DNA of 64,000 bases from Pseudovirgaria hyperparasitica (taxonomy: Eukaryota; Ascomycota; Dothideomycetes; Acrospermales; Acrospermaceae), in the NCBI RefSeq assembly GCF_010093815.1, contig NW_022985568.1, positions 498,449 to 562,448 of the forward strand, in the 5' to 3' direction. Position numbers and translations under genes: made by a program. Below the pieces are notes generated by a model. The model had not been told where the DNA came from. It did not search any database and saw only the letters and a list, made by a program, of their open reading frames with translations. Below, one piece after another: positions 1 through 64,000 of the stretch. Numbering within the stretch: position 1 is the stretch's first letter; each line of letters starts with the position of its first letter.

Positions 1-261
1 CTCGCCGTTGTTGAGATACATTAGTCTGGTACGTCAACCGTGACCGCTGACAGACTATCGAAACGAGAGCTCCTAATAATGATACAGTACAGTGTGATAC
101 ACTCGCAAGGCATTGCCTGAAGCTATATACTAGATGATAACAGTGAGTTGCATACAGTACCAATGATTATTTTAATACATGGCTGAGAAAGTGACGGAAC
201 GTCTCTCGGACGTATATGATGTTCTTCTAAGCCCGAACATTCGAGTTTCAAGCGTCAGCTT
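1..261. other. 3' flank of the DNA glycosylase gene, no gene seen
   Basis: This stretch lies beyond the stop codon of the minus-strand glycosylase gene and runs to the window edge. I see no long reading frame, RNA gene or repeat in it. It probably contains the 3' untranslated region and poly(A) site of the glycosylase gene. Confidence 0.5.
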
Positions 262-1752
262 CTAGTCGCTGTCGCTGTCGCTGCCAAGGTCGCTGAGCTC
301 GCTAAGAGAATCATCGCTCCCTTCGTCCTCTTCATCACTCTCCATCTTCCCTTTCGTCTTCTTGGTCTTCTTCTTATTCGGGCTTCCAGCCTCGACCCCA
401 CCTTTCCGCACCCCAGTCCGCTTAACCAGATGATCAATGACACAGCCATCCTCCCACCCGCGATACGTCTCGCTCGTATTCGCTCTGCACCTCGGACAGC
501 TCTTCCCATGACGAATCAGGAGCTGATGCAAGGCGTACTTGAGCTCGTCGGGGATGCGGACGTCGCAGTGCGCATACGCGGTGTTTCTTGTGGCGTTTGG
601 GGGGACCCAACCGAGCCAGGAGCAGAGACGGAAGACGTGCGTGTCGACGGCGAAGGAGGGCCGCTGGAGGCAGAAGAGCAGGACGCAGGAGGCGGTCTTT
701 GGGCCGATGCCGGGGTACTTGACGAGTTTGTCGAAGGCCTCTTTGTCGGGGAGGAGGTGGAGATGGTCTAGTGAGATGACTGAGGCTTCGGCGAGAGCGA
801 CTTCGCGGTCCTTCTCGTCGGCGGATTCCTTGGATGCGCCGGCGGGATCGGCATTTGGGTTAAGCAATGCGGCGCGCCTGGCTTGGTTTTCTTCGTAGAC
901 TTGTTGTAGGATTTCCTTGATGTCTTTGCTTTTGACTTGTGCGAGTCCGCCGCTTTTGATGGCTTCGAAGACTTCTTTGACGTCTGCTCGTCGGACGGCG
1001 TCCCAGTTGACGCTGCCTTTGCCGATGCCTTCTTTGATGGTGCCAAAGCGTTGGACGAGGCCCTGGAAGGCACGGGATGAGTTCGTGCCGGATGTCGCGG
1101 CTGACAGCCGAGTACGGATGAGTGCATCGAGCACAGACGGCACTTCGCCGCAGCCGGAAACGGTCAGGGAGGGGTTCGGTATAGTCTTCGGGGCTTTCAC
1201 AGCTCCGTGTAGTTTTGACAGGACATCATTCACCTCGTGACACTCCTCTGGTGTGGGGTGTGGCCAATCGGGAAAGGGTGTTTCGCCAGGAGTGAGTCCG
1301 TAGGTGGTGTCCTTGGGCTTCTTGGCTTTCTTCGAGGGCGACCCCTTTTCCTCTGTTTTCACGACCACACTGTTGACAAGTTCTTTGGCATCAGCAACGT
1401 CAGATGCCTCGAGTTTGACCTGTTTGCGTGACCTTGATTTCTTCGCTGGAGAGGCGACGTTCTGCTTGGTATCTAGAGACTTGCCAAGGTTATGCGGAAG
1501 CTCGTCGTCTTCCTCTGATTTCACATCGCCGCGAGTTCTCTTCTTTGTGCTCCTTGGCGGTGATACAGTGGTCGATACTTGTTCTTCGCTTGTGTGTTTG
1601 GCGGTTCTCCTTGATCCAGGGGTAGCTTTTCTAGTGTTACGATTGGCTGGCACAGGCGTAGGAGGTGGACTTGAAAGCTGCTGCGGCTCAGTCTTCAATA
1701 TCGAATTGATGCCTCCTGCTGCTGCTGCGGAGTTGCGAGTCGTGCGAGTCAT
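262..1752 (-). CDS. HhH-GPD DNA glycosylase / AP lyase (endonuclease III-like)
   Basis: The single-exon gene encodes 496 residues. Residues 1-150 are a basic, Ser/Lys-rich tail with nuclear-localisation-like clusters, and residues 170-445 form the helix-hairpin-helix glycosylase fold. The hairpin PGIGPKTA at about 347-354 carries Lys352, the position of the Schiff-base lysine in endonuclease III. Asp370 in the following AVDTHVF segment matches the conserved catalytic aspartate, so a bifunctional base-excision-repair enzyme that removes oxidised bases and nicks the strand is inferred. The C-terminal CPRC...C segment (419-437) has too few cysteines for the classical four-cysteine iron-sulphur loop, so the cluster may be absent or altered. 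The tail from 450 alternates Lys-rich and Asp/Ser-rich runs. The exact substrate is not predictable, and the Nth or Ogg subfamily is unresolved. It is divergent from the thioesterase gene across about 500 bp. Confidence 0.85.
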   Translation of the reverse strand: MTRTTRNSAAAAGGINSILKTEPQQLSSPPPTPVPANRNTRKATPGSRRTAKHTSEEQVSTTVSPPRSTKKRTRGDVKSEEDDELPHNLGKSLDTKQNVASPAKKSRSRKQVKLEASDVADAKELVNSVVVKTEEKGSPSKKAKKPKDTTYGLTPGETPFPDWPHPTPEECHEVNDVLSKLHGAVKAPKTIPNPSLTVSGCGEVPSVLDALIRTRLSAATSGTNSSRAFQGLVQRFGTIKEGIGKGSVNWDAVRRADVKEVFEAIKSGGLAQVKSKDIKEILQQVYEENQARRAALLNPNADPAGASKESADEKDREVALAEASVISLDHLHLLPDKEAFDKLVKYPGIGPKTASCVLLFCLQRPSFAVDTHVFRLCSWLGWVPPNATRNTAYAHCDVRIPDELKYALHQLLIRHGKSCPRCRANTSETYRGWEDGCVIDHLVKRTGVRKGGVEAGSPNKKKTKKTKGKMESDEEDEGSDDSLSELSDLGSDSDSD

Positions 1753-2254
1753 GCTTCTATGTTGTATTCTACAGAGTTTCGAGAACTGTATATGTACTTG
1801 CTGCGACGATATCGGCCTCTGGAGAAGTGTTATGCGAGCAATACGCCCTATCGTAAAGGAAGCAATATTGGAAGGGGTAATCCGATTAAAGTACCATAAA
1901 CGAAGCCTTACTGATTGGCGAGAACGAGACGAGTAGTCTAGTGAGTATTATTATAGTAGACAGAACACACCAAAGGAGTTAATGAGCAACTATGGGTGAA
2001 AGACGTTTGTAGCTCGACAATCTGGATAGAACACAATGCAATGAATGCAGAAGATCTCAGGCATATTTGCTGGCGCAACAAGAGAATGGTGACGCATTAG
2101 CGCCAACTGGTGGATCTAACGGACCCACTTATTCCGCCGGTAGATCAGGTACGTACGCCAAGACACGGCGGGGCCTGAGCGCGATTTTGTCGTCTTTACA
2201 ATCCGACTAGACCATCAACTCTCTTGACATAATACATCATTCGAAAGCATCAGA
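1753..2254. promoter_or_regulatory. Shared divergent promoter region
   Basis: About 500 bp separate the start codons of the minus-strand glycosylase and the plus-strand thioesterase. It must hold both core promoters unless they lie within the genes. I see no clear TATA box or known operator, and the claim rests on gene arrangement only. Confidence 0.5.
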
Positions 2255-3183
2255 ATGGCAGCAATCACTATTCCCGCTCTCAAGCGCCACACTGCTACCG
2301 TTATCTTTGCCCATGGTCTTGGAGATAGGTCATGAGCCCGCATCTTCTTTCGATATAAACAACTGACAGCTGGCAGTGGTGCGGGATGGTATGTCTCGAT
2401 CAAGCGGTAGCAGTGATCTCCTGCTGAGTTCTCTAGGCTTTTCCTGGTCGATAACTGGCGGAAGCGGAGCAAGTTTGAAGAAGTGGCTTTCATACTTCCC
2501 AACGCACCCAACATCCCTGTTACACTGGTATGCCGTTTGTCGCTCCGCTAGCCATAGTTGCATTAGTTCCCCCCAGCTCTTCAGTCACTGACACAGTTTT
2601 ATAGAACATGGGGATGCGCATGCCTGGCTGGTATGATATAGTACGAGCACACAACTACCCTCCCCCGGAGGACTGGCCTAACGGATCCCAGAAATCTCTC
2701 GACTCGATAGCAGCGCGCGAAGACGAACCCGGCATCCTCAAATCTCGAGACTATTTCCATGGCCTGATCGAGGAGGAGGAAAAGAAGGGCATACCATCCC
2801 ATCGTGTAGTCCTTGGCGGATTCTCACAAGGAGGTGCCATGTCTCTCTTCTCGGGCATGACCTACCCAAAGAAGCTTGGTGGCATTGCCGGGCTGAGTTG
2901 CTACCTGTTACTCCAGGACAAATTCCGGGATCTGGTGCCCGCAGAGAACCCGAACAAAGAAACGCCAATTCTCATGGAGCATGGAGATGCCGACCAGGTC
3001 GTGTTCTACAAATGGGGCAAATTGACATCCGAGAAGCTCAAAGAATGGGGCTGGACTGTCGATTTCAAGACTTATCCAGGTCTACCCCATTCGGCCTCTC
3101 CTGAGGGGATAGATGATCTTGAGGCGTATATCAAAGCGCGCATTCCCCCATTGGGCGACAAGAAGGCCGAAGAGACATTATGA
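2255..3183 (+). CDS. apt1: Acyl-protein thioesterase 1 (alpha/beta hydrolase)
   Basis: Four exons are read as 2255-2328, 2377-2388, 2437-2527 and 2605-3183, giving 251 residues, including a 12-nt micro-exon. All introns are GT-AG and the joins restore the family motif HGLGDSGAGW near residue 20. The nucleophile elbow GGFSQGG puts Ser at about residue 133, the acid lies in HGDADQVV near 187-189, and the His is in LPHSAS near 221, which completes the catalytic triad. Family members remove palmitate from cysteines of Ras and G-alpha proteins and also act as lysophospholipases in the cytosol. There is no signal peptide. The length is slightly above the usual 225-235 residues. The micro-exon would make automated gene prediction likely to start at the internal Met at 2608 and lose the first quarter of the enzyme. 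Confidence 0.9.
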
Positions 3184-3634
3184 CTTCATCGATACATGCA
3201 ATTCGATACTTCTTTTTTCATCATTGTCGTTGGAGTTCTGCTACTACTATACTGGATGCTACGACTCTTGAGCCGTAAAGAGAAGCGTAGATAACGAAAC
3301 AACGAACCTATATAGAACACAAACTTGCTTATAGGCAAGATAACGTTAATCACGCATGATGCAGTCTCCACACTATGCCAGGTGGCTACTCGAGATATGC
3401 CAAGACTTCACTCGTGAACATGCGCATCGATAATCGACGCCACGTTTACGCCGCGGACCGGACCCTGACGTGACAAGTGTCGCGAACTTCGTTACATGCC
3501 ACTTTTTTGCGCATTTACAACCTAGAACCTCTCACGACGCTTTCACAGCCATGAGAGTCTGCTCCTTCGACAAGATCTTCTAGCTGTCCTAATTGCCAGC
3601 ATTTACCACCCGTCCTCTTTCCACCTCAGACAAA
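3184..3634 (+). other. Intergenic spacer and likely leader of the signal peptide peptidase gene
   Basis: About 450 bp lie between the thioesterase stop and the next start codon on the same strand. I see no open frame of note. An upstream in-frame TTG at 3593 extends the next frame, but the first good ATG, preceded by AAA, is at 3635. Confidence 0.4.
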
Positions 3635-5474
3635 ATGTCTGAAGATGTCGGCGCATTCGCAAATGCTGTTGGTCGCATAGCATACGAATTTTCTCTGATT
3701 CGACCGATGATTCCCACATACGTGCACCTCATACTTTCTGCACTCTTCCCGATCGTCGCCGGCGCTCATGCCTCACTATCTCGTCCTTCCTCTGCTGCGA
3801 AAACCCGAAGACAGTCAAAGACAGCCGACCGACAAGACGATGACGATGACGAGGAAGAGGAGGTGCAAAAGATGGAAGGACTGTCGCCTTCGGACGCACT
3901 GATGTTCCCACTACTTGCAGGCTGTACCTTGGCTGGCCTATACTTTCTCATAAAATGGCTCCAAGATCCCACCATATTGAACAAACTACTGAACGGGTAC
4001 TTTGCCTTCTTCGGGGTGTTCTCTGTTGCAAAGCTTATTTGCGACTTCTTGGACTTCATGCAAGGCTTCGTCTATCCCCGAAAGTACGTGAGCGGTGGAG
4101 CCTTGTGGGAGGTATCTGGAGCCGACAGACAGGTGAGAATTGTCAGTGGGACTGGTGGTTCGCTGCGAGTCTCCCCTCTGCCGGGATTGCTGTCCAGGTT
4201 GCCGTTACCGTCACCAATCATGAACTTCCTGTGGTCAGTACGCGAAATCCCTTGTCAGAAATGGACTGTCAAGCTATACGTGCACAAAATCGCCGCTCTT
4301 CGAGCTAAATTGGGCACCAACATGATTGTCGCAGCACTCGCTGGGCTCGCCAGTGTTGTTTACTTCAACACCGTATCGAAGCCCTGGTTCTTGACGAATC
4401 TCATGGGCTTCGCTTTCTCCTATGCAGCTTTACAAATCATGTCGCCGACGACGTTTGCTACCGGAAGCCTCATACTCTCTGCTCTGTTTTTCTATGACAT
4501 ATACTTTGTTTTCTACACGTAAGTCTAGTCGTCTCGAGCATCACAGGTCGCGTCACTTACTAAAGCAAAAAAGACCCATGATGGTCACTGTAGCAAAGAC
4601 TCTCGACATTCCTATAAAGCTTGTCTTTCCACGCCCACCGTCCCCCACCGATGCCGACGCTCTGCCATCGTTCGCCATGCTTGGTCTTGGTGACGTCGTC
4701 CTCCCAGGCATATTGATCGGCCTTGCGCTCCGCTTCGACCTCTACCTCTTCTATCTACGCAAACAGACCAAAGTCACAGTCACAAAAAACGAGAAGGAGA
4801 CTGTAGAAGTTCTCAAAGCAACATATACATCGCTCTCAAATCGCTGGGGCGAGAATTTCTGGACTCACTCCTGGCTTGGCCGGCCCCTGGCCCCTGAACA
4901 AGCGATGCAAAATCCCACCACATTCCCAAAACCATATTTCTATGCCTCCCTGACCGGCTACATTGCTGGCATGCTCGCAACACTCGTGGTAATGCATATC
5001 TTCGAACACGCCCAGCCTGCCCTTCTATACCTCGTCCCCGGTGTGCTCATCTCCACCTGGACAACAGCTTTGGTCCGCGGCGAGCTCAGGGCGATGTGGG
5101 AGTTCTCCGAAGCCGTGGAGGACGAGCAGGGCAGCAGCAAGGACTCCAAAACCGGCGACCGGCACGCACAAGCAATGGAAGCGATCAAATCCTGGCCGAA
5201 CTTCTTCACACTGGAGGAGCTGACTAGCATGGCCTATCCCATGAACGCGAGGGGTGGTGGTGGGAAGTTGGGGCTTGAAGTGGCTATCCCGAGGCGCCGA
5301 GAGCGTGAGGTGTTTTCGCTGACGATCGAGGCTCCGTTTAAGCTTTCGCGTCCTGGTTCAGTGGGAGGGGTGGATCTGACTGCTGGTGTGGATGGTCTGG
5401 CGAAGAATAGTAGCAGCGATGCGACATTCGACGACGAGGGACAACCAGTCGCGAAGAGAGCGCGCCATGTATGA
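3635..5474 (+). CDS. Signal peptide peptidase (presenilin-type intramembrane aspartyl protease)
   Basis: Two exons, 3635-4518 and 4574-5474, give 594 residues; the intron has GTAAGT and AG ends and its removal joins FYDIYFVFY to TPMM. The family's two catalytic aspartates are visible: Asp288 in the YD motif and Asp335 in LGLGD, and the PAL signature follows at about 443-445. Several hydrophobic helices surround them, so it is a polytopic ER membrane protein. Family members cut leftover signal peptides and other type II helices within the membrane. In aspergilli the orthologue (SppA) also helps activate the sterol regulator SrbA, which is family knowledge and not seen here. An acidic D/E stretch near residues 68-80 lies in an early loop. 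The C-terminal 100 residues are soluble and end in a basic cluster, KRARHV. Confidence 0.92.
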
Positions 5475-5844
5475 TGATGATGATGATAGAGGCGACGCAT
5501 GTAGCTTATGTTGTTCATTTACTTGACCTCGCATAGCATTCGGTGTCCTAGAAAGAAGGGGTTTATAGTCCGCTATGTTCTGTGGCCTCACAATACGATA
5601 TCAAACTTGCATTTCAAGATGCACATGCAGACTACCACGTATGAAAAGGAGTGTATCCTTTCATTGCATAATTCAAGATATTCAGCCGAGAAAAATCCAA
5701 TCAGTCAAACGACAGCCATAATTACTTTTGTGAATTCCCTCTCTCTATCTATCCCTGCACCCACCCCTCACCTCCAAGCGACGCCCAAGAAACCCAAATC
5801 TCCCCAAGGAAAATCCCACCCCCAAAGCCCAAAAGCCACCACAT
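5475..5844. other. Convergent 3' regions, pyrimidine-rich
   Basis: The signal peptide peptidase and the RPC9-like gene end towards each other here. The part from about 5745 is strongly C-rich on the plus strand and merges into the Lys/Glu-rich tail of the minus-strand gene. No separate gene is visible. Confidence 0.5.
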
Positions 5845-6627
5845 CTAAGCCCTCTCCTTGCCCTTGCCCTTATCCTTCCTCCCCTTCCCCTCCTCCACCA
5901 TCTCCAACCTCCTCCTCTCCTCCTCCTCCGCCACCCCCTTTGCCCTCTCCTCCGCCGTAACCCGCGGCACCTCCCCCAACACCTCCCGCACAATCCCCAA
6001 CAACTCCCCCTGCCTCTCCCCAAACCGCATTTCAAAATCCTCAATCACCGTCTCCAACTCAATCGCATTCCGCGGCCTCAGATCCAGCAGTTGGAGGTAC
6101 TCGGTCTCGTAAATCGCATTCGGGCCGAAAGCCTGCGTGACGCGCTGGACGAGGCGGAGCGGGGTGTCGAGGGTGAAGGATGTGGTGGCGGCGGGGCGGA
6201 CGGGGGAGTCTGGGCTGGTGAGGTAGGTGTGGGCTTGAGTGAGGATGTAGGTGAGGTTTGGGGGCGTGGGGTCCGGGGTGTTGGGCGGGAGGGTGGTGAG
6301 GCGGTGGGCGTAGGATTGGCGGGTGGATTGGATGCATTGGAGGGCTTCCCAGGCGTCGATGGGTTTGCTGCCTTTGATTTGCTGGGTGGGTGGTGGTGGT
6401 GGTTAGTGTGATGGATGATTGGGGTTGGGGGAGAATAAGGGGGGAAGGGTGCATACAGGCATGATTTGAGCTTCTTGGGATGCGACTTTTGTGCCTGGCC
6501 GTGTGCTTGGGTTCGTGGGCGCGGCGACGACGGCGGCAGTGGCGGCAGCGGCGAGGACAGGCTCCGGGGGCAGGTCTTCGTGGATCTTCGTCATTGTTAG
6601 ATTGAGGTTGTTCTTGCGAGTCGACAT
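5845..6627 (-). CDS. RNA polymerase III subunit RPC9/Rpc17-like (Rpb4 domain)
   Basis: Two exons are read on the minus strand: 6627-6457 and 6381-5845, with a GT-AG intron at 6456-6382, giving 235 residues. The part from about residue 130, around TEYLQLLDLRPRNAIELETV, resembles the HRDC-like helical core of the Rpb4/RPC9 family, where 'LQLLNhRP' is the hallmark. RPC9 pairs with RPC8 in the stalk of RNA polymerase III and contacts TFIIIB. The N-terminal 50 residues are Ala/Pro-rich and do not resemble the usual family start, so the first exon or its start codon may be wrong. The C-terminus is a charged Lys/Glu/Arg tail. The gene is transcribed convergently with the signal peptide peptidase gene. 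Confidence 0.7.
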
Positions 6628-7340
6628 CTTGATTGTGATTTTGGAATGTGAGGGCTTGGGATGTGGACGTTTTGATGTTGTTGGAAGCCCAACGCATTTA
6701 TAGACGTAAAAGAAATTCGGGACAGGGTTGGTAGGTAGGACTCAGAAGTGAATTGCAACAACACATGTTTGATTAGGGACTCGGCAGGACGGAAATCGGC
6801 TCGTGCGTAATTTGCGGATGGTAGTGAAAGGCTGAATGAATGCTTACACGGTGTACAATGTTATGATACTCCCTGGGCTCTTTGTTTAAGACTCGAGCTT
6901 CAGGAATACCAGGCTGTTCTAAGTAGACTCGTACGAGGGTTCTTCTTTACAGTGCAATATTTTCTTCCTGGCTCTTGCTTCTTAGATATCACTAATTCCC
7001 TTGAGATATGCGCGTTGGGGGTTAATACCTGCACTGGAAGAGTTGACTAGAGAGTTGATTCATTAGTGCTGCAGAAGTTCACTGTCTACGGGTGCTAAGG
7101 AAGAAAGGAGCTAGACTGGGCTATCTTGGATGACGGACTCCCATTAATAGAATATAGCAGCTTGACACAAAGCTGACTATCTACATTGAACAGATGGATT
7201 GAATATTCGATGAAAGTGCCTTGATCGACTGTCTTTAATATTTCGGATATCACTCAATAGTAGTCACGTGCGAACGCGTTTTCTGTACAGGCCTTCGCGT
7301 CTTCCGGTTCTGCGAGCTTAATGTACCACAGTCCACCTCA
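6628..7340. promoter_or_regulatory. Divergent promoter region between RPC9-like and Arp10-like genes
   Basis: Some 700 bp separate two divergent start codons. The sequence is more A/T-rich than its surroundings and holds no long open frame. I recognise no specific factor site. Confidence 0.4.
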
Positions 7341-8888
7341 ATGCCAGCAACACCATCCTACCTCACACGCTCCACTTCGACACCTTTTGCGTCGCCTGGT
7401 GGTAGCTATGGATACCGCTCGACGGAGGATGAGTCAATTGTACTCGAGATAGGAGCCCGCTACCTGCGCGGAGGCTTCTCTGGCGAGCCCCAACCGCGCT
7501 GCACCCTCGCCTTCCCCCCGGACGAACAGCGACGCGTGGGCGATTACCGTGCCTTTATGCCCACACATGCATTCCGAGAAAGACGAGATACAGGACCGTG
7601 GGGTGAAGATCATGAGCTGTGGAAGATGGATCTGCGGGGCCAGGACCTCGGACTCGTACAGGACAAGTTGGAGAGGGCGCTGCGGAAGGCGTACAATGAG
7701 CACTTCTTGCTGGACAAGCCGAGGAAAGTGTTGCTCTCGGTGCAGACTGGACTGTCAAGACCGCTGTTGGAGACGGTGCTGAGCGTGCTGTTTGGTAGCT
7801 TCATGGTTCCTGTTGTGACCCTTATGAGCCCGGCGGTCCTGGTCACGGCAGCAGCGGGGCTTCGAAGTGGATTGGTCATGGATATTGGATGGGCAGAGAC
7901 TACCATTACGGCAGTGTATGAGTTTCGTGAGGTGAAAATGAGGAGGACAATCCGTGCTGGGAAGCTATTAAGTCGAGACATGGGCAAGATGCTGGAACAC
8001 GAGTGGGAGCAACATAACGCACAATCAGGAAGCCTTAGAGAGGCAGAAGACACGCATGTTACGTTTGATCAAGCGGACGAAGTGCTTTGTCGGATGGGTT
8101 GGTGCATGAGTATGGAGGAGGCGGCGTCTAGGTCAAAGCAAGACGACGCTTCGAGCAACACAGAAGCTGACACACCTATTTCGATTCCGCTATCGCGGTC
8201 TTCGCCCTTCTCTCGTGTCTCCATCCCGTTCTCGAAGTTTGCCCTCCCCGTTGAGACTGCTCTGTTCTCGACGGGCACTCCGCCTCACGAGCTCGATGCG
8301 CACGATCAGCCTCTCCCTATACTAGCGTACACGATCCTCCAATCTCTGCCGGTTGCACCACGCGACATATGCATGGCACGGCTTGTCTTCACCGGTGGCT
8401 GTGCACACATTCCAGGCCTGAAGACGCGACTGACAGAGGAGATTCACACACTGGTACGCGACCGAGGCTGGGATGCAGTCCGGCAGTATCCACCGAAGAT
8501 CACCCCAAGGCAGCGATCAGAGGCTCCCAAACAGCGCTCGGACGCCCCTACGGCTGCTCAGCAATCCGTAAGCGACGAGCAAGCAAATGGCGAAAACGGC
8601 GCACTCGGGACTGCGGAATTACGTGACTCCCTTCCCGAAGTGGGCGCTCCTCCCTCCTCATCGCTGGGCTCCGAGAGGCCGCATGCCACACTGGCGGCAG
8701 AGGCGAAGCGAGAGCGGATCGCGGAGAAGGACGGTCCTGTGAAGGGCGTCGTCAGAGGAGTGGAGAGCCTGGGAGCCTGGGCAGGGGGCAGTCTGATGGG
8801 CACGCTGAGGACGGGCGGACGCGTGGAAATCGAGCGCGAAAAGTTCATGAGAGAGGGGCTGGGCAACGGAGCGGGTGTATGGGGCTAG
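7341..8888 (+). CDS. Actin-related protein, Arp10/Arp11-type
   Basis: The single exon encodes 515 residues. The N-terminus has an actin-fold entry, IVLEIGARYLRGGFSGEPQPR, at about 34-54, corresponding to the first phosphate loop of actin, and LVMDIGWAETTI at about 178-189 matches the second, though both are degenerate. VFTGGCAHIPGL near 349-360 matches the adenosine motif of actins. The residues after about 385 are low complexity and probably disordered. In fungi such divergent Arps (Neurospora RO7, yeast Arp10) cap the pointed end of the dynactin mini-filament together with p62, p25 and p27. That assignment is inferred from divergence and length, and another divergent Arp class cannot be excluded. 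Confidence 0.72.
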   Translation: MPATPSYLTRSTSTPFASPGGSYGYRSTEDESIVLEIGARYLRGGFSGEPQPRCTLAFPPDEQRRVGDYRAFMPTHAFRERRDTGPWGEDHELWKMDLRGQDLGLVQDKLERALRKAYNEHFLLDKPRKVLLSVQTGLSRPLLETVLSVLFGSFMVPVVTLMSPAVLVTAAAGLRSGLVMDIGWAETTITAVYEFREVKMRRTIRAGKLLSRDMGKMLEHEWEQHNAQSGSLREAEDTHVTFDQADEVLCRMGWCMSMEEAASRSKQDDASSNTEADTPISIPLSRSSPFSRVSIPFSKFALPVETALFSTGTPPHELDAHDQPLPILAYTILQSLPVAPRDICMARLVFTGGCAHIPGLKTRLTEEIHTLVRDRGWDAVRQYPPKITPRQRSEAPKQRSDAPTAAQQSVSDEQANGENGALGTAELRDSLPEVGAPPSSSLGSERPHATLAAEAKRERIAEKDGPVKGVVRGVESLGAWAGGSLMGTLRTGGRVEIEREKFMREGLGNGAGVWG

Positions 8889-11230
8889 TGTGAACAGTGC
8901 AGTGCATGAGCGTGGAATAGAGTACAATACCCAATTTTGTGGCACAAGACAGTGTATGATGGCGTTTCGCGTTGATACGAGGGGCACGAGGCATGAAGAG
9001 ACAAAGAAACGAGACTCAAAAGAAGAAGAGTGGAAACGAGCAGAAGGACGTCTCAGGACCGGAGAGCAGTCCGAAGCAGCCGTTGGACCAATAATAGAAA
9101 AGAGTATAGTGCAGCCAGCCATTCCACGGGACGTATTTGTATCGGATGTATTAGCGACGCCACCATCCGTACACTCCACTACACTACACTACATACACTA
9201 CACTACTACATACATGATCGTCGTCTTCTAGCACACAATACACGCACATCATCAAAAACGCCAGGGTCTTTTGTTGACCCTTTATCCTCACACTTTTTTT
9301 TTGCTTTTTTTTCTTTGGGTGTATTTATATATTGCTGTGTGCTGTGCCGCTTCCCTTTTTGTTTCAACAACAAACAATGCCTGCAGCTCTGATACAAGAC
9401 CACAAGGCGCGGCCTGGCCCAGCCACTGAGCCTCTACCCACTAATTACACAGCCACGTTGAGATGATTAGATGGTCGCCTATTTGGCTATCTATCTATCC
9501 ATATACCTATGTATCTATAATAATAACAATAGTAGTAGTAGTCGAGGCGTCTCGGACTCGGTTGACTTGTCCCCCACCTACCTAAATACCTACATACGTA
9601 CATGCATACATACACTGTGTTCCGGCCGGGATGTCTGTAATAAGACTGCTGCGACTAATAACAGCAACAACAACAACAATATCTTGGAGTAATGATTGGC
9701 AGGCCGGGCCCAGAGAATTCTGCAGGCAGCGTAGTAGCAGTTTGCCGCAGCCTGGCAGGAGTAGTCGTGTTTGATGAGTTTTGGGGGGTTGTGCTGTGAG
9801 CTATATCCATCCATTCGGGATTTTTGTAGTATCGTTGGGGGTATACCAAGTACAGTTCGCAAACAGCCAGTCAGCTGCACACCACGCTCGAGAAGAAGAA
9901 GAAGAATATATGGTGTGGCAGCATTCATTCTATTTATTACTTCTCATATCCTCATCGAATGAAGCAAATTTCTAGGAATATATTCTTTTTGTGCCGTCTC
10001 TGGCCCCCTCTTATCACTAGGCGGCGAAACGAGCTGCGGGGTGGTCTAGCTACATACATGCTATGTAGCAGCTATTATTATTATTACAATTATCATAAGT
10101 ATTCCATGTATGTATCAATAATTATAGAGAGACATGAGTTTTCAACTAGGCCCAATGTAAACAATACTAAAAAACAAGTGAGGTTTGTGACTACAGTAGT
10201 CAAGTAGTTACAGACTTAAGTAGTACTACTAAAAAAGTCCTTACAGGGAGCAGCCGAAACCGAAACCAAAACCACCAGGGGGCCCCCAAACCCGCCGCCC
10301 CATGCGCCATTGCCGGTATCGTTGAAAAGGGAGAGGGGGAGAGGGCGTTTCAGCGTCTGTCCGAGCGTTTTTTTTGGGGGGTGGCACAACACACGACTTC
10401 TTTGCAAGTCACCTGGATGGATGACTGGGACTGGGGACTGGGGATTGGGTTAATTTTGGGGGCAGGCCGGACAGAGTCAAAGAGTCTATGGTAATTAGAA
10501 GGCGTAGAGACTGGACTGGAGCAAGACTCTCGCCTTGCGCAGGGTTCGTCCACTGGCATCATGTGTACATGTACAATCGTGCATAGCGTATGCATGTAAG
10601 TAAGTAAGTAGACATGGCTCTTTCGTGCGAAAGTCGATGTCGTGTAAAATTGCTGGGTACCTACCTTGGGACTGGACTGGACTGGACAGGGACCGCGTAA
10701 GCTCTCTCACTCTCTCTCTCACTCGCTCAACTCGCTCAACTCGCCCATCCCAGCAGAGAGGGTCCCCTATCAAACGACACACGGGAGGGGGGGAATTGCA
10801 GGGCCTGAGTGAGACTGTTGTTACGGAATGGAAAGACGAGGCTTTGTGCGTCGGCACGGAAGCGGGAGGACAGATGTGCCGGGTAGTGGACTCGTCCTAG
10901 GACAATGCGGTATACGGCTTGGCGGCGAGGAAAGGTTAGATGTAGACGACCGACATGGAGATATGGTGGTGGTGGTGTTGTTGTTAGTGATAGTGATGGT
11001 GATAGTGATGGTGGAAGGCATCACTGCCATCGCATCCCATCCATGCTACTGCTACTGATGCTGGCTATCGTGAATGATAACTAATTAACAATCCATCATC
11101 TAATTACCTAGTTCGTTGATCTAGTCTAGCACCGCGGCCAGCATAATAGTGTGAAAAGGGTTTGTTTGGGGAGAGGGAGGAGGTCAAGGATTAGTGGCGA
11201 GTCTGGACCGGTCCACGCTCCCTTGTTTCG
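8889..11230. other. Gene-free spacer with microsatellites
   Basis: About 2.3 kb follow the Arp gene with no convincing coding region. It contains TAC/ACAC tracts near 9176-9215, tetranucleotide CTAT/TACC tracts near 9481-9620, and trinucleotide CAA and GAA runs near 9665 and 9890. From 10690 there are CACT/CTCT tracts, and TGGTGA-type repeats lie near 10965-11010. The small frames here are low-complexity translations of these repeats. Confidence 0.6.
9477..9625. repeat. Tetranucleotide-type microsatellite cluster (CTAT, TACC, CATA)
   Basis: The segment is built from imperfect tetranucleotide units: CTAT units from about 9488, a short TAG trinucleotide run near 9530, then TACC and CATA units to about 9615. 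It lies in a gene-free spacer and shows no coding potential. Confidence 0.7.
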
Positions 11231-12000
11231 TTGTTCGTGCTCCCAACTTCCATGCCAGACAAGCCCACAACGACAAACCACAAACCACAACAACTCCAGC
11301 TGTTATACACTCATCACCACATTTCCCTTCTTCCTCTTCTTCCTCTTCTTCTCACTACTGCTATATCGCTATATCTGGTAGTGTCTCTCCCTCTCCCTCT
11401 CTCTCTCGCTTGCCAAGAACACCCTCTGCTGTTTCCGCCCTCTCTTCTATTGGCCCCTCCCTCTCTCTCCTCCCTCCCTCCTCCTGACACGCACCACCAC
11501 ATTCTCATACACTCGTCTCGCGCACCGCCTCTTCTTCTTCTGCTGCTACTGTTGTTACTGCTGCTGCTGCTGTCACTCGCTTATTCACTTGTTCCGCCCC
11601 CGACCCGCTATTCACCTGAGAATCGTCCCACTATCCCGACTTTCCGTCAGAAACCCTCCGGACTCGCTATTCACTCTACCCACCTGTCCTGGACTGTCGC
11701 TACTCTATACTCGTTTCCTCCTCTTGTGCCCTCTCCCTCTCACCCTCTCACCCTCTTACTTTCCTTGCAACTCCAGCTCCAGCGCCTTCTTGACTGTTAC
11801 GACCTGATAGCCTCATGAAGATCTTAAACACCTGACTCCATCCTTTCTCTCTCCGAAGCTTCGGATTCGTTCTTGCAACTGATCATCTTTGGTACACCTC
11901 CCTTCGACAAACCCTTTGTTTCCTTCGTTTCCCTCACGTCTGAGAAAGTGCGCTTCTTGGCGTCTCGTTTGTGGCCGAACAAGCCCGCGCGGCCGTTGGC
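11231..12000 (+). promoter_or_regulatory. Pyrimidine-rich probable 5' leader of the 12.0 kb gene
   Basis: This stretch is strongly C/T-rich, with CTTCTT, CTCCCT and CTGCTG tracts typical of fungal promoters and leaders. After an ATG at 11252, only one more ATG occurs before the start codon at 12001. An open frame from 11252 to 11818 is merely a Leu/Pro-rich reading of the pyrimidine tracts. The depletion of ATG suggests that much of the segment is transcribed leader. The transcription start is not determined. Confidence 0.5.
11815..11835 (+). promoter_or_regulatory. Short uORF in the leader of the 12.0 kb gene
   Basis: An ATG at 11815 opens a six-codon frame, MKILNT, ending in TGA at 11833-11835, 165 bases before the main start. 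It is the only ATG between 11255 and 12000. Whether ribosomes use it is unknown. Confidence 0.4.
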
Positions 12001-13884
12001 ATGTCGTACCTCTCTATCAACGATGATCTAATAATGGCTCAACACGTGCAACAACATGTTTCAGCACATCACATAACATCATCCGACTCGTCTCTACCAA
12101 GCCCTTCCGATGAACCTCTCCTCTCCAACCCTCCCGCCGAGCATCCCGGATTTGGCGGTATCGTGCCCGCATTGTCGAAGAAACTGGCCGAAGCTGATGT
12201 CCCAAGCAGTTTACCCTTCCCAGTCTCTGCCAGACCGGAAAGTCCAGGCTTCAATTCTGCAGACGAATACCTTCCTGCTCTCGGTATGAGAACGATTGCT
12301 GGCACTGTACTGCCTGAAAGCCCCCCCGAACTCAGTGACTCTGCTCTATTCAAGTCTCCAAATCTCCGTCTGCCGTCCTTTGTCGAGCTTGGCATCGCCG
12401 CACCGCATCCTGATCGCAAAGGTCACGTCCCACAAACCCCCTTCGCCATTGGTGTTGGTCCGCTATCCAAGCCCGAAGATCCTTTGCACGAGTTAAGTCC
12501 CATGCTGACAGCTCCCAATATCTTCCCTGACGGAGCACCTCTAAGCTCCCCAGAGCATGCACAGGGGAAGCATGCGTCCATCACACACTTTGTCCCAACC
12601 TTCACTCCACCTTACGATGGCACCATCAGCTGGGACCCCGTCACCCATGTCAAGACCGCTGCTGCTGTCTCTCCCGCGCAGACTGATCCAGACCAGTCAA
12701 TCGCCAGAGACTGCGCGCATGGCCCCGAATCTGACCCCGCACCAGAGGCTGCGAACAACGCTCTCCTACATGCAAGTCTATACGACGACAAGGCTTGGCT
12801 GGGTGACGTAGTGAGCAGCATAGGTATGTGACTGGCTGTGTCGGTTATTGGTGGGCCCTTGCTAACAGCATGTACAGTCGCGAACTTGACCTCAATGTCT
12901 GACCTGCGGAGGGACAAAATCCAGATCTTGACCCACGCCTTACCGTGCCCCTCTGCCCAGGGACATGTCTTCCCCCACATCATCCGGGCCGTCAACGACT
13001 GTGCCTCGAGAATGCACACAGACACGGAAGCAATGCGGACCGTGTGGATCAGCGTATACCACGCCGTTCCCGGCCGCTTCAACATGGCAGACCTGCCTAC
13101 CTCACCGCCGAGCACCCCCGGCCCGGCAATCGGAGGAGAAGACTACTTCGCAACCAAGATCCTCGACAACGCCGTCACCATCACCGACTACCAAGGCGAA
13201 CTCCAGCGCATCCCATCCCCACAGCCCGTCGCCACCCCCGGCTCCGTCCACGTCTCCATCGTCGAACGCTACATCCCGCCCACCAAGCCCACCGAATTCG
13301 CCGAAATGTTCAGCCTCACAGCGCGCCGATCCCTCCTCCTCGACCGCCTCGTCGAGCTCTCCCCCGACAACGGCACCCTGCTCTTCATCTACCCCACCGA
13401 AAACGGCGCCCGCACCTTCATCGACGAATACCTCAACCCCGTCATGGAATACGCCATCAGAGAGCTCATGATGACCCAGAAGCTCCCCTCCGACATGGCC
13501 GCCGCCCTCGGCCGCACCGAGAGCGCCTCCCGCCTCCTCGAATTCGCCCGCGTGCGCTCAAACCTCGAGACTCTCTGCGCCCAGCTCAATAATCCACTTC
13601 ACCCGCTCGGCCACTGGGGCATCCTTCGGCCCGCGCGGTACACCCTCATCGCCTCCTCCCGCCAGGAAGTCACTGTCGACCGCGCCGTCTGGGCACAGGA
13701 GTGGTGGACGAAGCAGGAGAAGACGCGCATTCGCGAGATCCTGGCTGGCTTGCCGGCTAAGAGCCCCATGAGCTCCGGCGTCATGATGCAGCGCTTCATC
13801 GACGAGATTGCGCATAGGGAGGCGAGGCTGCCGACGAAGGGCATCGAGGTGTGTGTTTTTATGATTGTGAAGACGGCGTTGTGA
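12001..13884 (+). CDS. Conserved-looking fungal protein of unknown function
   Basis: Two exons, 12001-12823 and 12878-13884, give 609 residues; the intron has GTATGT, a GCTAAC branch site and ACAG. The frame continues upstream through GTG at 11971, but the first ATG is at 12001. Residues 1-275 are Ser/Pro-rich and probably disordered. From about 276 to 600 the protein looks globular, with features such as SIVERYIPP, a hydrophobic strand GTLLFIYP followed by helices, and LGHWGILRPARYTLIASSR. I do not recognise the family and suggest no activity. The last ten or so residues are doubtful: GTGTGT right after GIE at 13849 could be a donor leading to another short exon beyond the predicted stop. 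Confidence 0.75.
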
Positions 13885-14743
13885 GGGGGGGTTATGGGGG
13901 TCCTTGGGAGGGAAGGGGCATGGGAAGGGAAAAAAGGGGGTTTTAGAGAGGGGGGGCATTATATGGTGTCGCGGGTCTATTATGACGAGGGTCCTTTTTT
14001 TTTAGTCGGACAGAATACCCCGGGTTTTTCTGATAGGAAACAAAGTCGATTAGCGCATATTCAATGAGTTTTCCTGATGTTCTGTGCGTGTGTGATGGGG
14101 TTGTGTTTTGGCTGGCCTGGTGCTGATGGATCGGTGATGAGGGTGTAGATGTGTGTGATTGGGTGGTAGCTAGGTGGGTGTTTGCTGGTTTTGTCCTGTG
14201 AGAGGGATGGAGAGGGGGAGGGAGAGGCGGGCATGTTGGTGTTTGGGTGGATGGGTAAATGGGTAGGTAGTAGGTGGGTATGGGTATGTGTGGTCATGGT
14301 CTAAGCGGCATCTCACGTCAAAATTCATAGCATGTCAAGTCACGTCACGTCAAGTCAAGCACGGTATCCCCAATCTCAGCAGTGATGCGACGTGATGTGA
14401 TGCATGGGAAACAGCGGTTTTTTTTCTTTTCGAAATATATGCGGCGTGGGACTGGGCGACGATCAAGTACCATCCCAAGCCTACAAACACAGGGCTTTCC
14501 CCCGGGAGATGCCTGTGAAACACATGTTTAAACAGCAGTTACCCGGATATCTTTCCCTCATAAGTGCTGCGCGGCCATATCCCACAACACAATAATAACA
14601 AAAAAAAAACACACTGTCCGTACATACATGATCAGGAAGTTCTCTCTTTTATTTTTTTTAAGGGGGGAAAGGGATTTCTCCTCCTTATGCGCCGATTAGG
14701 CGTACAGCGTTTTTATAGTCCTTGGATGGATATCTTGGCGTGT
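13885..14743. other. Convergent 3' regions, G/T-rich low complexity
   Basis: About 860 bp lie between the ends of the unknown gene and the uS2 gene. Between 14060 and 14300 the plus strand is made of GGGT/GTGT-rich low-complexity sequence, and CACGTCA-type units recur near 14330-14360. No gene is supported. Confidence 0.5.
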
Positions 14744-15791
14744 CTACCAGTTGACGGCAGCGTCGCCGGTGCCCGCAGCAGGCGCGGCGGCCCAGCCCTC
14801 GTTGCCAGTTTCGGCGGCGGCGGCACCAGAGGCTGCGGCCCAGTCGCCAGCGCCGTCAGCGTCCCATCCAGCACCAGCACCAGCAGTCGCAGAGGCAGCA
14901 GCAAACGCAGCGGTGCTTCCACCCTGGACCTCCCACTCACTGGGGAATCCACCCTCGACAGGACCAGCACCGACCTCGTCAGCGCCGGGCACCTTGGACT
15001 CGTCCACACCGGCAGAGTCCTTGTTCTCCTCGGCCTCGGGGTCGCGGTAGAAGTACAGATCGGTCATGACGTCCCACTCGGCCTCGCGGCTGGCAAGGGT
15101 GCCGCGCAGACGGAGCACCTCACGGGCGAGCATCCACCAGATCAGACCGATAGCGTGGCGACCCTTGTTGTTGGTCGGGATGGCGACGTCGACGTACTCG
15201 GTCGGGGAGTCGGTGTCGCAGAGGGCAATGACGGGGATGTTGACGTACGAGGCCTCCTTGATGGCCTGCGCGTCGGTGCGCGGGTCGGTCACGATGATCA
15301 GGCGCGGCTCCTTGAACGACCGGGTGATGTAGTTGGTGAAGTTACCGGGGGTGAAGCGACCAGCGATGGCGACGGCACCGGTGTGGGCGGCGAACTTCAG
15401 CACGGCGCGCTGGCCGTAGGGGCGCGCGGAGATGACGTTGATGTCGGCTGGGTTGTCGATGGCGGCGATGATGCGGGCTGCGAGAACAATCTTCTCCCTG
15501 TACAGTCTGTTAGTCTTTTGAGGCCTCAAGTGAGCGTTGAACGACCAAAATTCCGACGGCTTGGAAGTCGCTGGTTTGGCAGGCCTGGGAGGCTTCACAA
15601 GGGAACGTGTTCTGGTCTTACCATGTCTTTCCGATGTTGATCACATTGATACCGTCAGGGCGAGTCTTCCATAGGTAGGGCTCCATGTGCACCTGCAGGT
15701 TCTTGGATCCGAGATGGCACTGAGCTGCCAGAAGCATCTCGACATCCTGGTTGGTGGCGTTGAAGATTGGGGGAAGGTTGTTGGGAGCCAT
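14744..15791 (-). CDS. RPS0: Cytosolic 40S ribosomal protein uS2 (S0/SA)
   Basis: Two exons on the minus strand, 15791-15622 and 15497-14744, encode 307 residues; the intron is GT-AG (GTAAGA, TACAG) and the join gives [14 protein letters not shown]. Typical uS2 blocks are [47 protein letters not shown] and [12 protein letters not shown]. The C-terminal 80 residues are acidic, then Ala/Gly-rich with repeated Trp, as in eukaryotic SA proteins. It is needed for 40S maturation and sits on the solvent side near the mRNA exit. The intron follows an exon of 56 codons, common in fungal ribosomal protein genes. It shares a 246-bp head-to-head promoter with the uS15m gene. Confidence 0.97.
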
Positions 15792-16037
15792 CTTGACTTA
15801 TGGGTGAAGAGTTCAAGAGGGTGAGAAAGAATTGAAAGGAGTGCGACGGCGAGAAGAGAAGATTGTCCTTGAAGTCTTGCGGTTTTGCGCGATACATTGG
15901 GGGTGGGATGTCGATATTCGCTTAGCTTTTCGATGATCTAGCCACACTGAGATTAGCGTGATATGGAGACCGCCGAACTTTGGCCGGCTTGCTCGATCTC
16001 CCTTGGCTCGTGGTGGAAAAGTTGATGCAGCTGGCAT
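15792..16037. promoter_or_regulatory. Bidirectional promoter of uS2 and mitochondrial uS15 genes
   Basis: Only 246 bp separate the two divergent start codons. Both core promoters and both leaders must fit here, unless they extend into introns or coding sequence. No canonical TATA box is evident. Confidence 0.6.
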
Positions 16038-17162
16038 ATGCGAGCAGTTGCAATGCTCTCTCGAATACCAATCCTCAACTGCCTTCGGGCTCAAGTTGGT
16101 ATGCTGCAGCGGACCTCTCAATTGATGAAGTGCTAATGACTCTATACAGGGGGACAAGCCTCGCAGAATGTCGCGCTTCTCCGATCCTTTTCAAGTTCGC
16201 CGTCCGTACAAGCATCCAGAAAGCAGAAGCACAAGCCGCGGCGGAGTTATCGCGACTTGTATGCGGCCGATTACAGAAAGAAGGCCAACATAGCCCGTCA
16301 AGAAGTCTTGAAAAAGGAGCGAAGTGAGCTAGCAGGAGATCCCGTCAAGGGCCGACCGACACCGTTTCTAGAATCTCTCGACACTGGCAAAGAGCCTGAG
16401 GTAGAGGTGCAAGATGCACCATACTTTCGACAAGGGGCCCGTGGCGATTGGCAGAAGAAGGTCTATCTTAGCTCTTACGTTCGGGAGGATGAGCTCGAAG
16501 AGGTTCTTAACAAAAGTCCAGAAAAGTCACACATGCTCATACGAAAACTCAATGAAGCATGGCAGGATGATAATGCAGGCGTGAAACCCGTCCGGGGCTC
16601 GTTTGAAACCGACGAGGCATACGAAGCAGAGGTCAGAAGACGTCAAGAGTTGCGCGCCCCACTGAACAGGATTCACGATGAAGAAGCCAGAACTCTGGTT
16701 AAGAAGCGAATTACAAAAGACCATGATACCGCAAAAGAGTCTTTGAGACGGATCTTGCAACTGGAGAATGCTAGTCACAAAGACATCTTTCACTCAAATG
16801 TGCTGCGATGCATCGATAAATTTGGTCGACACCACACAGACAAAATCTTGAAGCCGCCTCCCAACCTGAAGGACCAAAAAGCAGAGCCACGACCATATGC
16901 TCGTGGTGGCCCCGACACGGGAAGCTCTGAAGTTCAGATCGCTATTTTGACTGCAAAAATACAACGATTGTCGCGGATTGACCAAGAAGGGCAATTGAGG
17001 AAAGACAAGGCCAACAAGAGGAATTTGACTCTGCTTGTGCACAGGAGACAGAAGTTGATGAAGTACTTGTATAGAAAAGAGAAAGGTGGCCCGAGGTGGC
17101 AGCATCTGGTGGACACACTAGGGCTGGGCGACGCTATGTGGAAAGGCGAGATTTCCCTGTAA
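16038..17162 (+). CDS. Mitochondrial small-subunit ribosomal protein uS15m
   Basis: Two exons, 16038-16098 and 16150-17162, encode 357 residues. The first 50 residues are rich in Arg, Ser and hydrophobics without acids, as expected for a mitochondrial presequence; the segment LLRSFSSSPSV looks like a cleavage region. The uS15 domain lies near 270-345, with PDTGSSEVQIAILTAKIQRL and KRNLTLLVHRRQKLMKYL, which bind small-subunit rRNA. The long middle part is a fungal mitoribosomal extension (yeast MRPS28 type). The intron has GTATGC, a GCTAATGAC branch and ACAG. I chose ATG 16038 because it alone keeps the frame through the splice. Confidence 0.9.
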
Positions 17163-17538
17163 TAATAACCCAATGTATCATCAGGATTGTAAGTTCTACT
17201 ATTGTTCAGTCACTCGACAGCCTGTTCGCAACCTCGTATTGTCACTGGGGTACATACAGACTTGTGCAAATGACTAAACACTGATACACGGAGATCCTAT
17301 TCAATCAGAACTCGACTATTGTTCTTGGTAACGTGCCAGTGCTCCGCCGATCGACACTGACCATCCGATTGTTAGCGCCAAACCCCCACGGTTCGGTGCG
17401 GAACGTGGAACTCCACCTCCAGCCAGTGAACAAAGCCCAAGCCCTCTCTGCCTTCTTCAACTCTCTCTCTCTCTGTCCTCTTCTCCGACGCACAAAGCCC
17501 TCAATCAGTGTACGGAAAATTGCGACAGTACACCACAG
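17163..17538 (+). other. Spacer between uS15m and EAF genes
   Basis: About 375 bp between tandem genes. A pyrimidine run with several CTCT units near 17455-17485 lies about 60 bases upstream of the EAF start and is a plausible promoter or leader element. No other gene is seen. Confidence 0.4.
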
Positions 17539-18874
17539 ATGGCGTCCCCTTTGGTAACAAGTCCGCCGCACAAGGCCGTGGACCCGAACAAGAAAGCTCT
17601 CTATACGTTACGTGTGAGCGATAAGATCGGCAAGAGCGGAGGTACAGCGAGGAAGGGATACACAAGTGTAAAGCGTAAGTAAATGCAAGCTGGAGCACGT
17701 CAAAAGAACCATGCTGATATAGACAGTCAACTATAAACCCAATCTCAAAGGCGAAGACCGCACGACAACTATCACAACCTCCGCAGGCAATCTCGCCCGA
17801 CTCACGCTTGCAGACAAAGGCCGCCCAGGCAAATTCACATACACAGGCCAGCGCACAAACGCGAAAAAGTCTTACGTCCTCGTATTCGACCATGACAACC
17901 ATACCTGCACGCTCGAGCCGGTCTCAGCATCCTACAACTTCAATCTCAAGTCCACACCATACGAAACAAACGAGTCCACCCTCGAGCATAAATACCCCCA
18001 GATAGACCTCCGCTCCAATCCCGACGATGACGGAGCCAACGCCCTCGACGACGGCGCAGAGAACCCATACGACTACAGAAACTTCATGGCACCCACGACA
18101 GACCGCGACTCCCTCTCTCCCCCCCAAACCTCCAGCGCCGCCCACACCCCCGAACTCCCCTCCAAGCGGCCCTCCAAACCACAAGCCCCAAGCCGCAAAC
18201 CAACCACCACAAACTCCACCACAAAGCCGAAATCAAAACCCAAACAACCCGCTCGCCGCGCAAAATCCCCATCCCAATCCCCTCCCCGCGCATCCTCCCC
18301 GCCGCGCATCCATCTCGACCGCCGCGCCTCGACCGTCCACAAAGACGCCTCCTCACCCAGATCCGCCTCCTCCTCACGCGAGTCCTCCCCTTCCTCGCCC
18401 GTAGGCTTCGAGATCGACTACGGCGACTCACCGCCCGACAACCACAAGCCCAAGGGCCTGGGCCTGCACCTCCTCGACCACCACGCCAGCGGGCCCATAT
18501 CCCTGCGCTCCGCGGCAAACAGTGCCTCGCCAAGCTCGCGCCTCCAGACACCGCACATACCACCACCACACGACGAGGAAGAAGCAGACTATGAGTTTGA
18601 CTTTGGCGATACGCGCGGTGGTGCTGCAACTCGGCAGGACTCCGAGGACGACGCTGAGGGCGAGGAAGATGATGAGGATGAGAGCGATGCCGATGCCGAT
18701 GCAGATGCAGAGTCAGATCATGACGTCGAACCGATGGACATTGGACCGCCGGCGCAGGATACCGTAAAGGCGCAGCAGGCGGCCATGGCCATGGACGAGG
18801 AGGATGATTTGGATGACTTTGAGAAGGCCATGATGGAAGGCATGGAGAGTGAGAGCGAGAGCGAGGAGGAGTAG
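17539..18874 (+). CDS. EAF-type RNA polymerase II elongation factor (ELL-associated factor)
   Basis: Two exons, 17539-17674 and 17727-18874, encode 427 residues; the intron has GTAAGT, TGCTGAT and ACAG. Residues 15-130 match the EAF N-terminal domain: YTLRVSDKIG, YKPNLKG and KSYVLVFDHDNHTCTLEPVSASYNFNL. The domain binds ELL, and the pair stimulates Pol II elongation. The middle is Ser/Pro/Lys-rich and disordered. The tail is dominated by Asp/Glu, including an Ala-Asp repeat, and resembles the acidic transactivation regions of animal EAFs. Fungal EAFs of this size are known in Schizosaccharomyces and Pezizomycotina. The acidic ending closes with SESESEEE. Confidence 0.85.
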
Positions 18875-19356
18875 TAGAATTGTGGGTCTTTGGATATGGA
18901 TGGTGTCATGGCGCTGTGCAGGTTCCATTGTTCTACTGCGCAATATAGAACGCACCATTATGGTGGTTGCATGCATGAATAAGTGGCGTTTGTATCAAGG
19001 GTATGCATGCTTATTTTGCCTGTCACGGCATGTGTCTTCGACACTTATGCGAGCACGCGTCGAAGAAGTTCGATATCACGTTCAAAAGTACATAAATATC
19101 CAGTACCGTAGAACAAAAACAGCAATGACTGACTGAGCTCATGGCCAAAGGGCATGTAAATCAAGTTTCTCAACGCGCATATCCATGAAATTCTATCGAT
19201 GTCCTGAAAACATTGCTCGAGTATGAAGACCCCGAGGGTTTATGCTGTCTAACATTATGCCGCTCATATGTCCTGAACGCCTTGAAAACATGCATTGGAT
19301 ATCATGTCATTATAGCTGGCGGAGAAGCCATGTCCGTATTTGTTGGCCAATTTTTT
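18875..19356. other. Convergent 3' regions of EAF and GH72 genes
   Basis: Some 480 bp separate the two stop codons. I see no open frame, repeat or RNA gene of note. Confidence 0.45.
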
Positions 19357-20926
19357 TTACATCCACCAGAATAAACCCATTGTTATTGTGATGAGCGAGA
19401 TTGCCATGTTCCTGACCTCATTTCCAGAAGTCGCAGCAACGCCACCGCCAGTCTGTGTCTCGGATGCAGAGGGCTCGGCGCCAGTATTGCCTGATTCCGC
19501 ATTAAAATTGCCTTGATCGTTGGGATTGGCTGAAGCAGAAACAGAAGCAGACGCAAAAGCAGTGGACGGGGATATAACTGAAGCTGTATCCAACGCAGTA
19601 GACGAAGAAAAGGAGCGATGCATACTTGCGCTCGGGCTGCTGCGACCAGAGGTGCTCGTCGGAGCATAGACCTGGCCAACAGAAGGCAGGTCGACATCGC
19701 CGTCGATCTCCCATGTGCCTGCAGTAGAGGCAGGGCACGGGGGAGCTGTGAGTGAAGGCGAGTATGCTGATTCCTTGATACCTGTGGGATTTAGTGTTGC
19801 CCAGTGCCTGGACAAGTTAGGAAAGTCAGGGGACAGGGGCGTCGGGGTGCCAGAGCGAGGAAATCCGTCTGGTGGTGCGTTATTAGAAGCAGGGTCGACC
19901 TTTGCGCCGTAGCTGATTAGGCCGTAATCATTTGCCTCCATAATCCACTCGTATATGATAGCTCCAGACCAGTACTGGTTCATCTTGTCTCCAAGAATCG
20001 CCGCTTGGTCGTCAAATGTGCGCGGCTTGGGCACGATGCAGCCAGTTTCCGAAAAGTAGATGGGAACAGGAAAGTCCTTGACCATGTCGTTCAAGATTTC
20101 ATATCCAGAAGTTTCATAGGTTGCGTCTCCGCACCATTCGTAAGCGTTCAAGGCGAAGAAGTCCAGAGATTCGTCTGCATTATCACCACAAACTAGGTAG
20201 TTCTGTAGCATGGGGCGGAGACTTGCAATATCGGCTATACGAGTGGTCAGAGCTGCCACGGACCTGTATGAAGCTGAACTTACCAGCTGAATAGCCGATT
20301 GGAACTTTGCGGTAGTTCTTGGAGTTGCGGTACGCCTTGAGATCGCGCGCGGCAGCCTTCACATAGGGCGCAGCCACAGATCCAGTTCCAGTGGTGAGAA
20401 CCTCGTTGCCAACAAAGACGCCTCCTAAATTATCGTACTGGATGAAGGCATCGAGGACGTCTTGAAAGGCCTCTTTTTGGGTCGTGTTCCACCTTGGAGC
20501 AGTCTGTAGAGTTTAGGCAGTGAAACTTCAGTGAAATTCGCTACTTCTTACCTGCTCGATCTGTGTATCAAAAGTATCCAAATCTAACCATAAGTAGATA
20601 CCAGCATCGGCAAAGGTGCGCATACAATCGTCGTGGTTACCACTAGGATCGACATGGTACACACGAATAGCATTAGCTCCAATATCCTTCATAAGAGCAG
20701 CATCGAGAGAGCATTGAGTGTTGTCAATGAGAGGATCGTCGGGTACAAGCTGGTAAGCGATACCTGGAGCTTCGAATCAGTGGGTGAAGTAAAGTGGTCC
20801 ATTGGACGTACCCTTCAAAAAGTACTGATCGCCATCGCTCGTGAAGAACTTGGATCCCTTTGTTGTTATGGTGGGAATAGCATTGACAGTAGCAGCCGCC
20901 GCCAGCAAGATCAGTGAGAGCATCAT
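19357..20926 (-). CDS. GPI-anchored 1,3-beta-glucanosyltransferase (GH72, Gel/Gas family)
   Basis: Four exons on the minus strand, 20926-20812, 20763-20552, 20503-20284 and 20234-19357, encode 474 residues. The N-terminus is a clear signal peptide of about 18 residues. GVFVGNEVL gives the acid/base Glu143, and PIYFSETGC the nucleophile Glu245, the spacing expected for GH72. [10 protein letters not shown] and YEWCGD are family blocks. The Ser/Thr-rich stretch from about 380 is followed by a short hydrophobic C-terminus, typical of GPI attachment. No Cys-rich CBM43 module is present, so it belongs to the short subgroup. The enzyme cuts and re-joins beta-1,3-glucan chains in the cell wall. All three introns are GT-AG and keep the frame. 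Confidence 0.93.
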
Positions 20927-22258
20927 CGGACGGCTATAATTGGGATGCTAGGATGAACGGTAAGTGGGCTATTCGCAGCTGGCTATGCGGTAAGTAAGTG
21001 AACGAGCGACACGAGAGCTAAAACGAATGCTGGTGAAGTTTACGAGGAAGGGTGAAAGATCATGACGAATAACAGAGAGTGGAGCATTGGAGAGATGGCG
21101 GCGATGAAAACGGAAGGAACCTTAAAAAAACAAGTGATATTGAGCAGGGAAACAGCAACAAAAAGCTTCTGTTTCGCGCTTGTGCGGTGAATCGCGGGCG
21201 TTTGGAATTGTTTTTCCACTCGCCGCACCATCGTCATCTATCCTTAGCAGCTTATCTGTGCACATTCAGATCTGGAACTTCCCATTGGCTACAGATGCCT
21301 CGATTTGTTTTGAAACTTGGAGTGTCCAATCCTGACAGGCATCACAGCCAATAAGCTTAAATCAAGCCCCACGTTCACGGCTTGTTAGTCTTGTCAGTCT
21401 GGTCTCCTTGTCGTTAATGACATAGCTTATCCTGGAATCTAAGGCCTGCAGGATCATCCTTTGTCTCCGTGCTGCAACAAGGTCAACAAGGAGTCTGTGG
21501 AGATGTGGTGTGTATTATTGTTGGCATGGAACTGAGCACTGTATGCTGTGATAGCTACTCAGGCTTCACTACGGTTGACTGATGCATAGGCGGTGCACAC
21601 CTGTAAGACTTGGCTAGGAATGAATAATGGTCGTGAACACCTAATTACATGAAGTCGTGTAGTCAATCAAGACTTTGGGCCTCGGCATCCCGTCGTCAGC
21701 AGATTGCACAGGGGCAGCTTGTCAACCTATCAGCGACGCATCAGCCACAGTCACAGCCACATTGTTAGTAATAATAATCTTCGGCGAACAGAAAGGCCGT
21801 CACCGAAGACATGGTCTAGATGGCGTAGCTATTAATTTACAGTAATTATAACTAAGGTACCTAATTACTGACAGGAAAGAGGAGAGTTGCCCGATAACCT
21901 CACCCCAGACCAACAGACAGCCAGCGGGTTATAAGATCCTATAACAAGCGAAAACTAATTGATCATGTACGTTAGAACGATAAATCGTAACCTGGACTAG
22001 GCCTTTAATCTTTCATACATGATGTCTGACTATACATACATCTCTTATCTCATTTCATCATGTACTGTGATTCTTGCCCAGACATAGTGAGCACTAATTA
22101 ATTTCTTGCATAGGTCTGGTAGTTATGTGGGGGAACTGCCTAAACGTCGGTGGCGTATGTGATGGGATGGTCAAAGCTCCTTACAGTAGTAGCTTCTCTG
22201 TGACCTTGTCACTTCAAGCCTCAAGCTCTCTACCGCTGCCATCACAATCTTTCATAAG
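20927..22258. other. Divergent intergenic region, A/T-richer
   Basis: About 1.3 kb lie between the divergent GH72 and Fmp46-type genes. It has no convincing open frame. AT-rich patches with TAATTA motifs occur near 21765-21870 and 22090. Presumably it holds both promoters; no specific factor site is claimed. Confidence 0.45.
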
Positions 22259-22873
22259 ATGTCATTCCTCAAAACACTCTTCAAAGAGGTATAGCGAGTA
22301 CCCCAGCGAGCCAGTATGCTGTCCATTGTTACGCTAATCGTCTACTTCAGAGCGGTGTCAAGAACGTCGTCACCCTCTTCCACGCACCTTCCACCGCATC
22401 CTCTGTCCGCGCCCTCACGATTATCAAGCAACATAATGCCAATGCTGTAGCCACTGCGACTGAAGACCAAGCTTCAGACCATAGCACACAGCCAAAGACT
22501 GGCCAGCACGAATATGATCTGGAGGTTCGCGAGGAGGCACCAACGTCGGACCAGCTAAAGAGCATTTTGGGCTATATCGGGGCAGAGAATGCTGGAAAGA
22601 TCGTTAGTGGAGCTATGGGCGTGACAGATGCACTAAAGAAGGTTCAGCAGGATGGAAAGGCGTTTCAAAGACCCATTGTGAGTCCTAGACGTGGCAGGTA
22701 TGCCGGTAGGGAGCATTGCTGACAGCCGTGCAGGTTGTGGACTGGAACTCAGGAAAAGCTGGTATGTATAAGCTTAATGCATATGCCTTGAGTGAACTGA
22801 TAAGATTCCAGTTATTGGTGACAATGAATCTGAAATCTTGAAGTTGCTGAAGGAAGCTACTCAGGAAAAGTAG
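22259..22873 (+). CDS. fmp46: Fmp46-type thioredoxin-fold protein (DUF1687), cysteine-free
   Basis: Four small exons, 22259-22288, 22351-22677, 22734-22761 and 22812-22873, encode 148 residues. Every intron is GT-AG and the frame is kept across all joins. The order VVTLFHAP, LTIIKQHNA, YDLEVREEAPTSDQLKSIL and FQRPIVVDWNSGKAVIGDN fits the fungal Fmp46/DUF1687 family, described as a putative mitochondrial redox protein with a thioredoxin or arsenate-reductase-like fold. The predicted protein contains no cysteine, which argues against thiol redox chemistry here. No strong mitochondrial presequence is seen beyond a short basic N-terminus. The gene is too fragmented for ORF scanning, as its longest exon is 327 bp. 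Confidence 0.8.
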
Positions 22874-23493
22874 TCAAAAGAAGAAACGCTTGAGGTCAAT
22901 GGCAAACTTGATGATTTATACATTCTAGCACGACCAGAGTTATAAAATTCAAGCCACACAACGGGACCAGTGTGTACGAGTATGCATCGCTACTATATGG
23001 GTAAAGAGTCCCAGATATGTGCTCAAACTCAAGCTCCCAACTCCCAGCTCCCAACGTCGCAGTCTTAGGTTGGCTTGACATGTGAGACAGTGAATGTCGT
23101 TGTGAAGCACGGTAGTCTCCTATAGTCCATTCGTTGTTATGCTCTTCATGTTCTAAAGTCTCCCACTTAACACTGTTCACTCAACGTTGAACCCCGCAAT
23201 TCATTCACTTCTCTAATATTGACTCGCGCCCGAGCTGCCTACGTCTTGCGAGCTACCAGTTCTTTCCTTTTCTGTACTTGTTCCTCTCCGCCTCTGTCTG
23301 CCCCTTCACCTCCTCCAGGAAAATCTCTTCATTCCTCCAGCTCCCATTGCCACATGTGCATTGCACACCTCTACTAGCCTGGACGACGCATCCTTCTAAG
23401 TGTCACTATTTCTGTCAAACCCTGAAGAAGCCTTACTACTCACGAACAAGCTTCTCTTTGTACACCTTGCGCTCGTCCTTGATCTCATCCACG
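22874..23493 (+). promoter_or_regulatory. Promoter and probable leader of the RRM-protein gene
   Basis: This spacer becomes pyrimidine-rich from about 23200. Between 23151 and the start codon at 23494 there is only one ATG, at 23354, which opens a seven-codon frame ending at 23377. The in-frame extension of the long ORF to TTG at 23278 is therefore probably leader and not protein. Confidence 0.45.
23354..23377 (+). promoter_or_regulatory. Short uORF upstream of the RRM-protein gene
   Basis: The ATG at 23354 reads MCIAHLY and stops at TAG, 116 bases before the main ATG. It is the sole upstream ATG in about 340 bases. Function is untested. Confidence 0.35.
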
Positions 23494-26400
23494 ATGGACG
23501 GCTTTCACATACCGCAGCCCGCTCATGTCTTTTCTACAGACTTTGGCCGCAAGCCACCACGGCCAGCTACAGATCCCTCTACACATCCTATACCAGCCTG
23601 CGTGATTGCTCGCTCAAATCAATCACACGATGTCCATCAGTACGCCGGAGTCTTACAGAGCCGTTACCCGCGTGAGTGCGAAGAGATCTACGCAGGTTTC
23701 AATCGTAGCGACTTCTTCGATCCATACGACATTCATCTTCACAGTGCAGAGTTTCTAGACGCTGTTCTGCGCGTGCTTGCGGAGCCCAACAATCTTCGCG
23801 TCAGGAACTATGCCTTGAGCTTCGCAACTGAGAACCCGCAAGGCGTAATAAAGCTATCCAAGCTTCAGATCAACAGCGAGGCCGATCTTGCTTCGACGAT
23901 TGCGAACCTGTTCCCGCCTGCACATGTGAATATGCACGGAGTCAGGATGTTTGGACACGTCGTATGCCAGCTCAAATGTTCTATGATGGCGAGCAGCGAA
24001 CCCAGACCTCTACCAGCAGATCGTATGTCTATGGAGAATCCTGTGACTTCGGGTCAAGGTCCAATCAACCACAACGATTCTATGCCATTCTTAAAGCATG
24101 CAAAACGAACAGACTCAAGCAAAGAGCCGAACAAAGGCAATTCGAGGCTCCCGAGAAGCTCTTCAGCCGCTCAAGACGGCCTCCATCCTCCGTCCATCGT
24201 TCCGAACAACTCTACATACGCCAATGATAAATGCTCAGACATGCGAAGGACTATGTCTGCGGAACACTACGTCGATTTGAACAACGGTACTAGTCGCATG
24301 AACAATGAGCAAATATCGAGCAAAGCAGGACCGAGAAATCTAAATGGTAACTGGTCGCACCTCAATGTAAATCAAGGAGCCGTCAGTCTACCTCAGACTC
24401 CGATGCTTTCTGCGTCAACCTCTTCCAATTTGAATACCACCCGGCAGAGTGGGAATCACGAAAGCCCCTCTGTAGTTCCTTCAATCCCCCTGCCTTCAGC
24501 GTATAAGGAATCTTTCGGTCAAATTCACCAGGCCAATGCTGGATCAAGACACTCAAGTGCACAGTCTACAAGATCACCATATATCAGCAACATCCCTGCT
24601 GCAAGCCAAGCACCTATGCGATCTATACATGGCCAAACCCCAGCTTTCTTTCCGATGACCAGTCAGGATATGACTGGTGCCATGACTCCCCGGTTTTTCG
24701 TAAGTGGTCAGCCTCCCTTCCAGCAACAGCTACCGTTAGGTAATTCGATGCCCATGAATTACTCGACAATCGAACAAAGCAGATTCACGCAAGCTCAAGG
24801 AACCTGGGACAACATCGATCAGCCCATCCTGTCACCTCCACCGGTTCATTCTGAGTACAACCATGAACTGACTGCTCGTTGCAATCAGGGAGATGTCAGA
24901 GGTAGCTTCGCTGGTAAAGGTAATAATATACGAGGCCCTTCGACCACTGGACCATATATTGGACGGGGTGGATCGTACATGAAGCCGAACGGTAATCGAA
25001 AGGTCTCTGTCGGCTCTGCAAACTATCGTGGACGTCGTAACACACAGGGATCTAACGGCTACCTGGATTCATATGAGAACGGAAACCACGGAGATGGTAT
25101 GATGGGCGACCGCGATTCTGCTCACCGCGGTACGGAACCATTCCCAAACTTTAGCGGTCCTCTGGATCAGCTAGATGCAAGCGCTATGGCCAATGCCCCT
25201 GAACAAATTGTCACACAAAGTTTCATAGGTGCGGCGAGAGAGGATGTAGTTGACCTTTGGGTCACAGGTTTCAACATGCGTCGGGATGACGATGAGACAA
25301 GTGGGATGTTGGTCAGACTCTTCGAGACTAAGGCGAAAGTCAGGAGTGTCACAATTATGCACAGACCGGACTCCCTACACCCTTTTGCATTTATCAACTT
25401 CTACACTTCTGCAGGTGCTAGGGCAGGTCTTGGGCTCAACGGGGATCTATCGACTGGCTCCCAGCCACTCAGAGTTCAGGTGTCGGAGAAATATTGTATT
25501 GGGTCCAGGAGATGGTCGAAGCCTACGCCCTATGGACAGCGTCGAACTAGTGATGCCCATGGTCAATACCATCATAGAGGAGCCAACGAATCTCGTGGTA
25601 GCTTTGGTGGTGGTAGCCAGCCAGTTTACATGTCCCCTGAATACGCACAGTCTCTCGGCTACACAAGCCCTCAGGGCCCACCAAATCCCAATTTCAAGCG
25701 TTCGAACCAATGGCAGCAACAATTTCATGGACTGAATGCAAGGAGGTACCCGAGCGGAGCGAATGCTGAGTTCATACAGCGGCTGGATACCAACCATGCC
25801 AACGAAAATGCTCCCAAAGGCTCACATGTCCAGTACTCACCACAAGACTGCCGAAGCTCGATGCCGGTCCGCGAGAGGAATTTTGAGACAAACAGCAGTC
25901 CAGAACGTAAGAAGAAGGGCAGCAAGAGTCGTTCGTCCCCTATCAAGACTGGATCAGAAAGCTCGTCATCGACAGCGCAAGTGCACAAGTCCAATATGGC
26001 CGAGAAGGATGTAGCCGCTGGTGACGAGACCAACGTCAGAGAGCAGGGGCCGTTCCATGCAGTGGTAGAAGCTGAACCCGACAATATAGAAGGAGCCTTG
26101 ACACTACATACTATTACGAGCCGAGAATGTGAACCGATCCCGGAAAGCTTGGAACTTGATGGCCCTCCAAAAGCAGAGGTACTCGACTCTACAAAAGAAC
26201 TGGTAGCATGTGTCGAAAGAAGCTCAACATCGAGTCCAGCTACAATACTTATAGCGACTTCAGAAACATCGTCGGAGCAAGGCGGATCTACTCATGACCA
26301 ATCCGTCACTACCCCTGAGAGTAGGCATCGAATTGACGATAGCTTCCACTCTGCCATGGAGGCTCAGACGCCGAGGTTCATGTCAGAAGATAGTAAAGAG

Positions 26401-27459
26401 AGCATTGTAGAGCCATCAGTAACCCGCAACACCTCCACAAACGCCGTTGATACTGGAGACATAGAGACGGAATCTAAGGCTGTTCCCGGAATTGTTGCAC
26501 TCATCGAGGATCCCGTCTCTATCGACAAATCTAGCTCTAGTAATGAGCCAGCCTTGGACGAAGACTCGGTGTTCACCGAAGGACCCGCTGACTCACCAGT
26601 CCTAGAAGACACGGGCCACAAAGTCTTCTACAGTGTTGAGGACCAGAAAGCTGGGAAGGTAGAAACTCGTGAGGACCACTCCAGAGGTGTCGTCACACCT
26701 CCGTTACAAGATATAGGAGCTACTTCTTTGGTACAGTCGAAGTTGGAACCCGACCGCGCGCAGAATGAGGGCGCTATCAGATCTGGTTCTAGCTCTACTA
26801 ATAAGCCAAAGTCGCCAAAGCCTTCGACTCAGCAGCAGCAGCATCAGGCTGCACTTCATCCATTTGCTAAGGCTAATCAAGCCAAGAAGAGCAAGGCACA
26901 GAAGAAAAAGGAAAAAAGGCAGCAAAAGGTCAAAGATGTAGCTAAGGTGAACGGACATGCTAGCGACAAGCAACTTCTTACCCGACCATCTACCCCAACA
27001 CCCTCTGCACCTACTGATCCTGTTGTTGAGCTCACATGCGAGGGTCACGATATCGCGATGCTCACGGAGACAGCCAGCGATGCAAACTCTCTCGAGGTCG
27101 AGAAAGAGCAAGGTGAGAGAAGGAACAGTGTGCAGAAAACCCGGTCACAAGCTTCGGCTGTGATCGAAATAGATGTTCCAACTGCATTCAGGTCTGGTTC
27201 TATGATGCTAGATGCCGCTGTCAAGCCTGAGGTTGACGAGCTGAAGGCTAAAAAAGATGGGAATGCGAGCACTATGATCAAGACAGAGAAAGGCAACCCA
27301 AACGAGAAGGAGGAGAAGAAGAAGAAGGCCGTGAAGCCTCCACCAAGCCCGGAGAAAAAGCCAAAGAGCACACTGGCCCAGAAAGCTGCTAAGCTGGTAG
27401 CCATGCCCGACTTGAGCATGCTTAGAAGGAAGGATGCTAGCAGCGCTGCGAAGAAGTGA
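23494..27459 (+). CDS. Large RRM-domain RNA-binding protein, disordered flanks
   Basis: The single exon encodes 1321 residues from the first ATG. A small folded region at about 60-160 includes DPYDIHLHSAEFLDAVLRVL. A single RNA-recognition motif lies near 580-670: VDLWVTGF resembles RNP2 and PFAFINFYTSAGARAGL resembles RNP1. Between them is a long Asn/Gln/Ser-rich stretch, followed by RG/RGG-like patches around 540-600 (GRGGSY, YRGRR). The C-terminal half is acidic and Ser/Thr-rich, with Lys-rich clusters near 1130-1150 and 1275-1290. I know no specific orthologue. A role in mRNA binding or granules is inferred from domain composition only. An intronless CDS of 4 kb is unusual next to the intron-rich neighbour upstream. 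Confidence 0.85.
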   Translation: MDGFHIPQPAHVFSTDFGRKPPRPATDPSTHPIPACVIARSNQSHDVHQYAGVLQSRYPRECEEIYAGFNRSDFFDPYDIHLHSAEFLDAVLRVLAEPNNLRVRNYALSFATENPQGVIKLSKLQINSEADLASTIANLFPPAHVNMHGVRMFGHVVCQLKCSMMASSEPRPLPADRMSMENPVTSGQGPINHNDSMPFLKHAKRTDSSKEPNKGNSRLPRSSSAAQDGLHPPSIVPNNSTYANDKCSDMRRTMSAEHYVDLNNGTSRMNNEQISSKAGPRNLNGNWSHLNVNQGAVSLPQTPMLSASTSSNLNTTRQSGNHESPSVVPSIPLPSAYKESFGQIHQANAGSRHSSAQSTRSPYISNIPAASQAPMRSIHGQTPAFFPMTSQDMTGAMTPRFFVSGQPPFQQQLPLGNSMPMNYSTIEQSRFTQAQGTWDNIDQPILSPPPVHSEYNHELTARCNQGDVRGSFAGKGNNIRGPSTTGPYIGRGGSYMKPNGNRKVSVGSANYRGRRNTQGSNGYLDSYENGNHGDGMMGDRDSAHRGTEPFPNFSGPLDQLDASAMANAPEQIVTQSFIGAAREDVVDLWVTGFNMRRDDDETSGMLVRLFETKAKVRSVTIMHRPDSLHPFAFINFYTSAGARAGLGLNGDLSTGSQPLRVQVSEKYCIGSRRWSKPTPYGQRRTSDAHGQYHHRGANESRGSFGGGSQPVYMSPEYAQSLGYTSPQGPPNPNFKRSNQWQQQFHGLNARRYPSGANAEFIQRLDTNHANENAPKGSHVQYSPQDCRSSMPVRERNFETNSSPERKKKGSKSRSSPIKTGSESSSSTAQVHKSNMAEKDVAAGDETNVREQGPFHAVVEAEPDNIEGALTLHTITSRECEPIPESLELDGPPKAEVLDSTKELVACVERSSTSSPATILIATSETSSEQGGSTHDQSVTTPESRHRIDDSFHSAMEAQTPRFMSEDSKESIVEPSVTRNTSTNAVDTGDIETESKAVPGIVALIEDPVSIDKSSSSNEPALDEDSVFTEGPADSPVLEDTGHKVFYSVEDQKAGKVETREDHSRGVVTPPLQDIGATSLVQSKLEPDRAQNEGAIRSGSSSTNKPKSPKPSTQQQQHQAALHPFAKANQAKKSKAQKKKEKRQQKVKDVAKVNGHASDKQLLTRPSTPTPSAPTDPVVELTCEGHDIAMLTETASDANSLEVEKEQGERRNSVQKTRSQASAVIEIDVPTAFRSGSMMLDAAVKPEVDELKAKKDGNASTMIKTEKGNPNEKEEKKKKAVKPPPSPEKKPKSTLAQKAAKLVAMPDLSMLRRKDASSAAKK

Positions 27460-27890
27460 GCGTATCCTATAAATTCGGCGGCTTGATATTCAATCCAATG
27501 TGGAATTTGCTGTGTTAAATAATATGAGTGAACAAGGAGAGGCAGCCGGTACTATCAACGCATCGACATGACACTATGATGGTATCTCGAATATTGACGG
27601 GAGAACGGAATGCTTCCTACGACGAGAAAGAAGGGTCAGAAGTATGGAGATCAGGTTTAAAACTTGTAATATAGAAAATTGCACACGCATGATGCGACAT
27701 GAAAAGATGATTCGGTTCTGCACACTCTTCACTCCCGTATACACTCTGAGTCCCCATGCACGAAACGCACACCTGGTGATATTACAAAGCCATACCATGA
27801 AAATCAGTCTTTTTCTTTTTTCAACGCCACGCCATGCAGTATGAAAGCGCTAAATTAGAAACACACACACACAAACACGCGGAACAGTCC
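27460..27890. other. Convergent 3' regions with a short AC repeat
   Basis: About 430 bp lie between two converging stop codons. An ACACAC tract of some 14 bases occurs near 27861-27875. No gene is visible. Confidence 0.45.
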
Positions 27891-29299
27891 TCATTCTAAA
27901 TCATCGTCCCCCTTGAGCCCACAAAAGTCAGTCGCATAGACTGAATCGACAAAGTACCAAAGCTTCCAGTAGAAGCTTGCCGACGCGCTGTCAAACGTCC
28001 CGTCGTCCTCCTTGCGCGGCACCTGGTTCCCGATGATTGTGCTGCTGCCCCCGAACAGACTGCCGACGAGTGGTATCCAGCCAAACGTCTGCTGCCACCG
28101 CGACACGACGGGGAGAAGGGCTTCCTCGGCGGGTTTGAGGACGGCGGGCTTGGCGCCGCGGACGCGCAGCGTGTTGTGCGGCCCCGATGCGCCTGGCTGG
28201 GCTTGGTGTGTTGCTGTGGCGAGCGCGGTGCTGGTGGAGGAGGAGGAGGGGAAGGGTATGTTGTTTGCGTGGGAAGCGGCGGACTGCGGCGCGCGGAACA
28301 TCTGCGAGAGAGGGTGGTGATGCTGGTGGGATGACGGGCGGTTATTATCGAACGGGGCGGGCGCAGAGGCAGTTGCTGTCGTCGAGGACGCGGTTGCAGA
28401 GGATGGCGATGCGGAGGTTTGGCCGAGGGTGTGCGAGCTGTGTGGGGAGGTCTGCAGTGAGTCCATTGTGAGGGAGGTGGCTGTTATTGGGGCGTCGTCG
28501 CGAGGGGCGATGCCACGGTACGGCTCAGCGTGGACGGCGTAGCCCTGGATGAAGTGTGGCGAGGCGTAGCAGGCGGACTCTGCGGCCTCGGGGCTGTCGA
28601 AGGTGACCTTTATCCAGTGGTCGCCGCCGACGTACTGGTTCTTCTTGCGCAGGGCGGCGTGGGAGAGGGAGCGCTGGGCGGAGGCGCGGCTCTGGGAGAT
28701 GGAGAGGTTGTACTTGACGTGTGGCGGCTGGCGCTCGTAGTCCTCGTAGATGAAGCCGTTTGAGACTTTCTCGAAGAACTCGATGGCGGCCCATTGGAAG
28801 TCCTTGCCGAAGCCGTAGAGGATGACTTCGGTGGGCTCCTTTGCGGTGGTGGGTTGTGAGGCTGCTGCTACGGGCGCGGTGTTTGTGAGCGCGCTGGCTT
28901 GGGCGTTGAGGGCTGCTGCTGCGGCGGCGCCGGCGTCTTCTGTCTTGAGGCCCGCCTTGAGGCTGCCAAATATATCGTCGATGACTCTGGCATCGTTGTC
29001 GCGCGCCTTGTCGACCTTCAGACCAGGTGTGTGGGTTTTGCTTCGTGATGTACCGCGCCGTGATCGCATCGACTTCCCAAACGGCCCCTTCTCTTCTGGC
29101 CCTCGACGAAGATTGTTCTCCGAGCTGGAGTTGGCGCGTCAGTAAATTGAAAATAGCTATAGTGTCAGGCCTGTCAAGCTTACTCTGCATACTCATATCC
29201 CCAGGGCAGCTGGCGACCAGAAGAATCCCATGCGCGCTCTGATTCTGGGACCGCGTGAACTTGCATTCCCCCCCGTCCTGGCGCGCGCATTGAAGCCAT
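27891..29299 (-). CDS. nup53: Nucleoporin Nup53/Nup35-type with MPPN RRM domain
   Basis: Two exons on the minus strand, 29299-29184 and 29124-27891, encode 449 residues; the intron is GTAAGC to CCAG and the join reads YEYADSENNLRRG. The RRM-like Nup53 domain starts at about 138 with EVILYGFGKDFQWAAIEFF and ends near 250 after HFIQGYAVHAEPYRG. The C-terminus, FYWKLWYFVDSVYATDF, is the amphipathic membrane-binding helix seen in this family. Nup53 links Nup155 and Nup93-type scaffold to the pore membrane. The start is uncertain: another ATG at 29415 opens a short frame (MSDPLLTNIS) ending before a GTAGGT, which could be a first exon, though I found no in-frame acceptor for it. Confidence 0.82.
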
Positions 29300-29653
29300 T
29301 ATGTTTGGATCGCGATAGTGGTTCGGATCGCGATATTACTTTGTGAGGCTCGAGATGGTAGTCAGGGTGCGCAACCTACCGAGGTAGAGATGTTGGTGAG
29401 TAGAGGATCGGACATTTGTTTTGGGTTGTGTACATAGAGCTTTTGCCTAGCGGCTTGGTAGTCATAGGATTCTCTCCGCTCCGCCCCGCCCCGCTCTTAT
29501 CGATGAAATCTTTTCGATTCCGCCCATTCACTTGTCAGAACAAATCTATTCCAAAGTGCATATGACGTGTTAGTACTATAAGTCAAAGAGACGATTGCTC
29601 TAGTGCCTGCTGCATAATGTTTCTCTCCTTCACGATACGTACGATGTGGAAAG
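29300..29653. promoter_or_regulatory. Divergent promoter between nup53 and the F-box-like gene
   Basis: About 350 bp separate the two divergent start codons. A short direct repeat, CGCGATnnnG-like, occurs at 29309-29333 next to the nup53 start. CCGCCCCGCCCCGC near 29480 is GC-rich. No factor site is claimed. Confidence 0.4.
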
Positions 29654-30931
29654 ATGAAGAACACACCGGTAAAGATACGCGGTAAACGAGGGAACAGAAA
29701 GCGAGCACAGGAGCAGAGTCAAACACCACCACTGCCGTCAAACAGTTCCAAGTCGACTTCCAGAGAGCTCAAAAGACGTTTTGTATCAGCTGGTCCCAAT
29801 CAGACCCCCGCGAAGCGCCGCCGCGTGGCCAAAGCCACCGCCGATACGCGATCACCACTCGAACGTCTCCCGAATGAATTGCTCCAGGAGATATTCCTCC
29901 TGAGCGGCAACATCGAGCTTCCGGGCTGCTCTCTCAGCCTCGCACGAAGTCTCTCGGGGAACAAGACCATCCAGCTCTCCTTCGTGCTCGGCCGACATCC
30001 AAACACATCCAAACCCCTCGATGCTACCGACGCCGCAGTCATCACCCGCATCCTCAAATGCCGCTTCGTCACCTGGCCATTCCTCCAGTCCTGGATCCAC
30101 GCCGCCTACACCCTCGACAAGCAACAGCACCACCACCACAACCACCCAACGAAGCCCAAGAGATCCCACATCACGCCCAGAAAGCTCATCGCCCAACCAG
30201 ACCAGCAACCTGCAAGCCCGTCATCCCCACCAACGTGGTTCAACTTCCACCCTCCCCTTAATCGAGACGACGAAGACTATCACGTCTGCATCCCACGAAA
30301 GCTACTCCGCGGCCCATGGACATCAGACGATACCTCTTCCCTCACTCTGCTCACACATGCCGGCGCCGTGATTGCCGATCTGGAGCTCGCGCGCCGTGGA
30401 CTCCGCAAGGCCATCGCGACCGCGAATCTGCGCGTTATATACTCGCTCGTCTACGTTCGTTCTCCACAGTCACAGTCACGACAGGAGCAGCAGCAGCAGC
30501 AGCAGCGCTGGGGCAGCTACGTGCGCGTGACAACCGAGATCCTGCGCTTTGCGGTGGTTGAGTGCGGGTGTGATCCGTCGGTGGTATGGGTATTGCTGCA
30601 CACGGGCTCATTCGATGACGACGAGCACCAAACAACCACAACCTCAACAATCAACTTCATGGATCCACCCATGTGGGCCTGGGCCGATGATGCCGAAGCA
30701 CGCGGCGACTGGGCAGGCACGTTCCTAAAGAGCGAGTTCCGAGCCTGTCTTCTTCCTCGTCCTCATACCCCTGTCGGTGTCGGTGTCGGTGACGAGCGCA
30801 GCCAGACTACGCTGTCGAGAATGTCGAGCAGAGCAGGGCTGGGTAGGGAGTGGGAGCGGGTGTGGAGGGCGGTGGATGCGGCGCTGCCGGGTGTTATGCA
30901 GCGGTATGATGCGCGAGAGAGAGATGTGTAG
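29654..30931 (+). CDS. F-box-like protein
   Basis: The single exon encodes 425 residues. A basic N-terminus with KRRRVAK at about 52-58 precedes a short F-box-like motif, SPLERLPNELLQEIFLLSGN, at about 66-85. F-box proteins bind Skp1 and bring substrates to SCF ubiquitin ligases. In fungi this F-box type is often followed by a poorly conserved body, as here. A histidine run (residues 158-163) and a glutamine run (near 278-284) lie in flexible loops. The substrate cannot be predicted. Assignment is on the motif alone, and the Leu-Pro-Glu/Asp-Glu-Leu-Leu core is convincing. Confidence 0.7.
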   Translation: MKNTPVKIRGKRGNRKRAQEQSQTPPLPSNSSKSTSRELKRRFVSAGPNQTPAKRRRVAKATADTRSPLERLPNELLQEIFLLSGNIELPGCSLSLARSLSGNKTIQLSFVLGRHPNTSKPLDATDAAVITRILKCRFVTWPFLQSWIHAAYTLDKQQHHHHNHPTKPKRSHITPRKLIAQPDQQPASPSSPPTWFNFHPPLNRDDEDYHVCIPRKLLRGPWTSDDTSSLTLLTHAGAVIADLELARRGLRKAIATANLRVIYSLVYVRSPQSQSRQEQQQQQQRWGSYVRVTTEILRFAVVECGCDPSVVWVLLHTGSFDDDEHQTTTTSTINFMDPPMWAWADDAEARGDWAGTFLKSEFRACLLPRPHTPVGVGVGDERSQTTLSRMSSRAGLGREWERVWRAVDAALPGVMQRYDARERDV

Positions 30932-32054
30932 GATGAATGATCACGGATGTGATGCGAGGGTTTATGCCTGGCTGTTGATGTAACGTCTTCGTTCGGTATC
31001 GCTCGTGCGTGCTGACTGAGATGGAGCTAGAAAGTAATAGCTGATATGTATCACCGGCCTTTTGGTAGGCTTCATTCATGGTGCACAGTATCTCCCTCCT
31101 TCCTCTGCTCCTTATGATATGATACGACACGGTTCGGTACGTACCTGCTGTCTGTCACAGAGTTCTGCCTGTCCCATTCAGCACATACATACACCGACTA
31201 CCTACCTACACCATGAATGACCCAAGGCCTCTCCGAAAATGAACATTAGACGAGCCTCAATCCACACAACACACATCATCAGCACTAGCACCATATTTTT
31301 CTTCATCATACATTTAATAGTTAGATCATTACCACTACAGCAAGCCTATTTGTTCCACTGCCACCGCTAATGTGACCACCTTTCCTTCTCGCAGTTTCCG
31401 AACTTCTTTCATCATCATATGCTACATACAGTCCTTGTCCCTCCCGTCATTTGCCATATCAACCATATCCACCATTTCGGAATCATCTTTCCTTCTCGAC
31501 AAAAAGACACACACATTTAATCCCCAATGTTGACCATTACATTGTATGAATCTTTGCGGGTGTCCTTCAATCTGTCGCACGGAATTCCACAGAGCTCCCG
31601 CGAGACCGGACAGCTAGAACAAAAACATTCGTAAAGGGAAATTAGTTGCAGGAAGGGAAGGAACACCCCGACGCCGGGCGTATACGCATGTGCGGGAAAG
31701 AACAAAGGAAAGTATGTGTGTAGGACACGTATAAACAAAAAAGGAAGGAAGAGAGTGTGGGGAGCAAGTAGTCAGCCACGCACGCCATCCATGTCGTTCA
31801 TGCAAAGGCCGTAAATGCAGCACCAACTGTCTGCCCGCCAATGCTTACCAAAACAAAGGCCGTTACACGACTTAACTTAAGCTCTCCGTACTTTGAACTG
31901 GATTCATGTTTCCACCAGTACATGAAAGAGGAGGCAGTAGTTTCGGGTGTGCAGTAAAAGCACCGTACCCAACATGTCGTTAGGCATGCACCATCCAGTC
32001 TCAATATCCGCTTTCATCTTCATCCAACGCTCTTTTTCGCTGTGTATGGATAGC
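30932..32054. other. Convergent 3' regions between F-box-like and kinase genes
   Basis: The 1.1 kb spacer has TACC/ACAT-type microsatellite tracts near 31180-31215 and several CATCATCA patches. Part of it could hold a terminal kinase exon: GTATGT right after the last coding GTTTG at 32064 resembles a splice donor. I could not identify a convincing acceptor. Confidence 0.4.
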
Positions 32055-35000
32055 TCACATACCAAACACCTCCATCATATCGTTCTTCTTCTGTTCATCT
32101 TCTACCAAAAGTCCTCGTCCATTGCACACGTCCGCCAACACGTCAACAATCTTCTTGAAACTGCTTGCTGCACCCTTCGTTTGGGTGAAACGTGCAACAC
32201 AGAGCTGTGCGCGGCGGCCATGTTCCAAGATGGTGTATAGCTCTATCATGAATGTGACAGGTCGGATGCTGAGGTGGTTATCTTTTCCAACACTGGCACT
32301 AACAGTGTTTTTTGCCCGGTCGAAGCGCACATCGCGAACACCAAAACGCTTCCAGTCGCGCAGGAGTCGTACCATCTCTTGGCGAGCGCGACCGCGGCCG
32401 ATGTGGAAGCATAGTACTTGCGTAGCCGGTTTGATATGGAGAAACCGGGCCAGCCAATTGGATTGGTAGTCGACCGGAGCCTTGCTTTGTCCGTCGCCAA
32501 TTTGCGAAAACTCACTCGACCCCAAAGACGTTGTCGACATGTCATTGGCAGCTATCATGAGGTCAGTACGTACGATCCCGAAGAAGAGAAACATGCTAGA
32601 CTTACAATCGAATTCCAGGATCTTTGGGTCGTGTTTTGTCCACTTGCTAAAGAACCGCAGAAAGCCTTTGCGAGGAGCTTGTCCTTGACGCATTGGAAAC
32701 TCGCTACTTTGATGACTGCTGACATCAGCTGCTCTATGGGCCTTTACGAGTTTGGTGGGTCCAGTCTTATACGGCAATGGTGACGATGGTGGAGCTGAAG
32801 TTTTGATGCGATCATCTAGGCCTTGCCATGCTTTCGGAATCTCTTGTCGAACTTCTTCTTTCTCAATATAGTCCTTGTCCTTATCTCTTTGACCAAGTCG
32901 AAAAAGCCAACTGCGTTTCTTCTTCAGGCCATTTTCGCCTGGAGCATTGGTCGATGAAGGGGTATCATCATGTTCTGTGCCTGGCCCCATACTCCCTTGC
33001 CGTATCTGTGGCACGGTCAGATGCTGCCCCTTTCTCGCATCAGAGTCCGATGATTTGGCACTTGCACCGCTGACCTTTCTGACATTGAGCGGAGCAATCG
33101 GTGTCGGACTAGACGGATCTACGACGCGGATTGTCCTATTGATATCAGAAACTTTGCGATTGTTGCAGTGAAGCTTGCTATGAACAGGATCTGTGACAGA
33201 CCTGTGCCCATCGCGGAGTTCTTTCACGTGATCTTCCTCTGAGATGGCAGGAAGATTGCTGAGGTAGTCACTGCCCGAGGGAGCAGATACGGCACGCTTG
33301 ACACCGCCATCAGATGGCTTGAGAAGCTCATCGAGGTGCTTGAGAGCCTCGTTGAAATTGTTCGTAGTCTCACCTTCAGACTGATAACGCTTCATCAACC
33401 TCGCGCGGGTTTCTGCAAGTTCTCGTGCAATGAATGTCTTCGGTGTCTCGTCTGGCAGCGGCGGAAGAGGCCTATGTTGGAAAGCATCGGTATGAAGAGG
33501 AGCCCCCGCTTTATGGGCTGAAGAACCGAGCTTAGAGATGGAAGTGGGAGGCGTATCGTACGCGCCGGGCTTGTCGTTCAAAGACTCTACCATGCTAAAC
33601 TCTTCTGAGGAGTTCTTGAATGCCTCATTGCATAGTTGCTCCAATTCTGTGCTGACTTTCCGGACATCCTGATTTATGTAGTGATGAGGAGTCGGCGGCG
33701 GCTTCCTGTATCTGATGCTCCGAGCTTGACTGGGCGCGGGTGTTATTGGCAGCTTCCGAGATGTGACCTCTTCACTTGGTCGAGCCGCAATCTTCTGTAG
33801 TTTGGTGTCTGGCTTGTGAGACCGCAGAGGTTGCAGAAGCCCTTGTTGATCATCAGTGTCCTGGGTGGTATCTGACATCCAAGCATCCGCATTTGTCGCT
33901 GGGCGCCGGAGATGAGCAAAACTCACGCCTTTCTTGTAGCTAACACGGGGCTTGATGAAGACCGGTGGACTACTGGGATATACGGAACTGGTGATGGAAG
34001 CCTTCGAATACGTACGCCAACTTGAAGCAACAGATTTGCGAGCCACGGAGTTGCGCTTGGATGGAGGACTTGTGGCACCGACACTTCCTCCCGAACTTTG
34101 GCGCTTGGAAGTGCGGCGCAATGTCTGTACTCGAAGTGTGTTAGAGCCGTTGATAACAGCTTTGGGTTTACCGTTTGCAGACAGACTGCTACGGCGCCCA
34201 TTCGTGTCCTTTCTAGTCACGATGTGATCTCTCGACGATCGAAACGGATCATAGCTCTTCTCGGACGCAGGAATCTCGTAGAAAGAGTGCTTGGGGGTCA
34301 GATGTTCGTTATTCATGATGGAGTAAGCGGACTGTGAATGCTGCATTGATGGAAGTGGTGGCGGGTCTTCCAAATCAGGGGTCCGTTCGTGATGATAGTC
34401 ACTGTTCGAGTATTCAATGGCGCCTGGAAACCCAGAGTAGTCTTCCAAATGCTGAATTCGATGCTTCATGAGTGCGCCATAGAAGAATTTCTCATGATTC
34501 AGATCGTCGTTCAGCAATTGATTGATGAGAGTCTCCTCCTTCTCGGAATGCCATAGGACACGCATGTTACGCAGTATCTCCCTATCGATTTCTTGCCGTT
34601 CGAGTGGTTCCCAATCGTCGAGATGAGGGTTTGGGCCTACCCACTTTGCCATGCTAGTGTCCTGTTCACTCAGTCCAAGGAAATCATCGTACTTGTGTAA
34701 CAGAGGATGATCCCAGATATCTTCCATGCGAATCCGTTTAGCTGGATCTGGGACCAGTATGCGGCTGATGAGATCAGCGGCTTCTGGGCCAAAGGAATCA
34801 GGCATGGTGTACTCGGCATGGACGATCTGTCGAAATAGCTCCTTCAAGTCTCTCTCGTCGCCAGAGTACTGGAAAGGTGGGTATCCGGCAAGCATGACGA
34901 AAAGAATAACTCCGCAGCTCCATACATCAGCTTGGCCGCCATCATAACTTTTCGAACGGATAACTTCGGGTGCAGCATAATGGGGGCTGCCGCACGGGGT

Positions 35001-35959
35001 GCTGAGGTGTTTGCCGATAGGTTGCAGAGCCGCCATCCCGAAGTCGACGAGCTTGATCTGGTGCGTGTTCTTGTCCAACAGAATATTCTCCGGCTTGAGG
35101 TCTCGATGATGGATGTTGATTCGATGGCAGTACAGGAGCGCTGCGATGATTTGGCGAAAGAGATAGACCGCCTCGTCCTCGTCGAGACCCCTGCGGTCAG
35201 AGATGTAGTTGAATAGTTCACCCCCCTCAACGTATTCCATGACTAGGTATCTACAATCATGTCAGGTATCGAAAAGTCAATTTGGTGGCTAGCTTACATT
35301 TCATTGCGGTTTTCCCACACATCAAACAGACGAACAATGTTCTTGTGATCTAGGAGCTTCATGATGACGATCTCTCGCTCCAAGCCGAATGGGATTGCAC
35401 GACCTTCTGGATAGAGGTCTTCAGCCTTGGTCGATTGGATCAGGTTCGCAAGACTGATGGCTCGGACTGTCTCCGCAACGGCCTTCTCGATGATCTTTGC
35501 GGCACCATATTGACCCGTCACGGAATGCCTGACAGCACGTACCTGTGAGCAGCCACCACGACCGATGGTCTTTCCAAGTTGCCATGGACCAATGTGCGAT
35601 TTGCGTTTGCTCACAACACTGCTATTGGAAACTGTCGAGCAAGCAGAGTCTCGCTTGCTTTGCGTCTCAGATGCGGCGAGCTCAGCCACCCGTCGGTGAC
35701 CCGGCGATCGTGGAGGGATTTTCCGTTCAGCGTCCGGGTTGCGGATCTTGAGAGTTCCTTTCGTCGTGGGAATGAGAGACTCATTATGGGGGATTGAAGC
35801 GGGCTGTGCAGGTGACGTCACCAGAGGCGACACCGCAGTAGGTTTGAGAGCAGCTCGTTGTGAAGATGGCGTTGGGGTAGGGGTGCTTGCGTTTGATCGG
35901 GAGGCCATATCGGCAAAGGGTTTGCGGGCAGTCTGCCGGCTTGCATAGTAACGATCCAT
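32055..35959 (-). CDS. Nim1/Gin4/Hsl1-type serine/threonine protein kinase
   Basis: Three exons on the minus strand, 35959-35298, 35250-32606 and 32551-32055, give 1267 residues. The kinase domain spans about 125-400: glycine loop GRGGCS (133-138), Lys155 in AAKII, HRD with Asp271, DFG with Asp290, and APE in the activation segment. A Ser/Thr/Pro-rich region follows, and the C-terminal 170 residues, with NWLARFLHIKPATQVL and GAASSFKKIV, match the KA1-like membrane-binding end of Hsl1/Gin4 kinases. These kinases act at the bud neck or septin ring and restrain Wee1 to time mitosis. The upstream in-frame extension uses a TTG and was rejected. The second intron is 54 nt, phase-neutral and without a stop, so retaining it would add 18 residues. 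The 3' end may be spliced further. Confidence 0.88.
32552..32605 (-). other. 54-nt stop-free, frame-neutral intron in the kinase gene
   Basis: On the minus strand this begins GTAAGT and ends ATAG, with a CTGAC branch-like site about 15 bases before the end. Its length is a multiple of three and it contains no in-frame stop. It lies between the disordered region and the C-terminal membrane-binding domain. Confidence 0.65.
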
Positions 35960-35960
35960 G

Positions 35961-35990
35961 TTAAGATGATTCAGTGTATGTGAGGTGCAT
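35961..35990 (-). promoter_or_regulatory. Nine-residue uORF ending one base before the kinase start
   Basis: On the minus strand, ATG at 35990 reads MHLTYTESS and stops with TAA at 35963-35961. Only base 35960 separates this stop from the kinase ATG at 35959. Such an arrangement is expected to limit translation of the kinase or to rely on leaky scanning or near-immediate reinitiation. Confidence 0.5.
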
Positions 35991-36960
35991 GTACAGGCCA
36001 AATTTTGATCTGGAAATCGAAGTATTGGAGAGAAGAGGGAAAGATGCTGTGGTTATCCAAGCGTGCAGTTGAGCAGGAACGGGGGCTCTCTGTCTTTGTC
36101 GGATTATAGCATGTTGTCGAGACAATTTGAATGTCCTTAGGAGTATTGGGGGTAAGCCGCGAGACGCGTAAGAAAAGCAGCAACACCCACAGCCGATGGT
36201 TGCCGCGCCAAAAGGAAGATATGAGTGAGTGGGAGTGAATGAGATGGAGAGCGCGCAATACAAACTTGACGTTTCTCTGGGGTTTGAGGGTGGCAGAAGC
36301 TTGGAAAGACGCGAAATGTGGCTTCCAAGGAAAGAGCGATGGAGTGTGGGGGCGCTTGCAAGCTCCGTGGGGTGAAAATTAAGTAAAACTGTCCAGGTGG
36401 GAAAGAGCAAAGGGATGTTTGACGAATTAAGACAGTACGGAAGGAAATGTTGAGGCCAGCAGAATCTCAGGGCCAAATGAGAATCAGTAGAGACTGTTGG
36501 AGACCTCGGAAGAGAGTGTTGATGAAGTTAGAGAGGTCACTGTTTACACGACGAAAGACGTTCGGGTGCAAGTAAGGGAGAACGGCGATTGCTTTCGTTG
36601 CTCGTTGCTCGTTGCTGCGGCGGTCGACGGTCGGCGTTCGGCTGAATCTCACGTGGAGACGCGTCGTGTTGGTGTTGGTGTCGAAAGTCGAATGCCAAGA
36701 AACCCACGATCTGAGCGATGGGCAGTAAGGAACGTATAGTATTATATGAAATAAAACTCGAGCAAAAACAGCACGTTTGGCGTAAAGGAATGTAAGACGC
36801 GTGAGAGAGAAGAATAGACAAAAGGGAGAAAAGAAAAGGTCGGTCTTGTGTCACGGAAGAAGGATGATTTTTGAATCTCACTGGCCTCTCAATCTCAATT
36901 TTCGACAAAATGCTCCGACAGCATCGCCCAATTTCGCTCCTGCGACCTGCATCAATCCTC
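35991..36960 (-). promoter_or_regulatory. ATG-depleted probable 5' leader of the kinase gene
   Basis: Read in the sense direction (minus strand), no ATG occurs between about 36920 and 36112, roughly 810 bases. A minimal two-codon uORF (ATG CTA TAA, 36112-36104) and the nine-residue uORF come next, then the main start. At ordinary composition about 12 ATGs would be expected. The stretch is also C/T-rich in the sense direction, like other fungal leaders. The transcription start is not visible. Confidence 0.5.
36104..36112 (-). promoter_or_regulatory. Minimal uORF in the kinase leader
   Basis: ATG CTA TAA on the minus strand encodes Met-Leu then stop. Together with the uORF at 35961-35990 it is one of only two ATGs in about 930 bases upstream of the kinase. 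Confidence 0.35.
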
Positions 36961-38966
36961 ATTAAACACGTCTATCATTCTCAATCACGATCTTGCTGAG
37001 GAAATGAGATAAAGGAAAGAAAATTCTATCACCTATCATTTATTCGCCATGGCCTATGACCTACCTCCGAGTGTTGCGCTACATTGATGCGATTCATCAA
37101 AGAGTAATCAGGCCTGAAGTCTGTTTGACGAGGCTACAGTGTACGAGAGGATCAAGCATGAGTATTTTGAGATGCATCAACCTGACTGATGAGACAAGAC
37201 ACCCTTTTATGAGATGATGTTGCGACGTGAAAGAGGATGAGTCTGCGCGGTGGAAGAAGTTATGGAATGGAGGGGCCATGAGGCTGCCTGAGGCCTGAGA
37301 CTCCACTCAGGCATCCAGGCAGCAACGCTAGCTCAGGGGTGAGATCGAGTCCGCATCGACAATACTATCATCATCATACAAGTACTTCCGACACCGCAAT
37401 TTGTCTTGAACTTCCACCAGGAGTGAATCCCTCTTGACCCATGCACACATCACAGCACTGACTTCTGCTTGAAGTCATCAAAGACGTTGGACCTCCAGTA
37501 CTCCACAGACGTGGTATCTCTTGAAATCCGCCGCAACTGGCGAGAAAGCTGCTTCATCCGTACATTCAAGCATATTATGAAGTATAGTAAAAGGCTCCTT
37601 TCATAGCCAGTCGTCTACACGTGCCATCATCACCTCACCATCCTCAAATCACACCGTCCACCCCAGCATTCCTCCATACCAGCATCACACAACCACACCC
37701 CAAACACGCGCTCTTCCCCTTTCCATCCCGACCCGCATGCACCGCCAGGAACACGGCCAGTATCATTTACCCATCCCCTCTCTTACCCCATCGCACACTC
37801 TCCACTCAACCCGGTCACCGGGATCAGGGTCGCAACAGCAATAGCGATATCAATATCAACAGTAATAATAATAGCAATGAACACGCACACACGCACGCAC
37901 GCACCCCCGAGAGATCAGATACGCCGAGGACACCCGGAATGGAAACAAGAGTGCGTGCGGTTATGCATCGCCGACCAGATCGGGCGGGCACGGTGATGTT
38001 TTGGTGCGAGGTGAGAAGGCGCTAGTGTTGTGGGTGATGGTGATGGTGTTTCATGGTTGTGTGAGGGTGAGAGCTGTGGTTATTCTGTTGGGGGGGTCTG
38101 AGGTGGGCTTGGAGGTGTTTGTGTTTGTGGGTGGTGTGTGTGAATTGGGATTAGGATTGTACGGCCGTCTCCTCGCTGTAGAGCCCTCAGCGCAAACGTT
38201 AGAGCTGTACTACAATCGTTTTACTACAATAATGAATTGTGTAGTGATGAATTGTGAGGTATGCCACCACGGTGAATCACTCTAGACAAGGACACACCAT
38301 CACTCCAGCGCATGCTGCGCTTACGCAGTATTCTAAATCAATACATGCATGCGTAGACTTCTCCCTTCTATATACACTTCGTCATAGCCGTTACCTACGC
38401 ACAAATCCATTTCCATGCCAACCTCAAACAGTAATCTACCAGGTCTCCAAACCGCCAGTCCAACATAGGGAGTCACATCGGGCGAGAAGGATCCATGGAT
38501 TCATCCATGATGACAGAAGCTCACCTCATCTCAATCGCTCGAGTCCTTCCACCAATCCACACACTACGCACGCTCCCAGCATACAAGACAACATCCTATA
38601 ATAGGTACAACCCAGTAATTTCGGTTAATGCACCAGCACCCCCAGAACAATCCAACTCATGCTCGGTGTGCGCGACGAACTCTGAGACATTTGAGAACAT
38701 ACCTCACTTCCTACCTACGGGGTTATCCCCTGTTTGTCTGTCTGCCTGCCTGTCTGTCTATATATCTTACCAACAAAAACAAAGCAACGTGCGTGCGTAC
38801 GTGAGTGCAACATTCATTTCAATAGACACAGCAAAATTTACGACATACAACCATGTCCAACCTCCGAGACTTCAGAGCCAGCCGCAGAAGAACATAGGTC
38901 AGAGACAGAGACAGGACTGTGTAGCATTAGCTGGTCAGTTAGCCAGTTAATCGTCAGGGTGTTGAA

Positions 38967-39032
38967 GATGTCTGATGTCTGATGTCTGATGTCTGATGTC
39001 TGATGTCTGATGTCTGATGTCTGATGTCTGAT
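38967..39032 (+). repeat. Heptanucleotide tandem array, unit GATGTCT
   Basis: Nine perfect copies of GATGTCT run from 38967 to 39029, followed by a partial GAT. There is no interruption. A seven-base unit with perfect copies suggests recent slippage expansion and probable length variation between strains. Confidence 0.95.
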
Positions 39033-42000
39033 ATTCGCTTATAGGATCTTTGAAGCGCTGATGTGACTGACAGTGCTAGGGAGTCCGGTACGGCGCTTGG
39101 TAGAGGCTTTTGTGTCTGCTGTTTCAGTGTGTAAGTGTGTGTGTCATACCCTTTCCCAGCTCAGGAGACAATCAAACGGACCATCATCCACCCGAAAGCA
39201 GAACATAACCACGACATACCAGCACAAGTGCGGAGTATAGATTTGTTCATACCTGCCTGCCTACTTACCTATCTACCTACGTGTATGATGGCCTCAAGGG
39301 TGGTGTAACGTTACGATCGCGATTCACGCGTCAGGGGCCCTGGTGCAGGAGCGTGGACTAAGTCAAGACTAATTTTCGTCCTGGAGGGTAGTTCATATTC
39401 GACGGCGACTAGACGGCCAGAGAAATATGAAACTGTGTCTGGCTTTGTTGTACAGACGGGAATGATAGGCACGTGTAGAGAGTTTGCGTGTCGGATGCTC
39501 CACACAGAGAGATACCAGGGGTGCTAAGGATGATGGAAGTGGAGTGGATTTGATTTGATTCCAGGTTTCAGCTATGGATGTGTCTTTTTTTAGATGATAC
39601 ATAGCTTGTCTGGATGTGTAGAAGAGGCATGTCGATCTCATACAACGACTCACGACGCTTTTGATTGATAAGGCGCTGGCAAACAGCAAGTATTGTTGAT
39701 ACTATGAACTTATATAATTTGCCTGTAAATTCTGCCACCACCTTTACCACCCCTAGACGCTGAAGATACAGATATCGTGACTGCGTGGGGTCATCTACGA
39801 GTCTGTCTCCTATTTTGCAATCAGTTTACTTAAGAGTGAAGAACTATGCGACTTTGGGTGTTAAGATTCAACCCAGTATATAACTTGCTGGGTAGATGCT
39901 AGATAGACGGTGGACGGATCATGCGATTTAGTCACACAATCTGAAGAGTACACAGTTGTGTGTGGTTTGAAAAAGAGTATATGTGAAGTGGGGTGCAATG
40001 TGTCAATTAATCCATTTCTAAAACAACCAATTAGTCTGGCGATACTCTAGCAGCAAAATTGGCCAGACTGATGCCTCAAGTAACTAACGAACTAACTAAC
40101 AATAACAAGGTCTCCGAACATATGAGCTACTCCTCAGGCCTCGGTCACAATTCTTGATGTCTAACAAACGGCGTGTAAACAGTCAAAAAAACAGCTCTCA
40201 AGCGTCTCGCCGTCTACCTCCTAGTATTATAGTAGTCGATGAGACTACCTGTCGTACCTGCCTAAGCATCAGGCTACTGGACAGACATGTGGCTGCTGTG
40301 TGGATGGACCTCGGGCTTGCCTGTCAAGTGTCACGACGGGTGTGGATGTGTAGTGGTGGCGGAGAGGCTGCTACCTAGGTATGTGAGAATCTGCCACTGG
40401 CGTCTATGGATACTAATGATAGTGGTGGTGGTGGTTAGGTACCGGTAGTTGGATGACGTCGTTCATTTATTCACTGCCTGGGCCGTTTAGTTAGCGACAA
40501 GTAGTCGTGCACGCCGTGGATACCTAGTGAACAGACATCGTCGCTGTCAAATGCACGCTCTGTTTACAGTCCGGTCTCGGGACTGGTCAACTCGTTCGCA
40601 CACGATCAATCTACGTCAATGACTGTTTTAGTGCGGAGGACATAGTCACGCCGCTCCGACAGAACAGATAGACGAGCATTAGATCACAGCCCAACCAAGA
40701 CAATAGTCACTCGCAGGTACGGCGGTCGTCGCCGTTGTTGACACCTAGGTCATCGACCAAGGACGGGAAGCCAAGACGGTCTTCAGCGGTCTGGGTCCCA
40801 AAACCTCGGCCGGCCTTAACAAAAGAGACCGCCCTTTTTCTCCATTTCCTGCCGAGATACATACAGTATACGTAGGTAAAATAGTAAGCGCGGGCGGACA
40901 AAGCAATTGATAGAATGGATATAGCTGGTGACCGGCGGCCGCTCGCTCGCTTCGAGGCTGGCGGGTCTCTGCCGCCGCAACTCAAGGACCGACTAACCTG
41001 TAACCCCCTCCCCCCCGCGCGCCAACTTTAAGGGCAAAAAGAAGCGCCGAGTAGTGATGCCGCCCCCGTGCAGTACAGAGTCGGCCGGGCCAGCTAAGGT
41101 ATTTCCAGAAGCGGAAATAGTAGATGGGACACCTGGAGCCCCATATTACTCTGGCCGTAAGGGAAAAGAGAGTGGGGAAAATCAGGGTAGATAGTCAGTT
41201 ACTCAGTGGGTTAGTAACTTAGCCCCCAAGGATAATGGATGGCTGGCTAGACGCGAACTATCCATACACATCGTGCAATGACGATATGTGACACTTTGCG
41301 AAGGCCGCGGAGCGTGTGTCTGTGTCTTGTGTGTGCCTTGAATCATACGTATCATTTGCGCCGGAGCGAGCGTCTTTGCAGCCAATGGAGTCGCCGTAAA
41401 TGCATGTACATGTATAGTATCAAAGCATCAACCTGGAAATCGATAGGCGGCATACTTTGGCCATTCCAACCCACTATCTACCGATCCATCCATCAACACA
41501 TCCAAGTTATCATCCATACCAGAATCATGCACAGCGCTTAGACGCGCGCACACGCACACACGCGCACGCGCACATGGGACATACAGATTGACCCCTTAGG
41601 TATTAGTAAGTGAGTGAGTGAGTCGAGGCGAATGCGTGGAGAGCCGTGAAGCCATGGACAGCCACTCTGTGCCTCCTCTCTTGCGAGAGAGTGTAAGTAG
41701 GCTTGGGAGGCTTGATGGAGGCACACGCCAGACCCAGAGGCCGCATATGCCATCTTCGCAGAGGCCGTCGGGACAGTCAGGCATGGCAGGTATAGTCGAG
41801 TTGACAGAGGAAGCTAGAGGGGGTTGTAGGTAAGTGTGTAAGTAACTACGTAGGCAGGCCAGGAGAGCATTGAAGCGGCGCCTCCGTGATGACAGATGCT
41901 GCATAAGACTGGAAGGAAGTGAGTGTCTCCGGGGTACATGTTGTCGTCGTCAACATTGTCGTCGATGAAAGTGCATCATGAGCAAACATTGAATCACAGT

Positions 42001-42680
42001 CTCGACCTCGAAATTCCCATATGGGGTTGTGATCAGCGCAGGGCCTGGGTTGCGAGTACAGACAGAGCCCGAAGATGGCAAAGATTTGCCCTGCCAGGCG
42101 GCCACCAAGAGGCCAGAGCAGCCTGCGGTCGAGTGCGTTTTGCGGCTTGAAGGCTTAACGGGCAGCGTAGAATTAACAACCAGAAGAGAAAGGAAAGAAA
42201 ACAAGGAAAAAGGGCTGCGGCGTGGCTGGGGCGGCTCCAATGACGGTGGCATGGATCGGGCCACGGAGGCCAAGCATAAGGGGGGGAATTATCCAAGATC
42301 TCGACCTCGACCTCGACTCCAGGAGTCAGTCTACTGGCTAGACCCGAGGGTTTATGAGCTAACTAACAAGTACGTCTATCTCCGCCGGAAGAAGCATTCG
42401 AGATATCAAGATCCAATGACTGAGTCGAGCCTGCGCGCAATATGTAGTGATAATTGATGCTGTCTGTCTGTCTGCTAGCAGGGCACTGCGCTGCAGTAGT
42501 GCGGGCGCGTCGAAGGATCAGGCTGAGCCGAAGGCGGCCACGCGAGAGACGAGCATGTTGGCACACAAACACAACACCAGGTATACAGTAGTGGCAATGG
42601 TGGTAGAGGAGGGCGGCGGCATGGGGGGGTTACCAGGTCGTGCGTCCATGCATCGTCCATGTTTGCTTTTGCTTGCGTGG

Positions 42681-42784
<104 letters not shown>

Positions 42785-44429
42785 GATGATAGGATCCGGT
42801 GTGTCGGCTCGATGGCTGCGGTTGTGGTGGTGGTTTATAGTGGGCAAACCCCAATCTCCAGCGATCGACCAAAGGCGCGCGGTGGGCTTGAAGTCGCAAA
42901 CATGCTAGAACCTGGAGACGATCTGGAGACGCCAAACTCGTGGTTCTGAGGGATCTGATGAGGCTCTTGCACAGCTAAGGATGCCGTGGCCATGGTCAGT
43001 ATCATTATCAAATGTAAACAACACCACGACCGACAACGGTCCTGCTACTCTCTCTCCTCCTGTTACCTCAAGTGAATTACCTACTACTACAGACGAATGA
43101 CGCGACTGCTCGGCCGTCTGCATTTCCCCCTCACATCGGTAATTATCGTCTACCTACTGTACCATTCAAGAGGACAGACAGCTAGAACTAACAGTCAGTC
43201 CCGCGAGCGATTTAAGTTGAGAGAGAGGGGGTCCGCGAATCGACTGGGCCAAGCTTGGAAATTCCGAGCAAAGTCTAGGGTTTATTTTGCAAGTAGGTAA
43301 GTAACCGTCCTGTAAATTGTATGGTGGGCCAGAAAAGGCAATACTTTTTAGGATATTTACATGCCTGGGGTCCCCTTGCGCCGCACAACAGACAAGGCTC
43401 GGGGATGACCGAGAGAGGCGCCTTTTTCGACGCCGACGACGCCCGCCGCCCGCGTGGCCTGCCGACAGAACATGGCGCTCTCTCTCTCGGGGGCTTGCAA
43501 AGGCCCAGGCTCATCGTGCGTCGTGGTGGATGGGACGTGATGGTTCTCCCGATGCATTGACGATGTGGCTTTTTCGATATCCCCCCTTTGAGACTAAGAG
43601 CGAGTATGTACTTGCGTCTTGCGCTCGTGAGCCTAGATACCACCTCATGCATACAGGGAGAGGTCGAGGGTGTCTTGGCTGCTCTTGGGCCCCTAGAGGC
43701 CTCGTGCGATGGCGATGGCGGCTGCTCCCACGCTGCAGAAACAGCGCCTTGGGCTGTGGTGGCTTCGATATCAGGCTGCTTGACGTATGCCACGCCCTTC
43801 CACCTGATGTGCTAGATGTGGGAGACGAAAGAGAACTAACAACTTGCGACAAGTCTGGCAGTGTTAGTAGCATTAGTTGTTTACGCTTCTTTCGCGTTTC
43901 ATCTCCTCTATTTTACATCGCAAGCGAGGCGATGCTGCCGCGGAGGCTACAATTGACGGACCGACGGGGCTATCCTTGTCAACGTCGCACGATGCCTTTG
44001 TCCTGCATGTTTACATTTGGACGTTGGTGACGAACACTTGACGAACTGGAGAGGGCATGTCCTGTTGTATCGAACTATATGATAGGGTTTGAATGATATA
44101 TTAACTTTTGCTCTGACGTCGTGTGGCATTATGGCGTAAACGTCTTTTTGCTACGTTCTATGGTACAGTACACATGCGAGCCAGAAAGCTTCGTATGTAT
44201 CAGAGCCGCAATGGAGAGCCACAGACAGTATGACCAAGAGCACGCACTAATTGATAATATTACTTCGATACCAGGATGGTCCAGTCCATTTACTGGCCCC
44301 GATGAGATCTGAAGAGCACAGAACACTCAACATGCGATCTATCTACCTGGTACAGTACCCTGCAAGACTTTTTGCCTAGGCCAGCCAGAAACCGCGCTGC
44401 TGGGAGTCTGTGTAAGGGTGGCGGATGCA

Positions 44430-44453
44430 CACAAGTCCACAAGTCCACAAGTC
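44430..44453 (+). repeat. Three tandem copies of CACAAGTC
   Basis: Three exact eight-base units are followed by a degenerate fourth, CACAATC. It is too short to judge function; it could be slippage or a cluster of binding sites. Confidence 0.7.
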
Positions 44454-44569
44454 CACAATCAACCTCGAACCTCGCGAATCCACATCGTACAAAAAGCCCG
44501 CGGACTCTCTTCCTCAAGCATTATTGATGGTATTATTTATGAAGTGCTGAGAGCAATAGTAATGCTCTG

Positions 44570-44625
44570 TACGTGTGTGCGTGCTTGTGCGTGTGCGTGT
44601 GCGTGTGCGTATGTATATATGCGTA
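44570..44625 (+). repeat. TGTGCG-type imperfect tandem repeat
   Basis: The stretch is made of GTGTGC/GTGCGT hexamer-like units followed by GTATGTATATATGCGTAC. It is another simple repeat in the gene-free region. Confidence 0.7.
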
Positions 44626-46197
44626 CATTGCAGTTTCCCGACTCCTTCCCGGCGTACCATGACACAAAAATGCAACATATTATCCCATTATCCATTGGTT
44701 CACCCGTTCCGAGCAAGACATCTTTGTCATGTCCATGACCAGAAGAAGCCAACGCTGGAGGTCTTGGACCCCAAGGATTTGAAGACATTTTATGTTGCCA
44801 AGCAATGCCTCGTGCGCTGCCTGTTGCTCGGTGGAGGAGATGGCGACGGGTGGGTGCGATTGTGGCTGTTTGGCGAACACCTCTGCCCGTGGCGTGGACA
44901 GTTTTGACCATAATGCATACATACATAGTGCCATTGGAACTGACTTTCATGCCCCCACTGCAAGCCAAATCTATAGCCACCTAGTAGGACTGACAAGAGA
45001 CTAGCATTTTATTCGTACTGTATTATCCATAAATAATATAATATATCAGAACTCAAACATCTGACGTGGTTGGAATGGATGGATGTCTCTCTCTCTCTCG
45101 TCAGAGCTCTCACTAAACGAGAGAGAATGCACATGGGGACCTTTGCTCATTCATCTCACCACCCCCCTCCCCTTGCCCTAGGGCCTGTTGCCGCCATACC
45201 ATACCCACGTGGAACGCTGGACAAAACAGCAGGGCACTCACACGACTGGGCGATACTGTAAGTGCGAGATCACCAATGAGATCGGCAGCGTGCAGAGAGT
45301 GCGCCAACCAGATGCTGCAGCATTTGGTGCAATCAGCAGCATCTTCTCATCCTGTCGCAGCTTCTGGTCGCACCGTAATGTTGGATAATTAAAATGATCC
45401 ATACCCTTTTTCTTCTTTCCCTGGTGGCCGGTGAGATGTATCCCTGGCCGCCGCACGCACGCACAAACGAACGAGCGAACGAGCACGCAAGCAGGCATGG
45501 ACACAGGGCAGGGACAAGAGTCAAGCGCGCGCGCTCCAGATAGAGAATATTGAGCACATGGTCTCTGGATGACGATGACGAGATGTGATTAGTCTCATGG
45601 GGGCGCGTGTGTCTGGTTGAGTGAGAGGACGCAGCCTGCCGCTTGTCCCTGGGCCTGCCTTGGACGCAGGATTGGAGCGTCAGAGTGTTCGCTCCAACAA
45701 GGCAGCGCAGCGGTCGAGGAGACAAAACAGGAATAAGTCATCTGTCTTAGTTCCTGGGTGGTGCTGTTGTTGGTTTCCCTGGGACCTCACCGACCCATGG
45801 TTTAGGAGAGGAGAGGGAGGAGAGCTCGGCCGAGGTGTGTGCTCGCTTACCATACTATACATGGCTGGGTGGATTCAAAAGTCTCGTATTCGCTGGACCA
45901 TGCGCGTTCCCGAGTAGGAACCATAGAGATTAGAGGTTAAGTACAGATAGACCTGACGCGCTTCTCTGCTCTCTGCACACACACTACGGAGGATTCGTAG
46001 CGGCTCAGTCAGCTGTCCAATAGAGCGCTTCTTCTTCTTCCAATCTTCCCCTTCTGGCACACGACTGCATGCAATAGTCTACAGCGCCGATGCAGGTGCC
46101 AGGCGTTCTGCTACACCTTTCAACTGCGCCGCCATCGCTTCCAGGCTTTCTGATGTTTCAGAGGCTTCAGCAGAAGAAGAAAGAGTGAGAGATGATG

Positions 46198-46250
46198 GTG
46201 TGCGTGTGTGTATGTATGTACGTATGTAGGTATGTGTGTGTGTGGAGAAC
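46198..46250 (+). repeat. GTGT/GTAT microsatellite patch
   Basis: Imperfect GTGT, GTAT and GTAC tetranucleotides run for about 50 bases. Similar patches recur at about 9590-9620, 37880-37905, 38735-38760, 45450-45495 and 47815-47840. Confidence 0.65.
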
Positions 46251-48070
46251 GGCACATGCGAGTGTGTTTCAGGCTATTAGGTCGCTCAAGCGCCTGCGAT
46301 AGGAGGATGCATGCCTTGGGTTGATTGATTGACGAAGACGAGAACCCAATTCAAAAACAAGCACCGTCCAACCGTCGACCAAGTCCACACTTCCACACTA
46401 TCACAACTCCACTCCCGTTCCCCACGACGCCAATCCCGAGTTGAGAGTACGCCGGCCGGACTCTCTGCTTGCTGGATCTTAGGGGGGGACCTCTGACTGG
46501 CTGTAGCGTTCGGGCGGTATCGGGCTTAGCGTCCGTTTCGCTAAAGGAGAAAATCCCAATTCCCAGAAGTGGATCTCTGTGCTGGATCAAGATTCAAAAC
46601 GATGATGAATGATGATTGATGTTGCCAGTGCGCGTGTGTGCGTAGCTATTCCACTCTCTGCGCCATCCGCTCGGGTCGGGTCAAAACTCCCCGGGACAGG
46701 GAACGGCCTGCTTGATGCTGGAGGCGAAAGACCGTCCTGTGATATTTCGAAAAGAATGCAGAAGAGAAACAGTAGCCACAACAAGAAGATGAAGAAGAGG
46801 ACGAAGTTAGCTTAGAGGTAATTAGCAACAGCAACAGCAAGCACAAGATGGGCTGAATGACGATCGACTATCTTTAGCATAGCCACTATCTGTAGGCAGT
46901 TCACAGGTACAGACAGTATTATGCGATGTGACTACAGTACGTGCTCTGGCACCTCCCGCTTCCTGGCCACCGGCAGTGCCCTGTTTAGCTTGTAGGAGAT
47001 TTAATGATGATTATCCGTGTGCATTTCCGATCCCTAAGTCTCTGTATGCCTTCGGCTTTTCCGCCTTGCTTAACCAAGCATATGCAGTAGGTACGTACTC
47101 CGGCCAGAAAACCCCCCAGGTTCTCTCTCTCTCTCTCTACGTACAGGGCCTTGTGATCCGTAGCGAGCAGTTATTGTCCCTTTCACTAGTATAATTAGCA
47201 CAACACACAGCGCTTTGTCAGAGAAAGCTAGGTAGGGGCCAGCCGCCAAGCGGATAGGGCAATAGTATACCAAGCATTGTGGATTGTGCAAAGTTTGGAG
47301 CCGAGAATGGCCTCAGCGCTCCCTTCAAGCCCATCCCGCACGCCAACGACGTCTTCTGGGGCCCAACAGAGATGCACTGACAGGGTCACAGGGCCTAGGG
47401 CGTGAGAAGAGTCAGGGATTCTGACCAGACTTGCAGCTGCTGCTGGTCGCCTGCCTGCCTGCCATCCACTCACCGGGGGCCTGGAGCGAGATCAGGGCCA
47501 TGTCCTTGTCTTTGTTGCCCCTGCCTTGCAATCGTGCACTCACTCATCAGCTGTGATGGGTTCTGCTCCTGAGTCCTGGGCTCCTGTGGCAGCTGGGTTG
47601 CCAGCAGTCCAGGATTGCAGGAGAGGGATTCCCGGTATTGCTATCCGCGATACGCAGATCCAGATGGGAGGTGTATCTGATAGTGTAAGTCAAGTCAGTG
47701 TGTAGTAACCCAGTCGCATGGCAGCCCTGTATCTCACTCAGCATCGTGACTATGTGGTTGTCGGTGCCAATTCAAGGAGCCTTGATGTCTCTCTCCGGGC
47801 TACGTAGTAGTATGTATGTATGTACAGTACGTACCTATGTTTTGTGCACACAAGGAACAAGCAGCAAATGTGCCGTGCACACCAGCTACCAACTACCAGT
47901 ACCGCCCACCGCCAGCAGCCCAGCAGCCAACCCAGCGGCTGCCCGCCAGCCAAACCGCCCGCCGCTGCAACCCCTGACTGACATAACGACATACAGTACA
48001 ACACACCCACACACTCCCTTTGCAACTCCAACATCCTTCGCTTTACCGCCCTCTGCGCGCCGACGCATAT

Positions 48071-49730
48071 ATGCGCGTTCTTCATTGGTAGCAAAAGCTA
48101 TCGAACTTGTCCTGTCTTGTCTTAATAGCTACTACAACAACAGCAGCAACAATCCATTTGTTCTTTTGTGGGAGAAGGAAAGCTGTAATCCGCCCCCCCC
48201 TTGTCTCCAGGACCCCCGCTACGAGTGAGTGAGGAGGTTCGTCTTCCCACACCTCATTACTCACGAGTTTCCAATCTCTGCATCCATTAATTAGTTTGAG
48301 AAAAGACAAAAAGTCGCCTGGCCGTGTTCTCGTTTACCATATCCGCTTGCGTCAAAGTGTAGCTGAGTAGCCTGGCTCGTCTGGCTCTCTGCTTCGGTCG
48401 AGCTACCGCTTGGCCCCAACTCTCCGTCCGATCCAGATCACATCAGAAGCAACGCTTGGACAAAGACCCTCTACGTATCTATGCACACTATACCCCCCTC
48501 CCCCCCCCTCTATTCCATTCCGATTCACTTCTGCCAGTAAGCCACGCGAATCCCCAAACCTGACCGATCCTAAGCTGGCTACATATACGTGACGCCTACC
48601 ACACACACATACACATATACACACACACATATCTCTCCACTCACACTCAGACAAAGTGAAAGCCTTCCGTGTGTGGTCTCAGAGTCAAGTCCAGTCCAGC
48701 CTTTTCGCCTCCGCCTCCCGTTACTTGAAAGGATCGACAGCAAGCCGACGCCCGCCTTTCCCGGCTCTTCATCTTGGATATCAAAACAACAACACCTCTG
48801 CTCGACTTGATCGTCATATTCACTTGGACTCCTAGTTCCGGTCATCATTGTCAGTCTAAAGGATATCAAGCATCTGCCACTCCAACATCCATACGCAGTT
48901 CCAACAGCCGACCATATACCCCACCTCTACGCCCTCTCATCTCTCACACGTTACATATTCATATCCTAGACCTTAACACCATCAACTCTGTGCTGATCTC
49001 CTGGAATATCTTCACCTCTACCGGAATCCCAATCTTGCATAGCTTCGTGTCACCAAAGCACAACAGCTTGCACTACCCAAGATCTTGGGATCTCCCGAAC
49101 CTGCTCTCTTTCATCGCTGGAATTGCTGTGGTAGTACTACGGCCTCTCCCGTCCTTCTTGCACTGTACGTCCTTGCTTTCGCTTTTCGTCCACTGGTTTT
49201 TCGCGTTCACTAAGACTTTCTAGCAATTCTTTGGCAAAGCGTGCATTTGTGCTCACCACGCCTTCCCATTCCGCGCAGGTACAGATCATTCGCCGACCTA
49301 TCTGTCTTCGCTTTGCCAGTCTGCGATAGAGCAATCATCTTCCAGCGTTACAGTCGCCCAATTCGGACCGCTATTCTATTGTCCAGCCAGTTCTCCTCGC
49401 CGAGTCTTCTGTTCCCGTCATCTTCGACAGACAAAGAAATCCGCAAACTAGTCTACTTACTTTGACTCTTAGCTGAAGTCAAGGCTTTAATTCGCACCTT
49501 CGAATCTACCCCCGACAACGCGTTCGACTAGAAAAGTCACTCAACGACCATCCAATTCCATAGACGTTTTGTTGTGGTCCGAGATTGCCTTTTGAAACCT
49601 CTTCCGTTCGCGAGCCGTCTTCCTTCCAGACGGGCTCTTTCCATCTTCTATTGATCCGAACCGGCCAACAGGCCTTTATCGAGAAACAACCGGCACCGTG
49701 GCGGCAGCCGTGGCTCTTCCTCATCATCAG
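48071..49730 (+). promoter_or_regulatory. ATG-purged probable 5' leader of the FlbC-like gene
   Basis: I read each line of this stretch for ATG on the plus strand. From 48074 to 49730 there is only one, at 48481, and the last 1,247 bases before the start codon have none. Around 19 would be expected at even base composition. The segment is C/T-rich on the sense strand, like other fungal leaders. This pattern is best explained by a long transcribed leader under selection against upstream start codons. It also supports ATG 49731 as the true start. The transcription start could lie anywhere from about 48.1 to 48.5 kb, or later. Confidence 0.6.
48481..48540 (+). promoter_or_regulatory. Single 19-residue uORF at the far end of the FlbC-like leader
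   Basis: The ATG at 48481 opens a 19-codon frame that is rich in proline and ends in TAA at 48538-48540. It is the only ATG in about 1.65 kb. It may be a true uORF or may lie just upstream of the transcription start. Confidence 0.4.
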
Positions 49731-51133
49731 ATGCACGGGGGACCGGATCCCTTGGGGGCGCCCTCAAGCTTCACAGCCAGACGACCAAACGCGTCGAATC
49801 TACCAAACTTCGAACTTCCCCCTCCTCCACTTTCACAATTCAACAAGATCAACCCGTACGGCTCCATAACATCTTCTCAGGCTACCCCAGCCATCGGAAC
49901 GACAGCCAGCGTCGGTAATCTCCTGACACCGCCAAGTAACGTACCTGGAGACGGTCTCAGCCCAGTCTCAACTGGCGTTACGAGCAATAGCTCAGGAGGC
50001 TCGGCACAAGCTATCGGGCCATATACTCACCACTATTGGCCGTCACCGCAGTCGCAAGGACATCAGTCGTATGGTGGATTCCAATCAGGTCATCAGCAAT
50101 CGCAACAACATCAGCAGCCACAGCAACATCAATATCAACAACAATCACGAGGTTTGTGTACCCCAAACCCCGAACCGACTCTGCATAGGAATATGTACTT
50201 ACAGTCTCCTAAAGGGCTTCCTCCACCACCTAACGATCTCAGCCTCCCATCTTTCACATCGTCCGGATCCATGTCTGCGCCTGCGCCTCTGTCCTCGATG
50301 CCTGCCCAGCACTACCCGATGTCGAACATGATGGGCTCACAAGGACCAGTGAGCACGTCAGCACCACAACAATCACCAGTCCACGCCCAGCAAGAATTCC
50401 ACCAACAAAACCGCCAACCACAAACGCCAACATACTACCACCAACAGCAGAACACCGCGCCGCAGCAGTCACCATATCCCTACTCCAGCGGTCCTTCTCC
50501 AACACAGCAGTCTCCACTGAGCGCCGGTGGTCAGATGCATCGCATGTCGCCTGCCAACAGTGGAGCTCCAGTACCAACTCTTCAAGCACCATCACATCAC
50601 TCGCCACACCAATACCAGCAGCCATTCCGCGGATACCCTCTTCCAGGTCCTGTGCTGTCGAATGTGCAAAATCCCGGTGGTCAGCTATCGCTAGTGGGCG
50701 CGATGCAACACGGCATGATGGGCGGCTTCAACAGTGGACACGCCGCCAGCATGAGCCATATGTACGCCTCGCAACATCAGCAGCAGCAGCATCAGCCGAC
50801 AAACGACCGGCCGTTCAAGTGCGATCAATGCCCACAGAGTTTCAACCGGAATCACGATCTGAAGCGCCATAAGCGGATCCATCTGGCCGTTAAGCCGTTC
50901 CCTTGTGGACACTGTGATAAGAGCTTCTCTCGCAAGGATGCGTTGAAGGTTAGTACTACTCTGATTATACATACCTTTTTCCATGAGCCTTTAGCTGACT
51001 GATTTTTAAACAGCGACATATCCTCGTTAAGGGATGCGGCAAAGCCTCTGCCGAGGGCGCAAAAGACGACGAAGCCAACCACTCGCCTAAGGCCCTGTCC
51101 ACGGGCGCTGACAGTCACGACGGCAAGCGCTAA
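49731..51133 (+). CDS. flbC: C2H2 zinc-finger transcription factor, FlbC-like
   Basis: Two exons, 49731-50948 and 51014-51133, encode 445 residues. The intron (GTTAGT, GCTGAC, ACAG) splits the second finger, right before RHILVKGCGK. Residues 1-355 are Gln/His/Pro/Ser-rich and probably form an activation region. Two tandem fingers lie near 362-416: FKCDQCPQSFNRNHDLKRH and FPCGHCDKSFSRKDALKRH. The last ligand of the second finger is apparently Cys (HILVKGC), a C2HC form. The fingers resemble Aspergillus FlbC, an activator of the conidiation regulator brlA; this name rests on recall of the finger sequence. The frame extends to GTG 49698, but ATG 49731 is the first ATG in over 1.2 kb. Confidence 0.8.
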
Positions 51134-52792
51134 GCGACCTTGGCGTACATCGCTCTCGATAGATCCATCCGCACCACTCTAAACACATCACCCCGACTTT
51201 GTATTACTTTATATATACCCCTTTTTGCTTCGTATTCTTCCCTTCTCTGCTTATATGATTCATCCCACCCGGGCACACCAACAACTTACACATTTTGTTG
51301 GTTTACTAAGGAAGGAGGGGGGCTTTTTCCAATTGGACACACGTGGCGTTACTGGTCTTATATCAAATTTATTATTATTTTGGTTTCAAAACATTCCTCA
51401 GTCATCGCATCGGCGGGGTTGGAAGGGGGCCAAGGGTTTGTCGCGGATATATACCTACATGATTGTTGTAGCCTCCCTGGTCTTTTTTTCAGGGAGGTTT
51501 TTTGTATTGCGAATCATGGGGTGGAGGAAAAACTGGTTTTTCTTGGGCCTTTCCTTGGAGGGCGTTTCTGTTGTTTCTTGGGAGAGAGTTTGAAGAGCAG
51601 CATCAACAGCACATGCTTGGGCGCGGCCGAGTGTGCAGTGTGTGCAGTGTGTTTGTATGTCTTCGTCTGTCACACAAATAGTTTTGCGGTATGGGAGGAA
51701 CGAGGGACTTGGAATTGGACCCACTGAGACACATCAGTTATTTCGGTGGTTGTGGATTTGGGTGGATATAGTGAGCGGCAGCGGATACACATTTTTGTTT
51801 ACACATACACGAGGAATATGAATATCAATGTATTGACTATCTGGTTGTTCGGATACACACTACCTACCTGACTACTACCTGCTACATACTCTACCTAACC
51901 TACCTAACCTACTTAATGCCTACGTACCTACCATTACCTGCCCTATGACGGCTTGGTCTGCTTGTTATTGTGATGTCGTTGTTGACGACGGTGCTACTTG
52001 CTTTGCTGGCTGGCTTGCTTAGTGGTCGATGGTCGATGTACATGTCTAGACGCACAGGTTTTATAGTGCTTCGCCTACTCGTTAGTGTTTATTACCAGTA
52101 AACTTCCTACGATACAGTGCGTGATACGTGGACTTGTGCAGCTAGGACCTACTAGTACCAAGTTGAGTAGGTAAGTAGGCAATCAGTCAATCCTCCCATC
52201 CCACACCATGTACTTGTAGTATGTTACATTTTCGATCGATGGACTCGAGGTTAGATTCGGTGTGTAGGCAGGGAGGTGCTAGGCTAGTCAAAGCTTTTTT
52301 TTTTCCTCTTAATTACTACTGCTCAGCTCGTCGGCGGTTTTTTTCTTCCGCGAGGGGGAAGAGGGGTAGTGCTCGTTTTTGTCCGAGGCGCAGCTTGGGT
52401 ACATACAGTTGTAGGTACTGTATGTAGGAGTCTCGGGGTTTTATTCGTTGTTTAGTTCCTTGGTTGATTGGTTGATTGACAGGCGTGCTGAAAGGCCGAT
52501 ATCGCGCTGTTAGGTGGACAAGACTGTACAAGCATGAATTGAAAGCGATTACATATCGATATATAGAAGTGGATACGTCAGCTCGACTGCAGGGCTCTGT
52601 TACTTACGACGTGCTGACCTCAGAGTATCGAGCCTGAAGCTAGAATGGCTATCCTGGGACAGCTCCCTGATTTCGAGACTCGATGACCCTGGACAATACA
52701 ATCAAATTGCACAATGCATTACTCTTTCGTAATTCTAGACCTGATACGATGACGAAACTATAATAAAATATATCTTGAATGACTTACCCAGC
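51134..52792. other. Convergent 3' region with TACC-type repeats
   Basis: The 1.66 kb between the FlbC-like and amidohydrolase stop codons contains no convincing gene. From 51860 to 51945 it is made of imperfect CTAC/CTAACC units, and T-runs occur near 52295 and 52340. These are probably 3' untranslated and spacer DNA. Confidence 0.5.
51857..51945 (+). repeat. CTAC/CTAACC imperfect microsatellite
   Basis: Units of CTAC, CTAACC and TACC repeat over about 90 bases. They are not the telomeric CCCTAA unit, so no telomere relic is inferred. Confidence 0.65.
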
Positions 52793-54343
52793 TCACTCTT
52801 TCCCCCTACGAATATCAACAACCTCAGGCGTCGTCAGTGGATTACCCCAGATATTGTCAGGAAGCTCTGGTGGAGTCCGGTTCTCTTCTTGAACGCGTAT
52901 TGCAACTTCCTTCAGTCTTCTTGCCAGGCCTTCCCATTGCCCCTCCTTCAAAATAAGCTGTCCGTCTCTCTTTCTCCACTCCCCGCCCACCAAGACATGT
53001 CGAATATCACTGACATTCGCATGTAGAATCACCGCAGCAACCGGGTCCGTCCAGCCCGCCATATTCGGACTCTCTCCATCAAACACCACGATATCAGCCT
53101 TTGCGCCTACTGTCAATACTCCAATGTCGTCCCGTCGTACAGCCCTTCCTCCATGCCTCGTCGCAAGCAAGAATGCGTGCTCTACAGTCATCGGACAGCG
53201 GTCCGGAATCGCCGTCTTCAACGCCGCATTATACCTCCTTGCGCGCTCAGCTTGGAGCCAGATGCGTGCTTGCGTGAAGATCTCGCCGCTAAAGGTAAAC
53301 GCGGTATCAATACCGAGCGCAGCCTGGTCCTGGATATCGCAGCAGGAGAACTGTCCATGGCCATAATGCATTTCTGATTCAGGGGTGATGGATATGAAGT
53401 TGTCGGTGCTGCGTAGGATAGCGCGGTCGGATTCGGTGACGAAGCCACCATGGGAGAAGATCCAGGGTGGGTTTGGGCTGTCTAGAAGAGCGTATGAGTG
53501 TGCGAGGGTGGGCGAGTTGCCAGAACCCCACGGGCCAGGACCGACCGTGTGGACTGTTATGACTTCTGGCTTGAGAGATCTATGTCTTGTCAGTCCATGA
53601 CTTCTGCGTAATTGCATGGGACATGAGCAACCCTCTAGCAAAATGCTTGAAGCGTCGCTAGACTCATGTCCCATCGATACGACTCACTGGATTATTGCTC
53701 GAGTGGGCTCAACCTGGTCTGGAGGAGTGAATGATAGACTGTCCCAAGCCAACCCGAACGCAACCGCACTGTCAGGCCTGGTGCTTCTATGACGCACCGC
53801 CAGATCCAGCAGTGCCTTTGTCTGCTCTCCGCCTGAAAACGACTCGTTCGTAGCCATTATATCGTAACACCACCAGATCCTCGCCCCACTATCAACCGCC
53901 GCATCGAAACCACGCATCATAACATCATGATCCCAGTTATGGTGAGCGTGCTCCACGATACTCGTAACTCCTCCGTTCAACGCCTCCGCATAGCCAGCAA
54001 GAGCACTGACGTAAATGTCCTCTGCAGAGTACGAGTTCCGAGCCTTTGACATCTGACTCACCCAGGAGAAGTACTGCGCGAGAATAATGTTGGAGCCAAG
54101 AGTGCGGTATGCGGTCATCCAAGTATGCCGATGCGTGTCGACGAATCCTGGACACACGATCTTGTCAGTTACATCGATAATCTCTGTGTCTGTTGGAAGT
54201 ACGAGTGTTTCCGGCTGGGTTGTGATGGCCGTGATGATGCCATCATCGCTTGTCAATAGGGAAGCGTTGTGAAGAACTTTGATAGACTCGGTGACCTTAT
54301 CGAATGAAACGATAGTCCCGTTCTTGAAGAACCTGGGACCCAT
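52793..54343 (-). CDS. Amidohydrolase, ATZ/TRZ (deaminase/chlorohydrolase) family
   Basis: Two exons on the minus strand, 54343-53688 and 53579-52793, encode 480 residues; the intron is GTGAGT to ATAG and the join reads RAIIQSLKPEV. The metal-binding pattern is complete: HxH at His71 and His73 in VDTHRHTW, His229 in VHTVGPG, His262 in FSHGG and Asp310 in GIDTAF. GAKADIVVFDG near residue 405 is the usual C-terminal block. Family members deaminate or dechlorinate ring amines such as guanine, S-adenosylhomocysteine or triazines; the substrate here is not predictable. There is no signal peptide, so it is probably cytosolic. The next gene downstream in its direction is the FlbC-like gene, unrelated in function. 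Confidence 0.88.
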
Positions 54344-55467
54344 TGCAATGGTGATGTAGTTTTAGAGGATTTGTACACAGCACTCAAGAATCGATGTCGT
54401 GGGATTTCCTTTCTAGTGCGTGCGGAAGTAAATTTATGTGTTAGTGCCCGAAATCAGGACAACGGGTTGAAAGCTTTTGTTTTATGCTTGAGTGAATGAA
54501 GGCTGTTTATTGAGGAAACTGTTTTTCTAGTCAGCGTCATCGTCGTTGAGCTTGACCGACGTACTGTAGACAAGGGAGAGTCTCCACGACGTCTTTCAAG
54601 GGGACTAAAGTAGTACTCTTGACGGCAATGCTCGGATCCCCACGTCCTTGCCAGCGCAGTTGGTCCGTCTGATGCAGGACGAGTTCCCTTGACTATTGAG
54701 AGCAGCAGTCAGTATATATTATGTCATTGCATACACCCGCTAAGTTCGGTATCGGAATTACCATGTCCGAGAGCGAAGGCGAAAGCACGTTTTCCCGTTA
54801 TGGACTAGTCGATATATTGCCTTCGTATCTTCTCTCCTAAGTCTACTACCGTGGCTATGTCACGAGCATGAGACAAAAGCCACACAGGGCAGGTAGCGTA
54901 AGGAGCTGCTGCTAGGTCGTGTTTCGACGCTCTCTCGGGAGTCAAACAAAGTGCGCCAACATGTGAGTAAGCTAAGCTAAGAGTTCTTCTACTTCCTATA
55001 GGAAAACTCATAACTTTAGGCAAGAACAACGCTCTACCTCTTGATATAATAAGACTAAAAGTACGCTCAATCATTGGAGGAATATCGATAGTCTATCCAT
55101 AGAGCGGCAAATTCGGTACTGATGCTATCCACACATCCGCACGTTTTGACCTGACTGTTTGCAAGGCAAGTACACTGGACCTTAGTACCCAGATCAAACC
55201 AACTTACGTACTAACAGATCACCATGTAGTCTACTGAAGAGATAAAGAGAAATACACATGCTTATCTGGTACAGGGTTGGATTTGTATGTGACAGTCTTG
55301 GCCTCTTGTATTCGGAAAGAGTCAGATAACTCGTCGGGAATCAAGAGTGCACGATTTTGATCCGTCCACTACCTAGGCATCCAGACGACCATTGATGGGC
55401 TTTTCCCCCTGCGCCAACTAGATCCCTGCTCTTGAGACAGGGATAAAGTCAATCTGCCATGGATCGT
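54344..55467. other. Intergenic spacer, no gene seen
   Basis: About 1.1 kb lie between two minus-strand genes. Short frames here have no recognisable features. It should contain the promoter of the amidohydrolase gene and the 3' end of the CYTH gene. Confidence 0.45.
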
Positions 55468-56133
55468 TCATCTCAGTTTCACTTCTCGCTTTTTCCAATC
55501 GAAGTACGCAGTGAGCTTTCCAACTGCATTGCCCTCCGGAAAGGTGTCCGGATATGCTTTCATGAACGCTTTGATGTCTTCATCCATCCTCTTCCTCCTC
55601 TCCTCGTCCATTCTCATCCTTTTTTCCTCATCCTGTCCATGGTCTTCAATGTCCTCCTTCAACTCCACCTCTCCGACCATGCATCCGAAATCCGTCTCAT
55701 CCACGTCCACCCTGAAGCGCTCATGGACCATCCAACTCTCCCTCTCCGTCACGAAATCTGCAGCGACTTCTAGACAGTCTTCAATAGAAACACCTTCAAT
55801 TGCCACGTGCAACTTCTCCTTGATGACTTCCTTCACGGCCTCTTCTCCAGCCACCTCCTCGAACGCCGAATTGATGAAGTCGCCGCCCGCGCGGATCTTA
55901 GCCTCCCATAGTCCGTTACGGCGCCGGATGTATACACCCTTTCCGAAGAGTGCATTTTCCCGGTCAAAGTACGTGTCGCGGAACGTCTTACGACCGAGTG
56001 GAGCAAGATGCTTGAAGATAGGAGAGGAGGCGTTGCGGAGAGTTTGAATAGATGTTGGTGTCGCAGCGAACTTGCGCTCAACTTCTAGGACACGTTTTGT
56101 CATAGCTCGGGCGCCGTTGGTGAGGTATGCCAT
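55468..56133 (-). CDS. CYTH-domain protein, thiamine-triphosphatase-like
   Basis: The single exon encodes 221 residues. The CYTH signature ExExK is seen as Glu17-Val-Glu19-Arg-Lys21, and the following strands FRDTYFDREN, VYIRRRNGLWEAKIR and CMVGEVELKE match the triphosphate tunnel pattern. Family members hydrolyse thiamine triphosphate or inorganic triphosphate using a divalent metal. A charged stretch of Asp, Glu, Lys, Arg and Met near 163-185 is an insertion with coiled-coil character. A second Met at residue 11 is an alternative start. The active residues are in place, so it is probably functional, but the exact substrate is inferred only from family size and order. Confidence 0.8.
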   Translation of the reverse strand: MAYLTNGARAMTKRVLEVERKFAATPTSIQTLRNASSPIFKHLAPLGRKTFRDTYFDRENALFGKGVYIRRRNGLWEAKIRAGGDFINSAFEEVAGEEAVKEVIKEKLHVAIEGVSIEDCLEVAADFVTERESWMVHERFRVDVDETDFGCMVGEVELKEDIEDHGQDEEKRMRMDEERRKRMDEDIKAFMKAYPDTFPEGNAVGKLTAYFDWKKREVKLR

Positions 56134-58297
56134 GTTTGTGAGTTGTAATTCGTACGTTGGTTCGGATTTGTTGTAAGTATCAGAATGTTGGAAGACGGGG
56201 GACGGTGCCTATAAAAGATTGGTAAAGTTCGTTGCAGAATTTTGGGTGCATGTGACCCTGGATCTGTAAAAATCTCAGTCTTGCAAGAGATTGCGGAGGC
56301 TGAAGCAAGGGATGCACCGAGGCTGTTTGACCGTTTGACCATGCGGACTTCACCATCAATGGTTGCACGAGCTTGGTCTACGTGTCAAGTAAGCCTCATA
56401 ATCCTCACGTTTGTGGTAGCTGTATGGACGGAGCGAGCTCCGAAGGGTCGCCCACTGGTAAGATACGAAAATGAAACGATCGCGCTGTACGACAGACGGA
56501 GAACGGCGTCGTTTGTTGGGAAAAAACGAAAACCTCCGTTCTTTCATAGTCTAAGGAAACAGCGAAAGTAAAGTTGAGGATCATGCCTATCCAACGATGA
56601 CTCATGTACAGGAGAGAAGACTTTGTAAAAGTAGGAATCGTGAAGGTAAAGTGACGTATGGGACAAGCCGATGCCAGCTCTCGTAGTCTACGTATTCGAA
56701 AAATGACGTCTCTGGATATGTTGAACTTACCTATCGATAGCCCTTGACCTTGAATAATGGCGTGTCTGAAAACGACAAACCCACCTATTGGTAGCCTTCA
56801 AGCTTATACTGTAGCGTCTATCTGTCGGTTTATCAGTGTTCATAACTAATGGAAAGTACATAAGGAGCGCGTCAATCATCATTTTTCTTCACTTTCTGGA
56901 CTGAGTAGCGGAAACATCTTGCTATACCTATGCTTAGATGACGAGTTTTCACTACCCAGGACTCAATCTATCAGAGAGAAGGATATATGCACAAGCGTGA
57001 CTGTAAGTGCAACGAAAGAGAGCTCTGAAGTTTTGTGTTAGAAATTGCGCCCTTAGTGTCCTCCAATCATACACGATCCATGATATTCAATCTGTACCCT
57101 GAATGCGACGCGTCTTCACCGGGCTGAGCCAGGTCAGCGAACAGTTACCGCGGCTACCGCGGCATATAACTAACAAACGATATGTGGTTTATGTTAATAC
57201 TGGCGAATACAGACTTGTTGTATCTTCAAAAGTCCTCTGGGCTGCCGAAGAGAATTCGAATTTCGTTGTCGGGAACTTTGGGCACACGCGACAGAGGCAG
57301 TATTATACTGAATTTAAGGAGCAGTCTGATTCACATGACCGCGTGCCTGTAAGCTTTAAGGAGCATGTAGACAACAAACGCGTACCTTCTCGTGTGGAAA
57401 CGCCGGTCCGCGCTCTTGCATAGTTCTACACGTATGTCCATCAAGGTTGCGGACCTCATTCTTCCGGCTCAGCGACTTATGTCAACGCCTCTAACAAAAG
57501 CTGAAATTCACCAAGACTCGATCAGAGGGCTGGCATCGTGTCAATTAATCGCCTTATAATGCTGACCGAACAGAGGCACCCTACAGCGAGTTTTGAGCAG
57601 GCCGCATGCAACATTGGTCTTCGTATAGGAAATCAACACAATGTTTGTTATTATTGGTGAGTGTTGAGTTGTCGCGATTGCTTACTGTTCAGAGTCACTG
57701 CATCAATGAGATCTCTGCACGACTAATCACCATCGCATGTTACAAAGACTTCAATAGAAGCGTAGTTCTACACATATTGCACGATGCTGAACATGACAAA
57801 TAGTAGAGCCGAACAGCATCTAACCGGAGTTGATCTTTCAGGAGCATAGTGAATTTCCATCATGTTATTTTCAAGAACATCTTGCTCTAGTATTAGGCGC
57901 ATGATAGTCCTCCCATACCAGCCTTCAGCTGATACTCATTACATGCAATCGGGCTTGCCTGATTCCAGACTCCAAGATAGAACCTTCCGTGCGAGCAGAA
58001 GCGAGTGTCTTCAATGTTCGATATCTGCCGCTGAGTGCATTTAGGTACACCAAGTAACGTTACATTCAATCCAATCACCACATCACTATCACTTTCACAA
58101 GCACAATCTCTCAGCGACTGACTCTGAGGAGTATCAAACTCCAAACAACAATCTCTCAATCCTTATACGGACTGCGTTGAAGGGTCAGTGGCGATATAGT
58201 CCAGTTAGAAGTTTGCGAATTTCGGCTCACACGCTCCGAGACCAATAGCTGCCTCTCTTACCACTATTGCACCCATTTTACCCACCTCCGGACAGAA
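56134..58297. other. Gene-poor stretch
   Basis: About 2.2 kb contain only short frames without recognisable features, the longest being about 106 codons at 57103-57423 on the plus strand. I see no tRNA, long repeat or mobile-element end. The first part holds the promoter of the CYTH gene. Confidence 0.45.
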
Positions 58298-58924
58298 ATG
58301 GCTAGCCAAGATTCGGCGTTCATACCTCTTGTGCGCACGTTGAAACTTCACCGACTGCGGCACCCTTCCTACGAGCACGTAGGCCCATTACCCTTTATTG
58401 ATGCCCCCCAACTTGCAGTGGGACAGGAACATCAAGGCTTCATTCCAGGTCTCCGAGCGCAAGAAAACCGCGTGAAGGACCACAAAGCAGCGGCAAGATC
58501 AAGCCCTAGCCTCCGAAGACATCACGAATCCGTAGGTCTCAAGTCGAGGGCCAGTATGCAAGCATCCCTTCCAACGACCGTATGCCCCTCGCTCTACGGC
58601 GCTTCCGAAGTGCATACTTTTTCAGCTCGATCGAGACCTTTGGTTGGACTTGTTAAGCAGCGATCAGATTTACTCTTCCCGTTCAGACGCTCATACTTGT
58701 CGGAGCCTCGCGACACCCTGAAGCACTCGAGTCACTACGCTATGCTTACCCAAGAAAGGATCATGGAAGAGCACGCCGAACTTGACAATCGTCCTGAGGC
58801 AGCGAAGAGGCCCTGGGGGGACCGTGCTGTGGACGTAGCAGGCCCATCCCTACCTCTTGACTACCAAGAAGAAGCCGTGCATTTTGTGTTCAATACAAGT
58901 GACGGGCGAACAATTGGTGAATAA
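58298..58924 (+). CDS. Possible orphan protein, no recognised domain
   Basis: An uninterrupted frame of 208 codons starts with ATG in the context GAAATGGCT. It has balanced composition with many Arg, His and Ser residues, no membrane segment and no signal peptide. It is the longest frame in the last 8 kb. No family is recognised; it could be a lineage-specific gene or chance. Confidence 0.3.
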   Translation: MASQDSAFIPLVRTLKLHRLRHPSYEHVGPLPFIDAPQLAVGQEHQGFIPGLRAQENRVKDHKAAARSSPSLRRHHESVGLKSRASMQASLPTTVCPSLYGASEVHTFSARSRPLVGLVKQRSDLLFPFRRSYLSEPRDTLKHSSHYAMLTQERIMEEHAELDNRPEAAKRPWGDRAVDVAGPSLPLDYQEEAVHFVFNTSDGRTIGE

Positions 58925-59394
58925 GCATATCTTGTGGCATGGCCTTGGTCTAGTAGATACTCGTCTTTTTGTTGTGTTTACAACTCTGCATCTTTTCAAC
59001 CGTATAGGTTAGCCTACTGTTCTTGAACAGTTAACTTGTTAGATCATATTAGTGAAGTTCGCCGTCGGCAGCAGAGTGAACATTTCTGTTATTAAGATTA
59101 CTTCCACATTGCTGTGTGAAGGCGAGGAATGCGATGCCTCTTGATATTACGGCATGCTCTGGTCCTTCCTTGATATGTACATCGCCCCACGTACCCAAGT
59201 TGCTGTCTTAGGTGGTGATATCACATGATCTCGCTTATCCGGCACATGAATATCGCCATTAGCTGGGGTTATAGTTAATTGTAGTGGCGCTAACTCTAAA
59301 GGTTCCGCATATATGATTCGTATGATGATTTTGTATTACTCTGCTCTTTTTGTTAGCTAATATATTTTAATCATTTTGAGCAGTCTTCATCGGA
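58925..59394. other. Spacer upstream of tRNA-Lys
   Basis: This stretch of 470 bp is A/T-rich near its end. No gene is seen. Confidence 0.45.
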
Positions 59395-59483
59395 GCTCCC
59401 GTAGCTCAATCGGTAGAGCGTGAGACTTTTACGATGTGTGTCGTGGTTATCTCAAGGCCGCGGGTTCGAGCCCCGCCGGGAGC
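59395..59483 (+). tRNA. tRNA-Lys (UUU anticodon) with a 17-nt intron
   Basis: The acceptor stem pairs GCTCCCG (59395-59401) with CGGGAGC (59477-59483). The D arm is GCTC/GAGC, the anticodon stem TGAGA/TCTCA, and the T arm GCGGG-TTCGAGC-CCCGC. The loop reads CT-TTT-A, then an intron of about 17 nt, CGATGTGTGTCGTGGTT, then A, placing the intron one base 3' of the anticodon, the canonical eukaryotic site. Box A and box B correspond to TAGCTCAATCGG and GGTTCGAGCCC. TTCTTTTGCTTTTT follows as a Pol III terminator. Confidence 0.95.
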
Positions 59484-59500
59484 TTCTTTTGCTTTTTGTG
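59484..59500 (+). terminator. Pol III T-run terminator after tRNA-Lys
   Basis: TTCTTTTGCTTTTT directly follows the acceptor stem and provides two T-runs for RNA polymerase III termination. Confidence 0.75.
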
Positions 59501-60035
59501 CTTAAGTTTTAAGTGTTTGCCGAAAGCAAGCTTTTGCGTCGTTAAGGTCGTTATGTGTGTCATTAGGACGTGGCTGTGAAAGGAACGCGTCGCATTCTGG
59601 TGTTCTTGTGGTACACGCTAATGATACTAGCTTCGCGCTAGCGAGAATTTATGCCTGCCATTCAGTCTCTCGTCATCTTATTCACTGATGAGGCACGAAT
59701 ATCAGTCGCCCGGAGCAGCAGTGCCGCAGACCTTGCTGTGTAACAACAGTAAGGTGCCAGCCGTGGCGTGTAAGTACTTACATCTTTGATTTAGTATCAA
59801 ACACAACAAGTCTCCCAAGGTCAGTCCGGAGCCTAGGACCTTGGAAGCTTCTCTTCGCTCGCACTTTCGACACACTTGACTGGAATACTAAGTCTCAGTG
59901 ACGTCACCTGCTCTGAGTCCGTGTTTACATGCCTAGATAGGAGCGCATGCCCGTAATAGGCCAAACGACGAGCACACAAGCCCTACTTTTAGAACAAAAT
60001 TTGACCTGAGTTCCCGACCACAGACTATCGAAGCT
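59501..60035. other. Intergenic with a CRE-like palindrome
   Basis: No gene is seen. GTGACGTCAC, a perfect ten-base palindrome matching the CRE/ATF consensus, lies at 59899-59908, about 130 bases before the start of the small membrane ORF. One such site can arise by chance. Confidence 0.4.
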
Positions 60036-60404
60036 ATGGCAAGGCGTTCATCAAGCGTATATTTCAGCCCTTACATCATGAGATCAGCTGCTAACCAGCG
60101 CTGTAGTGTACTCCTGCACGTCACAGGATTCATCATTCGCGTGGCAGTGTTTATCACAATCGGTTACGGCGCAAACGTACTGATTGACAGTGGACTGGAT
60201 CTTTTGAATTGTATCCTGGGTGTCCTATATGCGTGGTACACTATCGACAAGAATGACTTTACGAACTATTACTTGTGTGCAGACGTTATGGTTCGGAAGG
60301 GCTCAGAAGTCCTATACCAGTCCCCTGATTGGTCTCGATACATCACGCTCTTCGTATTCATTCGTGGTCTTCACCGCCAACAGCCCTACAACGTTGTCGG
60401 ATAA
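60036..60404 (+). pseudogene. Small membrane ORF with weak Pmp3/UPF0057 similarity
   Basis: A 122-codon frame has one hydrophobic region whose core, AVFITIGYGANVLIDSGLDL and then LGVLYAWYTI, resembles Pmp3-type proteolipids (AVF...G.GADLLIN..LT.LG...HA.Y). The paired prolines before AVF and the PGIIH segment of the family are missing, so this could be a decayed or highly diverged copy, or chance. Family proteins are about 55-60 residues and act at the plasma membrane under ion stress. An in-frame run of 75 residues outside the core has no counterpart. Treat the call as tentative. Confidence 0.25.
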
Positions 60405-63400
60405 CGTTTCTGTCGTCATCTTAGTGTGAGATTATCATTCACATGCCCAGGGCTCGTTCCCCCCACGCTTCAGTAGATGCCAGTACGTCACGAGAGGCGA
60501 GCCATCATTCGTACAACTAAGTACAAAGGTACTCTAATCCCATTTGCAGGCTGAGCTGTCGTATACGTGTCACATTGCATGCTTACTCGCTGTATGTACG
60601 GGCCCATAGTGACGCCTTCGAGTACCTTACATTCTCGATGCGACACTCCAATGGAGAAAGATTACCAAAGCAATAAGAAAGAAAGAGTGACACGTTTGGC
60701 ACCGGCAACTCCGCGTGCATAGTCTTACCTTACCTACACAGGGGGATAATCCAAGAATTCGAGCTTACGAGGAATGCCTAGTATGTAGACTTTGGGTGAT
60801 AAGTACCTCTCGAACGCTGCAGTATGTGTGTCAGTAGAGCCTCGCCGTCGCACAAGGCCTACAAATCTTGAAACAGTATGGCACGTGCTGGAAAGTGTCT
60901 ATTACCACCTAGTCTTCTAGCACATTTTGAGAATCTCTAGCATATCGTGATGTTCTCTGATCAAGGCAAATGGTGAGCTCGGCCCTGTGCTTGAGGTGTG
61001 TTACTTGCCAACCCATTTTCCAACCCTGATGACTTGCCATCTTCTCTTGGATATACGCAGCAGCCTGGATGAGCCCGATTGCACTTGCCGCTTTCCGGCA
61101 GAAAATTTCTGCGTTGTCAATTACAGGTCTCCTTCGACGCAATCAGACTAGGCTGACTGATCCATCTATGAAGTGGGGGGGGTTCAGCCAGGGTGCCGAG
61201 CGGTCCGTGAGATTGTGCTACATCTTATATTGTTCACATTCCTCTACCTTCCTCAAAGCATCTCTCGCGTTCTTTGTACAATTGAACTTCTTACTCTGAT
61301 CTAGTCGCCCAGGCCAACCATACCGACGCTGGTAAACCGAGGACTTCCTCGGACGAAGATGGTGTACACTGCACTAGGAGTCTTGTTACCATGAAGGTGT
61401 TGTACAACACAATTCTGTATAGTGAACTATTCATACCGGCTGCGGAGTTGCCGTACTCGCCTTCAACGACGACTCAGTCCAAGGATGAATAATATTCGGG
61501 AATGCAATAATATGAAGAGCCTGTTCGGACCAACTGGATTCATACAGAGCAGCGACAGTGGTGATATGTATGCCTACGTGAGAGTTTTATTCTTCATGTC
61601 GGGCCGGCAAGTTTGAGGACTGCTTCCAGGACCGACGGACTGGATCAGATATACCCCAATGCCCATATCCTACGTCCATACAATACATATGGTCACGCGC
61701 ATTGTTAGTGCTATTCAGGCACTCCTCGGTCCGACCCTGTCTGTGATCGACGGTCCAAACCTGATGTAAACACACTGTGCACACCATAGTGCTCCGACCG
61801 TAGGTAGCTCGGTCCATACTTAGAAAGCGAAAGACTGCCACGATAAGAGCACGTAGCAATGGTGCCATCGACTTTCTCGACCCATGTTCGTTGGTTCTTT
61901 GTGTAACATCTCAATTGTATAGGCAATTGCACTTCCACGCTAAGGACATATCGCCTCATGATCACTCGTATCTGCCCTGACTATGGGAATGTCCGAGGCC
62001 GCCACCGAAACCCTTTGAGATGGCTTCACAGCTTTTGTTAAACCATACCGCTAGGCACACCATGGTCAATGCCACCCTCCATGCCACCTCTCACACGAGG
62101 CCGACACGACAAGAGTCAGCCTACGAACAATGTTACCCGATTCGACTTCGCAAGTTGCTTACAAGGTAGCTATGGCAAATTTATAAAGGACTCCATTTGT
62201 CCTGAATTCTCAATACAATCGCACCCAATATCTGACAGGTCAATCAGTTTTACATCTCCAAATTCAGTTGCCTCTCTTACAAGCCGCCATGAATTCTCCA
62301 CCTATGATTCAACCAATCGCTCCACTTCCTTTCAGTCCGCAAAATGTTCAGTGTCCGATTTACGAAAGGCCTTCTTGCCAGCAACTAGATTGCATAAATG
62401 GAAACGTGCCCCATAGTTGTCCGGATTGCGCAGGTCATTCAGGGTGAGTTCAAATGTTATTCTTGACGTCATAGAGCCCAGGGGTCTCCCTAGTCCTAAC
62501 ATCGAATAAGGCGCCACGGACACAATTGCATCACCTGTGGGGGTACTGGCATTATCTTGGTACCTTGTTCGAGTTGTTCAGGTCGTGGATAAACTTTGCT
62601 TGCTATACCGTCATCTTCACACAAACTGTCTTTTCCAAGAACCTTGTCGTTATTTCCATGTCGTATACCTTCTTTTGTCACGCATCTGAGCCCAAGAATT
62701 CGTAAGGCGCAGTTGGGTCTCGGTTTCTCAATAACTCATATCCTTACGAGATTAAGAAGAATCAATATCCTGCCGAGTTGTCATTTTTCTTGGGATCATG
62801 ACATATCTAGTTATTGTAGACCAGTTTTGACTGCATTGTTTCCGATGATCTCTACGGGTGTCTCATTTGGCCAAAGATAGATTTTCTTCAACAGTCTTGC
62901 ACTGGATAATATGATTAGTCTATAACTTATAGCTCAGTTTAAGTCGACCTGTCAGGATATTATCTGGTGATTATGTTGTGGCTTAATCGCACGTTGCGCA
63001 ACTGGCGAACGGACGTTGCAACGTCCCTGAGCCGCGGGAACCTTTAGTGCTTGCTATTTCCATTACCGTGATGGTGGGATTCCACAGCCTCGGTCTCGGC
63101 ATCTCATCTACCAATTGATGTCCTCGTTTGCTGGCTGTCATCTAGGATGGTCATAAAACTGGGCTTATCTGTCATCACCCACTTTCGAAGCTTCTGTGGA
63201 ATAGCTGAAATTCACTCCAGGCACCCGCCATGTTATATCTTTATACTCGAGGATAGGATTCCAGAGCTATATAACAGGAAACAACGTGATTTGACTTGTA
63301 TACCAACTTGAATGAAGCAAGAACCATTCGACCTTACATACAGCCTAGTTCTATTGCTGGTAGCCCCTGCATCTGTACCATATTGACCTAAAGAAATCTC

Positions 63401-64000
63401 AGTCCGGATGCTGACCGCCGTAGGACGATTTCTTTGCTACGAACAATGTCAATCCGGAGGTCAATCCGGTCGCGCCGATATGAGCAACTGACTTTGTGTG
63501 TGTTGTGATATTGCGGTTGATCTTCAGCCAGGGGATTCTGTTCTTTGCGAAGTATCGGTGTGCGGCTGCCAGGTTTTCTCGTGCAAGGTGTTACAAATCA
63601 AAGCGGTAAGTAGAACATCACGACCGTCGCACAGTTTCAGTAATGGATAGGCCGGCACATCCCGGAGGCTCGTATCCTGTCCTACTCCTACGTGGCAGTT
63701 GATAATGTTCTCTTCTTTCTTCGGTCCGACTAACATTCGATTTCCCTATACTACAAGCTTGATATATGTCTCATTTTAGGGGGCCCTCACACTCGGCCGA
63801 GACACCTAGAGAAAGTCAGTCATGTAATGTACAGGTTATATGGACATTCGATGTCATGCTCATGCTACTAACTCCGTCACCGAATAAGCTTGCTGTCACT
63901 TTTGTATCAGACCATAGCTCTCTCGACCAATTAGTTACTATCGCAGCTTGGACGCTGGGTATACATAGTCTTTCTGCGACGAAAATGGCTAGGAGGGTCC
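60405..64000. other. Gene-poor end of the window
   Basis: Some 3.6 kb show no frame above about 115 codons and no recognised motif, tRNA or repeat array. The sequence looks like ordinary unique DNA. Stop codons occur regularly in all frames. It could be old decayed sequence, but I see no identifiable source. Confidence 0.45.

Follow-up and report, generated by a model that had tools for sequence, protein, structure and literature searches.

A 1247-base stretch free of ATG before an FlbC-like regulator gene of Pseudovirgaria hyperparasitica, a probable AUG-cleared 5' leader

In the genome of the ascomycete Pseudovirgaria hyperparasitica, we found 1247 consecutive bases (48484-49730) without a single ATG on the plus strand, directly upstream of a gene encoding a zinc finger regulator, and this absence is real and beyond chance. 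The DNA analysed is a stretch of 64,000 nucleotides of contig NW_022985568.1, called the window below, and all positions without a locus name are counted from its first letter. We regard it as likely that the ATG-free stretch, probably together with some hundred bases before it, represents the transcribed 5' leader of this regulator, from which AUG was cleared by selection; transcription of the stretch, its start site, scanning as the cause and any regulatory role are what we infer from the DNA. We call the gene FlbC-like, a putative name after FlbC, the developmental C2H2 regulator of Aspergillus, that stems from a preliminary description of the sequence and from the resemblance of the finger region.

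Counts, shuffles and strand specificity

48484..49730, plus strand: probable 5' leader of the FlbC-like gene, free of ATG (0 ATG against 10.7 expected; CAT 29 against 28.3; single copy)

The plus-strand ATGs flanking the stretch are found at 48071, 48481, 49731 and 50071, so that none lies in 48484-49730, as the preliminary description had claimed; it had also rightly named 49731 as the first ATG reached, and this ATG, where the run closes, is the earliest one in the FlbC-like frame. Its estimate of about 19 ATGs expected was too high, as this is the value of a uniform 1/64 and the stretch is G-poor. With 61% pyrimidine, a C-rich composition and only 16.5% G, the stretch has a lower expectation because of its scarce G, and its own dinucleotides give 10.7. 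The shuffle comparison proposed earlier was carried out, and not one of 5000 dinucleotide-preserving shuffles of the stretch was without ATG (mean 10.8, sd 2.7, minimum 3). So was the antisense comparison, in which CAT, the ATG of the other strand, was seen 29 times with 28.3 expected. No other of the 64 trinucleotides is as strongly depleted in the stretch as ATG and, since CAT is normal, the depletion is specific to this word and to the sense strand of the gene at 49731.

The 1250-base spacing between the two ATGs is the longest ATG gap on either strand of the window, followed by gaps of 812 (minus strand) and 563 bases. When the whole window was shuffled 300 times, a procedure that levels out local composition, the longest gap on either strand averaged 417 bases and never exceeded 891. 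For comparison with the genome (35 Mb in 59 contigs), 20 stretches of 10 kb each were sampled systematically. A RIP-mutated look was noted at four of these 20 loci (L009, L014, L020 and L025), with TpA/ApT of 1.25-1.65 and GC of 26-41%. Eight sampled gaps exceed 1250 bases, all of them in L009, L014 and L025 and each with only 0-5 CAT; leaving aside the four RIP-like loci, the longest sampled gap has 693 bases. The stretch, which is single copy in the genome, holds the longest ATG gap on either strand of the 64-kb window and of the 160 kb in the 16 non-RIP sample loci. It is not unique, as the preliminary description had implied: a run of 1259 bases precedes a STE12-family gene, and gaps in RIP-like repeats reach 3877 bases.

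The gene, its start codon and the beginning of the low-ATG stretch

49731..50948, plus strand: exon 1 of the FlbC-like C2H2 gene from its first ATG, context CATCAG ATG C (C at -3)
50949..51013, plus strand: intron GTTAGT ... ACAG within the zinc-finger region, whose removal carries the frame on to a stop
51014..51133, plus strand: exon 2, ending KRHILVKGCGK...GKR and then TAA
49593..49595, plus strand: TGA in frame with the FlbC-like ORF, bounding any contiguous N-terminal extension
49698..49700, plus strand: in-frame GTG, context GGCACC GTG G (A at -3, G at +4), a possible non-AUG start that would add 11 residues

Read from the ATG at 49731, the FlbC-like protein has 445 amino acids and carries two C-terminal C2H2 fingers above the Pfam cut-off, which marks the downstream gene as a regulator; its PDB matches are generic zinc fingers, and no relatives were confirmed in collections of viral contigs, genome contigs and plasmids (no fungal set among them). 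In-frame stops lie upstream at 49593, 49488, 49470 and 49449, and an upstream ATG start for this frame requires an intron.

The context of the ATG at 49731 is weak. Among 15 other start contexts (9 from the window, 6 from regulator genes), C at -3 does not occur, and 13 of the 15 have a purine there. The GTG at 49698, 33 bases further upstream, stands in a near-optimal context, and the 11 codons between the two (49698-49730) reach a coding score at the 26th percentile among coding windows and at the 95th among leader windows, with both training sets including flbC itself. A non-AUG start at this GTG is possible. Work on cpc-1 in Pezizomycotina rated A at -3 and G at +4 as most important for its non-AUG starts (PMC5487733). 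The start of the N-terminal extension of Neurospora cpc-1 is, like the GTG at 49698, an in-frame near-cognate codon that has both of these bases and precedes the main AUG; unlike the present gene, with its 11 possible additional residues, cpc-1 carries two AUG uORFs, and its conserved extension spans about 180 amino acids (PMC5487733). A wider reading would have FlbC made mainly from the GUG at 49698, with the weak AUG at 49731 as a leaky second start, low output behind an AUG-cleared leader of more than 1 kb, and cleared leaders as a class trait of many regulator genes; taken as a whole, we hold this combination to be doubtful.

48072..48480, plus strand: DNA into which the low-ATG stretch probably continues, as leader or core promoter (0 ATG against 3.7 expected; change point)
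48481..48540, plus strand: sole small uORF, of 19 codons and with T at -3, in the context GTATCTATGC
48071..48091, plus strand: next ATG upstream, opening a 6-codon ORF close to where the low-ATG stretch is estimated to begin

The boundary at 48484 given in the preliminary description is only the base after a uORF ATG, and neither a measured boundary nor a transcript end. Over 48072-49730 a single ATG is found where 15.1 are expected, and a two-rate fit to 45000-49730, uncorrected for composition, places the change point at 47870, with 47820-48130 within 2 log-likelihood units. The low-ATG stretch therefore probably begins further upstream, near 47.8-48.1 kb, and the predicted leader could be up to about 1.6-1.9 kb long or could begin shortly after 48481. 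In Cryptococcus, uAUGs reduce translation and the mRNA level when they lie beyond 20 nt from the transcript start, and hardly do so within 20 nt (PMC7049704), for which reason the ATG at 48481 would be tolerable if transcription begins close by; this cost of uAUGs is generic and was measured in another phylum. Low uAUG density is described in the same source as the exception in fungi (PMC7049704), so purging is not to be expected everywhere.

Coding on either strand of this DNA was rejected, the two longest other frames near the stretch having no domain above the Pfam cut-off. For the TTG-started frame of 149 codons at 48774-49223, nothing in Pfam matches at E up to 1, and the frame at 47752-48228 has a weak match only. 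The repressive AUG uORFs of long-leader transcripts (LUTI-like or uORF-type) were not found in 48484-49730; the one 19-codon uORF just before it has T at -3.

Ordinary genes, enzyme genes and other regulators

None of 28 ORFs of at least 300 amino acids, a set that leaves out the RIP-like loci and the FlbC-like gene, lacks ATG in the 500 bases upstream (mean 8.3). The FlbC-like gene and six other regulator genes, seven picked for their gap, have 0 ATG and 6-12 CAT in the same interval; as this leader set was chosen for ATG absence, its zero counts are no test, and only CAT and the closing point are. In 45 ORFs of at least 250 amino acids (window and 20 loci, the FlbC-like ORF included), the distance between the first ATG and the one preceding it has a median of 76 bases and a 95th percentile of 233; the longest distance after that of the FlbC-like gene is 387. 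The ordinary start codon was here taken as the first ATG of the open frame, which is possibly wrong where introns lie near the start. No sense gap of at least 500 bases was found in four aldehyde dehydrogenase regions (largest 246-331), and for the two of them in which the start codon was obtained the runs were 142 and 99 bases.

Twelve upstream regions of regulator genes were fetched (STE, TEA, two KilA-N matches and the first eight listed C2H2 genes besides the window's own). In half of these (6/12), a sense ATG-free run of at least 500 bases closes at a probable start codon: 1259 bases in the STE12-family region (L030) and, at five C2H2 genes, 730 (L039), 689 (L036), 656 (L033), 629 (L035) and 530 (L037), with CAT near expectation in each run. 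The remaining six have longest sense gaps of 250-348 bases, and a C2H2 gene in the sampled locus L012 one of 350; an ATG-free leader is not a rule for regulators. In L033, L036 and L037 the finger match lies in frame within the ORF of the closing ATG, and in L030, L035 and L039 the link between the closing ATG and the DNA-binding match needs an assumed intron. The L030 peptide MYSSSHAQMAPPQQ resembles SteA starts, and L033, L035 and L039 may, to judge by their peptides, be Msn2-, CrzA- or PacC-like. Across the twelve regions the longest gap is longer on the sense than on the antisense strand (Wilcoxon p = 0.010), and the twelve sense gaps exceed those of 64 sampled 5-kb strands, 2 of which have gaps of at least 500 bases (Mann-Whitney p = 6.6e-4). 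The stretch before the FlbC-like gene is likely one more case of a known kind, long and perhaps extreme, and in this genome the pattern extends across the class.

Some further runs were observed in passing. One of the two sampled strands with a gap of at least 500 bases belongs to L028, where the downstream gene looks Zn2Cys6-like by eye: at L028:7390-8687 successive ATG-free runs of 604 and 693 bases are followed by an apparent, intron-split Zn2Cys6 regulator gene. At L021:2498-2940 (minus strand), a 442-base ATG-free run lies directly before a gene with two GATA fingers. The 812-base gap of the window (36110-36922, minus strand), with a normal CAT-side count, stops some 150 bases short of the first ATG of a gene for a protein kinase with a fungal KA1 domain, probably Hsl1/Nim1-like, and is a probable second long leader of the window. 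The leaders in L030 and L039 contain one Pumilio-like TGTANATA each (reached in 4 and 1 of 300 shuffles, respectively), and the flbC leader has none.

Rival readings and known long leaders

The loss of ATG from the sense strand only, a run that closes where the gene has its first ATG, and the like runs at 6 of 12 regulators make a long transcribed leader purged of start codons the best reading of this DNA, as the preliminary description had proposed; what did not hold are its 19 expected ATGs, its boundary at 48484 and the stand-alone status of the stretch. Ribosomes loading at the cap would scan more than 1 kb of leader to the FlbC start, and an AUG en route would produce a short uORF, lower the output of FlbC and possibly expose the transcript to nonsense-mediated decay; selection would hence have removed AUG, and from the sense strand only. 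A C-rich, G-poor leader that is no more structured than its composition would suit such scanning, and the predicted folding energy shows no excess structure (-261.6 compared with -260.6 in 20 shuffles, sd 8.4, z -0.12). A regulatory role could, for example, lie in slow or condition-dependent translation of a developmental regulator.

Promoter DNA that is merely G-poor and pyrimidine-rich, lacking ATG by composition and chance and with the transcript start close to 49731, would be one alternative, and the 16.5% G does halve the count first expected, the roughly 1.25 kb were picked post hoc out of the whole window, and A. nidulans is reported to have tight start sites with a median 5' UTR of 93 bp, under a length limit of 500 bp (PMC4046813). 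We nevertheless consider this account unlikely, as none of the 5000 dinucleotide shuffles lost all its ATGs, CAT is normal and runs that close at a start codon recur at other regulator genes. A true start codon in an upstream exon, the stretch being mostly one long intron, is still less probable. Donor-like sites occur at 48225, 48537, 48669 and 49165, of which the GTACGT at 49165 could mark an intron in which the absence of ATG would need another cause, a point that counts against the leader; but no donor-branch-acceptor combination was found in 48001-49731 by a fungal-type rule covering introns of 40-300 bases only, the in-frame stops would force the exon to join after 49595, and an intron offers no reason for the loss of ATG from one strand.

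Another improbable reading, to which we give the same low weight as to the intron, is that the leader works by binding a factor or by its structure (Ssd1/GUL-1, Pumilio, a riboswitch-like fold), its lack of ATG being secondary. Fungal morphogenesis genes can have their translation controlled by a long leader (PMC6034079), but here Ssd1-type motifs number 3 against 5.2 expected, Pumilio sites are absent, structure is as composition predicts, and 46000-52000 has no Rfam match at E up to 1. That RIP mutation stripped ATG from the stretch is extremely improbable. The sampled RIP-like DNA does have ATG gaps of up to 3877 bases on either strand, but RIP would strip CAT too, and CAT is normal here; the RIP indices of the single-copy stretch match those of the window (TpA/ApT 0.76 vs 0.74; (CpA+TpG)/(ApC+GpT) 1.11 vs 1.20), and a CpA/TpG loss on both strands was not found, so that composition contradicts RIP as the cause.

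No literature was found on a 5' UTR and uORFs of flbC, which is weak evidence of absence, and none on its transcription start and leader. Candida albicans has an AT-rich genome. Its 5' UTRs reach 1,170 nt in EFG1, 2,071 in CZF1, 2,978 in WOR1 and 3,041 in UME6 (PMC6034079). EFG1 resembles the AUG-cleared leader predicted here in its length, in being a morphogenesis regulator and, in strain SC5314, in the absence of an AUG uORF; it differs in belonging to a yeast of a different subphylum and in that its leader was shown to promote translation (PMC6034079). In Histoplasma, the transcripts with longer leaders include 14 putative developmental regulators (PMC4503680). The extended leaders at such genes are the likeness; these were, however, singled out because their leader length differs between cell types and, unlike an AUG-free leader, many are ribosome-occupied or show uORF-like repression in that account (PMC4503680). 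A further parallel is ste12 of T. reesei, a regulator gene whose 5' UTR of about 700 bp, without uORF or intron, was shown by RNA-seq (PMC11053031); the genome studied here has its own STE12-family gene with a 1259-base run, and the leader predicted here would be nearly double the length of that of T. reesei.

A GUG start, if true, would alter the annotated N-terminus of the FlbC-like protein. If the leader itself is real, long leaders of fungal regulators could be recognised in bare DNA by ATG-free runs that end at a start codon, and such runs would flag regulators that are likely under leader-based translational control, with flbC and the STE12-family gene as the extreme cases of this genome.
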